Origin: a virus
Direction: 5' to 3' (one strand)
Length of the DNA stretch: 44,639 bases
IMG/VR virus record: IMGVR_UViG_3300048832_000028
Coordinates: 1 to 44,639 of that record
Under the pieces are notes generated by a model that saw only the letters and a list, made by a program, of their open reading frames with translations, was not told the DNA's origin and did no database searches. Shown here piece by piece: positions 1 to 44,639 of this stretch; position 1 is the stretch's first letter; each line of letters opens with the position of its first letter. Made by a program: the position numbers and the translations under genes.

Positions 1-367
1 CGCAGTCGACTGCGCGAGGCAGGTGGCGCACTTGACGGAAGACCCGGAACTGACGCACGCCGTTCTCGATGTATGCGTCGCGTATGCTGAATACGGCGAG
101 GAGTGGGCCGCCGCTCGGGACGCCGCTCTGGCCACCGCTTGGGACGCCGCTGGGGCCGCCGCTGGGGACGCCGCTCGGGCCACCGATCTGGCCACCGTTT
201 GGGACGCCGCTTGGGCCGCCGCTGTGGCCACCGTTTGGGACGCCGCTCGGGCCACCGTTTGGGACGCCGCTGGGGCCGCCGCTGGGGCCGCCGCTCAGGC
301 CGCCCTCCTCGCCCGCTACCTCAACGGCGCGGTGGGACCGCTCGTGGAAAGGGGCGGGGATGACTGA
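1..367 (+). CDS. Alanine-rich tetrapeptide-repeat protein, copy 1 (3' part, 5' end off the contig)
   Basis: Open at the left edge (frame starts at base 2) and ends in GAT GAC TGA at 367. Bases 1-127 are identical to 674-800 of the next gene, so this is the 3' end of a tandem paralogue. After the shared helical segment (LTEDPELTHAVLDVC) come about 16 units of 12 bp coding for [D/A]-[A/T]-[A/V/D]-X, where X is R, L, W, G, V or Q, then a conserved tail, LLARYLNGAVGPLVERGGDD. Its 5' end is very probably the fragment at 44542-44639 on the other contig end. Function is unknown. Similar Ala-rich repeat tails occur in other phage and bacterial proteins. Confidence 0.8.
   Translation, partial: AVDCARQVAHLTEDPELTHAVLDVCVAYAEYGEEWAAARDAALATAWDAAGAAAGDAARATDLATVWDAAWAAAVATVWDAARATVWDAAGAAAGAAAQAALLARYLNGAVGPLVERGGDD
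128..305 (+). repeat. 12-bp tandem repeats, copy 1
   Basis: In-frame 12-bp units close to GCCGCCGCTNGG or GACGCCGCTNGG. Most differences fall in the fourth codon, with TGG, CGG, GGG, CTG, GTG and CAG all present. A GCCACC-type unit recurs here that is absent from copy 2. The array is preceded by 127 bp identical to the other copy. Confidence 0.85.
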
Positions 368-374
368 CTACAAG
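341..374 (+). repeat. 34-bp direct repeat at gene junctions (also at 963-996)
   Basis: The same 34 bases occur at 341-374 and 963-996, spanning the last codons of each repeat gene, the ribosome binding site and the first five codons (MTDYK) of the next gene. This shared junction is what a duplication by unequal recombination would leave. It also explains why three successive genes, including the unrelated coiled-coil gene at 982, begin MTDYK. Confidence 0.8.
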
Positions 375-989
375 ACCTTCAACGGCACCGCCGGGGCCTA
401 CGGTCACGGTGACTACTCCGACTACATGCCGACCCAGAACGCAGACGGGACGTGGACGCCGGGTGAGTGGCTGCCGCCTGTGAAGCCGAGGCTGTGCGAG
501 TCCGGCTATCACTGGTGCGACGGTGAGTTGCAACTGCTCCGTCACCTCGGCGAAACCTGCTACGTCATCGAGCCCGACGGCGAGACGGTTCGCGGCGATG
601 ACAAGTGCGCGTCTGGGACCATCCGGCTGCTGTTCCCGGTGGAGGCGTACAACGAGACGAACCTACGGCTGTTCGCAGTCGACTGCGCGAGGCAGGTGGC
701 GCACTTGACGGAAGACCCGGAACTGACGCACGCCGTTCTCGATGTATGCGTCGCGTATGCTGAATACGGCGAGGAGTGGGCCGCCGCTCGGGACGCCGCT
801 GGGGTCGCCGCTGGTGCCGCCGCTCGGGCCGCCGCTGGGGCCGCCGCTGGTGCCGCCGCTCGGGACGCCGCTTGGGTCGCCGCTTGGGCCGCCGCTGGGG
901 ACGCCGCTTGGGACGCCCAATCCGACCTCCTCGCCCGTTACCTCAACGGCGAAGTGGGGCCGCTCGTGGAAAGGGGCGGGGATGACTGA
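360..989 (+). CDS. Alanine-rich tetrapeptide-repeat protein, copy 2 (complete)
   Basis: This is the full copy, 209 aa, starting MTDYKTFNGTAGAYG. The ATG at 360 overlaps the previous stop by 8 bases and follows GGAAAGGGGCGGGG. Residues 1 to about 115 form a compact Cys-containing domain with LCESGYHWC and DDKCASGTIRLL. About residues 116-145 are helical. Then come some 11 or 12 four-residue repeats (AAAR, DAAG, VAAG, DAAW and similar) and the tail LLARYLNGEVGPLVERGGDD. The N-terminal part resembles a widespread phage/bacterial family of unknown function, by motif memory only. The two copies differ mainly in the number and order of repeat units. No catalytic motif is visible. Confidence 0.85.
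   Translation: MTDYKTFNGTAGAYGHGDYSDYMPTQNADGTWTPGEWLPPVKPRLCESGYHWCDGELQLLRHLGETCYVIEPDGETVRGDDKCASGTIRLLFPVEAYNETNLRLFAVDCARQVAHLTEDPELTHAVLDVCVAYAEYGEEWAAARDAAGVAAGAAARAAAGAAAGAAARDAAWVAAWAAAGDAAWDAQSDLLARYLNGEVGPLVERGGDD
779..925 (+). repeat. 12-bp tandem repeats, copy 2
   Basis: About 11-12 units of the same 12-bp repeat seen upstream, in frame. Fourth codons are CGG, GGG, GGT and TGG (R, G, G, W). First codons are GCC, GAC or GTC. Order and number differ from copy 1 although the flanks are nearly identical. Confidence 0.85.
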
Positions 990-1539
990 CTACAAGGCTC
1001 TCTACGACGAGTGCCGTTCCCGGCGGGAGCGGGACCGGGAGCGGATTGCAGACCTCCAGCGCATCATCGGCAAGCAGGAGCAGGAACTAGTTGAGGCTGA
1101 CTTGAGGCTGCGCGAGGCCAACGCCCGCGCCGATGCCTGTCTCGCCGACGTTCCAGGGCGGTGGGAACTGGCGCAGAAACTGGAGCAGGCCGAGGCCGCG
1201 CTCAAGCGCGACGAGTGGTATCGACAGAACAAGCCCGAGGCGATGGAGGACTACAGGCTGGAGATTGATAGGCTCCGGGCCGCGCTGGCAGAGATGCGGA
1301 ACGTCGTCCTAGACACGCACCCGAAGGGATGCCCTTGCTGGGTCTGTGAAAGCGCCCGCGCCGAGGCCACGCTGGCTGCGGAGCGGGCGCGTGTGGAGCA
1401 GATGGAACCAGTGTGGCTCACGGCCATGATGGCGGTTCGCTTCTACCACGAACTCGGCAGCGAGTTCGACTGCGCTGGTGGGATGCGGTCGATTGCAGAA
1501 GCCGTCGACGCCACCCGCCCGGCCCCGGAGGAGGAGTGA
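982..1539 (+). CDS. Coiled-coil protein with CPCWVC motif
   Basis: 185 aa, starting at ATG 982 inside the end of the previous gene (8-base overlap). Residues 1 to about 105 are highly charged and helical, with heptad-like Glu/Leu/Arg spacing (DLQRIIGKQEQELVEADLRL), strongly suggesting a coiled coil. A short Cys motif (GCPCWVCES) follows, then more helix. It ends RPAPEEE, an ending nearly shared with the gene at 2127-2531. The first five residues (MTDYK) copy those of the upstream repeat gene. Function unknown; it belongs to a run of similarly built genes up to 3645. Confidence 0.8.
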   Translation: MTDYKALYDECRSRRERDRERIADLQRIIGKQEQELVEADLRLREANARADACLADVPGRWELAQKLEQAEAALKRDEWYRQNKPEAMEDYRLEIDRLRAALAEMRNVVLDTHPKGCPCWVCESARAEATLAAERARVEQMEPVWLTAMMAVRFYHELGSEFDCAGGMRSIAEAVDATRPAPEEE

Positions 1540-1772
1540 TGACTGACCTCAGCACAGCGCGGGAGGAGTGGAGGCGATATAGGCAGTATCGCGGCCCAGG
1601 CAAGGACCGTGCTGCAGACGCCTACATCGCGGAGCTTGAGGCCGAGGTGGCGGTGCTGACATGGATGCTGGACACGGCGCTTGCGGAGCGTGAGGTCGAG
1701 ATAGACACCCGCACCGATTCAGAAATCAAGGCCGACCTCCGCGCCCGCGCCGAGGAAGGGGGCGAGGAGTGA
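1539..1772 (+). CDS. Small coiled-coil protein ending RARAEEGGEE
   Basis: 77 aa. ATG 1539 shares one base with the previous TGA, and GGAGGAG just upstream is the ribosome binding site. It contains IAELEAEVAVLTWML, a short predicted coiled coil whose DNA (GAGGCCGAGGTGGC) recurs in the genes at 2531 and 3013. The C-terminus DLRARAEEGGEE is shared at base level with the next gene. Function unknown. Confidence 0.72.
   Translation: MTDLSTAREEWRRYRQYRGPGKDRAADAYIAELEAEVAVLTWMLDTALAEREVEIDTRTDSEIKADLRARAEEGGEE
1738..1766 (+). repeat. 29-bp direct repeat coding a shared C-terminus (also 1968-1996)
   Basis: 29 identical bases end two consecutive genes. A 21-base core recurs at 2986-3006 at the end of the gene at 2531-3016. 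All encode ARAEEGG-type tails just before the stop and double as the ribosome binding region of the next gene. Confidence 0.8.
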
Positions 1773-1999
1773 ACAGGCGTATCACAATCACTGTCGCGGA
1801 TGACGTGACCGACCTCATCGCCCTTGACTACGTGCGACTGGTAGTTGCCCACGGCCGTGTCAGCTACGGGAATACCTACTGCTTCGCCACGACGTTTCCC
1901 GATGGCGTGGTGGTAGCAGCGCATCGGACAAGAACCGGAAGTGACGCATTCCACGTCTACTCGCGCATCCGCGCCCGCGCCGAGGAAGGGGGCGAGTGA
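1769..1999 (+). CDS. Small protein ending RIRARAEEGGE
   Basis: 76 aa from GTG 1769, overlapping the previous stop by 4 bases. Unlike its neighbours it looks globular with beta-strand character (RRITITVADDVTDLIAL, YCFATTFPDGVVVAAH). Its C-terminal coding bases 1968-1996 are identical to 1738-1766 of the previous gene, so an unrelated domain carries the same tail. Function unknown. Confidence 0.72.
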   Translation: MNRRITITVADDVTDLIALDYVRLVVAHGRVSYGNTYCFATTFPDGVVVAAHRTRTGSDAFHVYSRIRARAEEGGE

Positions 2000-2130
2000 T
2001 GAGTGACCTCTGGTATGCCCTGCCGACGCTGCTGAGAATCTTCATCGTGATGGGCATTCCATTGATACTGTTCCGCCTCGTGCTCGCGTTCTGGGACTGG
2101 ACCGCCAGCGAGGAAGGGAGTGAGTCGTGA
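1999..2130 (+). CDS. Small single-pass membrane protein
   Basis: 43 aa, MSDLWYALPTLLRIF onward. ATG 1999 shares a base with the previous TGA, and the GAGGAAGGGGG upstream can act as ribosome binding site. Residues about 8-33 are continuously hydrophobic (FIVMGIPLILFRLVLAFWDW), giving one membrane helix, followed by an acidic tail ending EEGSES. It overlaps the next GTG start by 4 bases. It could be an accessory holin-like or membrane-targeting microprotein; function unknown. Confidence 0.65.
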   Translation: MSDLWYALPTLLRIFIVMGIPLILFRLVLAFWDWTASEEGSES

Positions 2131-2531
2131 CCGCACTGGATACGGCGCGGGAGGAGTGCATGTCATTCCTGCGCTCAGAGCGTGGCCGTGGAGCGAGCAT
2201 CGTCCCAGACATCGTGGAGCCCTACATCGACGCGCTGACCGCCCGCGTCGAGGAGTTGGACAACGCGCTTATGGCGAAGGACGACGACTACTGGCGTCCG
2301 AAGCTGCGCCTACTGCAAGACGACCGTGCCGAGGCAGAACAACGCGCCGAGCAGGCTGAGGCCGCCCTCGCTGCGGAGCGGGCGAAGCGATGCGTGTCCT
2401 GCCGCTGGTATAAAGCGTTCCTCGGCAACTACGAGTGCAGCGGCGTGACCGAGTTGCGCGAGTGTCCCGACCCCGACGACTTCTGCTGCAACCGCTACGC
2501 CACCCGCCCAGCCCCGGAGGCGGAGGAGTGA
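2127..2531 (+). CDS. Coiled-coil protein with Cys-rich C-terminal domain
   Basis: 134 aa from GTG 2127. The middle is a coiled coil rich in Ala, Glu and Arg (EQRAEQAEAALAAERAK). It is followed by a compact Cys domain with RCVSCRWY, YECSG, ECPDPDDFCCNRYA, which could bind zinc or form an iron site. It ends RPAPEAEE, almost the same as the 982 gene. It overlaps the preceding small membrane protein by 4 bases and the following ATG by one base. Function unknown. Confidence 0.75.
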   Translation: MTALDTAREECMSFLRSERGRGASIVPDIVEPYIDALTARVEELDNALMAKDDDYWRPKLRLLQDDRAEAEQRAEQAEAALAAERAKRCVSCRWYKAFLGNYECSGVTELRECPDPDDFCCNRYATRPAPEAEE

Positions 2532-3016
2532 TGAACACCGCCACCCTCTATGCATGCCACGCCTGCGGCATGCTCATCTGTGGTTCGGCCACGGTGTGGC
2601 TGAATGGACACCGTTACCACCAAGGATGTACGCCGTTCGTCGGCGTCAGTCCCGGAGCAACGAGCGCTGGCAGCGCCGAGCAAGCGATTGGTGCTCTGTG
2701 CGACCGCATCGCCGAACTTGAGGCCGCGCTCCTCAACCAACAGGCACTCGCAACGGCCAACGTCGAACTGGCTAAGCGTGCCGAGCAGGCCGAGGCCAGA
2801 GAGGATGCGTGGATGGGCGAGGAGCAGATTCAGCGTACCCGTGCTGAGCAGGCCGAGGCCGAGGTGGCGCTGCTGAAGGCGACCATGCACAAGGTCATCC
2901 CATTCATCGGCTGGGGAGCGTATGTTCCTGACCTCGTGCAGGAGGCCGAAGATGTGTCTGGGTATGGGGGCAGGGATGAAGACGACGCCCGCGCCGAGGA
3001 AGGGGGAGAATCGTGA
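2531..3016 (+). CDS. Zinc-ribbon plus coiled-coil protein
   Basis: 161 aa starting MNTATLYACHACGMLICG at ATG 2531, which shares one base with the previous TGA after a GGAGGAG site. The N-terminus has CHACG and later HQGC, compatible with a small zinc ribbon. Residues about 50-120 form a coiled coil with repeats of AEQAEA. It ends ARAEEGGES, another member of the recurring tail. Function unknown. Confidence 0.75.
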   Translation: MNTATLYACHACGMLICGSATVWLNGHRYHQGCTPFVGVSPGATSAGSAEQAIGALCDRIAELEAALLNQQALATANVELAKRAEQAEAREDAWMGEEQIQRTRAEQAEAEVALLKATMHKVIPFIGWGAYVPDLVQEAEDVSGYGGRDEDDARAEEGGES

Positions 3017-3645
3017 GCGCACTTGAGGAGTACCGGAAGGCATTGGCACAGGCCACGAGCGAATCAGACGACCATGTTCTCGTACATCTTGCCGACGCCG
3101 CCATCGCCGAACTGGAGGCCGAGGTGGCGGACCTGAAACTCAGCCTCGAACTGGTGGCACTTGAGAAGCGTGAAGCCCGTGCCGAGGTTAAGCGGCTGAG
3201 AGCAGATGGCTGCGGCGGTGACCCGTACTGTGATTGCTACGTACCGCCCGCCCGTGTCGAGGAACTGGAAGATGAGTGCGTACCGAAGTCTTGGGGCGGC
3301 CTGCTCACCATCCTGAACGACATCTATCCCGAAGCCGTGTTCGATGGCTCGTCAGGAGACATCGGCTCGCAGCTTGTGGTACTGGCGCGGAAGCTGGAGC
3401 AGGCCGAGGCGCGATGCCGTGCGTACGAGGATGCAGTTTCTGGCGAGCGTCCGAACCTCAAGCAAGCCAACACTCGACTCGTCTCAGACAATCTCTACTT
3501 GCGCGAGGAACTGGATAATGCAGAGGCCGAGGTGGCGCTCAGGGACCGGATGCTGGAGCGCGAGTACGACGATCCGACTCCGAAGACGGCTGGATACATG
3601 CGCTGGTTCGCCGACCTCCGCGCACGGGCCGAGGAGGCCAAGTGA
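3013..3645 (+). CDS. Coiled-coil protein
   Basis: 210 aa from GTG 3013, 4-base overlap with the previous stop. It contains three coiled-coil stretches (AELEAEVADLKLSLELVAL, LARKLEQAEARCRAYED, LDNAEAEVALRDRML), separated by a Cys-rich loop (DGCGGDPYCDCYVPP). The C-terminus DLRARAEEAK is a diverged version of the recurring tail. Possibly a mosaic built from the same segments as its neighbours. Function unknown. Confidence 0.78.
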   Translation: MSALEEYRKALAQATSESDDHVLVHLADAAIAELEAEVADLKLSLELVALEKREARAEVKRLRADGCGGDPYCDCYVPPARVEELEDECVPKSWGGLLTILNDIYPEAVFDGSSGDIGSQLVVLARKLEQAEARCRAYEDAVSGERPNLKQANTRLVSDNLYLREELDNAEAEVALRDRMLEREYDDPTPKTAGYMRWFADLRARAEEAK

Positions 3646-3992
3646 ACCACGATGATCTTCCCAAACTGGGTGCCAAGTCACTCCTCGAGGAACTCTTCGC
3701 CCAGCACCTTCGCGAGAAGGACTGTCCTACTCCCGTTCGTCAACTGCGCTTTCACCCTGGGAAGAAGTGGCAGTTCGACTTCGCCTGGCCTGACTGGATG
3801 GTAGCAGTCGAGATCGAAGGTGGAGTATGGAGTGGTGGCCGACACGTCAGGGGGCAAGGCTTCGAGGCAGACATCGAGAAGTACAATGCAGCCACGCTCG
3901 CCGGCTGGCGTCTCTACCGCTTCTCCGGAAGCATGGTGAAGAGCGGCGTGGCGCGCGACTTCACCCTAGTAGCCCTTGGGTTCAAGGTGTAA
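3642..3992 (+). CDS. Phage PD-(D/E)XK-type endonuclease
   Basis: 116 aa from GTG 3642. The core pattern FDFAWPDWMVAVEIEGG gives D46 and E57/E59, and EKYNAATLAGWR gives K80. This matches the nuclease fold of Vsr/resolvase-like phage proteins with the GRHVRGQGF signature between the active-site strands. Such enzymes nick or cut branched or unmodified DNA in replication and recombination. It lies just before the replication genes at 4067-5229, with a 4-base overlap with the coiled-coil gene before it. Fold assignment is good; exact substrate is not known. Confidence 0.8.
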   Translation: MNHDDLPKLGAKSLLEELFAQHLREKDCPTPVRQLRFHPGKKWQFDFAWPDWMVAVEIEGGVWSGGRHVRGQGFEADIEKYNAATLAGWRLYRFSGSMVKSGVARDFTLVALGFKV

Positions 3993-4016
3993 GATAGTAG
4001 ACCCAAACAAAGCGAA

Positions 4017-4036
4017 AGCCGCCCGGCGTGGCGGCT
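4017..4036 (+). promoter_or_regulatory. Hairpin in the leader of the replication genes
   Basis: AGCCGCC (4017-4023) pairs with GGCGGCT (4030-4036) around a 6-base loop, in the only sizeable gap (3993-4066) of this gene run. No T-run follows, so it is not a classic terminator. It may be an RNA-processing or attenuation element. AGGAGG lies 18 bases downstream. Confidence 0.5.
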
Positions 4037-4066
4037 CCCGCGAATGACCTGGATAGGAGGTCACCC

Positions 4067-4393
4067 TTGAGTAAGTCTACCACCCCTGAAGAAACCGTAG
4101 CGCACGGCGTCGACCCGCTCGCCGACGCTCTCGACTGGCGGGCAAAGAACCCAGATGCGTTCGCCTACTTCCTGAGCGTCGCCACCAACGACATGAAGCA
4201 CGGCATCCCGCCATCGGCAGACTTCTGCGGCCACATGGTGCGCCGTTCGGGACTGCTGACGCGCAAGCCCGGCAGCCCGGTCGTGTTCAACGACCACCTG
4301 ACGAGCACGCTCGCCCGACTCTGCAAGCGCGACTACGGTATCCCGTTCAAGACACGCGAAGCGGCAGTCGACCGCTGGACGCGCACCGAATGA
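4067..4393 (+). CDS. Hypothetical protein preceding the initiator
   Basis: 108 aa. TTG 4067 is chosen because AGGAGG (4055-4060) sits at ideal spacing, whereas upstream in-frame starts lack a site and lie in the hairpin. Reads (M)SKSTTPEETVAHGVDPL, then DWRAKNPDAFAYFLSVA and a C-terminal helical, basic part (LARLCKRDYGIPFKTREAA). The pattern suggests a small DNA-binding or replication accessory protein, but no family is recognised. It overlaps the next ATG by 4 bases, implying translational coupling to the initiator gene. Confidence 0.72.
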   Translation: MSKSTTPEETVAHGVDPLADALDWRAKNPDAFAYFLSVATNDMKHGIPPSADFCGHMVRRSGLLTRKPGSPVVFNDHLTSTLARLCKRDYGIPFKTREAAVDRWTRTE

Positions 4394-5229
4394 GTCCCTG
4401 GCTCAAGGTCTACGACGATCTTCCCCGTCACCCCAAGACGACCCGCCTCTGTCGCGCACTGGGAGCGGATCGAAACACCGTGGTCGGGTCACTCATCTGT
4501 CTCTGGTCGTGGGCATCGACCTACGCCCAGGACGGCGACCTCACCCGCTTCACCAACCAGGACATCGCCGACGCCGCCGGCTGGGAAGGTGACGCCGGAG
4601 AACTCGTCAAGGCGATGAAGGACAGCGGGTTCCTGGACGGGCGAGTTATCCACAACTGGATGCACTACTCAGGTGCCTACTTCCATGACAAAGCCAGTGG
4701 AAAGAACCGCAACAAGAAATCCCTGCAAAATGCATCCGAGTCCCGGGGATTCCCCGGGGAATCCCCCGAAAGTCCCCCTCCTAAGAATAAGAAAGAGAAA
4801 GAGAAAGAGAAAGATCAAGAACAAGAGCGTTGTGCGCGAACACCGAAACCTGAGACCGTCTTCAGTACCGAGTTCTGGCCGCTCTGGCCTACCGGCGGAG
4901 CGCGGAAGCTGGCGCAGCAGCGCTTCCTCGCAGCGTCAGGAGAGGAGCGCACGCGCATCCTCGCTGCCGAGCGCCACTATGTAGCTGCCGTCGATGCGCT
5001 CGCGTTCACCGTTCGCGCTGAGAACTTCGTCGGCGGTCAGCGCTCCTACTACGAGGAGTGGGCGACAGGTCCACCGCCGCCGAACTCGCCGTGGTTCTCC
5101 CGCAACGGCAACGGCAAGCGGGAGCTCACGCCGCCGGCCCCCCGGCGCGATCTCTGCCCGGTGTGCGAAGCGGAGATGGTCTTCGACGGCGACGGCACGG
5201 CGAACCGGCACTGTCCGGTGTGCTCATGA
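4390..5229 (+). CDS. Replication initiator-like protein (DnaD/O-like organisation) with C-terminal zinc ribbon
   Basis: 279 aa. Residues 1-95 (MSPWLKVYDDLPRHPKT, ALGADRNTVVGSLICLWSWA, FTNQDIADAAGW, KAMKDSGFLD) look like the winged-helix N-terminus of phage replisome-organiser proteins that load helicase. Residues 115-145 are a low-complexity linker rich in Pro, Lys and Glu, with the run KKEKEKEKDQEQ. The last 25 residues carry CPVCEAEM and HCPVCS, a zinc ribbon. The DNA under the linker holds a perfect palindrome and a purine tract, so the gene may contain its own origin, as lambda O does. ATG 4390 overlaps the previous stop. Function by analogy. Confidence 0.7.
   Translation: MSPWLKVYDDLPRHPKTTRLCRALGADRNTVVGSLICLWSWASTYAQDGDLTRFTNQDIADAAGWEGDAGELVKAMKDSGFLDGRVIHNWMHYSGAYFHDKASGKNRNKKSLQNASESRGFPGESPESPPPKNKKEKEKEKDQEQERCARTPKPETVFSTEFWPLWPTGGARKLAQQRFLAASGEERTRILAAERHYVAAVDALAFTVRAENFVGGQRSYYEEWATGPPPPNSPWFSRNGNGKRELTPPAPRRDLCPVCEAEMVFDGDGTANRHCPVCS
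4745..4828 (+). other. Candidate replication origin inside the initiator gene
   Basis: GGGGATTCCCC (4745-4755) is followed directly by its reverse complement GGGGAATCCCC (4756-4766), a perfect 22-bp palindrome. After a C-rich stretch, 4784-4828 is almost pure purine and locally A-rich, with tandem AAAGAG units. Palindromic binding sites next to an AT-richer, strand-asymmetric purine run inside the initiator linker recall the layout of the lambda origin in gene O. This is inference from layout. Confidence 0.45.
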
Positions 5230-5453
5230 AGCGCGTCTGTGCCCACCCGGGGTGTACCACCGTCCTCGCCCGTGGCAACCCCGGACCCTACTGCTTCGCC
5301 CATGAACCCGAACCGGGACTTTCCTACTGCGGCAAGCACTTCCACATCTGCATCTGCTGCGGAGACCTGAAGGAACTGCGCCGGCCGCACCCAGGGAGGG
5401 TCATCTGCTCCGAGTGCGAGAAAGCCATGAAGGAGGGGACCATTGCCGTCTGA
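5226..5453 (+). CDS. Cys-rich zinc-binding microprotein
   Basis: 75 aa from ATG 5226, overlapping the initiator stop by 4 bases. Ten or so Cys/His ligands appear in sequence: RVCAHPGCTTVL, YCFAHE, YCGKHFHICICCGDL, ICSECEKAM, consistent with two small zinc-binding modules. Such proteins often act as nucleic-acid or protein adaptors, but no function can be assigned. Translation is coupled with both neighbours. Confidence 0.72.
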   Translation: MKRVCAHPGCTTVLARGNPGPYCFAHEPEPGLSYCGKHFHICICCGDLKELRRPHPGRVICSECEKAMKEGTIAV

Positions 5454-5718
5454 CCACAGGAAGATGACCCTGCTCTGTAGGGATGAGGAGTGCCTGGTGT
5501 GCGGCAGCGTACCGTGCGAGCCCTGCCACCTGAAACACCGTGGGATGGGAGGGGCGAACGCCGGCTGGAGACTGGAGGAGATCGTCCCGCTCTGCCGTGG
5601 TTGCCACGACAAGTTCGACGCCCGTAACGGCGCATCGGAGCACGCTACGGAGCAGACACGCATCGTCCGGTACGTCGTGAGCGTGAAGTCTCGCGCCTGG
5701 CATCTGGCCCGCCGATGA
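5443..5718 (+). CDS. HNH-type zinc-bound nuclease-like protein
   Basis: 91 aa starting at TTG 5443, directed by AGGAGGGG at 5431-5438. CLVCG and CRGCH form two zinc knuckles. Between them CHLKHRGMGGANAGW and IVPLCRGCHDKFD give the typical ordering of HNH endonucleases (conserved H, N, H). Similar short phage proteins process recombination or packaging intermediates; here it sits in the replication block rather than beside terminase. Overlaps both neighbours. Family call moderately strong, target unknown. Confidence 0.72.
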   Translation: MPSDHRKMTLLCRDEECLVCGSVPCEPCHLKHRGMGGANAGWRLEEIVPLCRGCHDKFDARNGASEHATEQTRIVRYVVSVKSRAWHLARR

Positions 5719-5966
5719 GTCCGGTCTTCGATCTCGATTCCTACGGGGTTGGCGAGTGGAAGTCACCAGACGGAGCGGCGGCGGCGGACGCCGGCAGCGT
5801 CCTGCGCCTCCAGTCGATGATCATCGCCGTCCGAATCAAGTTACAGAACATGCTCTGGGAGGCCGAGAAGCCATCCGAGCGGCGGCAACTCGAGCGTCAC
5901 CTTGACGACGCCCACAGGACAGGCGTGCTCATCGCATCGCTCCTCAACGGGATGAAACACCAGTGA
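5715..5966 (+). CDS. Hypothetical helical protein
   Basis: 83 aa from ATG 5715 (4-base overlap). N-terminal acidic, aromatic stretch (PVFDLDSYGVGEW) followed by two amphipathic helices (SVLRLQSMIIAVRIKLQNM and SERRQLERHLDDAHRTGVLI). No recognised motif. Its position between the HNH protein and a zinc-ribbon gene suggests an accessory replication or late-switch role, which is a guess. Confidence 0.65.
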   Translation: MSPVFDLDSYGVGEWKSPDGAAAADAGSVLRLQSMIIAVRIKLQNMLWEAEKPSERRQLERHLDDAHRTGVLIASLLNGMKHQ

Positions 5967-6172
5967 GCGCCTGTACGGCCTGCGACCAGGACTGCGAGGC
6001 CCGATTCCTCTGCCGACAGTGCAAGCAGGTGCTCAACGTCTGCTCCCACAGGGTCGGTGGGTTCGAGGCAGAGGATGACATCTGCGCCCGGTGTCACTTC
6101 CGCATAACCATGCATGGTAAAGTACGACGATCATCGCTCGAGCACTTCAACTCATGGAAGGCAGGCGTATGA
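5963..6172 (+). CDS. Zinc-ribbon protein (multiple CxxC)
   Basis: 69 aa from GTG 5963. CTACDQDC, FLCRQCKQ, VCSH and ICARCHF suggest two zinc sites in the first 50 residues; the tail is basic. Starts and ends with 4-base overlaps, linking it to the lysozyme gene. Function unknown; one of about ten zinc-ribbon microproteins in this genome. Confidence 0.68.
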   Translation: MSACTACDQDCEARFLCRQCKQVLNVCSHRVGGFEAEDDICARCHFRITMHGKVRRSSLEHFNSWKAGV

Positions 6173-6834
6173 GATATGCGATTCTCACGACGATCAGCGT
6201 TCTGGTACTTGTCGGGGTTGTGCTCGTGGGCGGCGCTGGTGCTCTCGGTGAGAGTCCTCCTTCGCCTTCCCCAAGCCCGTCACTCAGTCCCTCTCCCGAT
6301 CCGACCGACGTCCCCTCCGACGCCAGGCTCCGCAGGTTCTGTCTCAACTCCCGTGCCCGCACGGTCAAGGTGTACAAGCGCTACGCCAGGGCCCGAGCAT
6401 GCTTTGGTAAACGGCCACTGGTACGAGTGGCGCCACGACCACTGGCTACCGCTTCGGCTCAGGTATGGCTCGACAAGCGCAGCCTGTGGATCAAGCAGCG
6501 GGGACAACTTGAACGACTGTTCAATCGACTGAGGTTCCAGATGACCCATCCCGGCGGCTCCTCAAGCGGCGTGCGCTGGATGCCGCTGGCGCGCTGGGTC
6601 GGCTGGCCGGAGTCCTCGCTCTCGACGCTGGCCTACGTGATCATGCGCGAATCGAGCGGCCGGCAGAACGCCCTGAATACCTCGTCGGCCTGCGCCGGGC
6701 TCCTCCAGATGCACCCCGGCTGGTACCACGGCCACTGGGGCTACCCATCCTTCAATCCCTTCGACCCGGAGCAGAACCTCAAGGCCGGGCTCTGGGTCTG
6801 GAAGCGTCAGGGCTGGCGCCCGTGGGCGCTGTGA
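6169..6834 (+). CDS. Secreted or membrane-anchored lytic transglycosylase (lysozyme-like)
   Basis: 221 aa from ATG 6169 (ATGA overlap; an upstream in-frame ATG at 6154 is possible). Residues 5-25 are a hydrophobic signal/anchor. A Ser/Pro linker (SPSPSPSLSPSPDP) follows. The catalytic domain is at about 140-221, with E161 in VIMRESSGRQNALN, then SSACAGLLQM and NPFDPEQNLKAGLWVW, typical of SLT/goose-type lysozyme folds. It would cut the glycan strands of peptidoglycan. A holin-like gene follows, so this is a lysis pair or an exolysin-type lysin. A second endolysin lies at 16105-16890. Confidence 0.82.
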   Translation: MRYAILTTISVLVLVGVVLVGGAGALGESPPSPSPSPSLSPSPDPTDVPSDARLRRFCLNSRARTVKVYKRYARARACFGKRPLVRVAPRPLATASAQVWLDKRSLWIKQRGQLERLFNRLRFQMTHPGGSSSGVRWMPLARWVGWPESSLSTLAYVIMRESSGRQNALNTSSACAGLLQMHPGWYHGHWGYPSFNPFDPEQNLKAGLWVWKRQGWRPWAL

Positions 6835-6862
6835 ACGACTACCGGATGAACGGAGGTGATAC

Positions 6863-7075
6863 ATGAACCCGGCAATCTCCATCGCGAAGACCCTTCTTCT
6901 CGTCTTCCTCTCCGCGACACTGGGGCAGCTGATGGTGTACGGCACCGGCATCTTCGACCTCTCCACCGGGGAGTGGAAGGGAGTCGCCGCCGCAGGCATC
7001 GCAGCCGTCATCGCCTTCGCGTACAACTTCCTCATCCCGCAGGACAAGCGGTATGGGGTGGGCAGCACCCCCTGA
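6863..7075 (+). CDS. Holin-like protein (two membrane helices)
   Basis: 70 aa with a strong ribosome binding site (CGGAGGTGATAC before ATG 6863). Two hydrophobic helices at about 8-28 (AKTLLLVFLSATLGQLMVYG) and 40-58 (GVAAAGIAAVIAFAYNFLI) are separated by an acidic loop, with a short basic tail. Size, topology and position after the lysozyme gene fit a class II holin, which permeabilises the membrane at lysis. Last gene of the plus-strand block, just before the terminator. Confidence 0.78.
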   Translation: MNPAISIAKTLLLVFLSATLGQLMVYGTGIFDLSTGEWKGVAAAGIAAVIAFAYNFLIPQDKRYGVGSTP

Positions 7076-7099
7076 GACGCACGTAGAGGGGGCAAAATG

Positions 7100-7143
7100 A
7101 AGCCCCGGTAGGTGTAGTGGACTCCTCACCCTACCGGGGCTTT
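7100..7143. terminator. Bidirectional rho-independent terminator between converging operons
   Basis: GCCCCGGTAGG (7102-7112) pairs with CCTACCGGGGC (7130-7140), an 11-bp stem extended by two A-T pairs. TTTT follows on the plus strand (7141-7144). On the minus strand the complement of AAAA (7094-7097) provides a short T-run a few bases beyond the stem. It separates the plus-strand genes ending at 7075 from the late operon ending at 7163, so it can end both transcripts. Confidence 0.9.
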
Positions 7144-7162
7144 TGACCCCCCTAGAATCGGT

Positions 7163-9919
7163 TTAGTCTTCGATGATGCTCACTTGCACGATGCCCTCGT
7201 AGCCGCCCCGCTTCGACCTGTTCGCCTGCGAGAACTGCACGCTGTCGATGGTTCCCGTGTACGAGCCCTTGAAGCGGTCGTAGAAGGTGGCCTGCTCGTC
7301 GGCAGAATCGAAGAGGAAACTGATCGCCTCCTCAGGGTCTTCGTTCCAGCGCCCGTCACCCGCTCCGCTCGTGCAGTCGAGCAGGTACTGGTGCTTCTCG
7401 TTCTTGACGAAGTCCCAGATGACGTTGACCGCCCGGACCACTGGAGAGACGGTGCCCGTGGTGTCCCGGGTGAGCATGATCCTGGGCTGTATCGAGTAGC
7501 CCTGCTGGTTGATGGGGAAGACGGTGTGGGTACCCGTCGTCGTGCCGATGGAGTTGCCCGTCGCGCCGTCGATGCTCCAGTCCATCGTCACCGTGGCCCC
7601 TGCCGGGATGGCGTCGTGCGTCACCTCTATGGCGCGGAAGTCCTTGAGCAGCGAGCCCGAGTGGAAGGAGGTCACAGACTGGGTGAGCGATCCCGACGCC
7701 GCCACTCCCGTCCCCGTCTTCGAGTAGCCGGTAGAGGGGTTGTACTTCAACGTCCCGGTGTTCCCGGCGATGGTCACATCGACGGCCAGCGAGAAGGTGT
7801 CGGCGGTCAGGTAGGTCGCCACCCGGTTGCCGTCGATGGACGGCGTCGAGTTCGAGCCCGAGATGTTGACCACCTGGGTGGACCCGGTGATCCCGTGGCC
7901 GGCCGCAGTCACGATGGTGGTCGCCCCCGCCTCGACACTGATGCTCGTGATGCTCTTGCTCACCGCATCGGAGGCATCGGCGTAGGGAGCCATGAGGTTG
8001 CCCTTGGTGTAGGCGATGGAGGGGCGGAAGAGAGCGTCAACGATCTCACCCGAGGCAGAAGCCCCGACAGAGTTGAGCAGGATGGAGTCGATGGCGACCG
8101 TGGTCGCATAGCCGGCGGCGTTCGTCGTGATCTCGTGCTTGATCTCGCCGGCGTCGGTGGTCGCCTTCGTCTTCGTCGTGGTGAGGGCGGTGCCGCCGTC
8201 AAGCTGGGCGGTGGCAGTGATCCCCTTCAGCGTCACCGTCACGGTGTGCGCTACGCCCTTGGTACCGGTTTTCCACATCGGAGCAGGAGACGACGTCAGG
8301 GCCCAGGCCGACCCGTCCCACTCATACAGCGCAAGGACGAACGAGGTGCTGTAGGGGCCGCAGTTCGCAGCGAACTTCATCTGTCGCGCGCCGTCACGGA
8401 TGTAGCCGACGTAGCCGGTTGACGAACCACCGCTCATGGCCGACCCGAAGACGATCTGCATCGTGGTGCCGGTGGTGTTGGAAAGTGCCTCCCCGCCTGT
8501 CGGTGAGCCGGTGGCGATGGTGGTGAGCGTGCCCGTAGCAGCCGCCGCCGTCGCTATTCCTCCTGCGTAACTCCAAGTCGTCGTCCCGGTGCCCGAGGTG
8601 GTGCGGGTGTAGCCGCTGGGGAACTGGTAGGAGGGCGCACCGCCGCCGTCGTCCGTGCCGTCCCACGAGTAGGACGAGCCGGCGTTCCACGAGGTGACGA
8701 GCTCCGATGCGCCGGTCCCGGGGAAGTCGAACTGGTGCGAGTAGCCGGTGTCGTCGATGTCCCACTTGTAGACGGCCCTGTTGGTGAGCACGAAGAGGTC
8801 CTTCGACCCGGAGGTCAACGCCCAGATACGGTTGTCGTTCTCAGCACTGGTCGGGTTGAGCGTGTTCTCTGGGTACTCGCCGATCTCGAACAGCGGAGCC
8901 GCGTGGCTGTCGGCGGCGATGTAGACGACGCCTTTCCCGACTCCCGAGGTCGCACTCTCGTAGTAGCCACCGACGTAGACGACGGAGAGGTAGCCGATGG
9001 CGCAGGTGGCGATGAACCCAGTCGGCATCTCCATGTACTGCTCGGTGTACATGGTCTTGGCGTTGGCATCGACGGTGATGCGGTAGACGAACGAGCGCGA
9101 TCCCTGGCTGACCACCCAGAAGACGGCGTTGCCGGCGTTCACGAGGGCCACGCTGCTCATCGTGCTGTTGATGAAGGACGGGGTCATCTGGCTGGAGGAG
9201 GTGGAGACGATCCCGGTGGTCGAGTCCACCATCGCCACCTTGGCGGCTGTCGCAGCGAACAGCATGCCGCCGGAGTAGGCGAGGTGACGGATGGCGCTGG
9301 TGGTCCCATCGGTCCCGAACTTGGCGAAGGTGCCAGGAGCCGCCGCCGAATTGACGTAGATGGAGTTGGCCGCTCCAGAGGGGATGCAGATGAAGACCTT
9401 GGTCCCGTCCGTGGCGTAGCCGGAGATGGAACCGGTCGAGGTGATGCCCGTGCAGGTCGTCCAGTTGGCGCCGTTGTCGGCGGTGTACTTGAGGACGCCG
9501 TTGGACTCCCCCATCCAGGTGTACCCAAGGGCCGTGAACACAGGCCCGATGACGTTGACCGCAGCGGTGTCACTGACGGAGCGCAGGAGGCGCAGTTCAC
9601 CCGGGCGGGAGATGTCCATGTTCTCCGACGCGAAGAACCTCGAGGCGTTGGCGTCCGATGTGTCGAGGGAGCGCTGGCCGGCCCCCAGGGTCCAGTCGAG
9701 GTGGGCGATGGCCTTGGCGTGCTCAGAGTCGCGGACGTCGTAGATGCCGCCTGCCTGCGTGGGGCTGGTCGAGGACGTCGGGAGCGGGACGTTCGGAGAC
9801 GTCTTCACATGGACGACCGGGTTCTCTGCCCTGCCCGTGGCGATCACGTAGCCGTGGGACACCCCATCTCGGTCGGTGATGAGCAGATCGTGTCCGCCGA
9901 TGTTCATGTCATGCTCCAC
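7163..9919 (-). CDS. Large tail protein, beta-propeller-like N-terminal half
   Basis: 918 aa, last gene of the late operon. Residues 1 to about 420 show repeated four-strand patterns (LKYTADNGANWTTC, LAYSGGMLFAATAAKVAMVD, NRIWALTSGSKDLFVLTN) as in phage tail-tip or stabilisation propellers. Around residue 670 a module (VTAAGHGITGSTQVVNISG) repeats in the next protein (354 aa). The C-terminal part is beta-rich (TVTMDWSIDGATGN). Likely a distal tail or spike-base protein contacting the host. Start may be 9919 or 9907 (MNIGGHDLL). No enzymatic motif seen. Confidence 0.72.
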   Translation of the reverse strand: MEHDMNIGGHDLLITDRDGVSHGYVIATGRAENPVVHVKTSPNVPLPTSSTSPTQAGGIYDVRDSEHAKAIAHLDWTLGAGQRSLDTSDANASRFFASENMDISRPGELRLLRSVSDTAAVNVIGPVFTALGYTWMGESNGVLKYTADNGANWTTCTGITSTGSISGYATDGTKVFICIPSGAANSIYVNSAAAPGTFAKFGTDGTTSAIRHLAYSGGMLFAATAAKVAMVDSTTGIVSTSSSQMTPSFINSTMSSVALVNAGNAVFWVVSQGSRSFVYRITVDANAKTMYTEQYMEMPTGFIATCAIGYLSVVYVGGYYESATSGVGKGVVYIAADSHAAPLFEIGEYPENTLNPTSAENDNRIWALTSGSKDLFVLTNRAVYKWDIDDTGYSHQFDFPGTGASELVTSWNAGSSYSWDGTDDGGGAPSYQFPSGYTRTTSGTGTTTWSYAGGIATAAAATGTLTTIATGSPTGGEALSNTTGTTMQIVFGSAMSGGSSTGYVGYIRDGARQMKFAANCGPYSTSFVLALYEWDGSAWALTSSPAPMWKTGTKGVAHTVTVTLKGITATAQLDGGTALTTTKTKATTDAGEIKHEITTNAAGYATTVAIDSILLNSVGASASGEIVDALFRPSIAYTKGNLMAPYADASDAVSKSITSISVEAGATTIVTAAGHGITGSTQVVNISGSNSTPSIDGNRVATYLTADTFSLAVDVTIAGNTGTLKYNPSTGYSKTGTGVAASGSLTQSVTSFHSGSLLKDFRAIEVTHDAIPAGATVTMDWSIDGATGNSIGTTTGTHTVFPINQQGYSIQPRIMLTRDTTGTVSPVVRAVNVIWDFVKNEKHQYLLDCTSGAGDGRWNEDPEEAISFLFDSADEQATFYDRFKGSYTGTIDSVQFSQANRSKRGGYEGIVQVSIIED

Positions 9920-10968
9920 GGGGGCATCCGCAGGGACGCCAGTTGGAACTGGAAGCGCATCAGGTAACTCTGCCCAGCGTAGTTCATCTGGCTGGGGAGC
10001 AGAGCCCCGGAGTTCTGCGTGGTCACGGCCATGTCGCTCCTGACGCGCGGTGCGAGCTTCTGCCCCAGCAGGTACCAGCAGGCGTAGGAGATGATGGCGT
10101 CCTTGGCCCTGGTCGGGAGACCACTCACGGTCTCGATGGAGTCGGTCGACGCCGTGAGGGTGGTCGGCCGGCAGATGCAGTGCGCACGGAGGAAGCCGGA
10201 GGAAGGGGCGGTGTAGAAGCGTGCCGTGATGGTGCCCTCGTCGTGGAAGACCTCGTACCGCTTCGCCCTGCGCAGCCGCTTCCAGGGGTCGGTGGCCGAG
10301 GCGCGCTGGTCGATGGCGGTGATGAACTGTGTCGACGGTGGCCGGGACGCGGTTCCGGTCGTGCCGGCGACGGTGACGTTGATCGGGATGGAGAAGGTGT
10401 TGGTGCTGATGGACGTGACTTCGTAGTCGCCGTCAGCAGAAGGAGTCGAATCGGAGCCGGAGATGGTGACGATGGTCCCGGAGGAGAAGCCGTGGGAGGC
10501 ACAAATGACGGTGGTCGGGTTGGCGACGGTGAAGGCGGTGATCGTCTTGCGGGCGTTGTCGGGGCCGATGGGCATGGCGTACTCGTAGGATGTCCCGTCA
10601 CTGGTGATCGTGTAGGCGGTGCTCACATAGAGAGCCGGGAAGAGGTTGTCGATGGCGGCGTTGATCGCCTGGGTGACCAGCCCGTCCGTCCAGAAGACGT
10701 AGTTGTAGATGAACAGCAGCACGGCGCCGTCAGCAGGAGCCCCGTTGAACGTGCAGACGCCGCTGTCGAAGTCCATCGTGAAGTCCGTCGTACCGACACC
10801 GTCTACGTAAACCGACCACTTCGCGTCGTCGATGATGGTGGTGCCGACAGGGGGGACGATGAACGCGGTCGTCTCCCCATCTCCCTCCGACTCCGATGAC
10901 CCACGCATGGCATGGTTCTCGAGCTCGTCATTGACCGCGTCTATGAGATTGGCAAGCGTTACCGACAT
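9904..10968 (-). CDS. Virion structural protein with HGxxxGxxVxISG module
   Basis: 354 aa, ATG 10968, with GGGGGTGATC upstream inside the previous gene. N-terminus MSVTLANLIDAVNDELENH resembles adaptor-like phage proteins, then a strand-rich region. At about residue 180 a module (VICASHGFSSGTIVTISGS) matches one in the 918-aa protein. The C-terminal third is more helical (TRAKDAIISYACWYLLGQ). Overlaps both neighbours. Probably a tail connector or tail-tip component working with the 918-aa protein; exact role uncertain. Confidence 0.65.
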   Translation of the reverse strand: MSVTLANLIDAVNDELENHAMRGSSESEGDGETTAFIVPPVGTTIIDDAKWSVYVDGVGTTDFTMDFDSGVCTFNGAPADGAVLLFIYNYVFWTDGLVTQAINAAIDNLFPALYVSTAYTITSDGTSYEYAMPIGPDNARKTITAFTVANPTTVICASHGFSSGTIVTISGSDSTPSADGDYEVTSISTNTFSIPINVTVAGTTGTASRPPSTQFITAIDQRASATDPWKRLRRAKRYEVFHDEGTITARFYTAPSSGFLRAHCICRPTTLTASTDSIETVSGLPTRAKDAIISYACWYLLGQKLAPRVRSDMAVTTQNSGALLPSQMNYAGQSYLMRFQFQLASLRMPPWSMT

Positions 10969-11765
10969 ACGATCACCCCCTTGTGTTTGGTGTTGTCAGG
11001 TCGCTTGTTCACAACGGTGATGCCCTTGCGCGTGGTGTTGTCGGGAAGTTTGTTCGCAACCCTGACCCGGAGCCGCTTCGTGCTTGCGCACGGCCCGGTG
11101 TCCCGGTAACTGATAGAGGCAGCATACGCCGTGCGCGAGACGAACTCCGCGATCGCCGTGACGGACCCGGGCAGCGGCGTCGGCTGGTAGAGCGTCGCTG
11201 TCCTGGAGACCAGCCCGGCCTCGGCGGCGGCGGATCCGGGCAGCGCCGCCGGCTGCGGCACCGTGGCCGTGCGGCTCGTGAAGGTCGCCTCGGCGACGAC
11301 GCCGGCGGGCACGGGCGTCGGCGAGAACACGGACGCCGTGCGGCTCGTCAGCTCGGCCTCGGCGGTGCGCGACCCCGGAATCGGGGTCGGCTGGTAGAGC
11401 TCCGGCGTGCGGCTGGCCAGCGTCGCGGTCGCGGTGACCGCGCCCGGCGCCGGCGTCGGCTCGTAGGCGATCGCCGTGCGGCTCGTGAAGGTCGCCTCGG
11501 CGTCGCCCGCGCCGCTGGGCTGGTAGACGGCGGCGCTGCGGCTCGTGAAGGTCGCCGAGGCCACCGCCGTCCCGGGGGACGGAGTCGGCTGGTAGACGGT
11601 CGCCGTGCGGCTCGTGAAGGTCGCAGCGGCGGTGACCGCTCCAGGGGCGGGGGTCGGGGCATACAGCTCCGGCGTGCGGCTCGTGAAGGTCGCGGCCGCG
11701 GACTGCGGCGGTGCCCCGCTCGCGGGCTTGTACCAGAACGGGAAGAGGTAGCCCTTCCACGCCAT
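10959..11765 (-). CDS. Tandem-repeat virion protein (ATFTSRTA...PTPxPG repeats)
   Basis: 268 aa. After a short aromatic N-terminus (MAWKGYLFPFWYKP), eight full and one partial units of about 20-24 residues follow. The consensus has TFTSRTA, then Y-x-P-T-P-x-P-G (residues about 24-215). The C-terminal end has two 15-residue repeats (NKLPDNTTRKGITVV and NKRPDNTKHKGVIVC). The regular Pro/Gly turns suggest an extended fibre or stalk. It sits between fibre-type genes in the late operon, so it is probably part of an adsorption apparatus. I recognise no family. Confidence 0.7.
   Translation of the reverse strand: MAWKGYLFPFWYKPASGAPPQSAAATFTSRTPELYAPTPAPGAVTAAATFTSRTATVYQPTPSPGTAVASATFTSRSAAVYQPSGAGDAEATFTSRTAIAYEPTPAPGAVTATATLASRTPELYQPTPIPGSRTAEAELTSRTASVFSPTPVPAGVVAEATFTSRTATVPQPAALPGSAAAEAGLVSRTATLYQPTPLPGSVTAIAEFVSRTAYAASISYRDTGPCASTKRLRVRVANKLPDNTTRKGITVVNKRPDNTKHKGVIVCR
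11050..11695 (-). repeat. In-frame tandem repeats of about 60-72 bp coding a Pro/Thr-rich stalk
   Basis: Eight full and one partial copies share GTGCGGCTCGTGAAGGTCGC-like DNA on the plus strand (TFTSRTA on the coding strand), spaced by 57-72 bp. One unit (near 11500-11550) is shorter and lacks the PTPxPG end. Copies are close at base level, which favours slippage and length change. Confidence 0.75.
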
Positions 11766-11766
11766 G

Positions 11767-12456
11767 TCAGCCGATCCCTATCCCGCGCGCTATCAGGAAC
11801 GAGCGGTCGAGCGTGGCGGCGGCAGCGGCGGGTTTCAGCGCACAGTGGATTGCGGCCCAGTCGTCGACCGCGCTGCACGTCGCGCCTGCGGTGCCGACGG
11901 CCCCGGCACTGAGGCCTGCGCGCCGGTAGCTCGCCAGCGCACGCTGGCCGTTCTCGACCTCATCGGTGTACGAGTTCGTCGGGTTGCTCATCGTCGCGCT
12001 GGATGAGTCTACGTAGATGGCCAGCAGCCCCATCGCCCCGGCGTTGGTGATGGTGATGTCCGGGGCCAGCGGGCTATTGCTTGAGGTTCCCGTGGCGGTC
12101 GTGGCGCCCGACGGGGCCACGTCCCAGATGTTCACCGTGTCGACGCCCCGGAACTGCCGCAGGACGATTGAGAACGACGGGGCCGCGCTCATCGTCCAGT
12201 TGTAGGTGGATGGTTCGGACGCCCCGGCCACCCGCTCCCAGACGTAGCCGTGCGAGGCGTCCGTCGGGATGACCACATCGTGAGAGCGGGTGAACGGGGT
12301 GGAGCCGTTGTTATCGGTCTGCGTGACGTTGTACACGTCGTTGTGGGTGAACGCGATGAGCACATCCCCCGATGCGATGGTCAGGCCGTGCGTCAGGGCG
12401 ATGTTCGACGTGCTGGTCCCGCCGGTGGATGCGGTCCCTATCTCCTCCAGCGCCAC
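11767..12456 (-). CDS. Virion protein, Ig-like/beta-sandwich
   Basis: 229 aa from GTG 12456 with AGGGGGC upstream. It is beta-rich, with alternating hydrophobic strands (STSNIALTHGLTIASGDVLIA, YVWERVAGASEPSTYNWTM). Length and strand pattern resemble the 238-aa protein at 14016-14732. Both contain a late Cys pair and a segment on tolerating 'YSGDN' or 'YVDSSS' turns. The pair flanks the beta-helix gene. Probably a fibre or baseplate decoration domain. Function unknown. Confidence 0.65.
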   Translation of the reverse strand: MALEEIGTASTGGTSTSNIALTHGLTIASGDVLIAFTHNDVYNVTQTDNNGSTPFTRSHDVVIPTDASHGYVWERVAGASEPSTYNWTMSAAPSFSIVLRQFRGVDTVNIWDVAPSGATTATGTSSNSPLAPDITITNAGAMGLLAIYVDSSSATMSNPTNSYTDEVENGQRALASYRRAGLSAGAVGTAGATCSAVDDWAAIHCALKPAAAAATLDRSFLIARGIGIG

Positions 12457-12466
12457 GGCCTGCCCC

Positions 12467-14002
12467 CTATGCGTGAATGAGCGTGTTGTTCGTGCCGTTG
12501 ATCACGGTCGTGCCGGTGTTCGTGCCCGAGTAGTAGAAGGTCGGGTTGCTCGTGTGCTCGGTCTGGAACGTGTTCCCGGTGATGGTGCAGTTCGTGGCGT
12601 TGCTGATGCGCACCATAGGTCCGGTTGCTGCGCTGGTGCGCAGTTCGTGGAACTCGTTGCCGGTGATGACGCAGTTCGCGACCCAGTACCCGCCACCGAG
12701 GACCATCAGCGTGTTAGTCCCGCCGTTCCCGTGGTAGGTGTTGCCGGTGAAGATGCCCGTACCCTGGAGGTCGATGGGCTGCTCGTTGCTGCGCGCCGTG
12801 ATCCCGGAGTGGGTGAAGTCGTCGGCGTGGAATCGGTTGTTCGTGATGACCCAGTTGTTCGTATCCACGCCGTGGAACGTCTGGATGGTCAGCAGTTGGT
12901 CGAACGCCGGGTAGATGTCGCAGTTGTTCACCGTGACGTAGTTCACGCCCTCGATGACGATAGCGTCCGCGAGACTGCCACTGCGGTCCGCGCCGCCGCC
13001 GTAGATGGTGCAGGTGTCGACGACGCAGTAGCCGTCGGTGTGCTTGCCCGCGTACTCGGCTCCGGGGATGTCGAGCGTGAACTTGTCCGCGGCCTCGAAC
13101 ACGCACTTGGTGAAGTCGATGTGGTGCCAGCCGGTCCGGGCGCCCGTGTGCCCGCTCGTCGGCTTCTGGTAGAGCTCGACGTTGCCTCTCGGTGCGCCGA
13201 TGTTACGGGCAATGTCCGTGCGTCCGTTGCTGACGCCGAAGTGACAGCCGGCGAAGGTGATGTACTCCATGTGCGAGCCACCCGTGCTGGAGCAGTTCTC
13301 CATGAAGCCCACGTTGTTCCCGGCGGTCGTGCCGTCGCCCAGACCACGCTCGACGTTGCAGTCTGTCAGCGTGATGTGGTCACAGGAGGCCAGCCTGTCG
13401 TCGCCGCCGAAGCGGATCGGGTAGCGCATCGAGGCCGTGCCGCCGCCCCTGAACTGGCAGCGGGTGAACGTGGTGCGCGCGGCCCCGTGCTGGTTGCGGC
13501 AGCCGTCCTTGCCGAAGTCGCCGAATCGCAGGTCGCTGAACGCGCTGTCGCTTCCGTACTGGACCGCGCCCTTTATCCAGGCGGTGGGAACCTGACAGCC
13601 CGCGACCGGGTACGGCAGCGCGGACACCGCTGGCCCCTGCATCCGTACCCGTGCCGGAATGACGAGGGTCGACGCGCAGTAGTACGTGCCGGCCGGGAAG
13701 TACACCGGAGCGGTCCCGGCGGCGGCGACCGCGGCGATGATCGCGGCGCGGTCGTCAGTGGTCCCGTCGCCCTTCGCTCCGTAGTCCCTGACGTTGAAGG
13801 ACGTGGCCGGCGGTGGCGGCGGCGGCGGCGGTTCGACCGGAGGAGGCGGCGGCGGCGGCTCGACCGGAGGCGGCGGCGGTGGTGGTTCGACGGGCGGCGG
13901 TGGAGGCGGCGGCGGTGGCGGCGCCGGGCACGTGTGCTTGTAGGTCAGGTTCCGCTTCCCGAGCAGCGCGCCGCAGGTTGGACAGATGATGTGGACGAGC
14001 AT
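12467..14002 (-). CDS. Right-handed beta-helix tail spike (pectate-lyase-like) with zinc ribbon and polyproline linker
   Basis: 511 aa; ATG 14002 is chosen because GAGAGGGA precedes it and the region upstream has none. Residues 1-30 hold ICPTCG and HTC, a zinc knuckle. Residues 31-66 are polyproline blocks separated by VE. At about 68, FNVRDYGAKGDGTTDDRAAI begins the beta-helix, as in pectate-lyase-3 spikes, followed by ladders such as NNVTVNNCDIYPAFDQL-type turns. Tail spikes of this kind bind or depolymerise surface polysaccharide. The polyproline rod likely spaces the spike from the virion. Catalytic residues cannot be named. Confidence 0.8.
   Translation of the reverse strand: MLVHIICPTCGALLGKRNLTYKHTCPAPPPPPPPPPPVEPPPPPPPVEPPPPPPPVEPPPPPPPPATSFNVRDYGAKGDGTTDDRAAIIAAVAAAGTAPVYFPAGTYYCASTLVIPARVRMQGPAVSALPYPVAGCQVPTAWIKGAVQYGSDSAFSDLRFGDFGKDGCRNQHGAARTTFTRCQFRGGGTASMRYPIRFGGDDRLASCDHITLTDCNVERGLGDGTTAGNNVGFMENCSSTGGSHMEYITFAGCHFGVSNGRTDIARNIGAPRGNVELYQKPTSGHTGARTGWHHIDFTKCVFEAADKFTLDIPGAEYAGKHTDGYCVVDTCTIYGGGADRSGSLADAIVIEGVNYVTVNNCDIYPAFDQLLTIQTFHGVDTNNWVITNNRFHADDFTHSGITARSNEQPIDLQGTGIFTGNTYHGNGGTNTLMVLGGGYWVANCVITGNEFHELRTSAATGPMVRISNATNCTITGNTFQTEHTSNPTFYYSGTNTGTTVINGTNNTLIHA
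13806..13921 (-). repeat. GGC/GGT-rich repeat coding the polyproline rod
   Basis: About 115 bp of proline codons (CCG, CCC, CCA and CCT on the coding strand) interrupted three times by CCGGTCGAA-type VEP breaks. The number of proline codons per block is uneven (10, 7, 7, 8), so length changes by slippage are likely. Confidence 0.7.
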
Positions 14003-14015
14003 GATTCCCTCTCTC

Positions 14016-14732
14016 TCAGAAGTAGCCGCCGCCGAGGAACATGGGACCGAGCGCGACCGCGAGCTCCTCGTCGGTGACGGCGATGATGACGTGGGCGCAG
14101 TCGTCCGAGGTCGTCTGTGAGCAGCCGCGTGAGCGCGAGCCGTAGGTCGGGGTCGTCTCGTAGGCAGAGCCGAAGCTGTACGCATAGGTGCCAGACAACT
14201 GACCGGCCGCGGTCATGCTGGTCGCCGCAGCGGGCGCAGGCGTGTTGTCGCCCGAGTAGGCAGCGGCAAGCACGATGCTGGTCTGGCCACTACCGAGGCC
14301 GTCGTTGATGGTCTGGGCGGCGATGGTGCCGTTCTCCTGCTGGAGTACAGGCGTGCCGACGATGCGCGTGTCGCGTGCGCCGCCGAGCAGGAACCCGACC
14401 GCGTACTGGACCGTCGTGTTGTTAGTGCGCGTGACGACGATGCCGCCGGTCGGCGCACCGGACGGGACGCTGGAGCCGAGGAACCAAGCCGTGACGCGGC
14501 CCGGTTCGGTCGCGGTGTCTGCCGCCGACGCGCCGTCGACCTTTGACAGCGAGACGCCGCCGTAGGTGACGGCGGTCGCGACCTCGGTCGCACTCACGCC
14601 CTGCATCGTGAAGACCACGATGCCCTTGGGTGCGTCCCCGGCCTGACCCAGCGCCCACGTATACGACCCCTGACTGACGCTGCCGGTGGTCCCGGGGTGG
14701 CTCTCGGTGGTGCGGAGGAGACTGATGGCCAC
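14016..14732 (-). CDS. Virion protein, beta-sandwich type
   Basis: 238 aa, ATG 14732, spaced 3 bases from the upstream gene's stop. It is beta-rich throughout: GSYTWALGQAG, GIVVFTMQGVSATEV, AVTYGGVSLSKVDGA, VVTRTNNTTVQYAVGFLLGG. A Cys pair near the end sits in GCSQTTSDDC. Its plan resembles the 229-aa protein downstream. Likely a tail fibre or baseplate head domain; family not recognised. Confidence 0.66.
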   Translation of the reverse strand: MAISLLRTTESHPGTTGSVSQGSYTWALGQAGDAPKGIVVFTMQGVSATEVATAVTYGGVSLSKVDGASAADTATEPGRVTAWFLGSSVPSGAPTGGIVVTRTNNTTVQYAVGFLLGGARDTRIVGTPVLQQENGTIAAQTINDGLGSGQTSIVLAAAYSGDNTPAPAAATSMTAAGQLSGTYAYSFGSAYETTPTYGSRSRGCSQTTSDDCAHVIIAVTDEELAVALGPMFLGGGYF

Positions 14733-14735
14733 GGG

Positions 14736-15683
14736 TCAGACCCTGATGTAGTCGACCTGAACGTAGACGGTCATCGCCGCCGACGTCGTTATCTTGAGCG
14801 CGTCCCCCGCAGCCGAGACGATGAACGGCGCGGCCCCGTTGCCGATGACGACGCCGGGATAGGTCGTCGCCGCCGGCGCGAAGTTGCCCCGGAACACGGT
14901 CTTGCTCGTCCCCGCCGAGTACGCCCCGGTGCCGAAGTACACGGTCACGAGGCCCGCCGTGGTCCCGCCCGTGCCGATGGTCAGGCGACCGATGTAGAAC
15001 TTGGTCGAACCAGACAGGGCCACGAGGTCGGTCGATGTCTGGGTCGTGGTGTACTCGTTCGAGTAGTGCGACCACTGGATGCACTTCGCGACGTTGAGGG
15101 TCGGGTTCGTCTCGAGCGCGGTCATCGACGTGACGCCCTGGACCGACAGCACGCCCGCGTTCGGCGTGCCCGCGGTCCCGGCGATGGACGGGTTCCCGAC
15201 CAGCAGCTTCCCGGTCGAGTCGGTCTGCAGCGGGCCCACGTCCCCGTCCGTTATGGTCTGGGGAGTGGACTGATACAGACCGCCGACCAGGATGTGCTTG
15301 GACGACGAGTCGGTCCAGTCGGCGTCGTCGGCGTAGACGGCGTCGTCGAGCAACTGCACGCCGGTCAGGATCGAGGCCGCGCTGGCTTCGGTCATGTTGA
15401 GATTCGCGGCGGTCGCCTGGTCGACGGTCAGCGCGCCGCCACCGTCCGAGACCGGGAGCACGGTGCCGCTGGCCACGCCCTGCACGCTGACGACGCCGCC
15501 CGCGGCGCTGCCGGCCGTACCGGCGCCCTGGACCTCGAGGCCATTGGCGTCGGCCGTGATGTGGGTGGCGTCGCCGTCGGCTGAGTAGCAGAGCTTGGTG
15601 CGGGCGACGTGCCCGGCGGTGGAGCAGTCGTCGGTGGAGACGGTCTTGCCGGTCCCTTCGTCTATCAGGAGGCCGTCGGCCAT
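14736..15683 (-). CDS. Tail structural protein with internal repeat
   Basis: 315 aa. Residues about 45-65 (GTAGSAAGGVVSVQGVASGT) and 130-150 (AGTPNAGVLSVQGVTSMTA) repeat the pattern G-V-L/V-S-V-Q-G-V, while DGGGALTVDQATAANLNMTE is a segment common in phage virion proteins. The C-terminal 150 residues are beta-rich. GTG-rich composition matches its neighbours. Probably a tail or fibre-associated structural protein; not an enzyme. Confidence 0.66.
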   Translation of the reverse strand: MADGLLIDEGTGKTVSTDDCSTAGHVARTKLCYSADGDATHITADANGLEVQGAGTAGSAAGGVVSVQGVASGTVLPVSDGGGALTVDQATAANLNMTEASAASILTGVQLLDDAVYADDADWTDSSSKHILVGGLYQSTPQTITDGDVGPLQTDSTGKLLVGNPSIAGTAGTPNAGVLSVQGVTSMTALETNPTLNVAKCIQWSHYSNEYTTTQTSTDLVALSGSTKFYIGRLTIGTGGTTAGLVTVYFGTGAYSAGTSKTVFRGNFAPAATTYPGVVIGNGAAPFIVSAAGDALKITTSAAMTVYVQVDYIRV

Positions 15684-15693
15684 TGCTCACCTC

Positions 15694-16095
15694 TCAGATA
15701 CTGAAGATTCCGGAGCCGTTCCACTGCATCGTGAAGCCGCCGCCGTTGGGCGTGAACGGGTTGCCCGAGGCCCAGGTGTCGATCCAGCAGATGAGCGAGT
15801 CGGTGGCGACGTTCCCGGTATCGACGTACACGACGACGCACTCGGAGGGGTCGCCGGTGACGGCCGCCCAGGTCGCGTCGTTGGCGTCGAACACGCCGCC
15901 GGTCGTGGTCTTGCCGTCGAGCGCCGCCGAGGCGCCGACGCGCGCGGCCGCCGTGATGTCGGCCATGAACTCGTCGGCGGCGTTGTAGGTCTCGTCGTTG
16001 GTGTCGACGATCATCACCTTGATCACGTTCGTGAGCAGGTCGATGTCGCCGTCGAGGAACTTCTTGAGCGCCTTGGGGTAGACTGCGTTGGCCAT
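15694..16095 (-). CDS. Small virion structural protein
   Basis: 133 aa. The start MANAVYPKALKKFLDGDIDL followed by IKVMIVDTNDETYNAADEF matches a common small phage structural family (YPKgxxxFLdGxIDL). The rest is beta-rich with FTMQWNGSGIFSI at the end. It sits next to the endolysin gene with a 9-base gap. Probably tail-associated; role unknown. Confidence 0.72.
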   Translation of the reverse strand: MANAVYPKALKKFLDGDIDLLTNVIKVMIVDTNDETYNAADEFMADITAAARVGASAALDGKTTTGGVFDANDATWAAVTGDPSECVVVYVDTGNVATDSLICWIDTWASGNPFTPNGGGFTMQWNGSGIFSI

Positions 16096-16104
16096 CAGGG
16101 CCTC

Positions 16105-16890
16105 CTATCTCTCGATTTCGAACCACCAGCACTGCCAGGCTGGCCGGGTCTTGTACCAGACGCCGGCGACGCCGCCGCTGCTGGTCGTGTTGAACTCCGC
16201 GGTTGCGACGAGCGTCTTCTCGCGGTTCGCCCACTTCACGAACGTGATGGCGTGGTCCGGGTCGCTCTTGCCGTTGAAGTCGATGACGCCGGGACAGCCC
16301 GCCCGCGGGCTGCTGGTGAGGTGGATCCCGTTGCGGCCGGCCTTCGCGTCGGCCAGCATCACATCGGTCCCGGCCCATCGGGAGCCCTTCTTGAACGCCG
16401 TAGAGCCAGCCTTCACCCATGACCACGAGATGCCGATGACGCAGTACGCGACCGGACCCCAGCCCCACCAGTCGTTGTACTTAATACGGTTGGTGTTCCC
16501 ACCGCGCTCCATCGTCCCGATCTCGCCCTTGATGATGCGCAGGGCACGCCGTCGCATGAGCGTCTGCTTGCTCAGGATGCGGCTGCGCTTCTTCGCGGCG
16601 GCGAGCCGTGCCTTGCGACGGCGCACGTACTCGGGCGGCAGTTTGGTGCGGCCCTCGAGCAGACTGAGCAGGAGGTCGCCCGCGATCTGGTCGCGGGCGT
16701 CCGGGTCCAGATGCTCCTTCGGGTAGCCGATGCGGAACTTGGCGTCCTGCACCGCCGAGCAGGTGTGCACCTTCATCTCGCCGTCGACCTTGAGCAGCGG
16801 CTTGGGCTTGTAGTACGGGTTGTCGTTCAGCGCCCGCTGGAGCCGCTTCACCTGCGGGCCACGGTCGCCGTAGGAGAGGTACCGGGCCAC
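16105..16890 (-). CDS. CHAP-domain endolysin with N-terminal peptidoglycan-binding region
   Basis: 261 aa. Residues 5-80 (SYGDRGPQVKRLQRALND) match the PG_binding_1 helical motif. A basic linker follows at 88-122. The CHAP catalytic part begins near 123: C150 in AYCVIGISWSW, H213 in PDHAITFVKW and E232/N234 as third polar residue. CHAP enzymes are cysteine amidases or endopeptidases cutting peptide bonds of peptidoglycan. Upstream are a 55-aa protein and a membrane-anchored helical protein, a second lysis module on the opposite strand from the lysozyme gene. The order of PG-binding before CHAP is unusual but not rare. Confidence 0.83.
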   Translation of the reverse strand: MARYLSYGDRGPQVKRLQRALNDNPYYKPKPLLKVDGEMKVHTCSAVQDAKFRIGYPKEHLDPDARDQIAGDLLLSLLEGRTKLPPEYVRRRKARLAAAKKRSRILSKQTLMRRRALRIIKGEIGTMERGGNTNRIKYNDWWGWGPVAYCVIGISWSWVKAGSTAFKKGSRWAGTDVMLADAKAGRNGIHLTSSPRAGCPGVIDFNGKSDPDHAITFVKWANREKTLVATAEFNTTSSGGVAGVWYKTRPAWQCWWFEIER

Positions 16891-17057
16891 TACTCGCCCT
16901 CCCTGTCCAGCAGCCGTTCCCAGCCGATCACGACCTCGCGGAACGCGGCGCGACTCAGGACGATGGTGACCGCGCCGTCGTCGTCGGTCAGTGTCACGGA
17001 CTCGTCGTCGACGCGCACGAACGTCTCGCCGTCGCCGTAGATGGTCTTCGGTTCCAT
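16890..17057 (-). CDS. Small acidic hypothetical protein
   Basis: 55 aa, MEPKTIYGDGETFVRVDDES onward; ATG 17057 chosen for GAAGGAGA just upstream. Shares one base with the endolysin start. Acidic middle (DESVTLTDDDGAVTI) then an amphipathic helix (FREVVIGWERLLDREGE). No family recognised. Position in a lysis cassette suggests an accessory or regulatory role. Confidence 0.6.
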   Translation of the reverse strand: MEPKTIYGDGETFVRVDDESVTLTDDDGAVTIVLSRAAFREVVIGWERLLDREGE

Positions 17058-17068
17058 CGCGTTCTCCT

Positions 17069-17473
17069 TCACTTCAATATCCCGTACAGGATTCCGGCGA
17101 CGCCGAACGCGAACGCTAGCCACGTGCGCCAATCAGTCGCCACGTCCTCGAGCACGTGATGGCGCATGGCGTTCTCGACGGCGTCGTGCGTGACGACCTC
17201 GCGCTGCTCGCGGCAGGCCCGTATCTTCGCGTCCATGAGACATGGCATCTCCGTCACGCAGCCTTTGATCTGGTCGATGTCGCCGCGCACCGCCTCGCGC
17301 CAGGCCCGGTCGGCGGCGCGGGCCTCCTTGCGGCAGTCGTCCATGTCGTCGAGGCGCGTCTGGATGAGTGCCCGCCCCTCGCGGCGCGCGTCTTCCATCG
17401 CGTCGAGCCTGGCGTTCATCGCGCCGACTGCACCGGCGAGCTTCAGGATTTCTGATGATTCTTCTGGCGTCAT
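17069..17473 (-). CDS. Membrane-anchored helical protein, holin- or spanin-like
   Basis: 134 aa. Residues 1-110 are helical and charged with coiled-coil segments (ARLDAMEDARREGRALIQ) and three Cys residues. The C-terminal 20 residues (WRTWLAFAFGVAGILYGILK) form one membrane helix with almost nothing after it, as in haemolysin-XhlA-like proteins. It precedes a CHAP endolysin gene, supporting a lysis role. It overlaps the collar-domain gene by 4 bases. Could alternatively be a membrane-localised virion or inner-membrane protein. Confidence 0.65.
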   Translation of the reverse strand: MTPEESSEILKLAGAVGAMNARLDAMEDARREGRALIQTRLDDMDDCRKEARAADRAWREAVRGDIDQIKGCVTEMPCLMDAKIRACREQREVVTHDAVENAMRHHVLEDVATDWRTWLAFAFGVAGILYGILK

Positions 17474-18144
17474 GTCAGTCTCATTATGAAGGCCAGCGCA
17501 TAGTAGGCGGGCATTGAGGATGCGGTGCCAGAGGTGCCGGTGCCGCCCGTGGTGTGCGTGTGTGACGCCTCCGAGGAGCTAGTCGCCTGTGAGTGCGAAT
17601 AGGCGTTTATCGTGTGAGCATGGGAGGTCGAGCTAGCCTGCCCGGTAGTGCCAGAGAAGGAGTGCGTGTGAGCAACGGCGGCACGAGTGATTGTTGGCGT
17701 CTGGGTGCCGGGGTTGAACGCATTCCCAGCTTCTCCGTCATCATTGGTCACTGACCCATACGTATGGGTGTGCGAGAGTGTCTGTGTCTGCGTGTCGACG
17801 CTGGCGTGGTCTGCTGGCGTGACGGTATGCGAGTGCGAGGTACCAGACCCGCTGGTGCCGCTGACGGAGAGCGAGTGGGAGTGGGCGGCGTTGGAGCCGC
17901 CAGTACCACCTACGGCGTAACTGTTACCGGCCCCGAGGATGAACTTGTCTCTGAGGTCGGGGGTGCCGAACGTCCCGTCACAGAGCTTCCACCCAGAGGG
18001 AAGAAGCGTGGCCGAACCGGAGTACATGATGATGCCCCCGATGGGGACGCGGCCGAACTCCTCGTCCGTCTTCTTGCCGACGAAGCCGTGGAGGATGCAG
18101 ATTTCGCCGGCCAGTGCTCTGCCGCAGTGAGGGCAGTTCTCCAT
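17470..18144 (-). CDS. Tail-collar fibre protein with HxH metal-binding region
   Basis: 224 aa. N-terminus has CPHCG and ICILHGF, a small zinc-like knuckle. Residues about 35-75 (YSGSATLLPSGWKLCDG, GTPDLRDKFILGAG) are the phage tail-collar domain found in short fibres. Residues 80-205 carry repeated SHSH, SHTHT, AHTHS and HAHT motifs (at least seven HxH), as in the iron-binding needle of T4 gp12/gp37. It should be a trimeric adsorption fibre. Overlaps both neighbours. Confidence 0.82.
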   Translation of the reverse strand: MENCPHCGRALAGEICILHGFVGKKTDEEFGRVPIGGIIMYSGSATLLPSGWKLCDGTFGTPDLRDKFILGAGNSYAVGGTGGSNAAHSHSLSVSGTSGSGTSHSHTVTPADHASVDTQTQTLSHTHTYGSVTNDDGEAGNAFNPGTQTPTITRAAVAHTHSFSGTTGQASSTSHAHTINAYSHSQATSSSEASHTHTTGGTGTSGTASSMPAYYALAFIMRLT

Positions 18145-18848
18145 TAGAGGGACAGGTGGGTGGACGATCCGACTGTGAGAGCGGTCGTGGCGGCGCCGTC
18201 CGTGCTGGTGTAGCCGAGGTAGCAGTAGGGGTAGCCGTCAGCCATCTGGCGGTAGATGGTGCCGAGGCCGGTCGTCGCCGCTCCGGTGACCTGTGTCACT
18301 GCCGCATCACGGGCGAGATTGGTGAGCGTCGTGTCGGTCCACGCGACCTCGTTCGCGGCGGAGGTGCCCTGCCCGAACTGGAGGTAGGGAGCCGTGGTTG
18401 CCTGCGCGGTGATCGTGTCGATGCCGGAACCGGCGACCACGCTGAAGGTCACCCCAGGGACGCCGTAGACGGGGTCGTTGAGCAGAGCCGTCAGGTTGAC
18501 GGCGGCGATGCCGTTGTTCGCCCCCATCCAGTACTTGCGGGTCGCCGCGGTGGCATCACCTTCGGTCGCTTCGGCGGTGAAGGTGAGGCCGTTGAGGACG
18601 AAGGTGTCGCCGTCATCGACGGCGGTGGCGTCCGTGAGGACGAGGGTACCGGAGGTGGCGTTGACGCGCGACTTGTAGAAGAGCATCGTGGATGCCTTGT
18701 CGGCCTTGACGCGCCAGTCCACGGCGCTGGTCGCTGGACTGTGCATGTCACAGTCGCAGCGGAGGTAGAGGATGCCGCTGATGGCGAGAGTCCCGGTGAA
18801 GAGGACTTTCTCGTCATCTACGGTCGGTGTACTGATGCGAAGCGCCAT
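18144..18848 (-). CDS. Virion structural protein, beta-rich
   Basis: 234 aa. Beta-rich sequence with Thr/Ala/Gly content typical of tail or head proteins (FTGTLAISGILYLRCDC, TLVLTDATAVDDGDTFVLNG). The central part (FSVVAGSGIDTITAQAT) resembles domains seen in phage fibre proteins. Shares one base with the collar gene's start. Probably a fibre or decoration partner of the collar protein. No enzymatic motif. Confidence 0.62.
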   Translation of the reverse strand: MALRISTPTVDDEKVLFTGTLAISGILYLRCDCDMHSPATSAVDWRVKADKASTMLFYKSRVNATSGTLVLTDATAVDDGDTFVLNGLTFTAEATEGDATAATRKYWMGANNGIAAVNLTALLNDPVYGVPGVTFSVVAGSGIDTITAQATTAPYLQFGQGTSAANEVAWTDTTLTNLARDAAVTQVTGAATTGLGTIYRQMADGYPYCYLGYTSTDGAATTALTVGSSTHLSL

Positions 18849-18896
18849 GGATGACCTCCAGGTTTCGTGTGGTTTGGTTCAACCGTTCACCGTGTC

Positions 18897-19475
18897 TCAT
18901 CGTGCGTCGATCCCGTCGTCCAGATGCTCGATGTCCATGAGCATCACGTCCTTGTGCGGGAGGAAGTCGTGGTGGCCGACGACCTCGTACAGCGTGCAGC
19001 GCGGGCCGAGGGAGTCTGCCTTGTCGAGTGCCGCTGCCCAGTCCTCTACGGCGGCGAAGGTGCAGGAGTTCTCGTAGGTATAGAGCCCCGGCCTGCGGTA
19101 GCAGGATCGCCAGGGCACCCCGTGGCGGAGGAAGCCGCCGTCGTATTCAGCCTCCATCGCCGAGAGGATGTCACCACTCGGGATGACGTCCGTATCAAGG
19201 GAGAGGATGTGCGTGTAGTCTCCGGCGTTCTCGACGATGGTCCGCCACGCCACGTTGTACATCGGGCCGTAGATGGCGTTCCGGCCCTTTCTCCCGCTTT
19301 CCGGCACGCTGTCGTAGAAGACGGCCTGTATGCCCATCGCCTGTACCTTGCGGGCGTACAGCGAGTCGGCGATGAAGAAGGAAAGCAGGCGGTCATACGA
19401 AGCGGTGGCCTCCGCCCAGCGGGAGAAGGAGTAATCCTTGAACTCCGCATGGGGGGAGGCCACCAGGCTTTTCAT
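18897..19475 (-). CDS. Glycosyltransferase-like protein (GT-A-type DxD)
   Basis: 192 aa. Pattern: N-terminal strand and helix, then RNAIYGPMYNVAWRTIVENA, HILSLDTDVIPSGDIL (DTD at about residues 94-96), GFLRHGVPWRSCYRRPG, and HHDFLPHKDVMLMDIEH near the end. A DxD after a hydrophobic strand is characteristic of nucleotide-sugar-dependent GT-A enzymes. It would need Mn or Mg and a sugar nucleotide. Lies between a capsid-side gene and fibre genes, overlapping the CxxCxxCC gene by 4 bases. It may modify virion proteins or host surface. Short for a complete GT-A, so a truncated or minimal enzyme. Confidence 0.6.
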   Translation of the reverse strand: MKSLVASPHAEFKDYSFSRWAEATASYDRLLSFFIADSLYARKVQAMGIQAVFYDSVPESGRKGRNAIYGPMYNVAWRTIVENAGDYTHILSLDTDVIPSGDILSAMEAEYDGGFLRHGVPWRSCYRRPGLYTYENSCTFAAVEDWAAALDKADSLGPRCTLYEVVGHHDFLPHKDVMLMDIEHLDDGIDAR

Positions 19476-19906
19476 CCCGTCGTCTCCTCGTTGGAATCAG
19501 AAGACTCTTCGATCTTGCTGATGCTCCAGTCGATCTGCTGGATGGCTCCCTCGATGGCGTGCGCGTCAGCCTTCGCCTGGTCTGCTTCAGCAAGACGGGT
19601 GCGCATCTGGGCGACCAGGTCTTCGCGGCGTTCCATCAACTGTTCGATGGTCAGGGGCATGCCCTTTCTCGCTTTCTCGCAGAGGAACTTGCGGCAGATT
19701 CCCGGGCGCTCACCATAGATGAGGCACGTCGCCTGACCGTCGTCCATGCGCAGATGTTCACAGGGGTTCGACCCCTTGACGTAGATACCCTCCGGGGCGT
19801 CGAGAGCCTCGAAGCCGTGATAGGTGAACAGGCGGGCGATGTCGTCGTCATCGGCGACCAACATCCCGAAGTCATGACAACACCGCCCGCACCGTTCGCA
19901 GGCCAT
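19472..19906 (-). CDS. CxxCxxCC (YkgJ-like) metal-binding protein
   Basis: 144 aa. Starts MACERCGRCCHDFGMLVADD, then CEHLR, TCLIYGERPGICRKFLCEKA. The CxxCGxCC plus RPxxCRxF pattern is the YkgJ family, proposed to bind zinc or iron. C-terminal 60 residues are helical (EQLMERREDLVAQMRTRL). It shares one base with the upstream stop and overlaps the glycosyltransferase-like gene, so the two are translationally coupled. Role in a phage is not known; it may modify or coordinate metal on a partner. Confidence 0.75.
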   Translation of the reverse strand: MACERCGRCCHDFGMLVADDDDIARLFTYHGFEALDAPEGIYVKGSNPCEHLRMDDGQATCLIYGERPGICRKFLCEKARKGMPLTIEQLMERREDLVAQMRTRLAEADQAKADAHAIEGAIQQIDWSISKIEESSDSNEETTG

Positions 19907-20508
19907 CAGGCAGTCGGCGCCGTGTCGGTGCAGAGAATCCAGCGGTCCGCACCGTTGACCCTGATCTTGATGCCGAACTTACCGACTTGGGTCGCCGTCT
20001 TGAAGCTGGTGAACAGCGCCGTCGCCGACTGGCTGGCCGCTGCGTCGGTGATGTTGAGCAGGTTCCCGACGAGGCCAGCCCCCGTGTTGCCGACGCGGAT
20101 GAAGGCGTCGTTGTTCCCGGCCGTCCAGCCTGTTGAGATGTTGCTGTCAAGCTGGAGCGCGGCCAGCGTGCCGCCGGGGGTCGGGGTGGTACCCGCGACC
20201 TCGAGCGTCGCACGGATGGCGTTCAGGGCGCCGGAGACGGTCTTGCCGGCTGCCACCCTGCCGGTGGCGTGGATGGCGTTGATCGTGGCCCCAGTGGCCG
20301 ACGATGCGGTGTTGGCGATGCCGCGCACGCGGATGGTCTCGCCACCCCCGGTGGAGTTGAAGTAGAGGTCCTCGTAGTGGGCACGCACGTCGCCACTGGT
20401 CGAGGTGCTCTTGAAGTAGGTGCGCTGGAAGTTGTGCGCACCGTTGGCACTCGGCATCCGCGATGCGTTGCCGATGTTGGGGCCGATGTCTGGACCGTAC
20501 TTGCCCAT
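19906..20508 (-). CDS. Head decoration or fibre-like structural protein
   Basis: 200 aa, first gene after the capsid gene. It begins MGKYGPDIGPNIGNASRMPS, followed by repetitive beta segments rich in Ala, Thr and Gly (GATINAIHATGRVAAGKT, LNAIRATLEVAGTTPTPGG). Such post-capsid proteins often decorate the capsid, but a virion fibre is equally possible. A hairpin separates it from the capsid gene, suggesting that its level is lower. Strong site AAAGGAG before ATG 20508. Confidence 0.62.
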   Translation of the reverse strand: MGKYGPDIGPNIGNASRMPSANGAHNFQRTYFKSTSTSGDVRAHYEDLYFNSTGGGETIRVRGIANTASSATGATINAIHATGRVAAGKTVSGALNAIRATLEVAGTTPTPGGTLAALQLDSNISTGWTAGNNDAFIRVGNTGAGLVGNLLNITDAAASQSATALFTSFKTATQVGKFGIKIRVNGADRWILCTDTAPTA

Positions 20509-20527
20509 ATCAGGCTCCTTTCGAGGC

Positions 20528-20556
20528 GGGGAGCGCCCCGTTCAGGGACGCTCCCC
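20528..20556 (-). promoter_or_regulatory. Hairpin between capsid and downstream gene
   Basis: GGGGAGCG (20528-20535) pairs with CGCTCCCC (20549-20556) around a 13-base loop, 22 bases past the capsid stop on the minus strand. There is no T-run, so it more likely slows transcription, stabilises the capsid mRNA 3' end or guides processing. Confidence 0.6.
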
Positions 20557-20577
20557 GGTCTGTCCGTGGGTTTCAGA

Positions 20578-21816
20578 TCACCAGCTGATGTAGCCGAGGG
20601 CGCCGTGGCTCTTGGTGCCGTCGACGACCTTGACGCCGTACTCGCCGAGGTACCGCTGCTTCCACGCATCGGTGCCATCGGGGTTCGAGGTGTCGATCCC
20701 CCACTCCATCTTGACGAAGGGGCGGAACTCGGCCAGCGCGACCTTCTTGGTGTCGATGATGAACAGGTCGCTCTTGGAGCAGTTGAGGCAGGGGACCAGT
20801 TCGGTCGTGACGCCGAGGTCGGTCTCCAGCGTCTTGAGCGCGCGGCCCCACTTGGTCTCGTCCTGGGTGATGCGCACCTTGTCGGCCCCGAAGGCGTTGA
20901 TCGTGCGGATGTTCTGCGGGTGGGCGACGGTGATGAACGTGTCGCTCATGTCGACGCCGTTGGTGAGCAGGTTCAGGAACAGGGTGTTGATCGCCTCTTC
21001 CGTGACCGCCTTGCTCGTGTAGTCGACGTTGCCGCCGCTGGCGCAGATGAAGTTCTGGAAGCCCTTGGTCGTGCGGACGTAAGCGTCCGAACCGGCGTGG
21101 GCGTTGGACTCCGTGCCGGCACCACCGTAGTTGAGGGCGCCGTACAGGAACATGCTCTCCATGTCGTTCTTGAGCTCGACGAGACGGTCCTCGAACTGAC
21201 GCTGGAGAGTGTCGCCTGCGACCAGACGCTTGCTCGCAAGCTGTGATCCGGTGACGGTCAGGTAGAAGTCGAGGATGTTGGTGTAGTTCTCGGTGATCGA
21301 GACGTCACGGTACTTGTTCTCGTTCGGAGTCGAACCCTCTTCCTTGGGGCTCCACAGCACCTCGAAGGTGTCGCCGAGGGCGTGAGCGGTCGAGCCGGTG
21401 CCGCTGTTCTGGCGGGCGTAGTCGCGGGTGACCGTCACGTCCAGCGTCGAGATGCCCGTCACCTGCATGAGCTCATCGGCCCCGTAGGTACCGATGGGGG
21501 TCGCGCGGGTGGCATTGCGCAGGATCGCTCCCTCCTGCAAGCCAGCGACCGACGTGAGGACGACGTGACAGTTGGATGCCGCGCCCGACCCGTCGATGGT
21601 GGTGTCGGAGTGCGAACTCTCGGTGTAGATGCGGGAGTTGGTGTTCGCCGTCTCCCACTCGAACTTGACGTTGTCGACCGGCATCTTGGGGATGCGGTCG
21701 AGAAGCTGCGACTTCGCGCAGAGCATCGGCCACAGGACGGAGTCGACGGTGCGACCCATCGTGTTGGCAGTCTTGTCATAACTGGCGACATCGGCGCCAG
21801 GAGCAGGCCACGCCAT
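20578..21816 (-). CDS. Major capsid protein (SU10/DUF5309-like, HK97 fold)
   Basis: 412 aa. N-terminus MAWPAPGADVASYDKTANT then DRIPKMPVDNVKFEWETANT fits the SU10/DUF5309 capsid pattern: a start region that ends at a 'W/Y-x-T' strand, an E-loop-like region, and a conserved C-terminal domain (FFV-like FVKMEWGIDTSNPDGTDAW, GEYGVKVVDGTKSHGALGY). It lies directly after scaffold and is preceded by a strong GAAAGGAGG site. It forms the icosahedral shell. Confidence 0.82.
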   Translation of the reverse strand: MAWPAPGADVASYDKTANTMGRTVDSVLWPMLCAKSQLLDRIPKMPVDNVKFEWETANTNSRIYTESSHSDTTIDGSGAASNCHVVLTSVAGLQEGAILRNATRATPIGTYGADELMQVTGISTLDVTVTRDYARQNSGTGSTAHALGDTFEVLWSPKEEGSTPNENKYRDVSITENYTNILDFYLTVTGSQLASKRLVAGDTLQRQFEDRLVELKNDMESMFLYGALNYGGAGTESNAHAGSDAYVRTTKGFQNFICASGGNVDYTSKAVTEEAINTLFLNLLTNGVDMSDTFITVAHPQNIRTINAFGADKVRITQDETKWGRALKTLETDLGVTTELVPCLNCSKSDLFIIDTKKVALAEFRPFVKMEWGIDTSNPDGTDAWKQRYLGEYGVKVVDGTKSHGALGYISW

Positions 21817-21830
21817 GTTGGCCTCCTTTC

Positions 21831-21852
21831 AGGGTCACTTCACCGCGACCCT
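21831..21852 (-). promoter_or_regulatory. Hairpin in the capsid mRNA leader
   Basis: AGGGTC (21831-21836) and GACCCT (21847-21852) pair around a 10-base loop, 14 bases before the capsid ATG and next to its GAAAGGAGG site. A second perfect stem, TTCGCC/GGCGAA, is at 21908-21922. The 175-base gap between scaffold and capsid genes is the longest inside the late operon. Likely stabilises or controls capsid translation. Confidence 0.55.
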
Positions 21853-21907
21853 AAAATCGCTTTCAGATTCCTTTCGTTAGACATCAGGGCCGAAAGCACG
21901 GAGGCTA

Positions 21908-21922
21908 TTCGCCTGTGGCGAA
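21908..21922 (-). promoter_or_regulatory. Small hairpin upstream of the capsid gene
   Basis: TTCGCC (21908-21913), loop TGT, then GGCGAA (21917-21922), a perfect 6-bp stem in the scaffold-capsid gap. No T-run. An extra candidate processing or stability element; function is not established. Confidence 0.4.
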
Positions 21923-21991
21923 GGCCGGCAACGCACGCTGCGATTGCTCCCTATCGCCTGTCCTACTACCCACTAAGGATAGCACTTGTGT

Positions 21992-22513
21992 CTAGATACG
22001 ACCCTGCAACATGGGATCGTCACCGATGAGGGCTGCGAACCCGGCCTTGGTGTCGCCGGAGGCGATACGCTCTGCCAGACGCTTCTCCTCGTCCTCTGAC
22101 GGCTTGGCCGCATGGCCCGGGTTGGCGACTCCCCACGAACGCTCGAGTTGCTCCTTGGCGGCAGCCTCGGTCTCCTTCATCTTCTCAGCACGCGCCTTGA
22201 CCAGTTCGATGGCGTGATCGAGGGCTTCCGGGTCCTTGACGTCACCGGAGATCGCCTTGAACAGGTCCTTCTCCAGCGGATCGGCGCTCTCGAGGAACTT
22301 CTCCTTGGCCTGGGCCAGTCGTTCCTGACGGAACTTCTTTTCGAGGTTGTCGACGCGCGAGGAGAGCTTCTTGTCGAGCTTGTCCTCCTTGACGGCCTCT
22401 TCCTCTGCGGCCTCTTCCTCTTCAACGAACTCCTCGTCCGGGTCGGTGACACCAAGACGCTGCCAGATGGTGTCGGTGTCGACGGTCTCGTCCCGCGTTT
22501 CTTCGTCTGCCAT
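21992..22513 (-). CDS. Scaffold-like protein
   Basis: 173 aa. Very acidic, helical N-terminal half (DEEFVEEEEAAEEEAVKED), coiled-coil middle (KLSSRVDNLEKKFRQERLAQ), charged C-terminus. Order before the capsid gene and lack of globular motifs fit a capsid assembly scaffold, which binds inside the procapsid and leaves or is degraded. ATG 22513 has a GGAGC-like site. A protease domain is not visible. Confidence 0.75.
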   Translation of the reverse strand: MADEETRDETVDTDTIWQRLGVTDPDEEFVEEEEAAEEEAVKEDKLDKKLSSRVDNLEKKFRQERLAQAKEKFLESADPLEKDLFKAISGDVKDPEALDHAIELVKARAEKMKETEAAAKEQLERSWGVANPGHAAKPSEDEEKRLAERIASGDTKAGFAALIGDDPMLQGRI

Positions 22514-22549
22514 CGTATGCTCCTATGCGTGCGCCAACGGGCGCGGTTC

Positions 22550-24256
22550 TCAGATTTTCTGAGCCAGCTTGTCGCTCTTCTCTTCCATGCGGAAGTTGGT
22601 GAACTTGCTCTGTGCGAAGGTCTGGTGCTGCCGGATCGCGTCGGACAGCTTCTTGCGCAGGTCGCCTCCGGCCGTCTTGTCGCCGATGCCGGCCGTGGTG
22701 GCGAGGTCCGCCTGCTCCCCACTCTGCCACTTGTACGCCTCGCCCTGCTCCGAGAACTGCTCGATGTTCTGGGCGAAGTCGCCGGGGTCGATGCCGCTGG
22801 CGAAGAACATGCGGTCGAACCCACCGGGTACCTGGATGCCCTGATTGGCGAAGGCATCGTAAAACGCCTTCTGGTACTTCTTGTAGAGGCCGGGGTCGTC
22901 CATGACCACGTTGCCTTGGGCGTTCTGGGCGGCAGCGAAGGTCTCCCACATGGAGTACTGACTGCGGAACTCGCTGGTCCCCTTGATCTGCTCCCACATG
23001 GAAGAGGGCTCAGAGAGCGTCCCCCTGATGAACTCGTCCCGAAGTCCGCCGTCAGGGACGGAGTTCTCTCCGAAGACGCGCTTCCAGTAGTTGTCGAAAG
23101 CCACCCCCCTGTTCTTCGATGCGGGACTGTTCTTGTACTGCGGGTCGTTCTTCTTGACCGAGAGCTCCCACTGGGTGTCACTCCAGTTGTTCGCGAGGGC
23201 CTCCCCGAGTACTGCGGAATCCGGCATCGCGTCAGGGTCCTCCATGATGCCCTTGTAAATCTCGATGTAGTCGGCGCGGCGCCTGAAGTAGTCGTTGATC
23301 TGGATGGTCCCCGGCTGCATGCCGGTGCGCTTGAAACTCGCCTCTGCGAACGCCTCGAAATCAGGGAAGGCGCTGCGGAACGCCTCGGAGTCACGGATGG
23401 AGGTCTGGAACACCTCGCTCCACTCGAGGTTCTTGTTGGCCCCGAACTTGTGCATGAGGGCGGATGGCGGGTCCATGTCCTCGTACTCGGTGCCGGCGAA
23501 GATGGCGTTCCACTGGTCCTTGAAGTACTCGACCCGCTGCTGGTAGGACTCGACGCCGCTCCACGAAGGATCGGCCAGGAGGGCCTCGTTCCACTGGGGC
23601 GAGTCGAGTGCCCAGTTCCCCATGAGCGCACGGTTGAGCAGTTCATCCGGGATGACGGCAGCGGACCCGAACCTGCTTTGGTAGTCCTGCACGTAGGCAT
23701 CGCGGAGTTGCTGCCACTTGACGAAGCCCTGGTAGGTGTCGCCACCAGCCGTCGCAGCGACGCCGGTACGCTGGCGCCACCACGCAGCGAAGCCTGCGTA
23801 GGCCGTCTTGAACGAGTCCAGGTGCATCACGTAGCGGCGGAAGAAGTTGGAGTCGGTCAGCTTGGTCGGGTCGCCGATGGCGAACTTGACGATGAGGGCC
23901 TTGATCTCCTTGTCGTTGAGATTGAACTGGCCCTTGAGGACGTCACGCAGAAGATCGCGTGCAGCGGTCGCCCGCGTCTTTCCGGGCTTTGTGAGCAGGT
24001 ACGAATCCGGGTCCGCCTCGCGCATCCGCTCGAGGAAGGCAGCGATGGACGGCATCTGCTTGGTCTGTGCTGCCCAACGGATGAGTTCCTTCGCCTCTTT
24101 GGAGAGGCTCTCGAACTTACGTGCGCCAACGCCTATGGCGTCGAGATAGCGCTTCGTCCAGTAGTCAAGACGCTCTTCTGCCGCCTTTGCCTCGGCCTTC
24201 TTCTCTGCGGCTGTCTTGGGCTCATCCACCTTCGGCTTCTTCTTGTCGTCGGCCAT
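22550..24256 (-). CDS. Internal virion protein, repetitive helical
   Basis: 568 aa. Basic N-terminus (MADDKKKPKVDEPKTAAEKK), helical repeats with Trp/Phe/Tyr motifs such as WSEVFQTSIRDSEAFRSAFP, and 'SEAFRS..F' or 'TSEFRSQYSMW' segments occurring at least twice. The same sort of repeats are seen in phage virion ejection or minor capsid proteins. No enzyme motif. It sits between the 2686-aa gene and the scaffold gene. May be ejected with DNA. Confidence 0.6.
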   Translation of the reverse strand: MADDKKKPKVDEPKTAAEKKAEAKAAEERLDYWTKRYLDAIGVGARKFESLSKEAKELIRWAAQTKQMPSIAAFLERMREADPDSYLLTKPGKTRATAARDLLRDVLKGQFNLNDKEIKALIVKFAIGDPTKLTDSNFFRRYVMHLDSFKTAYAGFAAWWRQRTGVAATAGGDTYQGFVKWQQLRDAYVQDYQSRFGSAAVIPDELLNRALMGNWALDSPQWNEALLADPSWSGVESYQQRVEYFKDQWNAIFAGTEYEDMDPPSALMHKFGANKNLEWSEVFQTSIRDSEAFRSAFPDFEAFAEASFKRTGMQPGTIQINDYFRRRADYIEIYKGIMEDPDAMPDSAVLGEALANNWSDTQWELSVKKNDPQYKNSPASKNRGVAFDNYWKRVFGENSVPDGGLRDEFIRGTLSEPSSMWEQIKGTSEFRSQYSMWETFAAAQNAQGNVVMDDPGLYKKYQKAFYDAFANQGIQVPGGFDRMFFASGIDPGDFAQNIEQFSEQGEAYKWQSGEQADLATTAGIGDKTAGGDLRKKLSDAIRQHQTFAQSKFTNFRMEEKSDKLAQKI

Positions 24257-24271
24257 GCGTACCTCCCTTCT

Positions 24272-27200
24272 TTAGTTCCAGTACCACTCGAGCATGTCGA
24301 ATGCGAGACTGTGAGCGTCCCATCCGTAGCGCCTGAGATCGCGCCCGAACGTGGTGCGCTCGTTCTTCTTCTTGGCGAGCGAGACGATGTACTGCTCCAG
24401 CTTGGCGACCATCGCCTTGCCGGCGTTGGAGTAGACCGAGTTTCCCGGTCCCTCGTAGTACTCGCTGTAGCTGGTCTTCATCTGGTTGCGCATCGTCTTC
24501 GCCACCGCAGCGACAGCCACCCAGTCAACCGCCGCCTGCTGCGACCCAAGACGGCCGGGCAGTTCGTCGGTCAGCGCATCCCGCATCCGCTTCACGAGTT
24601 TCAGATTCGGGGTGTCCTTGCGCGCTTCCTTGAGGTACGTCAGCCAGAGGGCGGTGTTGTTGCGGGAACCGGGTCCGGGGAAGTCCATGCTCTCGGTCCC
24701 GACGAGGAACGGCGTGTGGAGGATGCGCTCTGCCGTGCCGCCGATGAACGCCTCACCGCCCTTGATCGACCTGAAGACCTTGTCCTTGTAGGCGTGGAAG
24801 CGGTTGCGCTCGTCGCGGTACTCGCGCGTCGATGTGCCCCCCATAGCGTCCACCCACTTGGGGTTCCCCATACGCGCATAGTACATGTCCTGAATCTTCT
24901 CGATGGCCTTGTCCACTTCTGGTCCGAAGTCGTATCCGATGTGGTTGAGGACCTTCTGGTCGAGGTCGTAGAACTCGTCACTGATGATGTCGATGACCTG
25001 GCTGCGGTAGCCGTCGATGGCCTCCCTATCGACCTTCCGCGCCACGGCTCCGCTGGCGGTGCCCTTCGCCATCCACTTCGCGGCGATGTGGTCGGGAACG
25101 AGCCCGTTCTCGATCATGCGGAGCGCAAGCTGCATCTGGTCCTCACTGGGCTCGAACGGACCTCCTACGAAGTCGCTCTTGTAGAACCCGACCGCGACCT
25201 TCTCGTACTCGCCGGGGTGCCAGTAGGAATGGACGTCCCAGCCTTCGGGCAGGTTCCGGCTCAACTTCCCCTTGTGCCGCTCGACGTACCTGTCGTACCA
25301 GGCCGGAGCGTCTGGTCTTTCGACCCACTTGCCAAGCTTGAGGTCGTGGCTGGTGCGCTTCTCCCACTGGTATATGTGCATGTCGTAGCGCTTCTTGTTG
25401 AACGTCCCGTCCTTGGTCGCGAGCTCGCGCGCTGCGTCCTCCGCGAGCTTTCGGATGTCGTTGAGATGCTTCTGCACCTTCGGCCACTGGTCGGCGCGCA
25501 GGATGTCCCCGACGTAGAAGTTCTCGGTGTTGTCCTTCACCTCGCCCGTATCGGGGTCGGTCTCGAAGCCGCCGTACTGCTTGCGGAGCAGTTCGCGGAA
25601 GTTCCACATGGCCTTGGGGTTCTCCTCACGCTTCACGTCGTCATCGAAGAGCAGCACGCCCTCGTCCTCGTAGATGAAGTTGCTGCGCGCGAGCGGCGCG
25701 ATCCACGGGTTCTCTTCCAGCAGAGCGGAGCGCTCCTCCGGGTCGGTCGTCTCGTTGTACTGCTTGACGTACTGGTAGCGCTCCGTTCCCTCAAGGTAGG
25801 TGGCGGCGCGGAGCGGCTGCCCCTCCTTCATCAACTCGAAGTACTTTGCAGCCTCTTCCCGGTACTTGGTGTAGATGGGCGGCTTGGGCACGATGAGGAA
25901 ACTCGGAGTACCCGTGAGCGCTCTGACCATCTCAAGCGATGCGACCTGGTCACCGAAGATGTGGTCCTTGATCCACTCCGGCCCGTTCTCGTTCACCTTG
26001 TCGCGTACCCAGGTCATCGCTGAGTACGGGAAGGGGAGGTGGCTCTGGAGTTGCTGCCGGCCGACTCCGGTGCCGGGAGTGTTGTACTCCTCGATGTCGA
26101 CCGTCTCCTTCTCCCACGCGCGCATGATGGCCTGGCTGTTCGTGTTGTCGGTCGAAAGCGGGAGGGTGATGTTGAACAGTCCCTTGCTCAAGGTCCCGAG
26201 TCGCTGGAGCGGCTGCATGCCCTCACCCATGCTGGCGCCGAATGGAAGTTCGCTGGGATCGGTGTCGAACGTCTTGCGGATGAAGTAGCCGAGGAACGGA
26301 CTTGCTATCGGTCCCGGTCCGGGCGGTTGCAGGATGCCCTTCATCATCGCCCCGGGCGTCTTCTCCCTTGACTCCTCGAAGTCCTTTGCTTGCAGGAAGA
26401 AGGGCATGAAGCTGGAGAAGTTCTTGGCGAAGAATCCCATGATGCCGGGGTCTTCTCGCTCCGGGGCGACGTTCCACAGCGTTGCCATCGTCGCCGGGTT
26501 CGTCACCATCTTCGTCATCCAGTACTGCCAGAACTGGCGGTACGAGTTGATGAACAGGATGTGGTTGCGGGCCATGTCCTCGAAGACGGTCGCGTTGCGC
26601 GTGTAGGTGGTGCGCTCGACGTAGTGGGCGGCGCGGCCGGCTGCCTGCTCCATGACGACGGCAGGGTCCATCCCCGGGTTCTTGGCGAGGATGGCGTCAC
26701 GCTGCTTGAGGTACTCGTGGCCGAAGAGCGCGTCCTTGACCCTCCCGCCGAGCGTCTGGAGAAGAGGCAGGGTGATGCGCTCGTAGGCCAAACTGAGAAG
26801 GTCGGCCCTGCGCAGCCACGGGTACCTGGTGAGCGTGTCGAAGTGTCCGACCGGGACCGGTGGAAGAGCGGCAGGGTTGGTCTCGCCGATACGCTGGAGC
26901 GTGGGCAGGTCGATGTGCCCCTTGCGCAGCGCATCCAGCATCTCGGGACTGCGCTGCATGTTGATGTACATGTCGACCCAGTCGTCCATGACGTTGGCGA
27001 GGTGGCGGGCCGAACCACTCGACGGCATGATGAGGACACGTTTGAGGGCGCCGGTCTTGAGGTCAGACATCGGCAGGGTGATGCGCTTCGTCTCGACGAG
27101 GTACGTGCGCAGTGCGGCCCCGCTCTCAGAGTCCTCGAGCATCCAGTTCCGTATCTCCTGAAGGGCCTCTTCCCGTGTCCAGTCGTCGCGCTTCAGAAGC

Positions 27201-30200
27201 CTCTGGATCGCGGGCTCTTCCGCGAACCGTCCCATGTCCGAGCGGACCTTCGGCAGATACCTCGGGTCGTCGGGAAGACGGACCTTGACGGTGCCGTCCG
27301 CCAGCGTCTCCGAGATGGGGGAAAGAATCTGCCAGTAGTCCTGGTAGAGACCACCGAAGTCGGCATCGACGAAGTCGGGGTTGTTCTTGATGAGCTCCAG
27401 AACGTCGTCCGGTACCTTGGGGCGGGCCTTCTCCTCGATGCGCGCCAGTTCCGCCGCCTCCGGTTCGGTGAGCTCCTTCTTGCCGTTGAGCTCCGTGAGA
27501 CGCTTGCGCTCTGCTCTGGTGATGTCGCCGCGCATCTCCTTGACCGCTGCCCTTGCGGCTGCATACTCGGTAGGACCGATGCCTTCCATCGGAAGGCGCC
27601 AGAACTCGTCTCCGGCGTAGACGCGCAGCGGGAACCCCAGGCCGGCGAGCGTCCAGCGTTTCCACATCCGGACCAGCGGATCGGCGAACAGCGTGTCGTA
27701 CTTCATGAACTTCGCTGCCGCGCGACCGGACTGGTGCCAGGCAAGGAAACGCGGGTCGAACTCGTCCACGGTCAGGCTCTTCTTCATCTGGTACATCCAC
27801 ACCGGCTGCTCCGTGCCCAACGCGCGCAGGTCTGCCACGGCATCCCGGTAGGACTCGTTCATCACGTACTCGCCGCTTGCGGTCACCAGGTCGCGTCCGT
27901 CGTCGCCCTTCATGCGGTACTTCTCGGGGTGCTTCTGTGCGTCCGTGTAGATACGACCCGCATCCTGCTGGCGTTTGAGCAGCCCCTCCACTCCGTCAGC
28001 CTGAGCGGTCCACACCGCCGCCACGTCTGCCTTTCCAGCCGCCTCTGCTTCGGCTGCCTTCTTGCGGTAGTCGGCGATCTCGGCGTAGAGGCGTCCAAGC
28101 GTCGGCGTCACGCTGGAGTTCTTTCCGTAGGCTTCCATCTTGACGTTCGGGAAGGTGGTCTTCACCCACTTCGCCCGCGCTGAGAGGATGTCCTTCTCGA
28201 ACTTGCGGTAGGAGTCGAGCGTGCCCTCTTCCTTCATGTTCCGCAGCACGGCCTGCTGGAAGTCCTCGAGGACGCGGTTGCGAGCTATCGGGTCGTCCGT
28301 CTCCCAGATGCGCTGCTCGAACACCCTGAGCTCGTCCATGTCGTCCTTGGTCATGCGGCGACGTCCCATACGCACGCTCATGCCGATGTTCCTGACGTGC
28401 CTGTCCGCATCACGGAATGGGACCTCTCGGTTCATGTGGATAGGCGTGAGGAAGGTCGAGGTGATGTCGGCCAGCGGCCTGCCGAGCGGGCCGAGCATGT
28501 CGGCAGCGGCGACGGCGTTCTCGTAGGCACGGACCTTCTGGGCGCGGAAGAACGACGGCCCCATCGGGTCGATGGTGTCCACGCCGGCATCCACGATCTC
28601 GTCGATGGCGGCGAGCACGATGTCCGGGTCCTTGGTCTGCTGCATCCGGTGGACGTTGCGCTTGACCACGGAGCGCAGTTCGACGGGAAGCACGGCCGGG
28701 TCGGGGATGTTGAGCATCCTCGAGATCACCGCAGCGTCACCGACCTCCAGCACGGCGGCGATGTACTCGGAGACCGTCATCAGGACCTTGAGGTGAAGAT
28801 AGTCCGGGTGGGTCGGCGGAAGGCCATCGGAGAAGCCTTGCCTGACCGGAGGAGCGCCTTCTGGCGGGACGGCTCCACGATCCCCGAGGAGAGCGTCGGT
28901 GAAGGCATCGACATCGGGGGTGCGGACGATGATGGTGGAGTGTTCTGCCCCGTCGATGGTCGCCTTGCCGTCTACGATTTCGCTGCCCGTCTCCTTCGCG
29001 GCGGCGCGGATGGCGGAAATCTTCTGCCCCCTCGTGGCGGCGTCTCCCAGGTCCCTCACGGCGAACTCGACGTAGGGGCCGGCCTTTCTCGCGGGGTGGC
29101 CTGCGGGGTGGTCAGACTTCACGCCGTGGGACTGGTGGGTCTTGTAGCCTGCGTCGTTGAGCCGCTGCACGGCGGGAGCGACGGAGGCATCGACCGTCAC
29201 CGGGCCTTCGGGAGTCTCCACATCCCTGACCTTCACTCCATCTGGGGCAGTGGCTGGTTCTCCAGCCTTGGGGGGTGTCTCCCCCATCGCTGTCTGTCCT
29301 GGCATCTCTTCGGGAGAGCGTTCAGGCATACGAGCGACGGGTTCCGTCTTACGCGCAGCGTCGTCGATGGCGATGTCGAGCCCGGACTGCTGGCCCTCGC
29401 CGATGAACTCGGAGCGGTCGAAGAGGGGGTCGGGAGCGTCAATGGTTCCCTCGTCGCGCATCCAGTCCGGTTCCTCTACCTTCGGAGCCGTCTGGCGTTC
29501 AGGAATCCTGCGGCCTGCGATGAGATCGGCGGCGTCGTTCTCCAGTTCGTCCAGCCTCGCCATCTTCGCGCGCACGTCGGATGCGGGAAGTCCCCTGCCA
29601 GCACCTTGCCCGCCAGCATCGCTGCGGATGTACTCGAGCAGACTCTCAGCATCATCGAACGGAAGACCAGGCCACTCCTCCTTCAGGCTGGCTGCGAGTT
29701 CGTCAAGGCCGAGTCCCTTCCCCCTGCGACCGAGTCCCCGGAACTCTCCCGACCGCTCACTGCCACGGAATGTCCCGTCGATGAACGCCTTGGTCCCTTC
29801 GGCGTCAAGGTTGATTCCACCATGCTCGCGAATCCTTGCCCGCACGTCACTCGGACTCACCACATTCGCGGCATCTCCAGCAGCCGCACGCTCCGGCCTT
29901 CCGGCGTCCCGCATCAGTTCTTCGCTGAGTCCCTCGTATTCGGCTCTCAGTTCGCCATAGCGGGTGCGTGCCTCTTCGGGGAGGTCATCGAGGTTGGCGT
30001 TCCAGACGTCCTCTGTCGGCTTGGCGGGCTTGCCCTGGACGAAATCAGGTCCGATACCGTCCTCACCGATGAATCCGGCCTCTTTCCCCGGGCCTCGCGC
30101 CCTGTCGTCAAGGCGGCGAGCGGCATCGAACGCTCCTCGCGCCGCCTTCGCTACCCCAGGCCGGATGAAGTACGTGTCCGCTAGCTTGCCTGCCTTGAGC

Positions 30201-32332
30201 ATGGCGACCAGCGAGACGACCGTCATCAGGTCACGGGTCCCCTGCCGGCGCCAGTCGTCGTCTGACCAGCCGCGCTCGTCCGAGAAACCCTCGCCCAAGT
30301 GGACGAAGGCGTCCTGACCGGCTGCCTCGTCCCATTTCTTCACCCACTCGTGCCAGAGCGGTATGCCACCGGGTACCCAGAAATCGCCCTCTGTCGTCTC
30401 GGGGACGTCGCCGCGCACGCCGATCTCCCACCACGAGAGGTCACCGCCGTGGATGTCCTTCCCGATGTACTTCTCGGGGTCCTTCGCTATCGCTTCTCGC
30501 TCTTCCGGGGTGGTGGCTGCGAGGTAAGCCCAGTCATGAAGTACGTCGATGAACATCGTCCCCGCTTGGTGGGCCTTGGAAATGGCCCACGGAGCGGCCT
30601 GTGAGGTGAACGGGTTGGTCTCCAGAATCCCGGCGTTGTAGGCGCGCTCCAGACCGTCGCCGATCATCCCCAGCGTCCCGTTCTGCCTGCCGAGCGCCTC
30701 GAACCCGAAGTCGGTCGCCTCGCCGAAGTAGCGCATCCCCTCGGTGAGCTTCTCGAACGGCCACGCCATGATCTTGTTGACGGTGAGCAGGTGCTCCCTG
30801 TAGTTCGCCACCTCTTCTGACGGAAGCGCGGACTGGCCGAACTGAGAGACGTAGTCGTTCCTGACCTTGACGTCGGAGTCACCCGGATCGCGGCCCATCT
30901 TGAAGGCGCTGAAGAGGTACGCCTTCTGGTCCTCCTGGTCGGGGATCGACTGGAGCACGTCATTGAGGTTCGCCAGCATGTCGATGGGCTTGAGCGCCGT
31001 CTTGCCACGCGGGTCGGTGTACGCCGTCCCGAGGAGTTCAGGGTAGACGCTCTGCATCGCCGTGAGAGCCTGGTCGCGGACCTGCGCGTCCTTCGACTGG
31101 ACGGCGTAGGGGAGAAGCCGCATCCACAGGTAGCGGTGGTACTGCTTCTGCGCCGCAGGAGTCCAGTCGAGGTTGTCAGGGTCGAACGGGACCTTCTCAC
31201 CGTTCTCCTCCATGACGCCGGCCCAGTAGCGCTTCCACTCGACCATGTTGTGCGCCTTGGAGACGTAGGCGTCGCGCTCCGAGAGGCTCAGGTGCTCGAT
31301 GTCTATCCTGGTGCGGTCCCTGAGTTCGCTCAGGTGACGTGGAACGGCGGCGAAATCTGGGAGCTCGACCTGTCGCAGCCAAGGGTTGTCCTGCTCGCTG
31401 ATGGCGAAGGCGAAGTCGCCACCATCGGCGCGACGGCCACCTCTTCCCCCTCCACTTCTGCCGCCGACTCCTCCGACCTGATCTTCTCCGGGGAGTCCCA
31501 TCACGATGGTGCCGGTCGCTTCTGCCGCTCTCTGCGCGAGCGTCCTGCCCTGCTGCGTGAAGCGCGGAGCGTTCCCCATGCGCGGGTCGTACCGGAACTG
31601 CGACTGCGCTTCCTCGTGTTTCACGACGGTATCCGGCTCGTTGGCAGCGTCTTCGCGCAGAGCCTCCTCTTCCTCACGCTCCGCGATGTTCTCGTTGATG
31701 CGAATCTTCAACTGTGTCCCGCCGTACCAGATACGGGCGTCGTTGATCATCTTGATGTCGTCGTTGTTGATGCGGTTCGCGCCCTTGCCGCCCCACGTCT
31801 TCCCCAGCGTGTGCATCGGCCGGTTCGCCAGTTGGCGGACCCAGTCGGCGTCCTTCGGGGTGGCTTTTGGACCGAGCGATCTGAGGTCGTCCTCAGCCCA
31901 CTTCACCTTCTTGCGACGCGCCAGCGGGTCTCTCCTCCCGGCGCCGAGCTTCGAGAACTCAAGGAACAGCGGCGATGGAGCGGCCTTGCCGGGAGCAAGC
32001 AGCTTGCGCCACTCGTCAGGACTCCACAGTTCGCCGTTGGCGTTGTTCAGCATGAAGTACGTCTGGACAGCGTTCGGGAACGTCTGGTACTTCTCGAAGT
32101 AGGCTTGCGAGAGGTTCTTGAGGTTGAGGCCGTAGGTCGCTTCCTGCGGCGTCGACCGCATCGGCGGCGGAGCGACGGGGATCGGCGGAGCGGCTACCGG
32201 ACTGGGAAAGCGCGGCGGTGCTTTCGGGGCCTTTGCGTCTGCCCACGTCCTCCCGCCAGTGTTGGCGGCTTCCCTCTTCTTCCTCTTCTTACTCTTGCGG
32301 TACGGCTTGTCGCCTGGGCCGATGAGCGGCAT
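24272..32332 (-). CDS. Giant internal/ejection-type virion protein (polyvalent protein)
   Basis: 2686 aa. N-terminus is basic (KSKKRKKREAANTGG), then a long helical region with low Cys. Amphipathic or hydrophobic segments occur near residues 530-560, 700 and 1935-1960 (YRQFWQYWMTKMVTNPAT), so membrane contact is possible. Near 877 is GLDELAASL, similar to modules in large phage polyvalent proteins. Near 1055 is LNDAGYKTHQSHG, a candidate enzyme-like pocket; this is weak. I see no RNA polymerase motifs. Size, position after portal and lack of tape measure fit an ejected internal virion protein like T7 gp16 or N4-type giant proteins. Confidence 0.62.
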   Translation of the reverse strand: MPLIGPGDKPYRKSKKRKKREAANTGGRTWADAKAPKAPPRFPSPVAAPPIPVAPPPMRSTPQEATYGLNLKNLSQAYFEKYQTFPNAVQTYFMLNNANGELWSPDEWRKLLAPGKAAPSPLFLEFSKLGAGRRDPLARRKKVKWAEDDLRSLGPKATPKDADWVRQLANRPMHTLGKTWGGKGANRINNDDIKMINDARIWYGGTQLKIRINENIAEREEEEALREDAANEPDTVVKHEEAQSQFRYDPRMGNAPRFTQQGRTLAQRAAEATGTIVMGLPGEDQVGGVGGRSGGGRGGRRADGGDFAFAISEQDNPWLRQVELPDFAAVPRHLSELRDRTRIDIEHLSLSERDAYVSKAHNMVEWKRYWAGVMEENGEKVPFDPDNLDWTPAAQKQYHRYLWMRLLPYAVQSKDAQVRDQALTAMQSVYPELLGTAYTDPRGKTALKPIDMLANLNDVLQSIPDQEDQKAYLFSAFKMGRDPGDSDVKVRNDYVSQFGQSALPSEEVANYREHLLTVNKIMAWPFEKLTEGMRYFGEATDFGFEALGRQNGTLGMIGDGLERAYNAGILETNPFTSQAAPWAISKAHQAGTMFIDVLHDWAYLAATTPEEREAIAKDPEKYIGKDIHGGDLSWWEIGVRGDVPETTEGDFWVPGGIPLWHEWVKKWDEAAGQDAFVHLGEGFSDERGWSDDDWRRQGTRDLMTVVSLVAMLKAGKLADTYFIRPGVAKAARGAFDAARRLDDRARGPGKEAGFIGEDGIGPDFVQGKPAKPTEDVWNANLDDLPEEARTRYGELRAEYEGLSEELMRDAGRPERAAAGDAANVVSPSDVRARIREHGGINLDAEGTKAFIDGTFRGSERSGEFRGLGRRGKGLGLDELAASLKEEWPGLPFDDAESLLEYIRSDAGGQGAGRGLPASDVRAKMARLDELENDAADLIAGRRIPERQTAPKVEEPDWMRDEGTIDAPDPLFDRSEFIGEGQQSGLDIAIDDAARKTEPVARMPERSPEEMPGQTAMGETPPKAGEPATAPDGVKVRDVETPEGPVTVDASVAPAVQRLNDAGYKTHQSHGVKSDHPAGHPARKAGPYVEFAVRDLGDAATRGQKISAIRAAAKETGSEIVDGKATIDGAEHSTIIVRTPDVDAFTDALLGDRGAVPPEGAPPVRQGFSDGLPPTHPDYLHLKVLMTVSEYIAAVLEVGDAAVISRMLNIPDPAVLPVELRSVVKRNVHRMQQTKDPDIVLAAIDEIVDAGVDTIDPMGPSFFRAQKVRAYENAVAAADMLGPLGRPLADITSTFLTPIHMNREVPFRDADRHVRNIGMSVRMGRRRMTKDDMDELRVFEQRIWETDDPIARNRVLEDFQQAVLRNMKEEGTLDSYRKFEKDILSARAKWVKTTFPNVKMEAYGKNSSVTPTLGRLYAEIADYRKKAAEAEAAGKADVAAVWTAQADGVEGLLKRQQDAGRIYTDAQKHPEKYRMKGDDGRDLVTASGEYVMNESYRDAVADLRALGTEQPVWMYQMKKSLTVDEFDPRFLAWHQSGRAAAKFMKYDTLFADPLVRMWKRWTLAGLGFPLRVYAGDEFWRLPMEGIGPTEYAAARAAVKEMRGDITRAERKRLTELNGKKELTEPEAAELARIEEKARPKVPDDVLELIKNNPDFVDADFGGLYQDYWQILSPISETLADGTVKVRLPDDPRYLPKVRSDMGRFAEEPAIQRLLKRDDWTREEALQEIRNWMLEDSESGAALRTYLVETKRITLPMSDLKTGALKRVLIMPSSGSARHLANVMDDWVDMYINMQRSPEMLDALRKGHIDLPTLQRIGETNPAALPPVPVGHFDTLTRYPWLRRADLLSLAYERITLPLLQTLGGRVKDALFGHEYLKQRDAILAKNPGMDPAVVMEQAAGRAAHYVERTTYTRNATVFEDMARNHILFINSYRQFWQYWMTKMVTNPATMATLWNVAPEREDPGIMGFFAKNFSSFMPFFLQAKDFEESREKTPGAMMKGILQPPGPGPIASPFLGYFIRKTFDTDPSELPFGASMGEGMQPLQRLGTLSKGLFNITLPLSTDNTNSQAIMRAWEKETVDIEEYNTPGTGVGRQQLQSHLPFPYSAMTWVRDKVNENGPEWIKDHIFGDQVASLEMVRALTGTPSFLIVPKPPIYTKYREEAAKYFELMKEGQPLRAATYLEGTERYQYVKQYNETTDPEERSALLEENPWIAPLARSNFIYEDEGVLLFDDDVKREENPKAMWNFRELLRKQYGGFETDPDTGEVKDNTENFYVGDILRADQWPKVQKHLNDIRKLAEDAARELATKDGTFNKKRYDMHIYQWEKRTSHDLKLGKWVERPDAPAWYDRYVERHKGKLSRNLPEGWDVHSYWHPGEYEKVAVGFYKSDFVGGPFEPSEDQMQLALRMIENGLVPDHIAAKWMAKGTASGAVARKVDREAIDGYRSQVIDIISDEFYDLDQKVLNHIGYDFGPEVDKAIEKIQDMYYARMGNPKWVDAMGGTSTREYRDERNRFHAYKDKVFRSIKGGEAFIGGTAERILHTPFLVGTESMDFPGPGSRNNTALWLTYLKEARKDTPNLKLVKRMRDALTDELPGRLGSQQAAVDWVAVAAVAKTMRNQMKTSYSEYYEGPGNSVYSNAGKAMVAKLEQYIVSLAKKKNERTTFGRDLRRYGWDAHSLAFDMLEWYWN

Positions 32333-32333
32333 G

Positions 32334-32702
32334 TCAGGAGAAGAACGGCGTGACTGACCGCATCTCGTGGGCGATGCGCTGGTAGTTCTCGTCCGCGTCG
32401 GCGGCGTACATCTTCGACCACGAGGACGGGTACTGAGCGGCGACGGAGTCCCAGTACTGCTTCACCCGCAGGGCAAGGGCCAGTTCTTCCATCTTGGTCA
32501 TGTGGCCGGGGTCGATGTCGGCTTGCGCTGACGGACCTCCCTGCGGCTGCCCCTGGGAAGGACCCGGCGGACGGCCGGCAGACGGCGCGGGAGTCGGTAC
32601 CCCGGTCATCGGCGTCGTCGTGGTCGCCTTCATCGCGTCGAGCGCCTTCTGGTCGCCGTACTGCTTGCTCTGGTTCACGCTGATCGTGCCGCGCCCCGCC
32701 AT
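32334..32702 (-). CDS. Small Pro-rich protein after portal
   Basis: 122 aa, starting MAGRGTISVNQSKQYGDQKA. Residues 30-65 are Pro/Gly/Gln-rich and probably unfolded. The C-terminal half is helical (MTKMEELALALRVKQYWD). Shares one base with the portal stop and is one base from the giant protein. Maybe a head-completion or internal protein; function unknown. Confidence 0.62.
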   Translation of the reverse strand: MAGRGTISVNQSKQYGDQKALDAMKATTTTPMTGVPTPAPSAGRPPGPSQGQPQGGPSAQADIDPGHMTKMEELALALRVKQYWDSVAAQYPSSWSKMYAADADENYQRIAHEMRSVTPFFS

Positions 32703-34951
32703 CAGAGCCCGCCCATCATCGCTTCGAGGTCAGGGCTCGCAGAGAGGTCGGGGGGAGCTTCTTCGGTAGGCTGGGGCTCTTCCGGACCACCTCCTTCCCC
32801 TGCGACCTGAATAGCCTGTTCATCAGGTGCAGGGACGCCACGGACGAACTTGATGTGACCGTAGACCTCTTCGACCTTCTCCGCAGCGCGGGTGATGGTG
32901 CCCTGGTCTTGCGGGTCTGTGACCCAGACGGTGACGTTCCACTCGGTGCTGACGATGCGCTCCGGAGCGAGCACGGGGTCGCCACCGAACCAGACCGAAC
33001 CCTTGAGCTTCGGGATGCCTGCGAAGAACTCCCGCATCGCGTCGAGGACCTCGGCGGCGGTGTCGATTTCGCCCTCGGCAGCGGCTATCGTCATGCCCTC
33101 GGCAGGCGGCGGCATCTCAGGCGGCATCTCAGGCGGCGGACCCTCTGGAGCAGGAGGCATGCTCGCCTCCGGGCCGGGCATCGCCGGCATCTCACCCATG
33201 AGGCCGCGCTCGAGGCCGTAGTTGGTGTACTCCTGGCTCATCAGCGGGACGTTCGCCGTCATCGGACTCTGCGCCGCCGCGTTCGCAATCGCCATGCCCT
33301 CGGCCTTCCACTTGCGGTCGCGGTCGATGTTGGCGTTCTCACGCTTCTTGTTCGTGATCTGGGGAAGGTTGTCCATCGCCGTGTCGCGCGAGAGCAGTTC
33401 GTTCTGGACAAGCTGCATCAGCATGACCTCGTTGCCCTGACGGTCGATGTAGCTCTGAGCGGAGAGGAAGACCTCGAGTTCGGTCCAAATCTTGCCGTCG
33501 ACCATGAAATCAGCCGGTTCGGCCTCGATGTAGAAGGTCTCGTTGTTCTTGACTCCGCTGGCCTTGAGCTTGCCGTTGATGCCCGGGAAATCAGCCCACA
33601 TCATCAGCGCGTACTTGAGCGTCTGTCGCCACGCGCTCATCACGATCTCGAGCCGTGTCTGCATCCGCGCGGCGATGGGGCCGAGTTGGCTGTTGAAGCC
33701 CTTGCCGGTGACGATGGACGAGCCCGACTCGCCTCTCAGCACTGCCGGGTTGTCCATGACCACGTCGAGCCAGTTCTGGAGGGTGGCGCCTAGCTGCCAG
33801 AAGGCGTTGGGAAGGCTCTGCGGCCCGACCGTGTCGACGCGCCCGCCTGCGTTCACCTCGATGACGCCGCCCTTGCCAAGTGCGACGAAGTTCGAGACGT
33901 TGAGCGGGTCGGTGATGACGACGGTCGGGTTGATCGTCGCGGCAGCCACGTCGTCGAGGAGACTCATGTGGTAGTTGATCTCCTTGGCGATGGGAATGGC
34001 GTCGCGGACGTCGTTGCCGCCGAAGATCATCCCCGGCATCCCCAGTGAGCCGACGCAGACGATGGGCACGAAGCCGACCGTGTTGTCGACGGGGGAGTGC
34101 GCCCACTCTTTGTCGTCGAGGATGGTGCAGAACTTCTCCTCGTCGATGTAGAAGGTCACCTTGACATCGTCGCGACCGACGTACTTGTCGTTCCCCCACC
34201 GCGCCGAGATGTCGTGACCACTGAGTTCTTCGACCCATACCGCCTTGGACAGCTCAAGCCCATCTGGATCAGAGGCTACGGGGTAGAAGTCCTGCGGGGT
34301 ACGGGTGAAGATTCTTGGTTTGCCATGCTTGAAGTCGGGCCAGACGCCGATGACGGCCCCGTCCATCACGCTCATGCTCCATGCCACGTCGCGACAGCGC
34401 TTGGGCATGTTGGAGAAGTCCATGATGGACTTGACGACGCACTCCAGCCGGTCGGCCAGGTCGATACCCCAATCTCCGCGAGGTTCCTCAGTCGGCCCTG
34501 ACGGCGGTACCGGAGGCATGCCGGGCGGCATCTGGGAAAGGTCTGGGGGCGCCGCCTGCTGAGGAGGTGAGAGCAGTGGCGCCCCCATGTCCTCCGGTGC
34601 AGCGCCGGAGGGGGTTGGCCCGGTGGGGACGGCCGAGCCGGGGGCCAGTGAGTCGGGTGGTTCGATGACCCTGACTGTGGGCGGGAGAGCGAGGAAGGCG
34701 ACCTTGTTCTCGACGGCACCCTTGATGACGTTGATGGGGGTGCGGAGTTCGGCGTCTTCGTTGTCTGCGGGGGCGGAGAAGATGGACGAGAGACCCTGCA
34801 TGATACCGCCGACGAAGCCCTGCTTCTTGGCGGTCTTGAGGTCGCTGCCGGCGTAGAACTTGACCGACTCGTCGTAGGAGTTGTTCCGTTCGGAATCGCG
34901 CTCCTCGAGTTGCTGACGCAGCTTGAGGATTTCTTTGATCGACGCTGCCAT
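32702..34951 (-). CDS. Portal protein
   Basis: 749 aa. After a helical start (KEILKLRQQLEERDSERNNS), residues about 70-160 are a Pro-rich loop (PPGMPPVPPSGPTEEPRG). The rest has the portal pattern: GDWGIDLADRLECVVKSIM, DVAWSMSVMDGAVIGVWPD, FYPVASDPDGLELS, NPTVVITDPLNVSNFVAL, and IGPIAARM-type stem helices (QLGPIAARMQTRLEIVMSAW). The Pro-rich C-terminal tail (MPPAPEGPPPEMPPEMPPPA) and acidic end are unusual. It forms the 12-fold DNA gate and docks terminase. Confidence 0.85.
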   Translation of the reverse strand: MAASIKEILKLRQQLEERDSERNNSYDESVKFYAGSDLKTAKKQGFVGGIMQGLSSIFSAPADNEDAELRTPINVIKGAVENKVAFLALPPTVRVIEPPDSLAPGSAVPTGPTPSGAAPEDMGAPLLSPPQQAAPPDLSQMPPGMPPVPPSGPTEEPRGDWGIDLADRLECVVKSIMDFSNMPKRCRDVAWSMSVMDGAVIGVWPDFKHGKPRIFTRTPQDFYPVASDPDGLELSKAVWVEELSGHDISARWGNDKYVGRDDVKVTFYIDEEKFCTILDDKEWAHSPVDNTVGFVPIVCVGSLGMPGMIFGGNDVRDAIPIAKEINYHMSLLDDVAAATINPTVVITDPLNVSNFVALGKGGVIEVNAGGRVDTVGPQSLPNAFWQLGATLQNWLDVVMDNPAVLRGESGSSIVTGKGFNSQLGPIAARMQTRLEIVMSAWRQTLKYALMMWADFPGINGKLKASGVKNNETFYIEAEPADFMVDGKIWTELEVFLSAQSYIDRQGNEVMLMQLVQNELLSRDTAMDNLPQITNKKRENANIDRDRKWKAEGMAIANAAAQSPMTANVPLMSQEYTNYGLERGLMGEMPAMPGPEASMPPAPEGPPPEMPPEMPPPAEGMTIAAAEGEIDTAAEVLDAMREFFAGIPKLKGSVWFGGDPVLAPERIVSTEWNVTVWVTDPQDQGTITRAAEKVEEVYGHIKFVRGVPAPDEQAIQVAGEGGGPEEPQPTEEAPPDLSASPDLEAMMGGL

Positions 34952-35006
34952 CAGCGGGAGCGTACCCCCTAGCTAGGAAGATAGTCGAACAAGTCTACCA
35001 CGCCTG

Positions 35007-36776
35007 TCACCTGTCCCACGCGGGGTTCCGCACCATCTTGCCCTTGCCTCCCGGGGTGAACCACGACCTGAGAGTGTTGGTGGCGTTGCGGATCGGTATC
35101 TGGGCGAGCCACATCGCCATCACCACATCGTTCGTGCTCTTGGGGAAGACCAAGAGTTCTCCGATGAACTCCTCTGCCTTCTCCTGGTCGGACGGCTCCT
35201 TGTAGGGGATGCGGAAGCGCCCGTTCTGCATCATCTCGCTCATGCCGAAGACGCCGGCTATCGGATCGTGCTTGTTCGAGCCTGTCCACGAGGGCTTGAC
35301 GATGCCCGAGTCGATGTAGGGCTTCATGCGGTCGTTGTTGAGCAGCCAGAGGCCAAAGGCGTTCTTCTCGACGGTCGCCTGACGGTAGTGGTACTTCTCA
35401 TGTAGTCCTTCGATGCCGTAGAGCGGGTTCCCTTCGAGCAGATGGTCGAGCATGCGGTCGAAGTTGTCCTGCATCTTGCGGTAGTCGATGAGGTGGATGC
35501 GCTTCTCCTCGTCGGTCTTGTCGATGCCGAGGATCACATAGGCGGAGTGGGCGGAGAAGCGGCTCTTCGATCCGCTGGCCGGGTCGAATCCGCAGTACAG
35601 GTCCCATCCTTCTCCAAACTCTCCGAACGAACTCTCGCGGTCGAGACAACCGGGGTGCTGTACCCGTTGTCCGTTGGCTTCCTCCTCTTGCCCCCGTATC
35701 CACGCCTCACGAAATGCCATCTCCGACTCGTCGAAAGCGATGTTGCGGTAGCGTTTGTTGAAAGCGAGAGTGCCAATCGACTGCCTTTCCCTGTCGAGGT
35801 CTTCCACCGTGAGCATCTTGTCCGAGAGCGAGACGGTCTGCTTCTTGTCCCTGAAGCAGTCGAACTTGATGCAGGTGAAGGTCGGGTCGCGCATCAGCAT
35901 CGCGTAAAGGGCTTCGGGGTGGAAGATGGTGCCGACGACGCCAGTACCCCAGTAGCGTGACGTGCGTGACCAGTTGAGACGCTTGGGGATGAGCACGTTT
36001 CCCTTCTTGTCCTTCGGCCAGATGGGACGCGCCGAGGTCAGAGGCCCGATCCGCACCCAGTGCAGGAGCTTCTGGCGGGTATCGGGGGTGTTGGCCGTGT
36101 CCGGGGTCTCGATGTCGTCCATCAGCACCCTGTCAGAGCGCTTGCCCAGGGCGGCGTGGGAGTTGGTGCCGAAGAACTCGGCGTTCTCGCGCACGTCCCT
36201 GTACTGGCGCTGCTGGACCGAGAAAGCGTTGTTCGACCAGGAGACGTTCTTGTCTTCGGGCCGGAACTTGCCGAAATCGGCGATCAGCTTGGGGTTCTGG
36301 AGCTCCTGGCGGATGTTGGTCGAGAAGGAGAACGCCTCGGTCTCGTTCTTGCCGATGTACTGCATCCGCGAGTTGGGGTTGTCGCAGACTTCCATGACCG
36401 GGAGCACCCGCGTGGAGACGATGGTGGTCTTGCCGAAGCCGGCCGGGACGAGGATGAGGACGTTGGGCTTCTCCCAGTAGTAGGGCGAGACGCCCTCCTT
36501 CGGTTCACCGCGCGTGGTGACGTGGCGAATCCAGCCGTTCTCGAACATCCAGTCCATGTGGTTGTCGTTGACGAAGCGCCAGACTTCCTCATCGGAGTGG
36601 AAGCGGCCACGGAGCATGCGCAGGATGAAGACCTGATAGGGGTCGAGGTCGAGGTCGAGGTAGTGGGCCGCGAACAGTTGCTCGGCCATCGGCGAGTCGA
36701 GCATCAGCCACTTGAACTGGGATTCGTCGTCGAGGGTGGCGAACGCCTTGTCCGGGTCGACGGCCGTGCTAGCCAT
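35007..36776 (-). CDS. Terminase large subunit
   Basis: 589 aa. Walker A-like PAGFGKTT at residues 111-118, Walker B RVLMDDIE at 216-223. In the nuclease domain D398 (YCGFDPASGSKS), E457 or E470 (ATVEKNA), and D550 (TNDVVMAMW). It powers DNA packaging through the portal and cuts the concatemer. The small subunit overlaps by 8 bases upstream; portal follows after a 55-base gap. Confidence 0.93.
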   Translation of the reverse strand: MASTAVDPDKAFATLDDESQFKWLMLDSPMAEQLFAAHYLDLDLDPYQVFILRMLRGRFHSDEEVWRFVNDNHMDWMFENGWIRHVTTRGEPKEGVSPYYWEKPNVLILVPAGFGKTTIVSTRVLPVMEVCDNPNSRMQYIGKNETEAFSFSTNIRQELQNPKLIADFGKFRPEDKNVSWSNNAFSVQQRQYRDVRENAEFFGTNSHAALGKRSDRVLMDDIETPDTANTPDTRQKLLHWVRIGPLTSARPIWPKDKKGNVLIPKRLNWSRTSRYWGTGVVGTIFHPEALYAMLMRDPTFTCIKFDCFRDKKQTVSLSDKMLTVEDLDRERQSIGTLAFNKRYRNIAFDESEMAFREAWIRGQEEEANGQRVQHPGCLDRESSFGEFGEGWDLYCGFDPASGSKSRFSAHSAYVILGIDKTDEEKRIHLIDYRKMQDNFDRMLDHLLEGNPLYGIEGLHEKYHYRQATVEKNAFGLWLLNNDRMKPYIDSGIVKPSWTGSNKHDPIAGVFGMSEMMQNGRFRIPYKEPSDQEKAEEFIGELLVFPKSTNDVVMAMWLAQIPIRNATNTLRSWFTPGGKGKMVRNPAWDR

Positions 36777-37407
36777 TCTCGACTGCCTTGTGCGCCTTCT
36801 CCAGTGCCTCCAGCGCCTTGAGGTCGGCCTCCGCCTTCTCCTTCAGCCCCCGGATCGCGACCTCCCGCTGCGCTTCAGGCATGCCCTCGAGCAGCTTGTT
36901 GACGCGGCTCGCCTGCACCGGATCGTGCTCCTGCACCTTGTAGCCGAGGTCGACGATGGTCTTCATGCCGCTGATGATGTCGCGCACCGAGAGCGTGTGG
37001 GGGGCGTACTCGGCGGTCTCGTAGAACATGCGCGTCAGGTTGCCGAGTATCTTCCCCAGCAACAGGTGCTCCTGCTCCTTCTTGAACATCGGGTCGGTGC
37101 GCCGCAGGCGGTAGAGCTCGACCAGTTGCCAGAACTCCTTGCGCTTGCCGAGCGTCGTGGGGAAGTGGTCCCAGGAACCCTCCGTGTAGCCTGCGAGACG
37201 CATCAGTTCACGGGTGTTCGGCACCTCGTTGCCGTCCTCGTCGTACTGGCGGCGAGCATGGGCGCCGTAGATGTAGTCGCCGTTCTCCATCGCGACGTAG
37301 GCCATCGCCGCCATCTCGTCGCCACGGGCTTTGGCATCCGGCCCGGACGGACCACGCTTACGGCGTGCCGGCTTCGGGACGACCCTGCCGTCGAGTTCCT
37401 CTCCCAT
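36769..37407 (-). CDS. Terminase small subunit (putative)
   Basis: 212 aa from ATG 37407; upstream in-frame starts would run into the divergent gene and promoter. It contains an HTH-like segment (NTRELMRLAGYTEGSWDHF), then helices and a C-terminal coiled coil (GLKEKAEADLKALEALEKAH). Its place just before TerL, overlapping by 8 bases, supports a DNA-recognition packaging subunit. A TACAGT sequence ends 8 bases before the ATG and no ribosome binding site is visible, so the mRNA may be leaderless. Confidence 0.75.
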   Translation of the reverse strand: MGEELDGRVVPKPARRKRGPSGPDAKARGDEMAAMAYVAMENGDYIYGAHARRQYDEDGNEVPNTRELMRLAGYTEGSWDHFPTTLGKRKEFWQLVELYRLRRTDPMFKKEQEHLLLGKILGNLTRMFYETAEYAPHTLSVRDIISGMKTIVDLGYKVQEHDPVQASRVNKLLEGMPEAQREVAIRGLKEKAEADLKALEALEKAHKAVENG

Positions 37408-37434
37408 GACTGCACTGTACCACAAGCGTATAGT
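37406..37434 (+). promoter_or_regulatory. Plus-strand promoter for the genes at 37460
   Basis: ATGACT (37406-37411) as -35, 17-base spacer, TATAGT (37429-37434) as -10. The -35 lies over the start codon of the divergent TerS gene. RBS AAAGGAG follows at 37448-37454. Good match to TTGACA-17-TATAAT. Confidence 0.6.
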
Positions 37435-37445
37435 AGGTCTGTCAA
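37414..37445 (-). promoter_or_regulatory. Minus-strand late promoter candidate for TerS
   Basis: On the minus strand TACAGT lies at 37419-37414, 6 bases before the ATG. TTGACA occurs at 37445-37440, but the spacing to TACAGT is 20 bases, so the -35 assignment is weak. The TACAGT-to-ATG distance fits a leaderless start. It overlaps the divergent promoter, so the two may exclude each other. Confidence 0.4.
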
Positions 37446-37459
37446 CGAAAGGAGCCGTC

Positions 37460-37573
37460 GTGGCGACCAAGAAAGCCCCCAAGAAGGAACCCGTGACCAT
37501 CAACTGCGGTGACTGCGACCACAAGAACCCAGAGGGATCGGTCATCTGCGAGAGGTGCGGGTACGAACTATGA
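37460..37573 (+). CDS. Zinc-ribbon microprotein
   Basis: 37 aa from GTG 37460 with AAAGGAG just upstream. Basic N-terminus (ATKKAPKKEPV) then CGDCDHKNPEGSVICERCGYEL, a complete CxxC...CxxC zinc ribbon of the kind found in small DNA-binding or adaptor proteins. It starts a two-gene plus-strand unit divergent from TerS. Function unknown. Confidence 0.75.
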   Translation: MATKKAPKKEPVTINCGDCDHKNPEGSVICERCGYEL

Positions 37574-38097
37574 CCGGGGCGATGACCTACGTGCTCAAGC
37601 ACGACCTGATCTCACCCAGCGGCAAGGTGCTCATGAAGGCCGGGGAAGTGGTGGGGCTCTACGACCGCTACAACGGCAAGCTGATCACCGACCTCGACAA
37701 CTGGAGCCCGCCACCGGAGCCTACCGCCCCGACCGGACTCGTCTACGGCAAGGACGATGCCCCTCCCGGCTGGAAGTGGATCGAGGAGAGCTACGGGCGT
37801 GACGACGATCAGACGCGCTGGGTGCTGGCCAAGGACCCGCTCTACGCCTCGGCCCCTGCCCCTACCCGCTGGGACCTCACGCCGGAGGAGCAGGCCAAGC
37901 AGGACCAACTCAAAGCCTATGCCGCGCGGCAGAAGGAACTGAATCGCACGCCGGCTCCGACGCAGATGCCGGACTCGTGGAAGCCGCCCGCCATGCGCCT
38001 TCCGGCCCTGCCCAACTCGACGCAGACCAAGGGGATACTGCCGAAGGCGTGGATGCCGTTCCGCTGGCGCCAGAAGACGCCGACGCGGAAGATCTAG
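37570..38097 (+). CDS. Hypothetical protein, Pro-rich C-terminus
   Basis: 175 aa from ATG 37570 (4-base overlap; ATG 37582 is possible). First 40 residues look beta-rich (MTYVLKHDLISPSGKVLMKAG, VVGLYDRYNGKLITDL). The remainder is rich in Pro and Trp with charged stretches. No recognised domain. It converges with the minus-strand microgene at 38094 (4-base overlap). Confidence 0.66.
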   Translation: MTGAMTYVLKHDLISPSGKVLMKAGEVVGLYDRYNGKLITDLDNWSPPPEPTAPTGLVYGKDDAPPGWKWIEESYGRDDDQTRWVLAKDPLYASAPAPTRWDLTPEEQAKQDQLKAYAARQKELNRTPAPTQMPDSWKPPAMRLPALPNSTQTKGILPKAWMPFRWRQKTPTRKI

Positions 38098-38222
38098 CTG
38101 AGCGCGAGGAGCAGCCAGGAGAGGCCGAAGGCGATGAGCGTCGCGGGGTAGTGCTCGACCACGTCGTGCGTAAGGACCCAGGCCACCCAGAAGACCCAGA
38201 ACAGTATCCAGGCCGCGATCAT
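38094..38222 (-). CDS. Small double-span membrane protein
   Basis: 42 aa, ATG 38222, no obvious Cys. Starts MIAAWILFWVFWVAWVLTH, a membrane helix, then a polar loop (DVVEHYPAT) and a second helix (LIAFGLSWLLLALS). It is coupled to the gene at 38219 by a 4-base overlap and converges with the plus-strand gene ending at 38097. Could be a holin-like or accessory membrane microprotein. Not tested. Confidence 0.55.
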   Translation of the reverse strand: MIAAWILFWVFWVAWVLTHDVVEHYPATLIAFGLSWLLLALS

Positions 38223-38323
38223 CGCTTGTAGGGCGGGGTCGGCTTGTCGGCGATGCGCATGAGCGCCAGTCCGATCACGCAGACCGGCACGAGGACGATC
38301 ACGGCGACGATCAGGAACGTCAC
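38219..38323 (-). CDS. Membrane microprotein
   Basis: 34 aa from GTG 38323. Residues 2-22 are hydrophobic (TFLIVAVIVLVPVCVIGLAL), followed by MRIADKPTPPYKR. Its start overlaps the upstream stop by 4 bases, and its stop overlaps the downstream start. The tight coupling supports real translation, though the gene is very short. Function unknown. Confidence 0.5.
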   Translation of the reverse strand: MTFLIVAVIVLVPVCVIGLALMRIADKPTPPYKR

Positions 38324-38478
38324 TTGCCGTAGCGCGGCAGGCCCGGACCCTTGGGCTCCGGTCCCCGGGGCCGCTCCGGAGCCTGCCTCTCCATGTACGC
38401 GCGCACGAGCTTGACGAGGAAGTCGCGCGGCTGGCTCTTGACGAACTCGGCTTCCTTCCTCGGAAGGTAGAAGTTCAC
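38320..38478 (-). CDS. Small helical protein, FxLxxxExEFV family
   Basis: 52 aa from GTG 38478. NFYLPRKEAEFVKSQPRDFL matches the pattern in the 100-aa gene at 39151-39453 (RFTFSDEEVEFIRAKPRGFV). Shape suggests two short strands or helices, possibly a small DNA-binding or protein-binding fold; the end is Pro/Gly-rich (PRGPEPKGPG). Coupled by 4-base overlaps on both sides. Confidence 0.55.
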   Translation of the reverse strand: MNFYLPRKEAEFVKSQPRDFLVKLVRAYMERQAPERPRGPEPKGPGLPRYGK

Positions 38479-38636
38479 TGGCCCCTCGCGTACTCGCGGT
38501 ACTCGGCGAACAGTTCGGGCGAGACCTTGCCGCCCTGCTCGTGGGTCTCGACCACCTGGCCGTCCTTCCTGACCACCACCTGCTCTCCGTCCTCGACCTC
38601 GTAGGTGGCGCGCAGCCACTCGCCCAGCGTCATCAT
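38475..38636 (-). CDS. Small acidic hypothetical protein
   Basis: 53 aa, MMTLGEWLRATYEVEDGEQV onward, from ATG 38636 (an alternative ATG at 38633). Short strand-rich segment (VVVRKDGQVVETHE) then a helix (SPELFAEYREYARG). Overlaps both neighbours by 4 bases. No family recognised. Confidence 0.55.
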   Translation of the reverse strand: MMTLGEWLRATYEVEDGEQVVVRKDGQVVETHEQGGKVSPELFAEYREYARGQ

Positions 38637-38806
38637 CGCTCCCCCTGTCGCTTGCCGCAGGCAAGGCAGGTGGACTGGGAGACCAGACCGCCGCAGACCT
38701 TGCACAGCGGACCCGTGATCCTTCTGCCGCTGACGGTGATGAAGTCCCCGTTCTTCGTGAACCAGCCCTCGCAGGGGCGGGCGCGGCCCGGGTAGGCGTC
38801 CTTCAT
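38633..38806 (-). CDS. Zinc-ribbon microprotein
   Basis: 57 aa from ATG 38806, which overlaps the stop of the upstream gene by 4 bases (ATGA), favouring this start over an in-frame one 18 bases upstream. C-terminal half holds CKVCGG and CLACGK, a zinc ribbon; the N-terminal half is basic and aromatic (CEGWFTKNGDFITVSGRRI). Function unknown. Confidence 0.62.
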   Translation of the reverse strand: MKDAYPGRARPCEGWFTKNGDFITVSGRRITGPLCKVCGGLVSQSTCLACGKRQGER

Positions 38807-38973
38807 CGCCAGAACCTCCACCACGGCCTTCTGACGATCCGCTCAGGGATTTCCCCGTCGTAGCCGGAGTCCATGAGCGACTGGATGACGTCCCGCAGCC
38901 ACAGCCGGCCCCACTGCTTCGCGAACCGGTACTGCTCTTCGGTGAGCGTGACGCTGATCTTCCTCGTGCTCAC
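38803..38973 (-). CDS. Ribbon-helix-helix-like small DNA-binding protein
   Basis: 56 aa from GTG 38973 with GGAGG 7-8 bases upstream. MSTRKISVTLTEEQYRFAKQ has the strand-then-helix pattern of RHH/CopG-type regulators (short strand, then TxEQYRFAKxxG), followed by a second helix (WLRDVIQSLMDSG). C-terminus is basic and Trp-rich (RRPWWRFWR). It may be a repressor of this small operon or of the divergent promoters. Target unknown. Confidence 0.65.
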   Translation of the reverse strand: MSTRKISVTLTEEQYRFAKQWGRLWLRDVIQSLMDSGYDGEIPERIVRRPWWRFWR

Positions 38974-38989
38974 AGGTCATCCTCCGGCC

Positions 38990-39154
38990 TCATGGCTTCG
39001 CCTCCATCTCAAGCCTCTCTTTGGCGCAGCGCGGGCACATCACCTTGCGGAAGACCCATCCCCACCCATCAGGCAACTCCGTGTACTTCTTGGATGGAGC
39101 CGGGATGACGGCACCGCACCAGTCGCACACGATGTCGTCGCGCTTGATCCTCAC
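38990..39154 (-). CDS. Zinc-binding protein, CxxC...CxxC
   Basis: 54 aa from GTG 39154 (4-base overlap with the upstream stop, used to choose the start). CDWCGAVIPAPS and KVMCPRCAKERLEM are the two zinc half-sites; the middle is aromatic (DGWGWVFR). Similar small zinc ribbons are common in phage early regions. Function unknown. Confidence 0.65.
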   Translation of the reverse strand: MRIKRDDIVCDWCGAVIPAPSKKYTELPDGWGWVFRKVMCPRCAKERLEMEAKP

Positions 39155-39453
39155 AGGTCCTCCTCCCCCTCCGGACTCAGCCAGTAGAACGGCGTCTTGC
39201 CGGAGGCGCGGGCCTCCATGTTGATACGCGCCACCTTGGAGAACCACGCCGCCTTGTCGGTCAGCCTTCTGCCGCGCACGTACTCAGACTCCTCGGCGGT
39301 CAGGTAGACGACCCACTCCACCGATCCGGTGCCGTCCGCGTGCGGTTGCATACACTCCTGCACGAGCCGACGGACGAACCCTCTGGGCTTGGCGCGGATG
39401 AACTCCACCTCCTCATCGGAGAAGGTGAAACGCAGTTCGTTCGTCGATGCCAC
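39151..39453 (-). CDS. Helical protein with duplicated FxExEFV motif
   Basis: 100 aa from GTG 39453, with AAGGAGG 6 bases upstream. Residues about 9-34 (FTFSDEEVEFIRAKPRGFV) and 55-85 (YLTAEESEYVRGRRLTDKA) look like two related helical units; the first matches the 52-aa gene at 38320. A promoter of good quality lies just upstream (39482-39511). First gene of the minus-strand cluster. Family not recognised. Confidence 0.65.
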   Translation of the reverse strand: MASTNELRFTFSDEEVEFIRAKPRGFVRRLVQECMQPHADGTGSVEWVVYLTAEESEYVRGRRLTDKAAWFSKVARINMEARASGKTPFYWLSPEGEEDL

Positions 39454-39481
39454 TGTCGGCCTCCTTATCGGCTGTAAAGTC

Positions 39482-39511
39482 ATTCTACCGCAGGTAGGCG
39501 TTCGACGTCAA
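39482..39511 (-). promoter_or_regulatory. Promoter for the minus-strand small-gene cluster
   Basis: On the minus strand TTGACG (39511-39506), spacer of 18 bases, TAGAAT (39487-39482), then AAGGAGG and GTG 39453. Five of six -35 bases match TTGACA, and TAGAAT has the TAnnnT core. Confidence 0.75.
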
Positions 39512-39621
39512 GGGTACCGGCTGTACGCGCACAGGCGTACCGGCTGTCTTTTCCCCTCTGAAAATATTTTGGGGGGGCCTGTTCTGGGGGCTCCAGAGCG
39601 ATGCAATATCGGCTCCTTGTG

Positions 39622-39650
39622 TGTCCGGGGTTGTCCGGGGTTGTGGATAC
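39622..39650 (+). repeat. Tandem 10-mers and DnaA-box-like site
   Basis: TGTCCGGGGT at 39622-39631 and again 39632-39641, then TGTGGATAC, which differs by one base from TGTGGATAA (the complement of the DnaA box TTATCCACA). Iteron-like direct repeats next to a DnaA-like box hint at a replication element. Weak because there are only two full copies. Confidence 0.35.
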
Positions 39651-39691
39651 CCACCATCTCTTCCCCGGGGGTGGGAGGGAGTCACGCTTCA

Positions 39692-39706
39692 AATACCCCG
39701 GGTATT
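39692..39706. promoter_or_regulatory. Perfect inverted repeat (operator candidate)
   Basis: AATACCC, one central C, GGGTATT, a perfect 7-bp inverted repeat suitable for a dimeric repressor such as the RHH or HTH proteins encoded here. It is flanked on each side by AGTCAC (39680-39685 and 39710-39715). Confidence 0.45.
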
Positions 39707-39810
39707 GATAGTCACTGGATTGTGCCCATGTGCAGGGGAATCCTCCCCAGTGGATCTCCAGCTAGCCAGGGCTGGGCAGTCCCCTGGGTCCCGCCTGCGT
39801 GGGCAGTCAC

Positions 39811-39830
39811 TTGTCCCGCATTCTGGACAA
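39811..39830. promoter_or_regulatory. Inverted repeat TTGTCC-N8-GGACAA
   Basis: 6-bp arms with an 8-base spacer, the same geometry as the operator-like repeat over the early promoter at 40032-40051 but with a different sequence. Both could bind a similar dimeric regulator type. Confidence 0.4.
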
Positions 39831-40029
39831 TAGAACAGTCGTTCAAGGTTAAATGACCGTTTAATCATTCTCATCACCGAGGGTGCCGGGTGGCGATCTC
39901 TTTACTTCCCCTTCCCTACCTCTTGCCTTCCCCTACAGAATGGGCCACCCGCCGGCCGCAGCTTGTGGCCCCTCGCTCCGCACCTGCCGCGTCCGTTGAA
40001 TGAACGTTCTGCCGAATCGGACGACTTGC

Positions 40030-40057
40030 TTGCACACTGTCTAAGGTGTGCTAATGT
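40030..40057 (+). promoter_or_regulatory. Early plus-strand promoter with overlapping inverted-repeat operator
   Basis: TTGCAC (40030-40035), 16-base spacer, TAATGT (40052-40057) with extended -10 TGC just before. GCACAC (40032-40037) and GTGTGC (40046-40051) form an inverted repeat with 8-base spacing that spans -35 to -10. A repressor bound here would block RNA polymerase. The first gene starts at 40099 with GAGGAGG upstream. Confidence 0.68.
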
Positions 40058-40098
40058 GGGTAGCGTAGTGGTATCAACCCCGACTGAGGAGGCCCACC

Positions 40099-40416
40099 AT
40101 GCCAGATGAGCGACAGAGCTTCTACCTCGCGAGCTTCGGCGCGAGCCAGGCCGACAAACTCACCATCGACCCCGATGACCCCCAGTGGTACATCATCGGC
40201 GCGGAGATCAACTACGGGGATGCTTTGCTCTTCTGCGACCACTGCGAGGAGCGTATTCCGGAAGCCTACCCGCTCGATGACCCTCTTGTGATGTGTGAGG
40301 TATGCGGGCAGGACGTCCTTCGAAGCGCCGCGACCTACCGCCCGACCGACGACGGCAGCCGGCCGCTGTGCCCGTCATGCCTCGAGCTCTCGCGCGACGA
40401 CAACCCGGAGGAATGA
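40099..40416 (+). CDS. Zinc-ribbon protein, first gene of the early operon
   Basis: 105 aa from ATG 40099 with GAGGAGG 9 bases upstream. CDHCEERIPEAYPL, MCEVCGQDVL and PLCPSCLEL give three CxxC half-sites, so two zinc sites may form. First 45 residues are acidic and beta-like (YIIGAEINYGDALLF). As the first product from the operator-controlled promoter it could be an early host-takeover adaptor, which is inferred only. Confidence 0.72.
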   Translation: MPDERQSFYLASFGASQADKLTIDPDDPQWYIIGAEINYGDALLFCDHCEERIPEAYPLDDPLVMCEVCGQDVLRSAATYRPTDDGSRPLCPSCLELSRDDNPEE

Positions 40417-40419
40417 ACC

Positions 40420-40731
40420 ATGCGCGACCGTACCGAAACCATCCGTGAGCGCCCCTACCTCGGACGCGGTTACATCGGCCAGAACACGCCCCACGTCTGG
40501 ACCTTCACTACGCGCAAGCGCTCCGGCGCCTACGTCGTCGATCATGGCTTCTGGATTTTCACCAATCGGCCGATATCAGAACGGGAGGCGACCCTCGAGG
40601 CCGTCAAGCTCGCCGGGAGCGCCCGTATCACCTCCGCCGTCCCCTACCTCGCCCACGTCACGACCCACCAACGCAAGTGGCGCGAGTACCTCTCCAGCTA
40701 CTCCGCCCACGTGCCCAGTTACCAGGTCTAG
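40420..40731 (+). CDS. Hypothetical basic protein
   Basis: 103 aa from ATG 40420, close behind the first gene (3-base gap) after GGAGG. Strand-rich middle (HVWTFTTRKRSGAYVVDHG) and basic C-terminal helices (TTHQRKWREYLSSYSAHV). No known motif. Likely an early nucleic-acid- or protein-binding factor; function unknown. Confidence 0.68.
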   Translation: MRDRTETIRERPYLGRGYIGQNTPHVWTFTTRKRSGAYVVDHGFWIFTNRPISEREATLEAVKLAGSARITSAVPYLAHVTTHQRKWREYLSSYSAHVPSYQV

Positions 40732-40742
40732 AGGAGGACCCC

Positions 40743-40871
40743 GTGAGCATCGACCACAAGACCCAGCGCGACCGCGCCCGCAAGCGCAAGCTCCAGAACG
40801 ACCGCAAGCGCGTGCAGATCGCCCGGCGCCGGCTCCGCCGGATCGCCACACTGACCCTGAACGCCGACTGA
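40743..40871 (+). CDS. Short highly basic peptide
   Basis: 42 aa from GTG 40743, with AGAGGAGG upstream. About one third is Arg/Lys (RDRARKRKLQNDRKRVQIAR), a likely helical nucleic-acid-binding or RNAP-targeting peptide. It is followed by the next gene after GGAGGGG. Length and position suggest a host-interaction peptide, by analogy only. Confidence 0.55.
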   Translation: MSIDHKTQRDRARKRKLQNDRKRVQIARRRLRRIATLTLNAD

Positions 40872-40882
40872 GGAGGGGACCG

Positions 40883-41047
40883 ATGACTCGCAAGGACTAC
40901 ATCAAGATTGCCGAGATTCTCGCGACCGTGACGAATCCCAAGACGCGCCGTGATCTCTGCGTCAAGTTCGGTCGCATGTTCGAGGACGACAACGACCGCT
41001 TCGAGTATGACCGCTTCGCCGCCGCTGTCGAAGAGAGGAAGTCATGA
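40883..41047 (+). CDS. Small hypothetical protein (YIKIAEILA-type)
   Basis: 54 aa from ATG 40883 after GAGGAGGGG. MTRKDYIKIAEILATV then FEYDRFAAAVEERKS gives two helices; such short proteins with KDYxxIAxIL starts are common in actinobacterial phages and mobile elements, but function is unknown. Its stop overlaps the next ATG by 4 bases. Confidence 0.68.
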   Translation: MTRKDYIKIAEILATVTNPKTRRDLCVKFGRMFEDDNDRFEYDRFAAAVEERKS

Positions 41048-41370
41048 CCGACACGACATACAACGGCTGGAGCAACTATGCCACATGGAACGTGAATCTG
41101 TGGCTCGACAACGACGAGGGTTTCTATCACGACCTCGTTTCCCTCACCCACCGCGCCCTCGTCTCCAACACCCCCGAAGAGGCGACCGAGGAACTCGCCG
41201 TGAGTATCCGCTCCTACGTCGAGGCCATATGGGCGCAGCCGTGGAACGACAGTGATGAGACCGGCAGCTTCGGAGACCTCCGCGCCGACGACGGGGACAC
41301 CCTCGAAGATGTCGACTGGGAAGAGATCGCAGCCGCGTGGGTCGACACGTGGAAAGATGAGGAGGACTGA
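41044..41370 (+). CDS. NGWxNYATWNV-family phage/plasmid protein
   Basis: 108 aa from ATG 41044. YNGWSNYATWNVNLWLDNDE is a strongly conserved signature of a small family found in phages and plasmids (DUF7249-like, by memory), of unknown function. C-terminal half is acidic (DVDWEEIAAAWVDTWKDEED). Overlaps the previous gene by 4 bases. May be a host-regulator inhibitor, but no evidence. Confidence 0.78.
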   Translation: MTDTTYNGWSNYATWNVNLWLDNDEGFYHDLVSLTHRALVSNTPEEATEELAVSIRSYVEAIWAQPWNDSDETGSFGDLRADDGDTLEDVDWEEIAAAWVDTWKDEED

Positions 41371-41372
41371 CC

Positions 41373-41609
41373 ATGCAGCCTGAGCTCACATCCCTGCTGG
41401 AGCGCGGATACCCCGCTCACAACCTCCAGGTCCGCGAAGCCCTCACGCATGAGACCGGGATCACCCTCAACGGCAGGCCGGCGCAGATCGTCGGCATGAA
41501 CTGCCAGTATCCGAAGGTGCGAGACGACCTCGACGGCCTGAGCTCGGAATGGTCCTGGGCTTCCGTCCTGCACATCGTCCAGAACGAACGCGGTCGCTTC
41601 GTATCGTGA
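41373..41609 (+). CDS. Small hypothetical protein
   Basis: 78 aa from ATG 41373 after GAGGAG. Mixed fold: helical start (PELTSLLERGYPAHNLQVRE), then strands (GITLNGRPAQIVGMNC) and C-terminal WSWASVLHIVQNERGRF. No recognised motif. It ends just before a hairpin and a new promoter. Confidence 0.65.
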   Translation: MQPELTSLLERGYPAHNLQVREALTHETGITLNGRPAQIVGMNCQYPKVRDDLDGLSSEWSWASVLHIVQNERGRFVS

Positions 41610-41615
41610 CCAAAG

Positions 41616-41648
41616 CCCGGCGCAGGGTTACCCACACCTTGCGCCGGG
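41616..41648 (+). terminator. GC-rich hairpin after 41609 (weak terminator)
   Basis: CCCGGCGCA (41616-41624) pairs with TGCGCCGGG (41640-41648), a 9-bp stem with a 15-base loop. No T-run follows, so termination would be partial or factor-dependent. Its 3' arm overlaps the -35 of the next promoter, so it may act as an operator or attenuator. Confidence 0.45.
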
Positions 41649-41667
41649 TACCATCATGGTGTACAGT
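41639..41667 (+). promoter_or_regulatory. Internal promoter for the HTH gene
   Basis: TTGCGC (41639-41644), 17-base spacer, TACAGT (41662-41667), then AAGGGAGA and ATG 41697. A second start of transcription for the SSB/nuclease half of the early operon. Confidence 0.62.
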
Positions 41668-41696
41668 TGGTGACAAACTACCAAGGGAGAACAGAT

Positions 41697-41918
41697 ATGG
41701 GAAAGGGTATCACCCAAGCCCCGGACGGTTGGCTTACCGTCCAAGACGCTAGCCAGCGCTCCGGGCTGACCGTGGGCGCGATCCGGCAGCGTCTCGAGCC
41801 CGACCACCCCGACCACCTCGAGGGATACGCCTTCCCGACCGCCAACCCCGGCGGGCAGAAGACATGGCGTATCCGCGAGGAGGATTTCACCGCCTGGATG
41901 GAGGCCCACAAGCGATGA
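41697..41918 (+). CDS. Helix-turn-helix protein, excisionase/MerR-like
   Basis: 73 aa, starting MGKGITQAPDGWLTVQDASQ at ATG 41697 (AAGGGAGA upstream). LTVQDASQRSGLTVGAIRQR is a clear helix-turn-helix of the HTH_17/MerR type, followed by PNPGGQKTWRIREEDF, the wing-like region typical of excisionase-like proteins. It may autoregulate its promoter or control another switch. Without an integrase, excisionase function is unsupported. Overlaps the next gene by 4 bases. Confidence 0.8.
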   Translation: MGKGITQAPDGWLTVQDASQRSGLTVGAIRQRLEPDHPDHLEGYAFPTANPGGQKTWRIREEDFTAWMEAHKR

Positions 41919-42088
41919 GCGAACCGCCCGTCTGCCCGCACTGCGGCGGTACCAGTGAGGATATGCTCGGGCTCGACCGTGAGCACTGGCAGTGCCCGTG
42001 TGGGGAAATGCTCGCGGACGATGATCTCGTGGCCCTGCGCACGTTCTGCGCGGAGCGCCGCTACGATGCCAGACTTGAGGAGGTCTGA
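41915..42088 (+). CDS. Zinc-ribbon microprotein
   Basis: 57 aa from ATG 41915. CPHCGGTSEDML and WQCPCGEML supply four Cys ligands, followed by acidic residues and a helix (LVALRTFCAERRY). Overlaps the HTH gene by 4 bases. Function unknown. Confidence 0.68.
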   Translation: MSEPPVCPHCGGTSEDMLGLDREHWQCPCGEMLADDDLVALRTFCAERRYDARLEEV

Positions 42089-42089
42089 C

Positions 42090-42353
42090 GTGGAGCCAAT
42101 CGAGGTAGATGTGAGCGCCGAGAGCGAATCCCGCCTGCGCACAATCTCGTTCAACCGCCCGGTGTACGTCTCGGCTTGCAGCCGGACGAACCTGATCCTG
42201 AGCGCCGAGGAGTATGCAGCCCTCGAGCGCGCCATCGCCGACCGCGCCGCCGAGGAAGCCGCCGCATCGGGTGACGCCCGCCCGTCCTGCCCGGTGTGCG
42301 GCGGTCCCCTGCCCTGCACGTCCTGCCTCACCGACCTGCGGTGCGACCCATGA
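42090..42353 (+). CDS. Hypothetical protein with C-terminal zinc knuckle
   Basis: 87 aa from GTG 42090 after GAGGAGG. Beta-rich start (SAESESRLRTISFNRPVYVS), central helix (SAEEYAALERAIADRAAEE), then SCPVCGGPLPCTSCLTDLRC, two CxxC pairs. Coupled by a 4-base overlap to the membrane microprotein. Function unknown. Confidence 0.68.
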   Translation: MEPIEVDVSAESESRLRTISFNRPVYVSACSRTNLILSAEEYAALERAIADRAAEEAAASGDARPSCPVCGGPLPCTSCLTDLRCDP

Positions 42354-42475
42354 GCGCCCGACGCTGGAAGAGGCGCGCCGATCCGCTGTACGCCGTCGTC
42401 GTCTGGGCCACCTGGTTCGTGATGACGGCCGGCGTGCTGCTCGCGCTCTGCATCCTCCTGACCCTGGCGGCATGA
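42350..42475 (+). CDS. Single-span membrane microprotein
   Basis: 41 aa, basic N-terminus (MSARRWKRRADPLY) then one hydrophobic helix of about 25 residues (VVVWATWFVMTAGVLLALCI), ending LLTLAA. ATG 42350 overlaps the previous stop by 4 bases, and its stop overlaps the next start. A positive-inside N-terminus favours N-in topology. Function unknown. Confidence 0.62.
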   Translation: MSARRWKRRADPLYAVVVWATWFVMTAGVLLALCILLTLAA

Positions 42476-42684
42476 TGGACTGCCACGACGAGCTTCGCCA
42501 GCAGCACGAAGACGACCAGAAGACGGCAGCCTATGCCGAAGAGCTCCAGAGGGACATCTGGTGCCCGTATGAGCAGCCGACCGGCGACCCGCGCTGGCCG
42601 GTGTGCTGCCAGAAAGATGACAAGTACGCCACGCGGCGGCAGTGCGACGCCTGTAAGGTGAGACGATATGGAGGGACGCCGTGA
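42472..42684 (+). CDS. Cys-rich hypothetical protein
   Basis: 70 aa from ATG 42472 (a second ATG directly follows). Helical N-terminus (DELRQQHEDDQKTAAYAEEL), then WCPYEQPTGDPRWPVCCQK and QCDACKVRRYG, four or five Cys that may bind zinc. Overlaps the SSB-like gene by 4 bases, suggesting a replication-related product. Function unknown. Confidence 0.66.
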   Translation: MMDCHDELRQQHEDDQKTAAYAEELQRDIWCPYEQPTGDPRWPVCCQKDDKYATRRQCDACKVRRYGGTP

Positions 42685-43256
42685 GCGACCTACCCGTGAT
42701 CAACGCACAAGTGAAGATCGAGAACGTCAAGGACGTCGAGTATCGCCGCAAGAGCGGGGAGGCGGCGACCTTCAAGGCGCTTGGCATCAAGAACGCAGAC
42801 GGGACCTGGCTCAACATCTCCGTCTTCGACGAGATCTACTTCTCGGACTGCGTGGCCGGCGCCGTGGTCGACGTCGCGTACACCGAGAAGTACGCGACCG
42901 AACCGAACGGGCAGCCGAAGATGTACAACGGCCAGCAGGTTATCTACCGCACCGCAACCTCCGTCCTGCCCGCAAAGCAGGGGGCTCAGAGCACGGCCCC
43001 CGTCGCCCAAGGGAGCCAGAAGGCCCCGTTCGACCCGAACCTGAGCGCACGCCAGACCGCCGCCAACGACTCCACGCAGATCGTCTGCGCCGAAATCCGC
43101 CAGGGCGGCGACACCGAGACGCTCATCCCCGTGTGGGATACGTGGTTCAAGCACATCCTTTCCGCCCTGACCGGCGAGGACATCATCGCCGATGCGCGGG
43201 AGAAGCTCGACGCCGTGGACGAGGACACCGACGACGACATTCCTTTTCTGAGCTGA
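42681..43256 (+). CDS. SSB-like ssDNA-binding protein
   Basis: 191 aa from GTG 42681. First 120 residues are beta-rich (INAQVKIENVKDVEYRRKSG, WLNISVFDEIYFSD), consistent with an OB-fold. C-terminal end DTDDDIPFLS is the acidic DxDDDIPF tail of SSB proteins, which recruits replication partners. Its position before a Cas4-like nuclease and near an initiator supports a replication or recombination role. The tail call is strong; the fold itself is inferred. Confidence 0.78.
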   Translation: MSDLPVINAQVKIENVKDVEYRRKSGEAATFKALGIKNADGTWLNISVFDEIYFSDCVAGAVVDVAYTEKYATEPNGQPKMYNGQQVIYRTATSVLPAKQGAQSTAPVAQGSQKAPFDPNLSARQTAANDSTQIVCAEIRQGGDTETLIPVWDTWFKHILSALTGEDIIADAREKLDAVDEDTDDDIPFLS

Positions 43257-43264
43257 CCCTGGCC

Positions 43265-43300
43265 TAGATCAGGGACACGCTTGCGGTTTTGATATATGTT
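43265..43300 (+). promoter_or_regulatory. Weak promoter and small stem before the nuclease gene
   Basis: GGGACA (43272-43277), 17-base spacer, TATGTT (43295-43300), near CCCTG/CAGGG hairpin arms (about 43257-43274). The -35 is poor, so this is a candidate only. GAGGAGG precedes ATG 43315. Confidence 0.35.
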
Positions 43301-43314
43301 ACTGAGGAGGACGC

Positions 43315-44295
43315 ATGTACCACACGCTGAAGGGGGACTTCCCCACTCTCGCCGAGCTCAGGCACGCCTACCTGAAGAGCGGCGAGGACATGGGGCTCGA
43401 CCCCAAGCACGCCGGGCAGGACGACTGGGAATCCGACCGGCTCCACGCTTCGGAGGTGTCGTTCTGCCCGCGCGCGACCTGCCTGCGCATCATGGGGGCA
43501 CCGAAGAAGACCCAGGGCGCCCTCACGGCAGCGAACGAAGCCCTCATGTTCTGGGTCGCCTACCGCCTCCACTACGTCACCTATGAGGCGATGCAGTGGG
43601 CCGGCATCCTCGTAGCGCACGAGCTCTCGGTGATGGACCCGCCGTGGGCCGGGAGGGTCGACGCGATCATCCGCCCGAACGTGGACGAGGAGGGGACCGT
43701 CCTCTACGACGCCAAGACCGTGCGCCCAAACGCCTTCAAGTTCTCGGAGCAGTTCCCGAAGGAGGACAACTGCATCCAGATCGGCGTCTACGCGACCGTG
43801 AGGCCGGAGAACGAGGCGATCATCGAGTACATCGACAGGGGCGGCAGCAATCCGCCCGTCGAGTGCCGTTTCGCGCTCGACACCTGGCGGCATGAGGCCC
43901 AGCCGAGGATGGACGCGCTCGAGGTCTGGTACAAAGGTGTGGAGGGGCACACCCTGAAGACCGCGACCCTTCCCCCGATCCTGCCGGAGAAGTTCACCGC
44001 GCACTGGCGCAAGGCGTCAGGACAGCCGCGCAAGGAGTTGACCTCGGTCACGTTCGATTGCCCTTGGCAATGCTCCTACTGCGACTACCACCATACCGAC
44101 CCGACCACCGGAAACACGCTGATGGGATCGCCGTGCATCCCCAGCAACCACCCCGTCCTTGAGGTCGCCAAGAAGCTCCCGAAGAAGGACGGCGGAGGAT
44201 GGACGTACTCTGTCCCCGAAGGTCTGGCCGGCAGGTTCGAGAGTTGGTTCGCGGGGCAGCCGCAGGCGATCGACCTCGACCCCCTCACCCTATGA
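43315..44295 (+). CDS. Cas4/RecB-like Fe-S exonuclease
   Basis: 326 aa. N-terminal SEVSFCPRATCLR (C51, C56) and C-terminal CPWQCSYC (C249, C253, C256) are placed as in Cas4/AddB iron-sulphur nucleases. The core motif is GRVDAII (D116), VLYDAKTV (D132, K134) and QIGVYATV (Q155), the PD-(D/E)XK RecB-family set. It would resect or process DNA ends in replication-recombination or counter-defence. There is no CRISPR system nearby. Very strong ribosome binding site. Next microgene overlaps its stop. Confidence 0.82.
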   Translation: MYHTLKGDFPTLAELRHAYLKSGEDMGLDPKHAGQDDWESDRLHASEVSFCPRATCLRIMGAPKKTQGALTAANEALMFWVAYRLHYVTYEAMQWAGILVAHELSVMDPPWAGRVDAIIRPNVDEEGTVLYDAKTVRPNAFKFSEQFPKEDNCIQIGVYATVRPENEAIIEYIDRGGSNPPVECRFALDTWRHEAQPRMDALEVWYKGVEGHTLKTATLPPILPEKFTAHWRKASGQPRKELTSVTFDCPWQCSYCDYHHTDPTTGNTLMGSPCIPSNHPVLEVAKKLPKKDGGGWTYSVPEGLAGRFESWFAGQPQAIDLDPLTL

Positions 44296-44345
44296 CCCCT
44301 GACGGGCACTGTCCGGTGTGCGAGTACGTGAAGGACGGAGCATGA
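44292..44345 (+). CDS. Possible 17-aa CPVC microprotein
   Basis: ATG 44292 overlaps the nuclease stop by 4 bases and its own stop overlaps the next ATG (44342). Reads MTPDGHCPVCEYVKDGA. The coupling at both ends and the CPVC motif common in this genome support real translation, but the size is near the limit. Confidence 0.4.
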   Translation: MTPDGHCPVCEYVKDGA

Positions 44346-44545
44346 CCCTCACCACCAACGAATCCTGGCCAGGCCCACTCCCGCCCGGAACCAAGGTCGA
44401 GCTCGTGCGCCAGACCGCAAGCAGCGTCTTCGTCCGCGTCGGTAGGCGCATCGTCAAGGCAAGTCCCGCGTGGCTGGACTGGCCCGAGTCTGAGCCGTTC
44501 GCGGCGCGGGGACTGAGAACGAACCGGATCGGAGTGATGGGATGA
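44342..44545 (+). CDS. Small hypothetical protein before the repeat genes
   Basis: 67 aa from ATG 44342, ending in the start of the repeat gene (4-base overlap with ATG 44542). SH3-like feel: GPLPPGTKVELVRQTASSVFV then basic residues (RVGRRIVKASPAWLDWPES). No recognised family. Its last codons and junction connect this end of the contig to the gene at position 1. Confidence 0.62.
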   Translation: MTLTTNESWPGPLPPGTKVELVRQTASSVFVRVGRRIVKASPAWLDWPESEPFAARGLRTNRIGVMG

Positions 44546-44639
44546 CTGACTACAAGACCTTCAACGGCACCGCCGGGGCCTACGGTCACGGTGACTACTC
44601 CGACTACATGCCGACCCAGAACGCAGACGGGACGTGGAC
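44542..44639 (+). CDS. 5' end of alanine-rich repeat gene, copy 1 (contig end)
   Basis: 98 bases starting MTDYKTFNGTAGAYG, identical to 360-457 (identity runs from 44539 on). Open at the right edge. It very likely continues, after about 216 missing bases identical to 458-673, into the partial gene at 1-367. Confidence 0.85.
   Translation, partial: MTDYKTFNGTAGAYGHGDYSDYMPTQNADGTW

Follow-up and report, generated by a model that had tools for sequence, protein, structure and literature searches.

A putative replication origin within the initiator gene of an uncultivated phage: a phased box array and a purine tract in the codons of a disordered linker

The replication origin of phage lambda lies within gene O and comprises iterons bound by the O protein followed by a 40-bp A+T-rich region with purines almost all on one strand (PMC5043065); O proteins also bind single-stranded DNA (PMC7466680). 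Examination of the lambda iteron coordinates and sequence placed the iterons inside gene O, with the purine-asymmetric region following them. Among lambdoid phages, annotated gp15 sites of phi80 are located within gene 15, and P22 gene 18 carries an origin annotated by similarity. In SPP1, oriL lies inside gene 38 and consists of direct repeats and a DNA unwinding element (DUE) (PMC6316719). A further point of comparison is bacterial oriC, where a DnaA box is adjoined by the DnaA-trio, a series of repeated 3'-(G/A)AT-5' triplets (PMC10797057).

Here the analysis covered a 44,639-nt stretch of viral DNA (IMG/VR record IMGVR_UViG_3300048832_000028, hereafter the window). With a probability of about 0.82, positions 4738-4827 are considered to be the replication origin of this phage, an intragenic iteron-plus-DUE located within the gene that encodes the phage's own initiator. 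The gene family, the box array, the tract, DNA-level selection and the same-place architecture in relatives are established at the level of sequence, while binding, melting, helicase loading and origin use in this phage are inferred, without experiment. An origin within the initiator gene, placed as in lambda, had been proposed in a first-pass annotation of this DNA; this is supported by the PHROG families matched, the disordered linker, the arrays of relatives and the known layouts of lambda, phi80 and SPP1. The source is suggested by sequence to be an unsampled phage, perhaps of actinobacteria; a terminase-like protein encoded at 35007-36776 (minus strand) shares only ~24-30% identity with its best matches, nearly all from Streptomyces phages.

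The gene at 4390..5229 (plus strand) encodes a replication initiator of 279 aa with an N-terminal domain, a disordered linker, a helical C-terminal part and a Cys-rich terminal tail. Residues 4-163 matched phrog_9474 ("replication initiation protein", E 3.8e-34), so that the profile match spans the N-terminal domain as family membership requires, and phrog_2509 and phrog_3926, both annotated with the same term, were matched as well. The AlphaFold2 model showed a pLDDT of ~97 for residues 11-90 and a long helix up to residue 118; residues ~121-168, encoded by the palindrome and tract codons described below, were of low confidence and are presumably disordered. The element thus lies between domains of its initiator, as in lambda, phi80 and P22. 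The protein had been annotated as DnaD/O-like; a family profile searched against the PDB matched DnaD chains (8ojj, E 2.7e-4). Homology to lambda O is not supported: a Pfam search with the 4390 protein gave no match at E<1, and the PHROG matches are to non-O initiator families. NCBIfam likewise provided no model, a PDB fold search with the AlphaFold2 model returned nothing significant (no solved relative), and the single protein used as query retrieved no relatives. Matches of the model among predicted viral structures included a primosomal protein and a replisome organizer. No helicase loader was recognised among the gene neighbours and, unlike in lambda, no P-like neighbour was recognised near the gene.

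Within the linker codons, positions 4745-4766 form a perfect 22-bp palindrome with arms GGGGATTCCCC and GGGGAATCCCC and zero gap, as first annotated, and a scan of the whole 44.6-kb window found no second perfect palindrome of this length; first-order Markov sequences of window length contained 0.017 on average. When the synonymous codons of the linker were resampled with phage codon usage, an 11-nt arm arose in 1 of 10,000 trials (P ~1e-4), so that the palindrome exceeds what the protein requires. The palindrome does not stand alone, as had been assumed, but sits within an array of boxes. Five RRDTCCC boxes start at 4717, 4738, 4748, 4759 and 4770, two of them fused into the palindrome, and the only cluster of at least three such boxes within 45 nt in the window is this array. 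The motif was defined post hoc, once the array had been inspected; in a motif-free test on the window gene, the 72 nt preceding the tract held more repeated 6-mers than synonymous shuffles did (P 0.0025, the lowest value attainable in that test). The iteron-like array proper (4738..4776, plus strand) has spacings of 10, 11 and 11 bp and shares its position with the box arrays of relatives, whereas box 0 (AAATCCC, 4717..4723, plus strand) is outlying, 21 bp or two helical turns upstream of box 1, and is the weakest assignment. As in lambda, the repeated sites precede an A+T-rich region that is purine-asymmetric on the coding strand; unlike the palindromic 18-19-bp iterons of lambda, ~20 bp apart, the boxes here are short and 10-11 bp apart. 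The array is of the initiator-bound kind at sequence level only: the boxes are inferred, without binding data, to be initiator-binding sites, and the palindrome at the core of the array is inferred to be a dimer site.

The tract at 4783..4827 (plus strand) is an A-rich (AAAGAG)n purine repeat with the hexamer unit AGAAAG/AAAGAG and encodes KNKKEKEKEKDQEQE. Purines account for 41/45 positions, with a longest uninterrupted run of 26 nt (4789-4814), and the tract is both the strongest purine segment and the lowest-GC 45-nt segment of the entire 44.6 kb (GC about 29-31% vs ~64% for the window). The purine- and A-rich run encoding a charged K/E linker that had been annotated is therefore present, and downstream of the palindrome as described, except that it starts 16 nt past it and not immediately after. 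One explanation would be that the tract merely codes for a charged flexible linker and that a GC-rich genome produced the palindrome by chance. The linker is indeed predicted to be disordered and, since K and E codons are purine-only, the purine run of the window follows from the residues; purine content alone is thus no evidence and codon choice is the informative quantity. AAA encodes 4/6 Lys in the tract vs 6.5% phage-wide (P 2.4e-4), A/T-ending codons number 9/15 vs 2.0 expected (P 1.4e-5) and tract GC is 31% vs 47% under synonymous resampling (P 5e-5), the codon usage reference being long ORFs picked by hand. The earlier view that protein constraint is low here and a DNA function plausible agrees with the AlphaFold2 disorder and with a codon choice beyond the needs of the peptide. 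An adjoining A+T-rich region with purines on one strand, as in lambda, is provided by 4783-4827, which is inferred to be the DUE or helicase entry site; unlike that of lambda, it is a short-period purine repeat. Double-strand boxes followed by short tandem units at a fixed distance also recall the DnaA-box/DnaA-trio arrangement of oriC, but the units here are 5-6-nt purine repeats, so that the triplet pattern of the trio is not met by this hexamer tract, and no AAA+ initiator was recognised.

The association between tract and gene was examined in both directions. Scanning viral contigs with a (GAGAA)n 23-mer gave at least ~120 loci; nearly all tracts listed were on the sense strand of an ORF of ~250 aa, often ~115-150 residues from its start, and among the matches listed many of these ORFs begin MAGDWIK. 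From the matches listed, 98 non-redundant loci were selected for a (GAGAA)n tract inside an ORF, of which phrog_9474 matched 80/98 and phrog_2509 76/98, a figure to which the tract itself could contribute in part. Inverted repeats (arms of at least 7) occurred 20-40 nt upstream of the tract in 48/98 of the loci listed, mostly centred at -22, most other bins holding 0-5, and a smaller peak was found ~240 nt upstream. The latter corresponds to a further inverted pair of boxes, GTAACGCTnnnAGCGTTAC, in N-domain codons coding GNAxSVT (e.g. L006, L010), possibly an extra initiator site or an autoregulatory operator; no such pair was seen in the window.

In the opposite direction, queries restricted to the N-terminal 110 residues retrieved 160 loci, giving 100 non-redundant genes; the seeds were largely tract-bearing, but the retrieved genes were not chosen for a tract. 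A purine tract was present at the same place in the linker in 92/100 of these initiator genes and repeated with a DNA period of 5, out of step with the codons, in 84/100. Arg codons in the charged tract peptide were AGR 183 : CGN 6, as compared with 378 : 1249 elsewhere; an Arg-codon count within pure purine runs was discarded as circular in favour of this peptide-defined one. Because of the period of 5 and the AGR-skewed Arg codons, selection is read from these sequences as acting on the DNA, beyond the linker peptide alone. The commonest positions of the 6-mer boxes were -42 and -31 for one orientation and -18 and -7 for the other, the last box and the tract nearly touching. Box sequence varied from phage to phage but was concerted within each (GCGGAC, CGTTAC, GCGTGAC, CGTCTAC), the pattern that sites recognised by a cognate protein would be expected to show. 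A purely peptide-driven origin of these features is thus very improbable: it is contradicted by codon choice in window and family, by a DNA period of 5, not divisible by 3, by concerted box arrays at fixed spacing and by a synonymous-shuffle repeat test significant at P<=0.05 in 72/95 genes.

Among the nearest relatives, 45 non-redundant genes retrieved with the window's own branch, some showed the same order of elements without the same bases. In the high-GC loci L259, L266, L273, L274 and L292, box arrays precede (GGAGA)n-type tracts, with ~eight TGTCGCC-like copies, mostly in the same direction, ahead of the tract in L292, and an actinomycete MAG (L597) has an arrangement like that of L273. 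Bacillota relatives (e.g. L253, L256, L589-L594) have neither tract nor boxes within the gene, so the element is not universal across the protein family. Arg codons were unbiased (9 : 13) in the small number of charged peptides that this set contains, which serves as an internal control. The exact 22-mer palindrome was absent from 2.9 million viral contigs, no close relative sharing the box sequence of the window was found, and the spacing and orientation of the window boxes depart from the commonest 2+2 inverted layout. Conservation of the palindrome, proposed earlier as a check, hence fails for the exact bases and holds for the layout, with boxes and then a tract at the same codons. Relatives that keep the amino acids and lose the palindrome, which would have counted as refutation, were not seen, as neither linker residues nor bases are kept; judged from these genes, the architecture is conserved where present and the base sequence is not. 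The same comparison bears on whether the element acts in RNA, as an mRNA hairpin and purine run governing translation or termination. A palindrome without mismatches can fold into a hairpin once transcribed; however, single-strand folding was no stabler than that of shuffles (z -0.43 and -0.13; DNA parameters, either strand), and in some relatives, such as L292, the boxes are mostly direct repeats, so that a hairpin is not the conserved feature and this explanation is barely tenable.

Inverted box pairs are typical of operators, and intragenic binding can block transcription. The boxes, which resemble such operators, could accordingly be bound solely to control transcription of the initiator gene, with the true origin elsewhere. 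This would leave unexplained the adjacent low-stability purine tract and the constant spacing that separates it, in the family, from the last box, and is held to be quite unlikely as the sole function, although operator and origin roles are not mutually exclusive.

A different location has also to be weighed. An apparently non-coding divergent region between the leftward and rightward gene blocks (39480-40098) shows short repeats, low GC, a pyrimidine run and a near-match to the boxes, and is a candidate for a control region or second origin. Were it the main or second origin, with the intragenic element secondary (cf. oriL/oriR of SPP1), this would fit with the second-lowest GC segment (39827-39871, 0.33), the pyrimidine run at 39897-39934, GGGGAATCCTC at 39735 as the only one-mismatch box copy outside the gene, and the shift in gene orientation and skew near 37-40 kb. 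A phased box array was looked for there and was absent, however, window box matches at <=2 mismatches were at chance level, and one promoter-like minus-strand match suggests a control region, so that this location is regarded as unlikely. The GC-skew switch near 4.8 kb put forward as a check on the intragenic origin was not borne out, no origin-type switch of the expected sign being found; the coding-strand GC skew is below zero whichever strand a gene occupies, so the profile tracks gene orientation and is uninformative for the origin. Separately, a gene segment at the left end of the window (1-1000) is duplicated and contains tandem repeats of 12 bp (arrays 105-304 and 780-917). In each copy, one frame encodes A/W/D-rich repeats and a different frame PLGTPLGPP repeats; the contig begins within one copy.

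For the favoured reading of 4738-4827 as an origin, the following mechanism is proposed. The N-terminal domain of the initiator would bind the boxes that surround the palindrome in helical phase, the bound initiator would wrap or bend the DNA and open the adjoining A-rich purine tract as DUE, and the helicase would be loaded at the opened tract via the C-terminal part or by a host or phage loader. By analogy, the locus is taken to work like the origins of lambda, phi80 and SPP1 without membership of the O family, binding, melting and loading being inferred. It resembles SPP1 oriL in having repeats and an AT-rich DUE inside the gene of an origin-binding protein (the replisome organizer, gene 38). 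A difference is that SPP1 possesses oriR as a second origin and gp39 as a dedicated loader. The arrangement seen here follows the lambda plan, with boxes that are short and phased and a purine repeat specific to the initiator family; it recurs in initiator genes of many unrelated phages and is read as a widespread variant of lambda-type origins. Literature searches for the tract peptide or the repeat strings found no description; subscription literature was outside the search and a prior description is possible.

Other initiator families carry differing purine units (GGAAA, AAAGAG, GGAGA). Genes marked by the (AAAGAG)n repeat are of DUF6291, DnaD-like and other initiator-like types, apart from a few non-initiator matches, and (GGAAA)n marks Lin1244-like and MARIRTIKPEFW initiators. 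The latter had been chosen as a control pentamer and turned out to extend the finding, with 89/99 non-redundant loci in sense ORFs, chiefly initiator genes of other families, which leaves no true negative-control repeat. In the 66 nt before (AAAGAG)n and (GGAAA)n tracts, repeated 6-mers exceeded those of control stretches. It is conceivable, though somewhat short of an even chance, that several phage initiator families share an origin grammar in which phased double-strand boxes are combined with a short-period purine repeat (GAGAA/GGAAA/GGAGA/AAAGAG) that would act as a sequence-specific single-strand loading element, a counterpart of the DnaA-trio, written in linker codons.

The residues of these linkers (EEKRREEKRR, GKERKGKER, KEKEKE) appear to be dictated by the function of the DNA, so it would be a mistake to treat such peptides as protein motifs. 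The half-site differs among MAGDWIK-family phages (L034, L044, L047, L048 and others: GCGGAC, GCGTTAC, GCGTGAC, CGTCTAC), and this variation would let the recognition residues of the N-terminal domain be mapped via covariation. For most phages the replication origin has yet to be identified; if the combination of boxes and purine repeat marks origins, those of many temperate and metagenomic phages could be located from sequence and directly tested, and if the common grammar holds true, phage origins would be readable from sequence alone.
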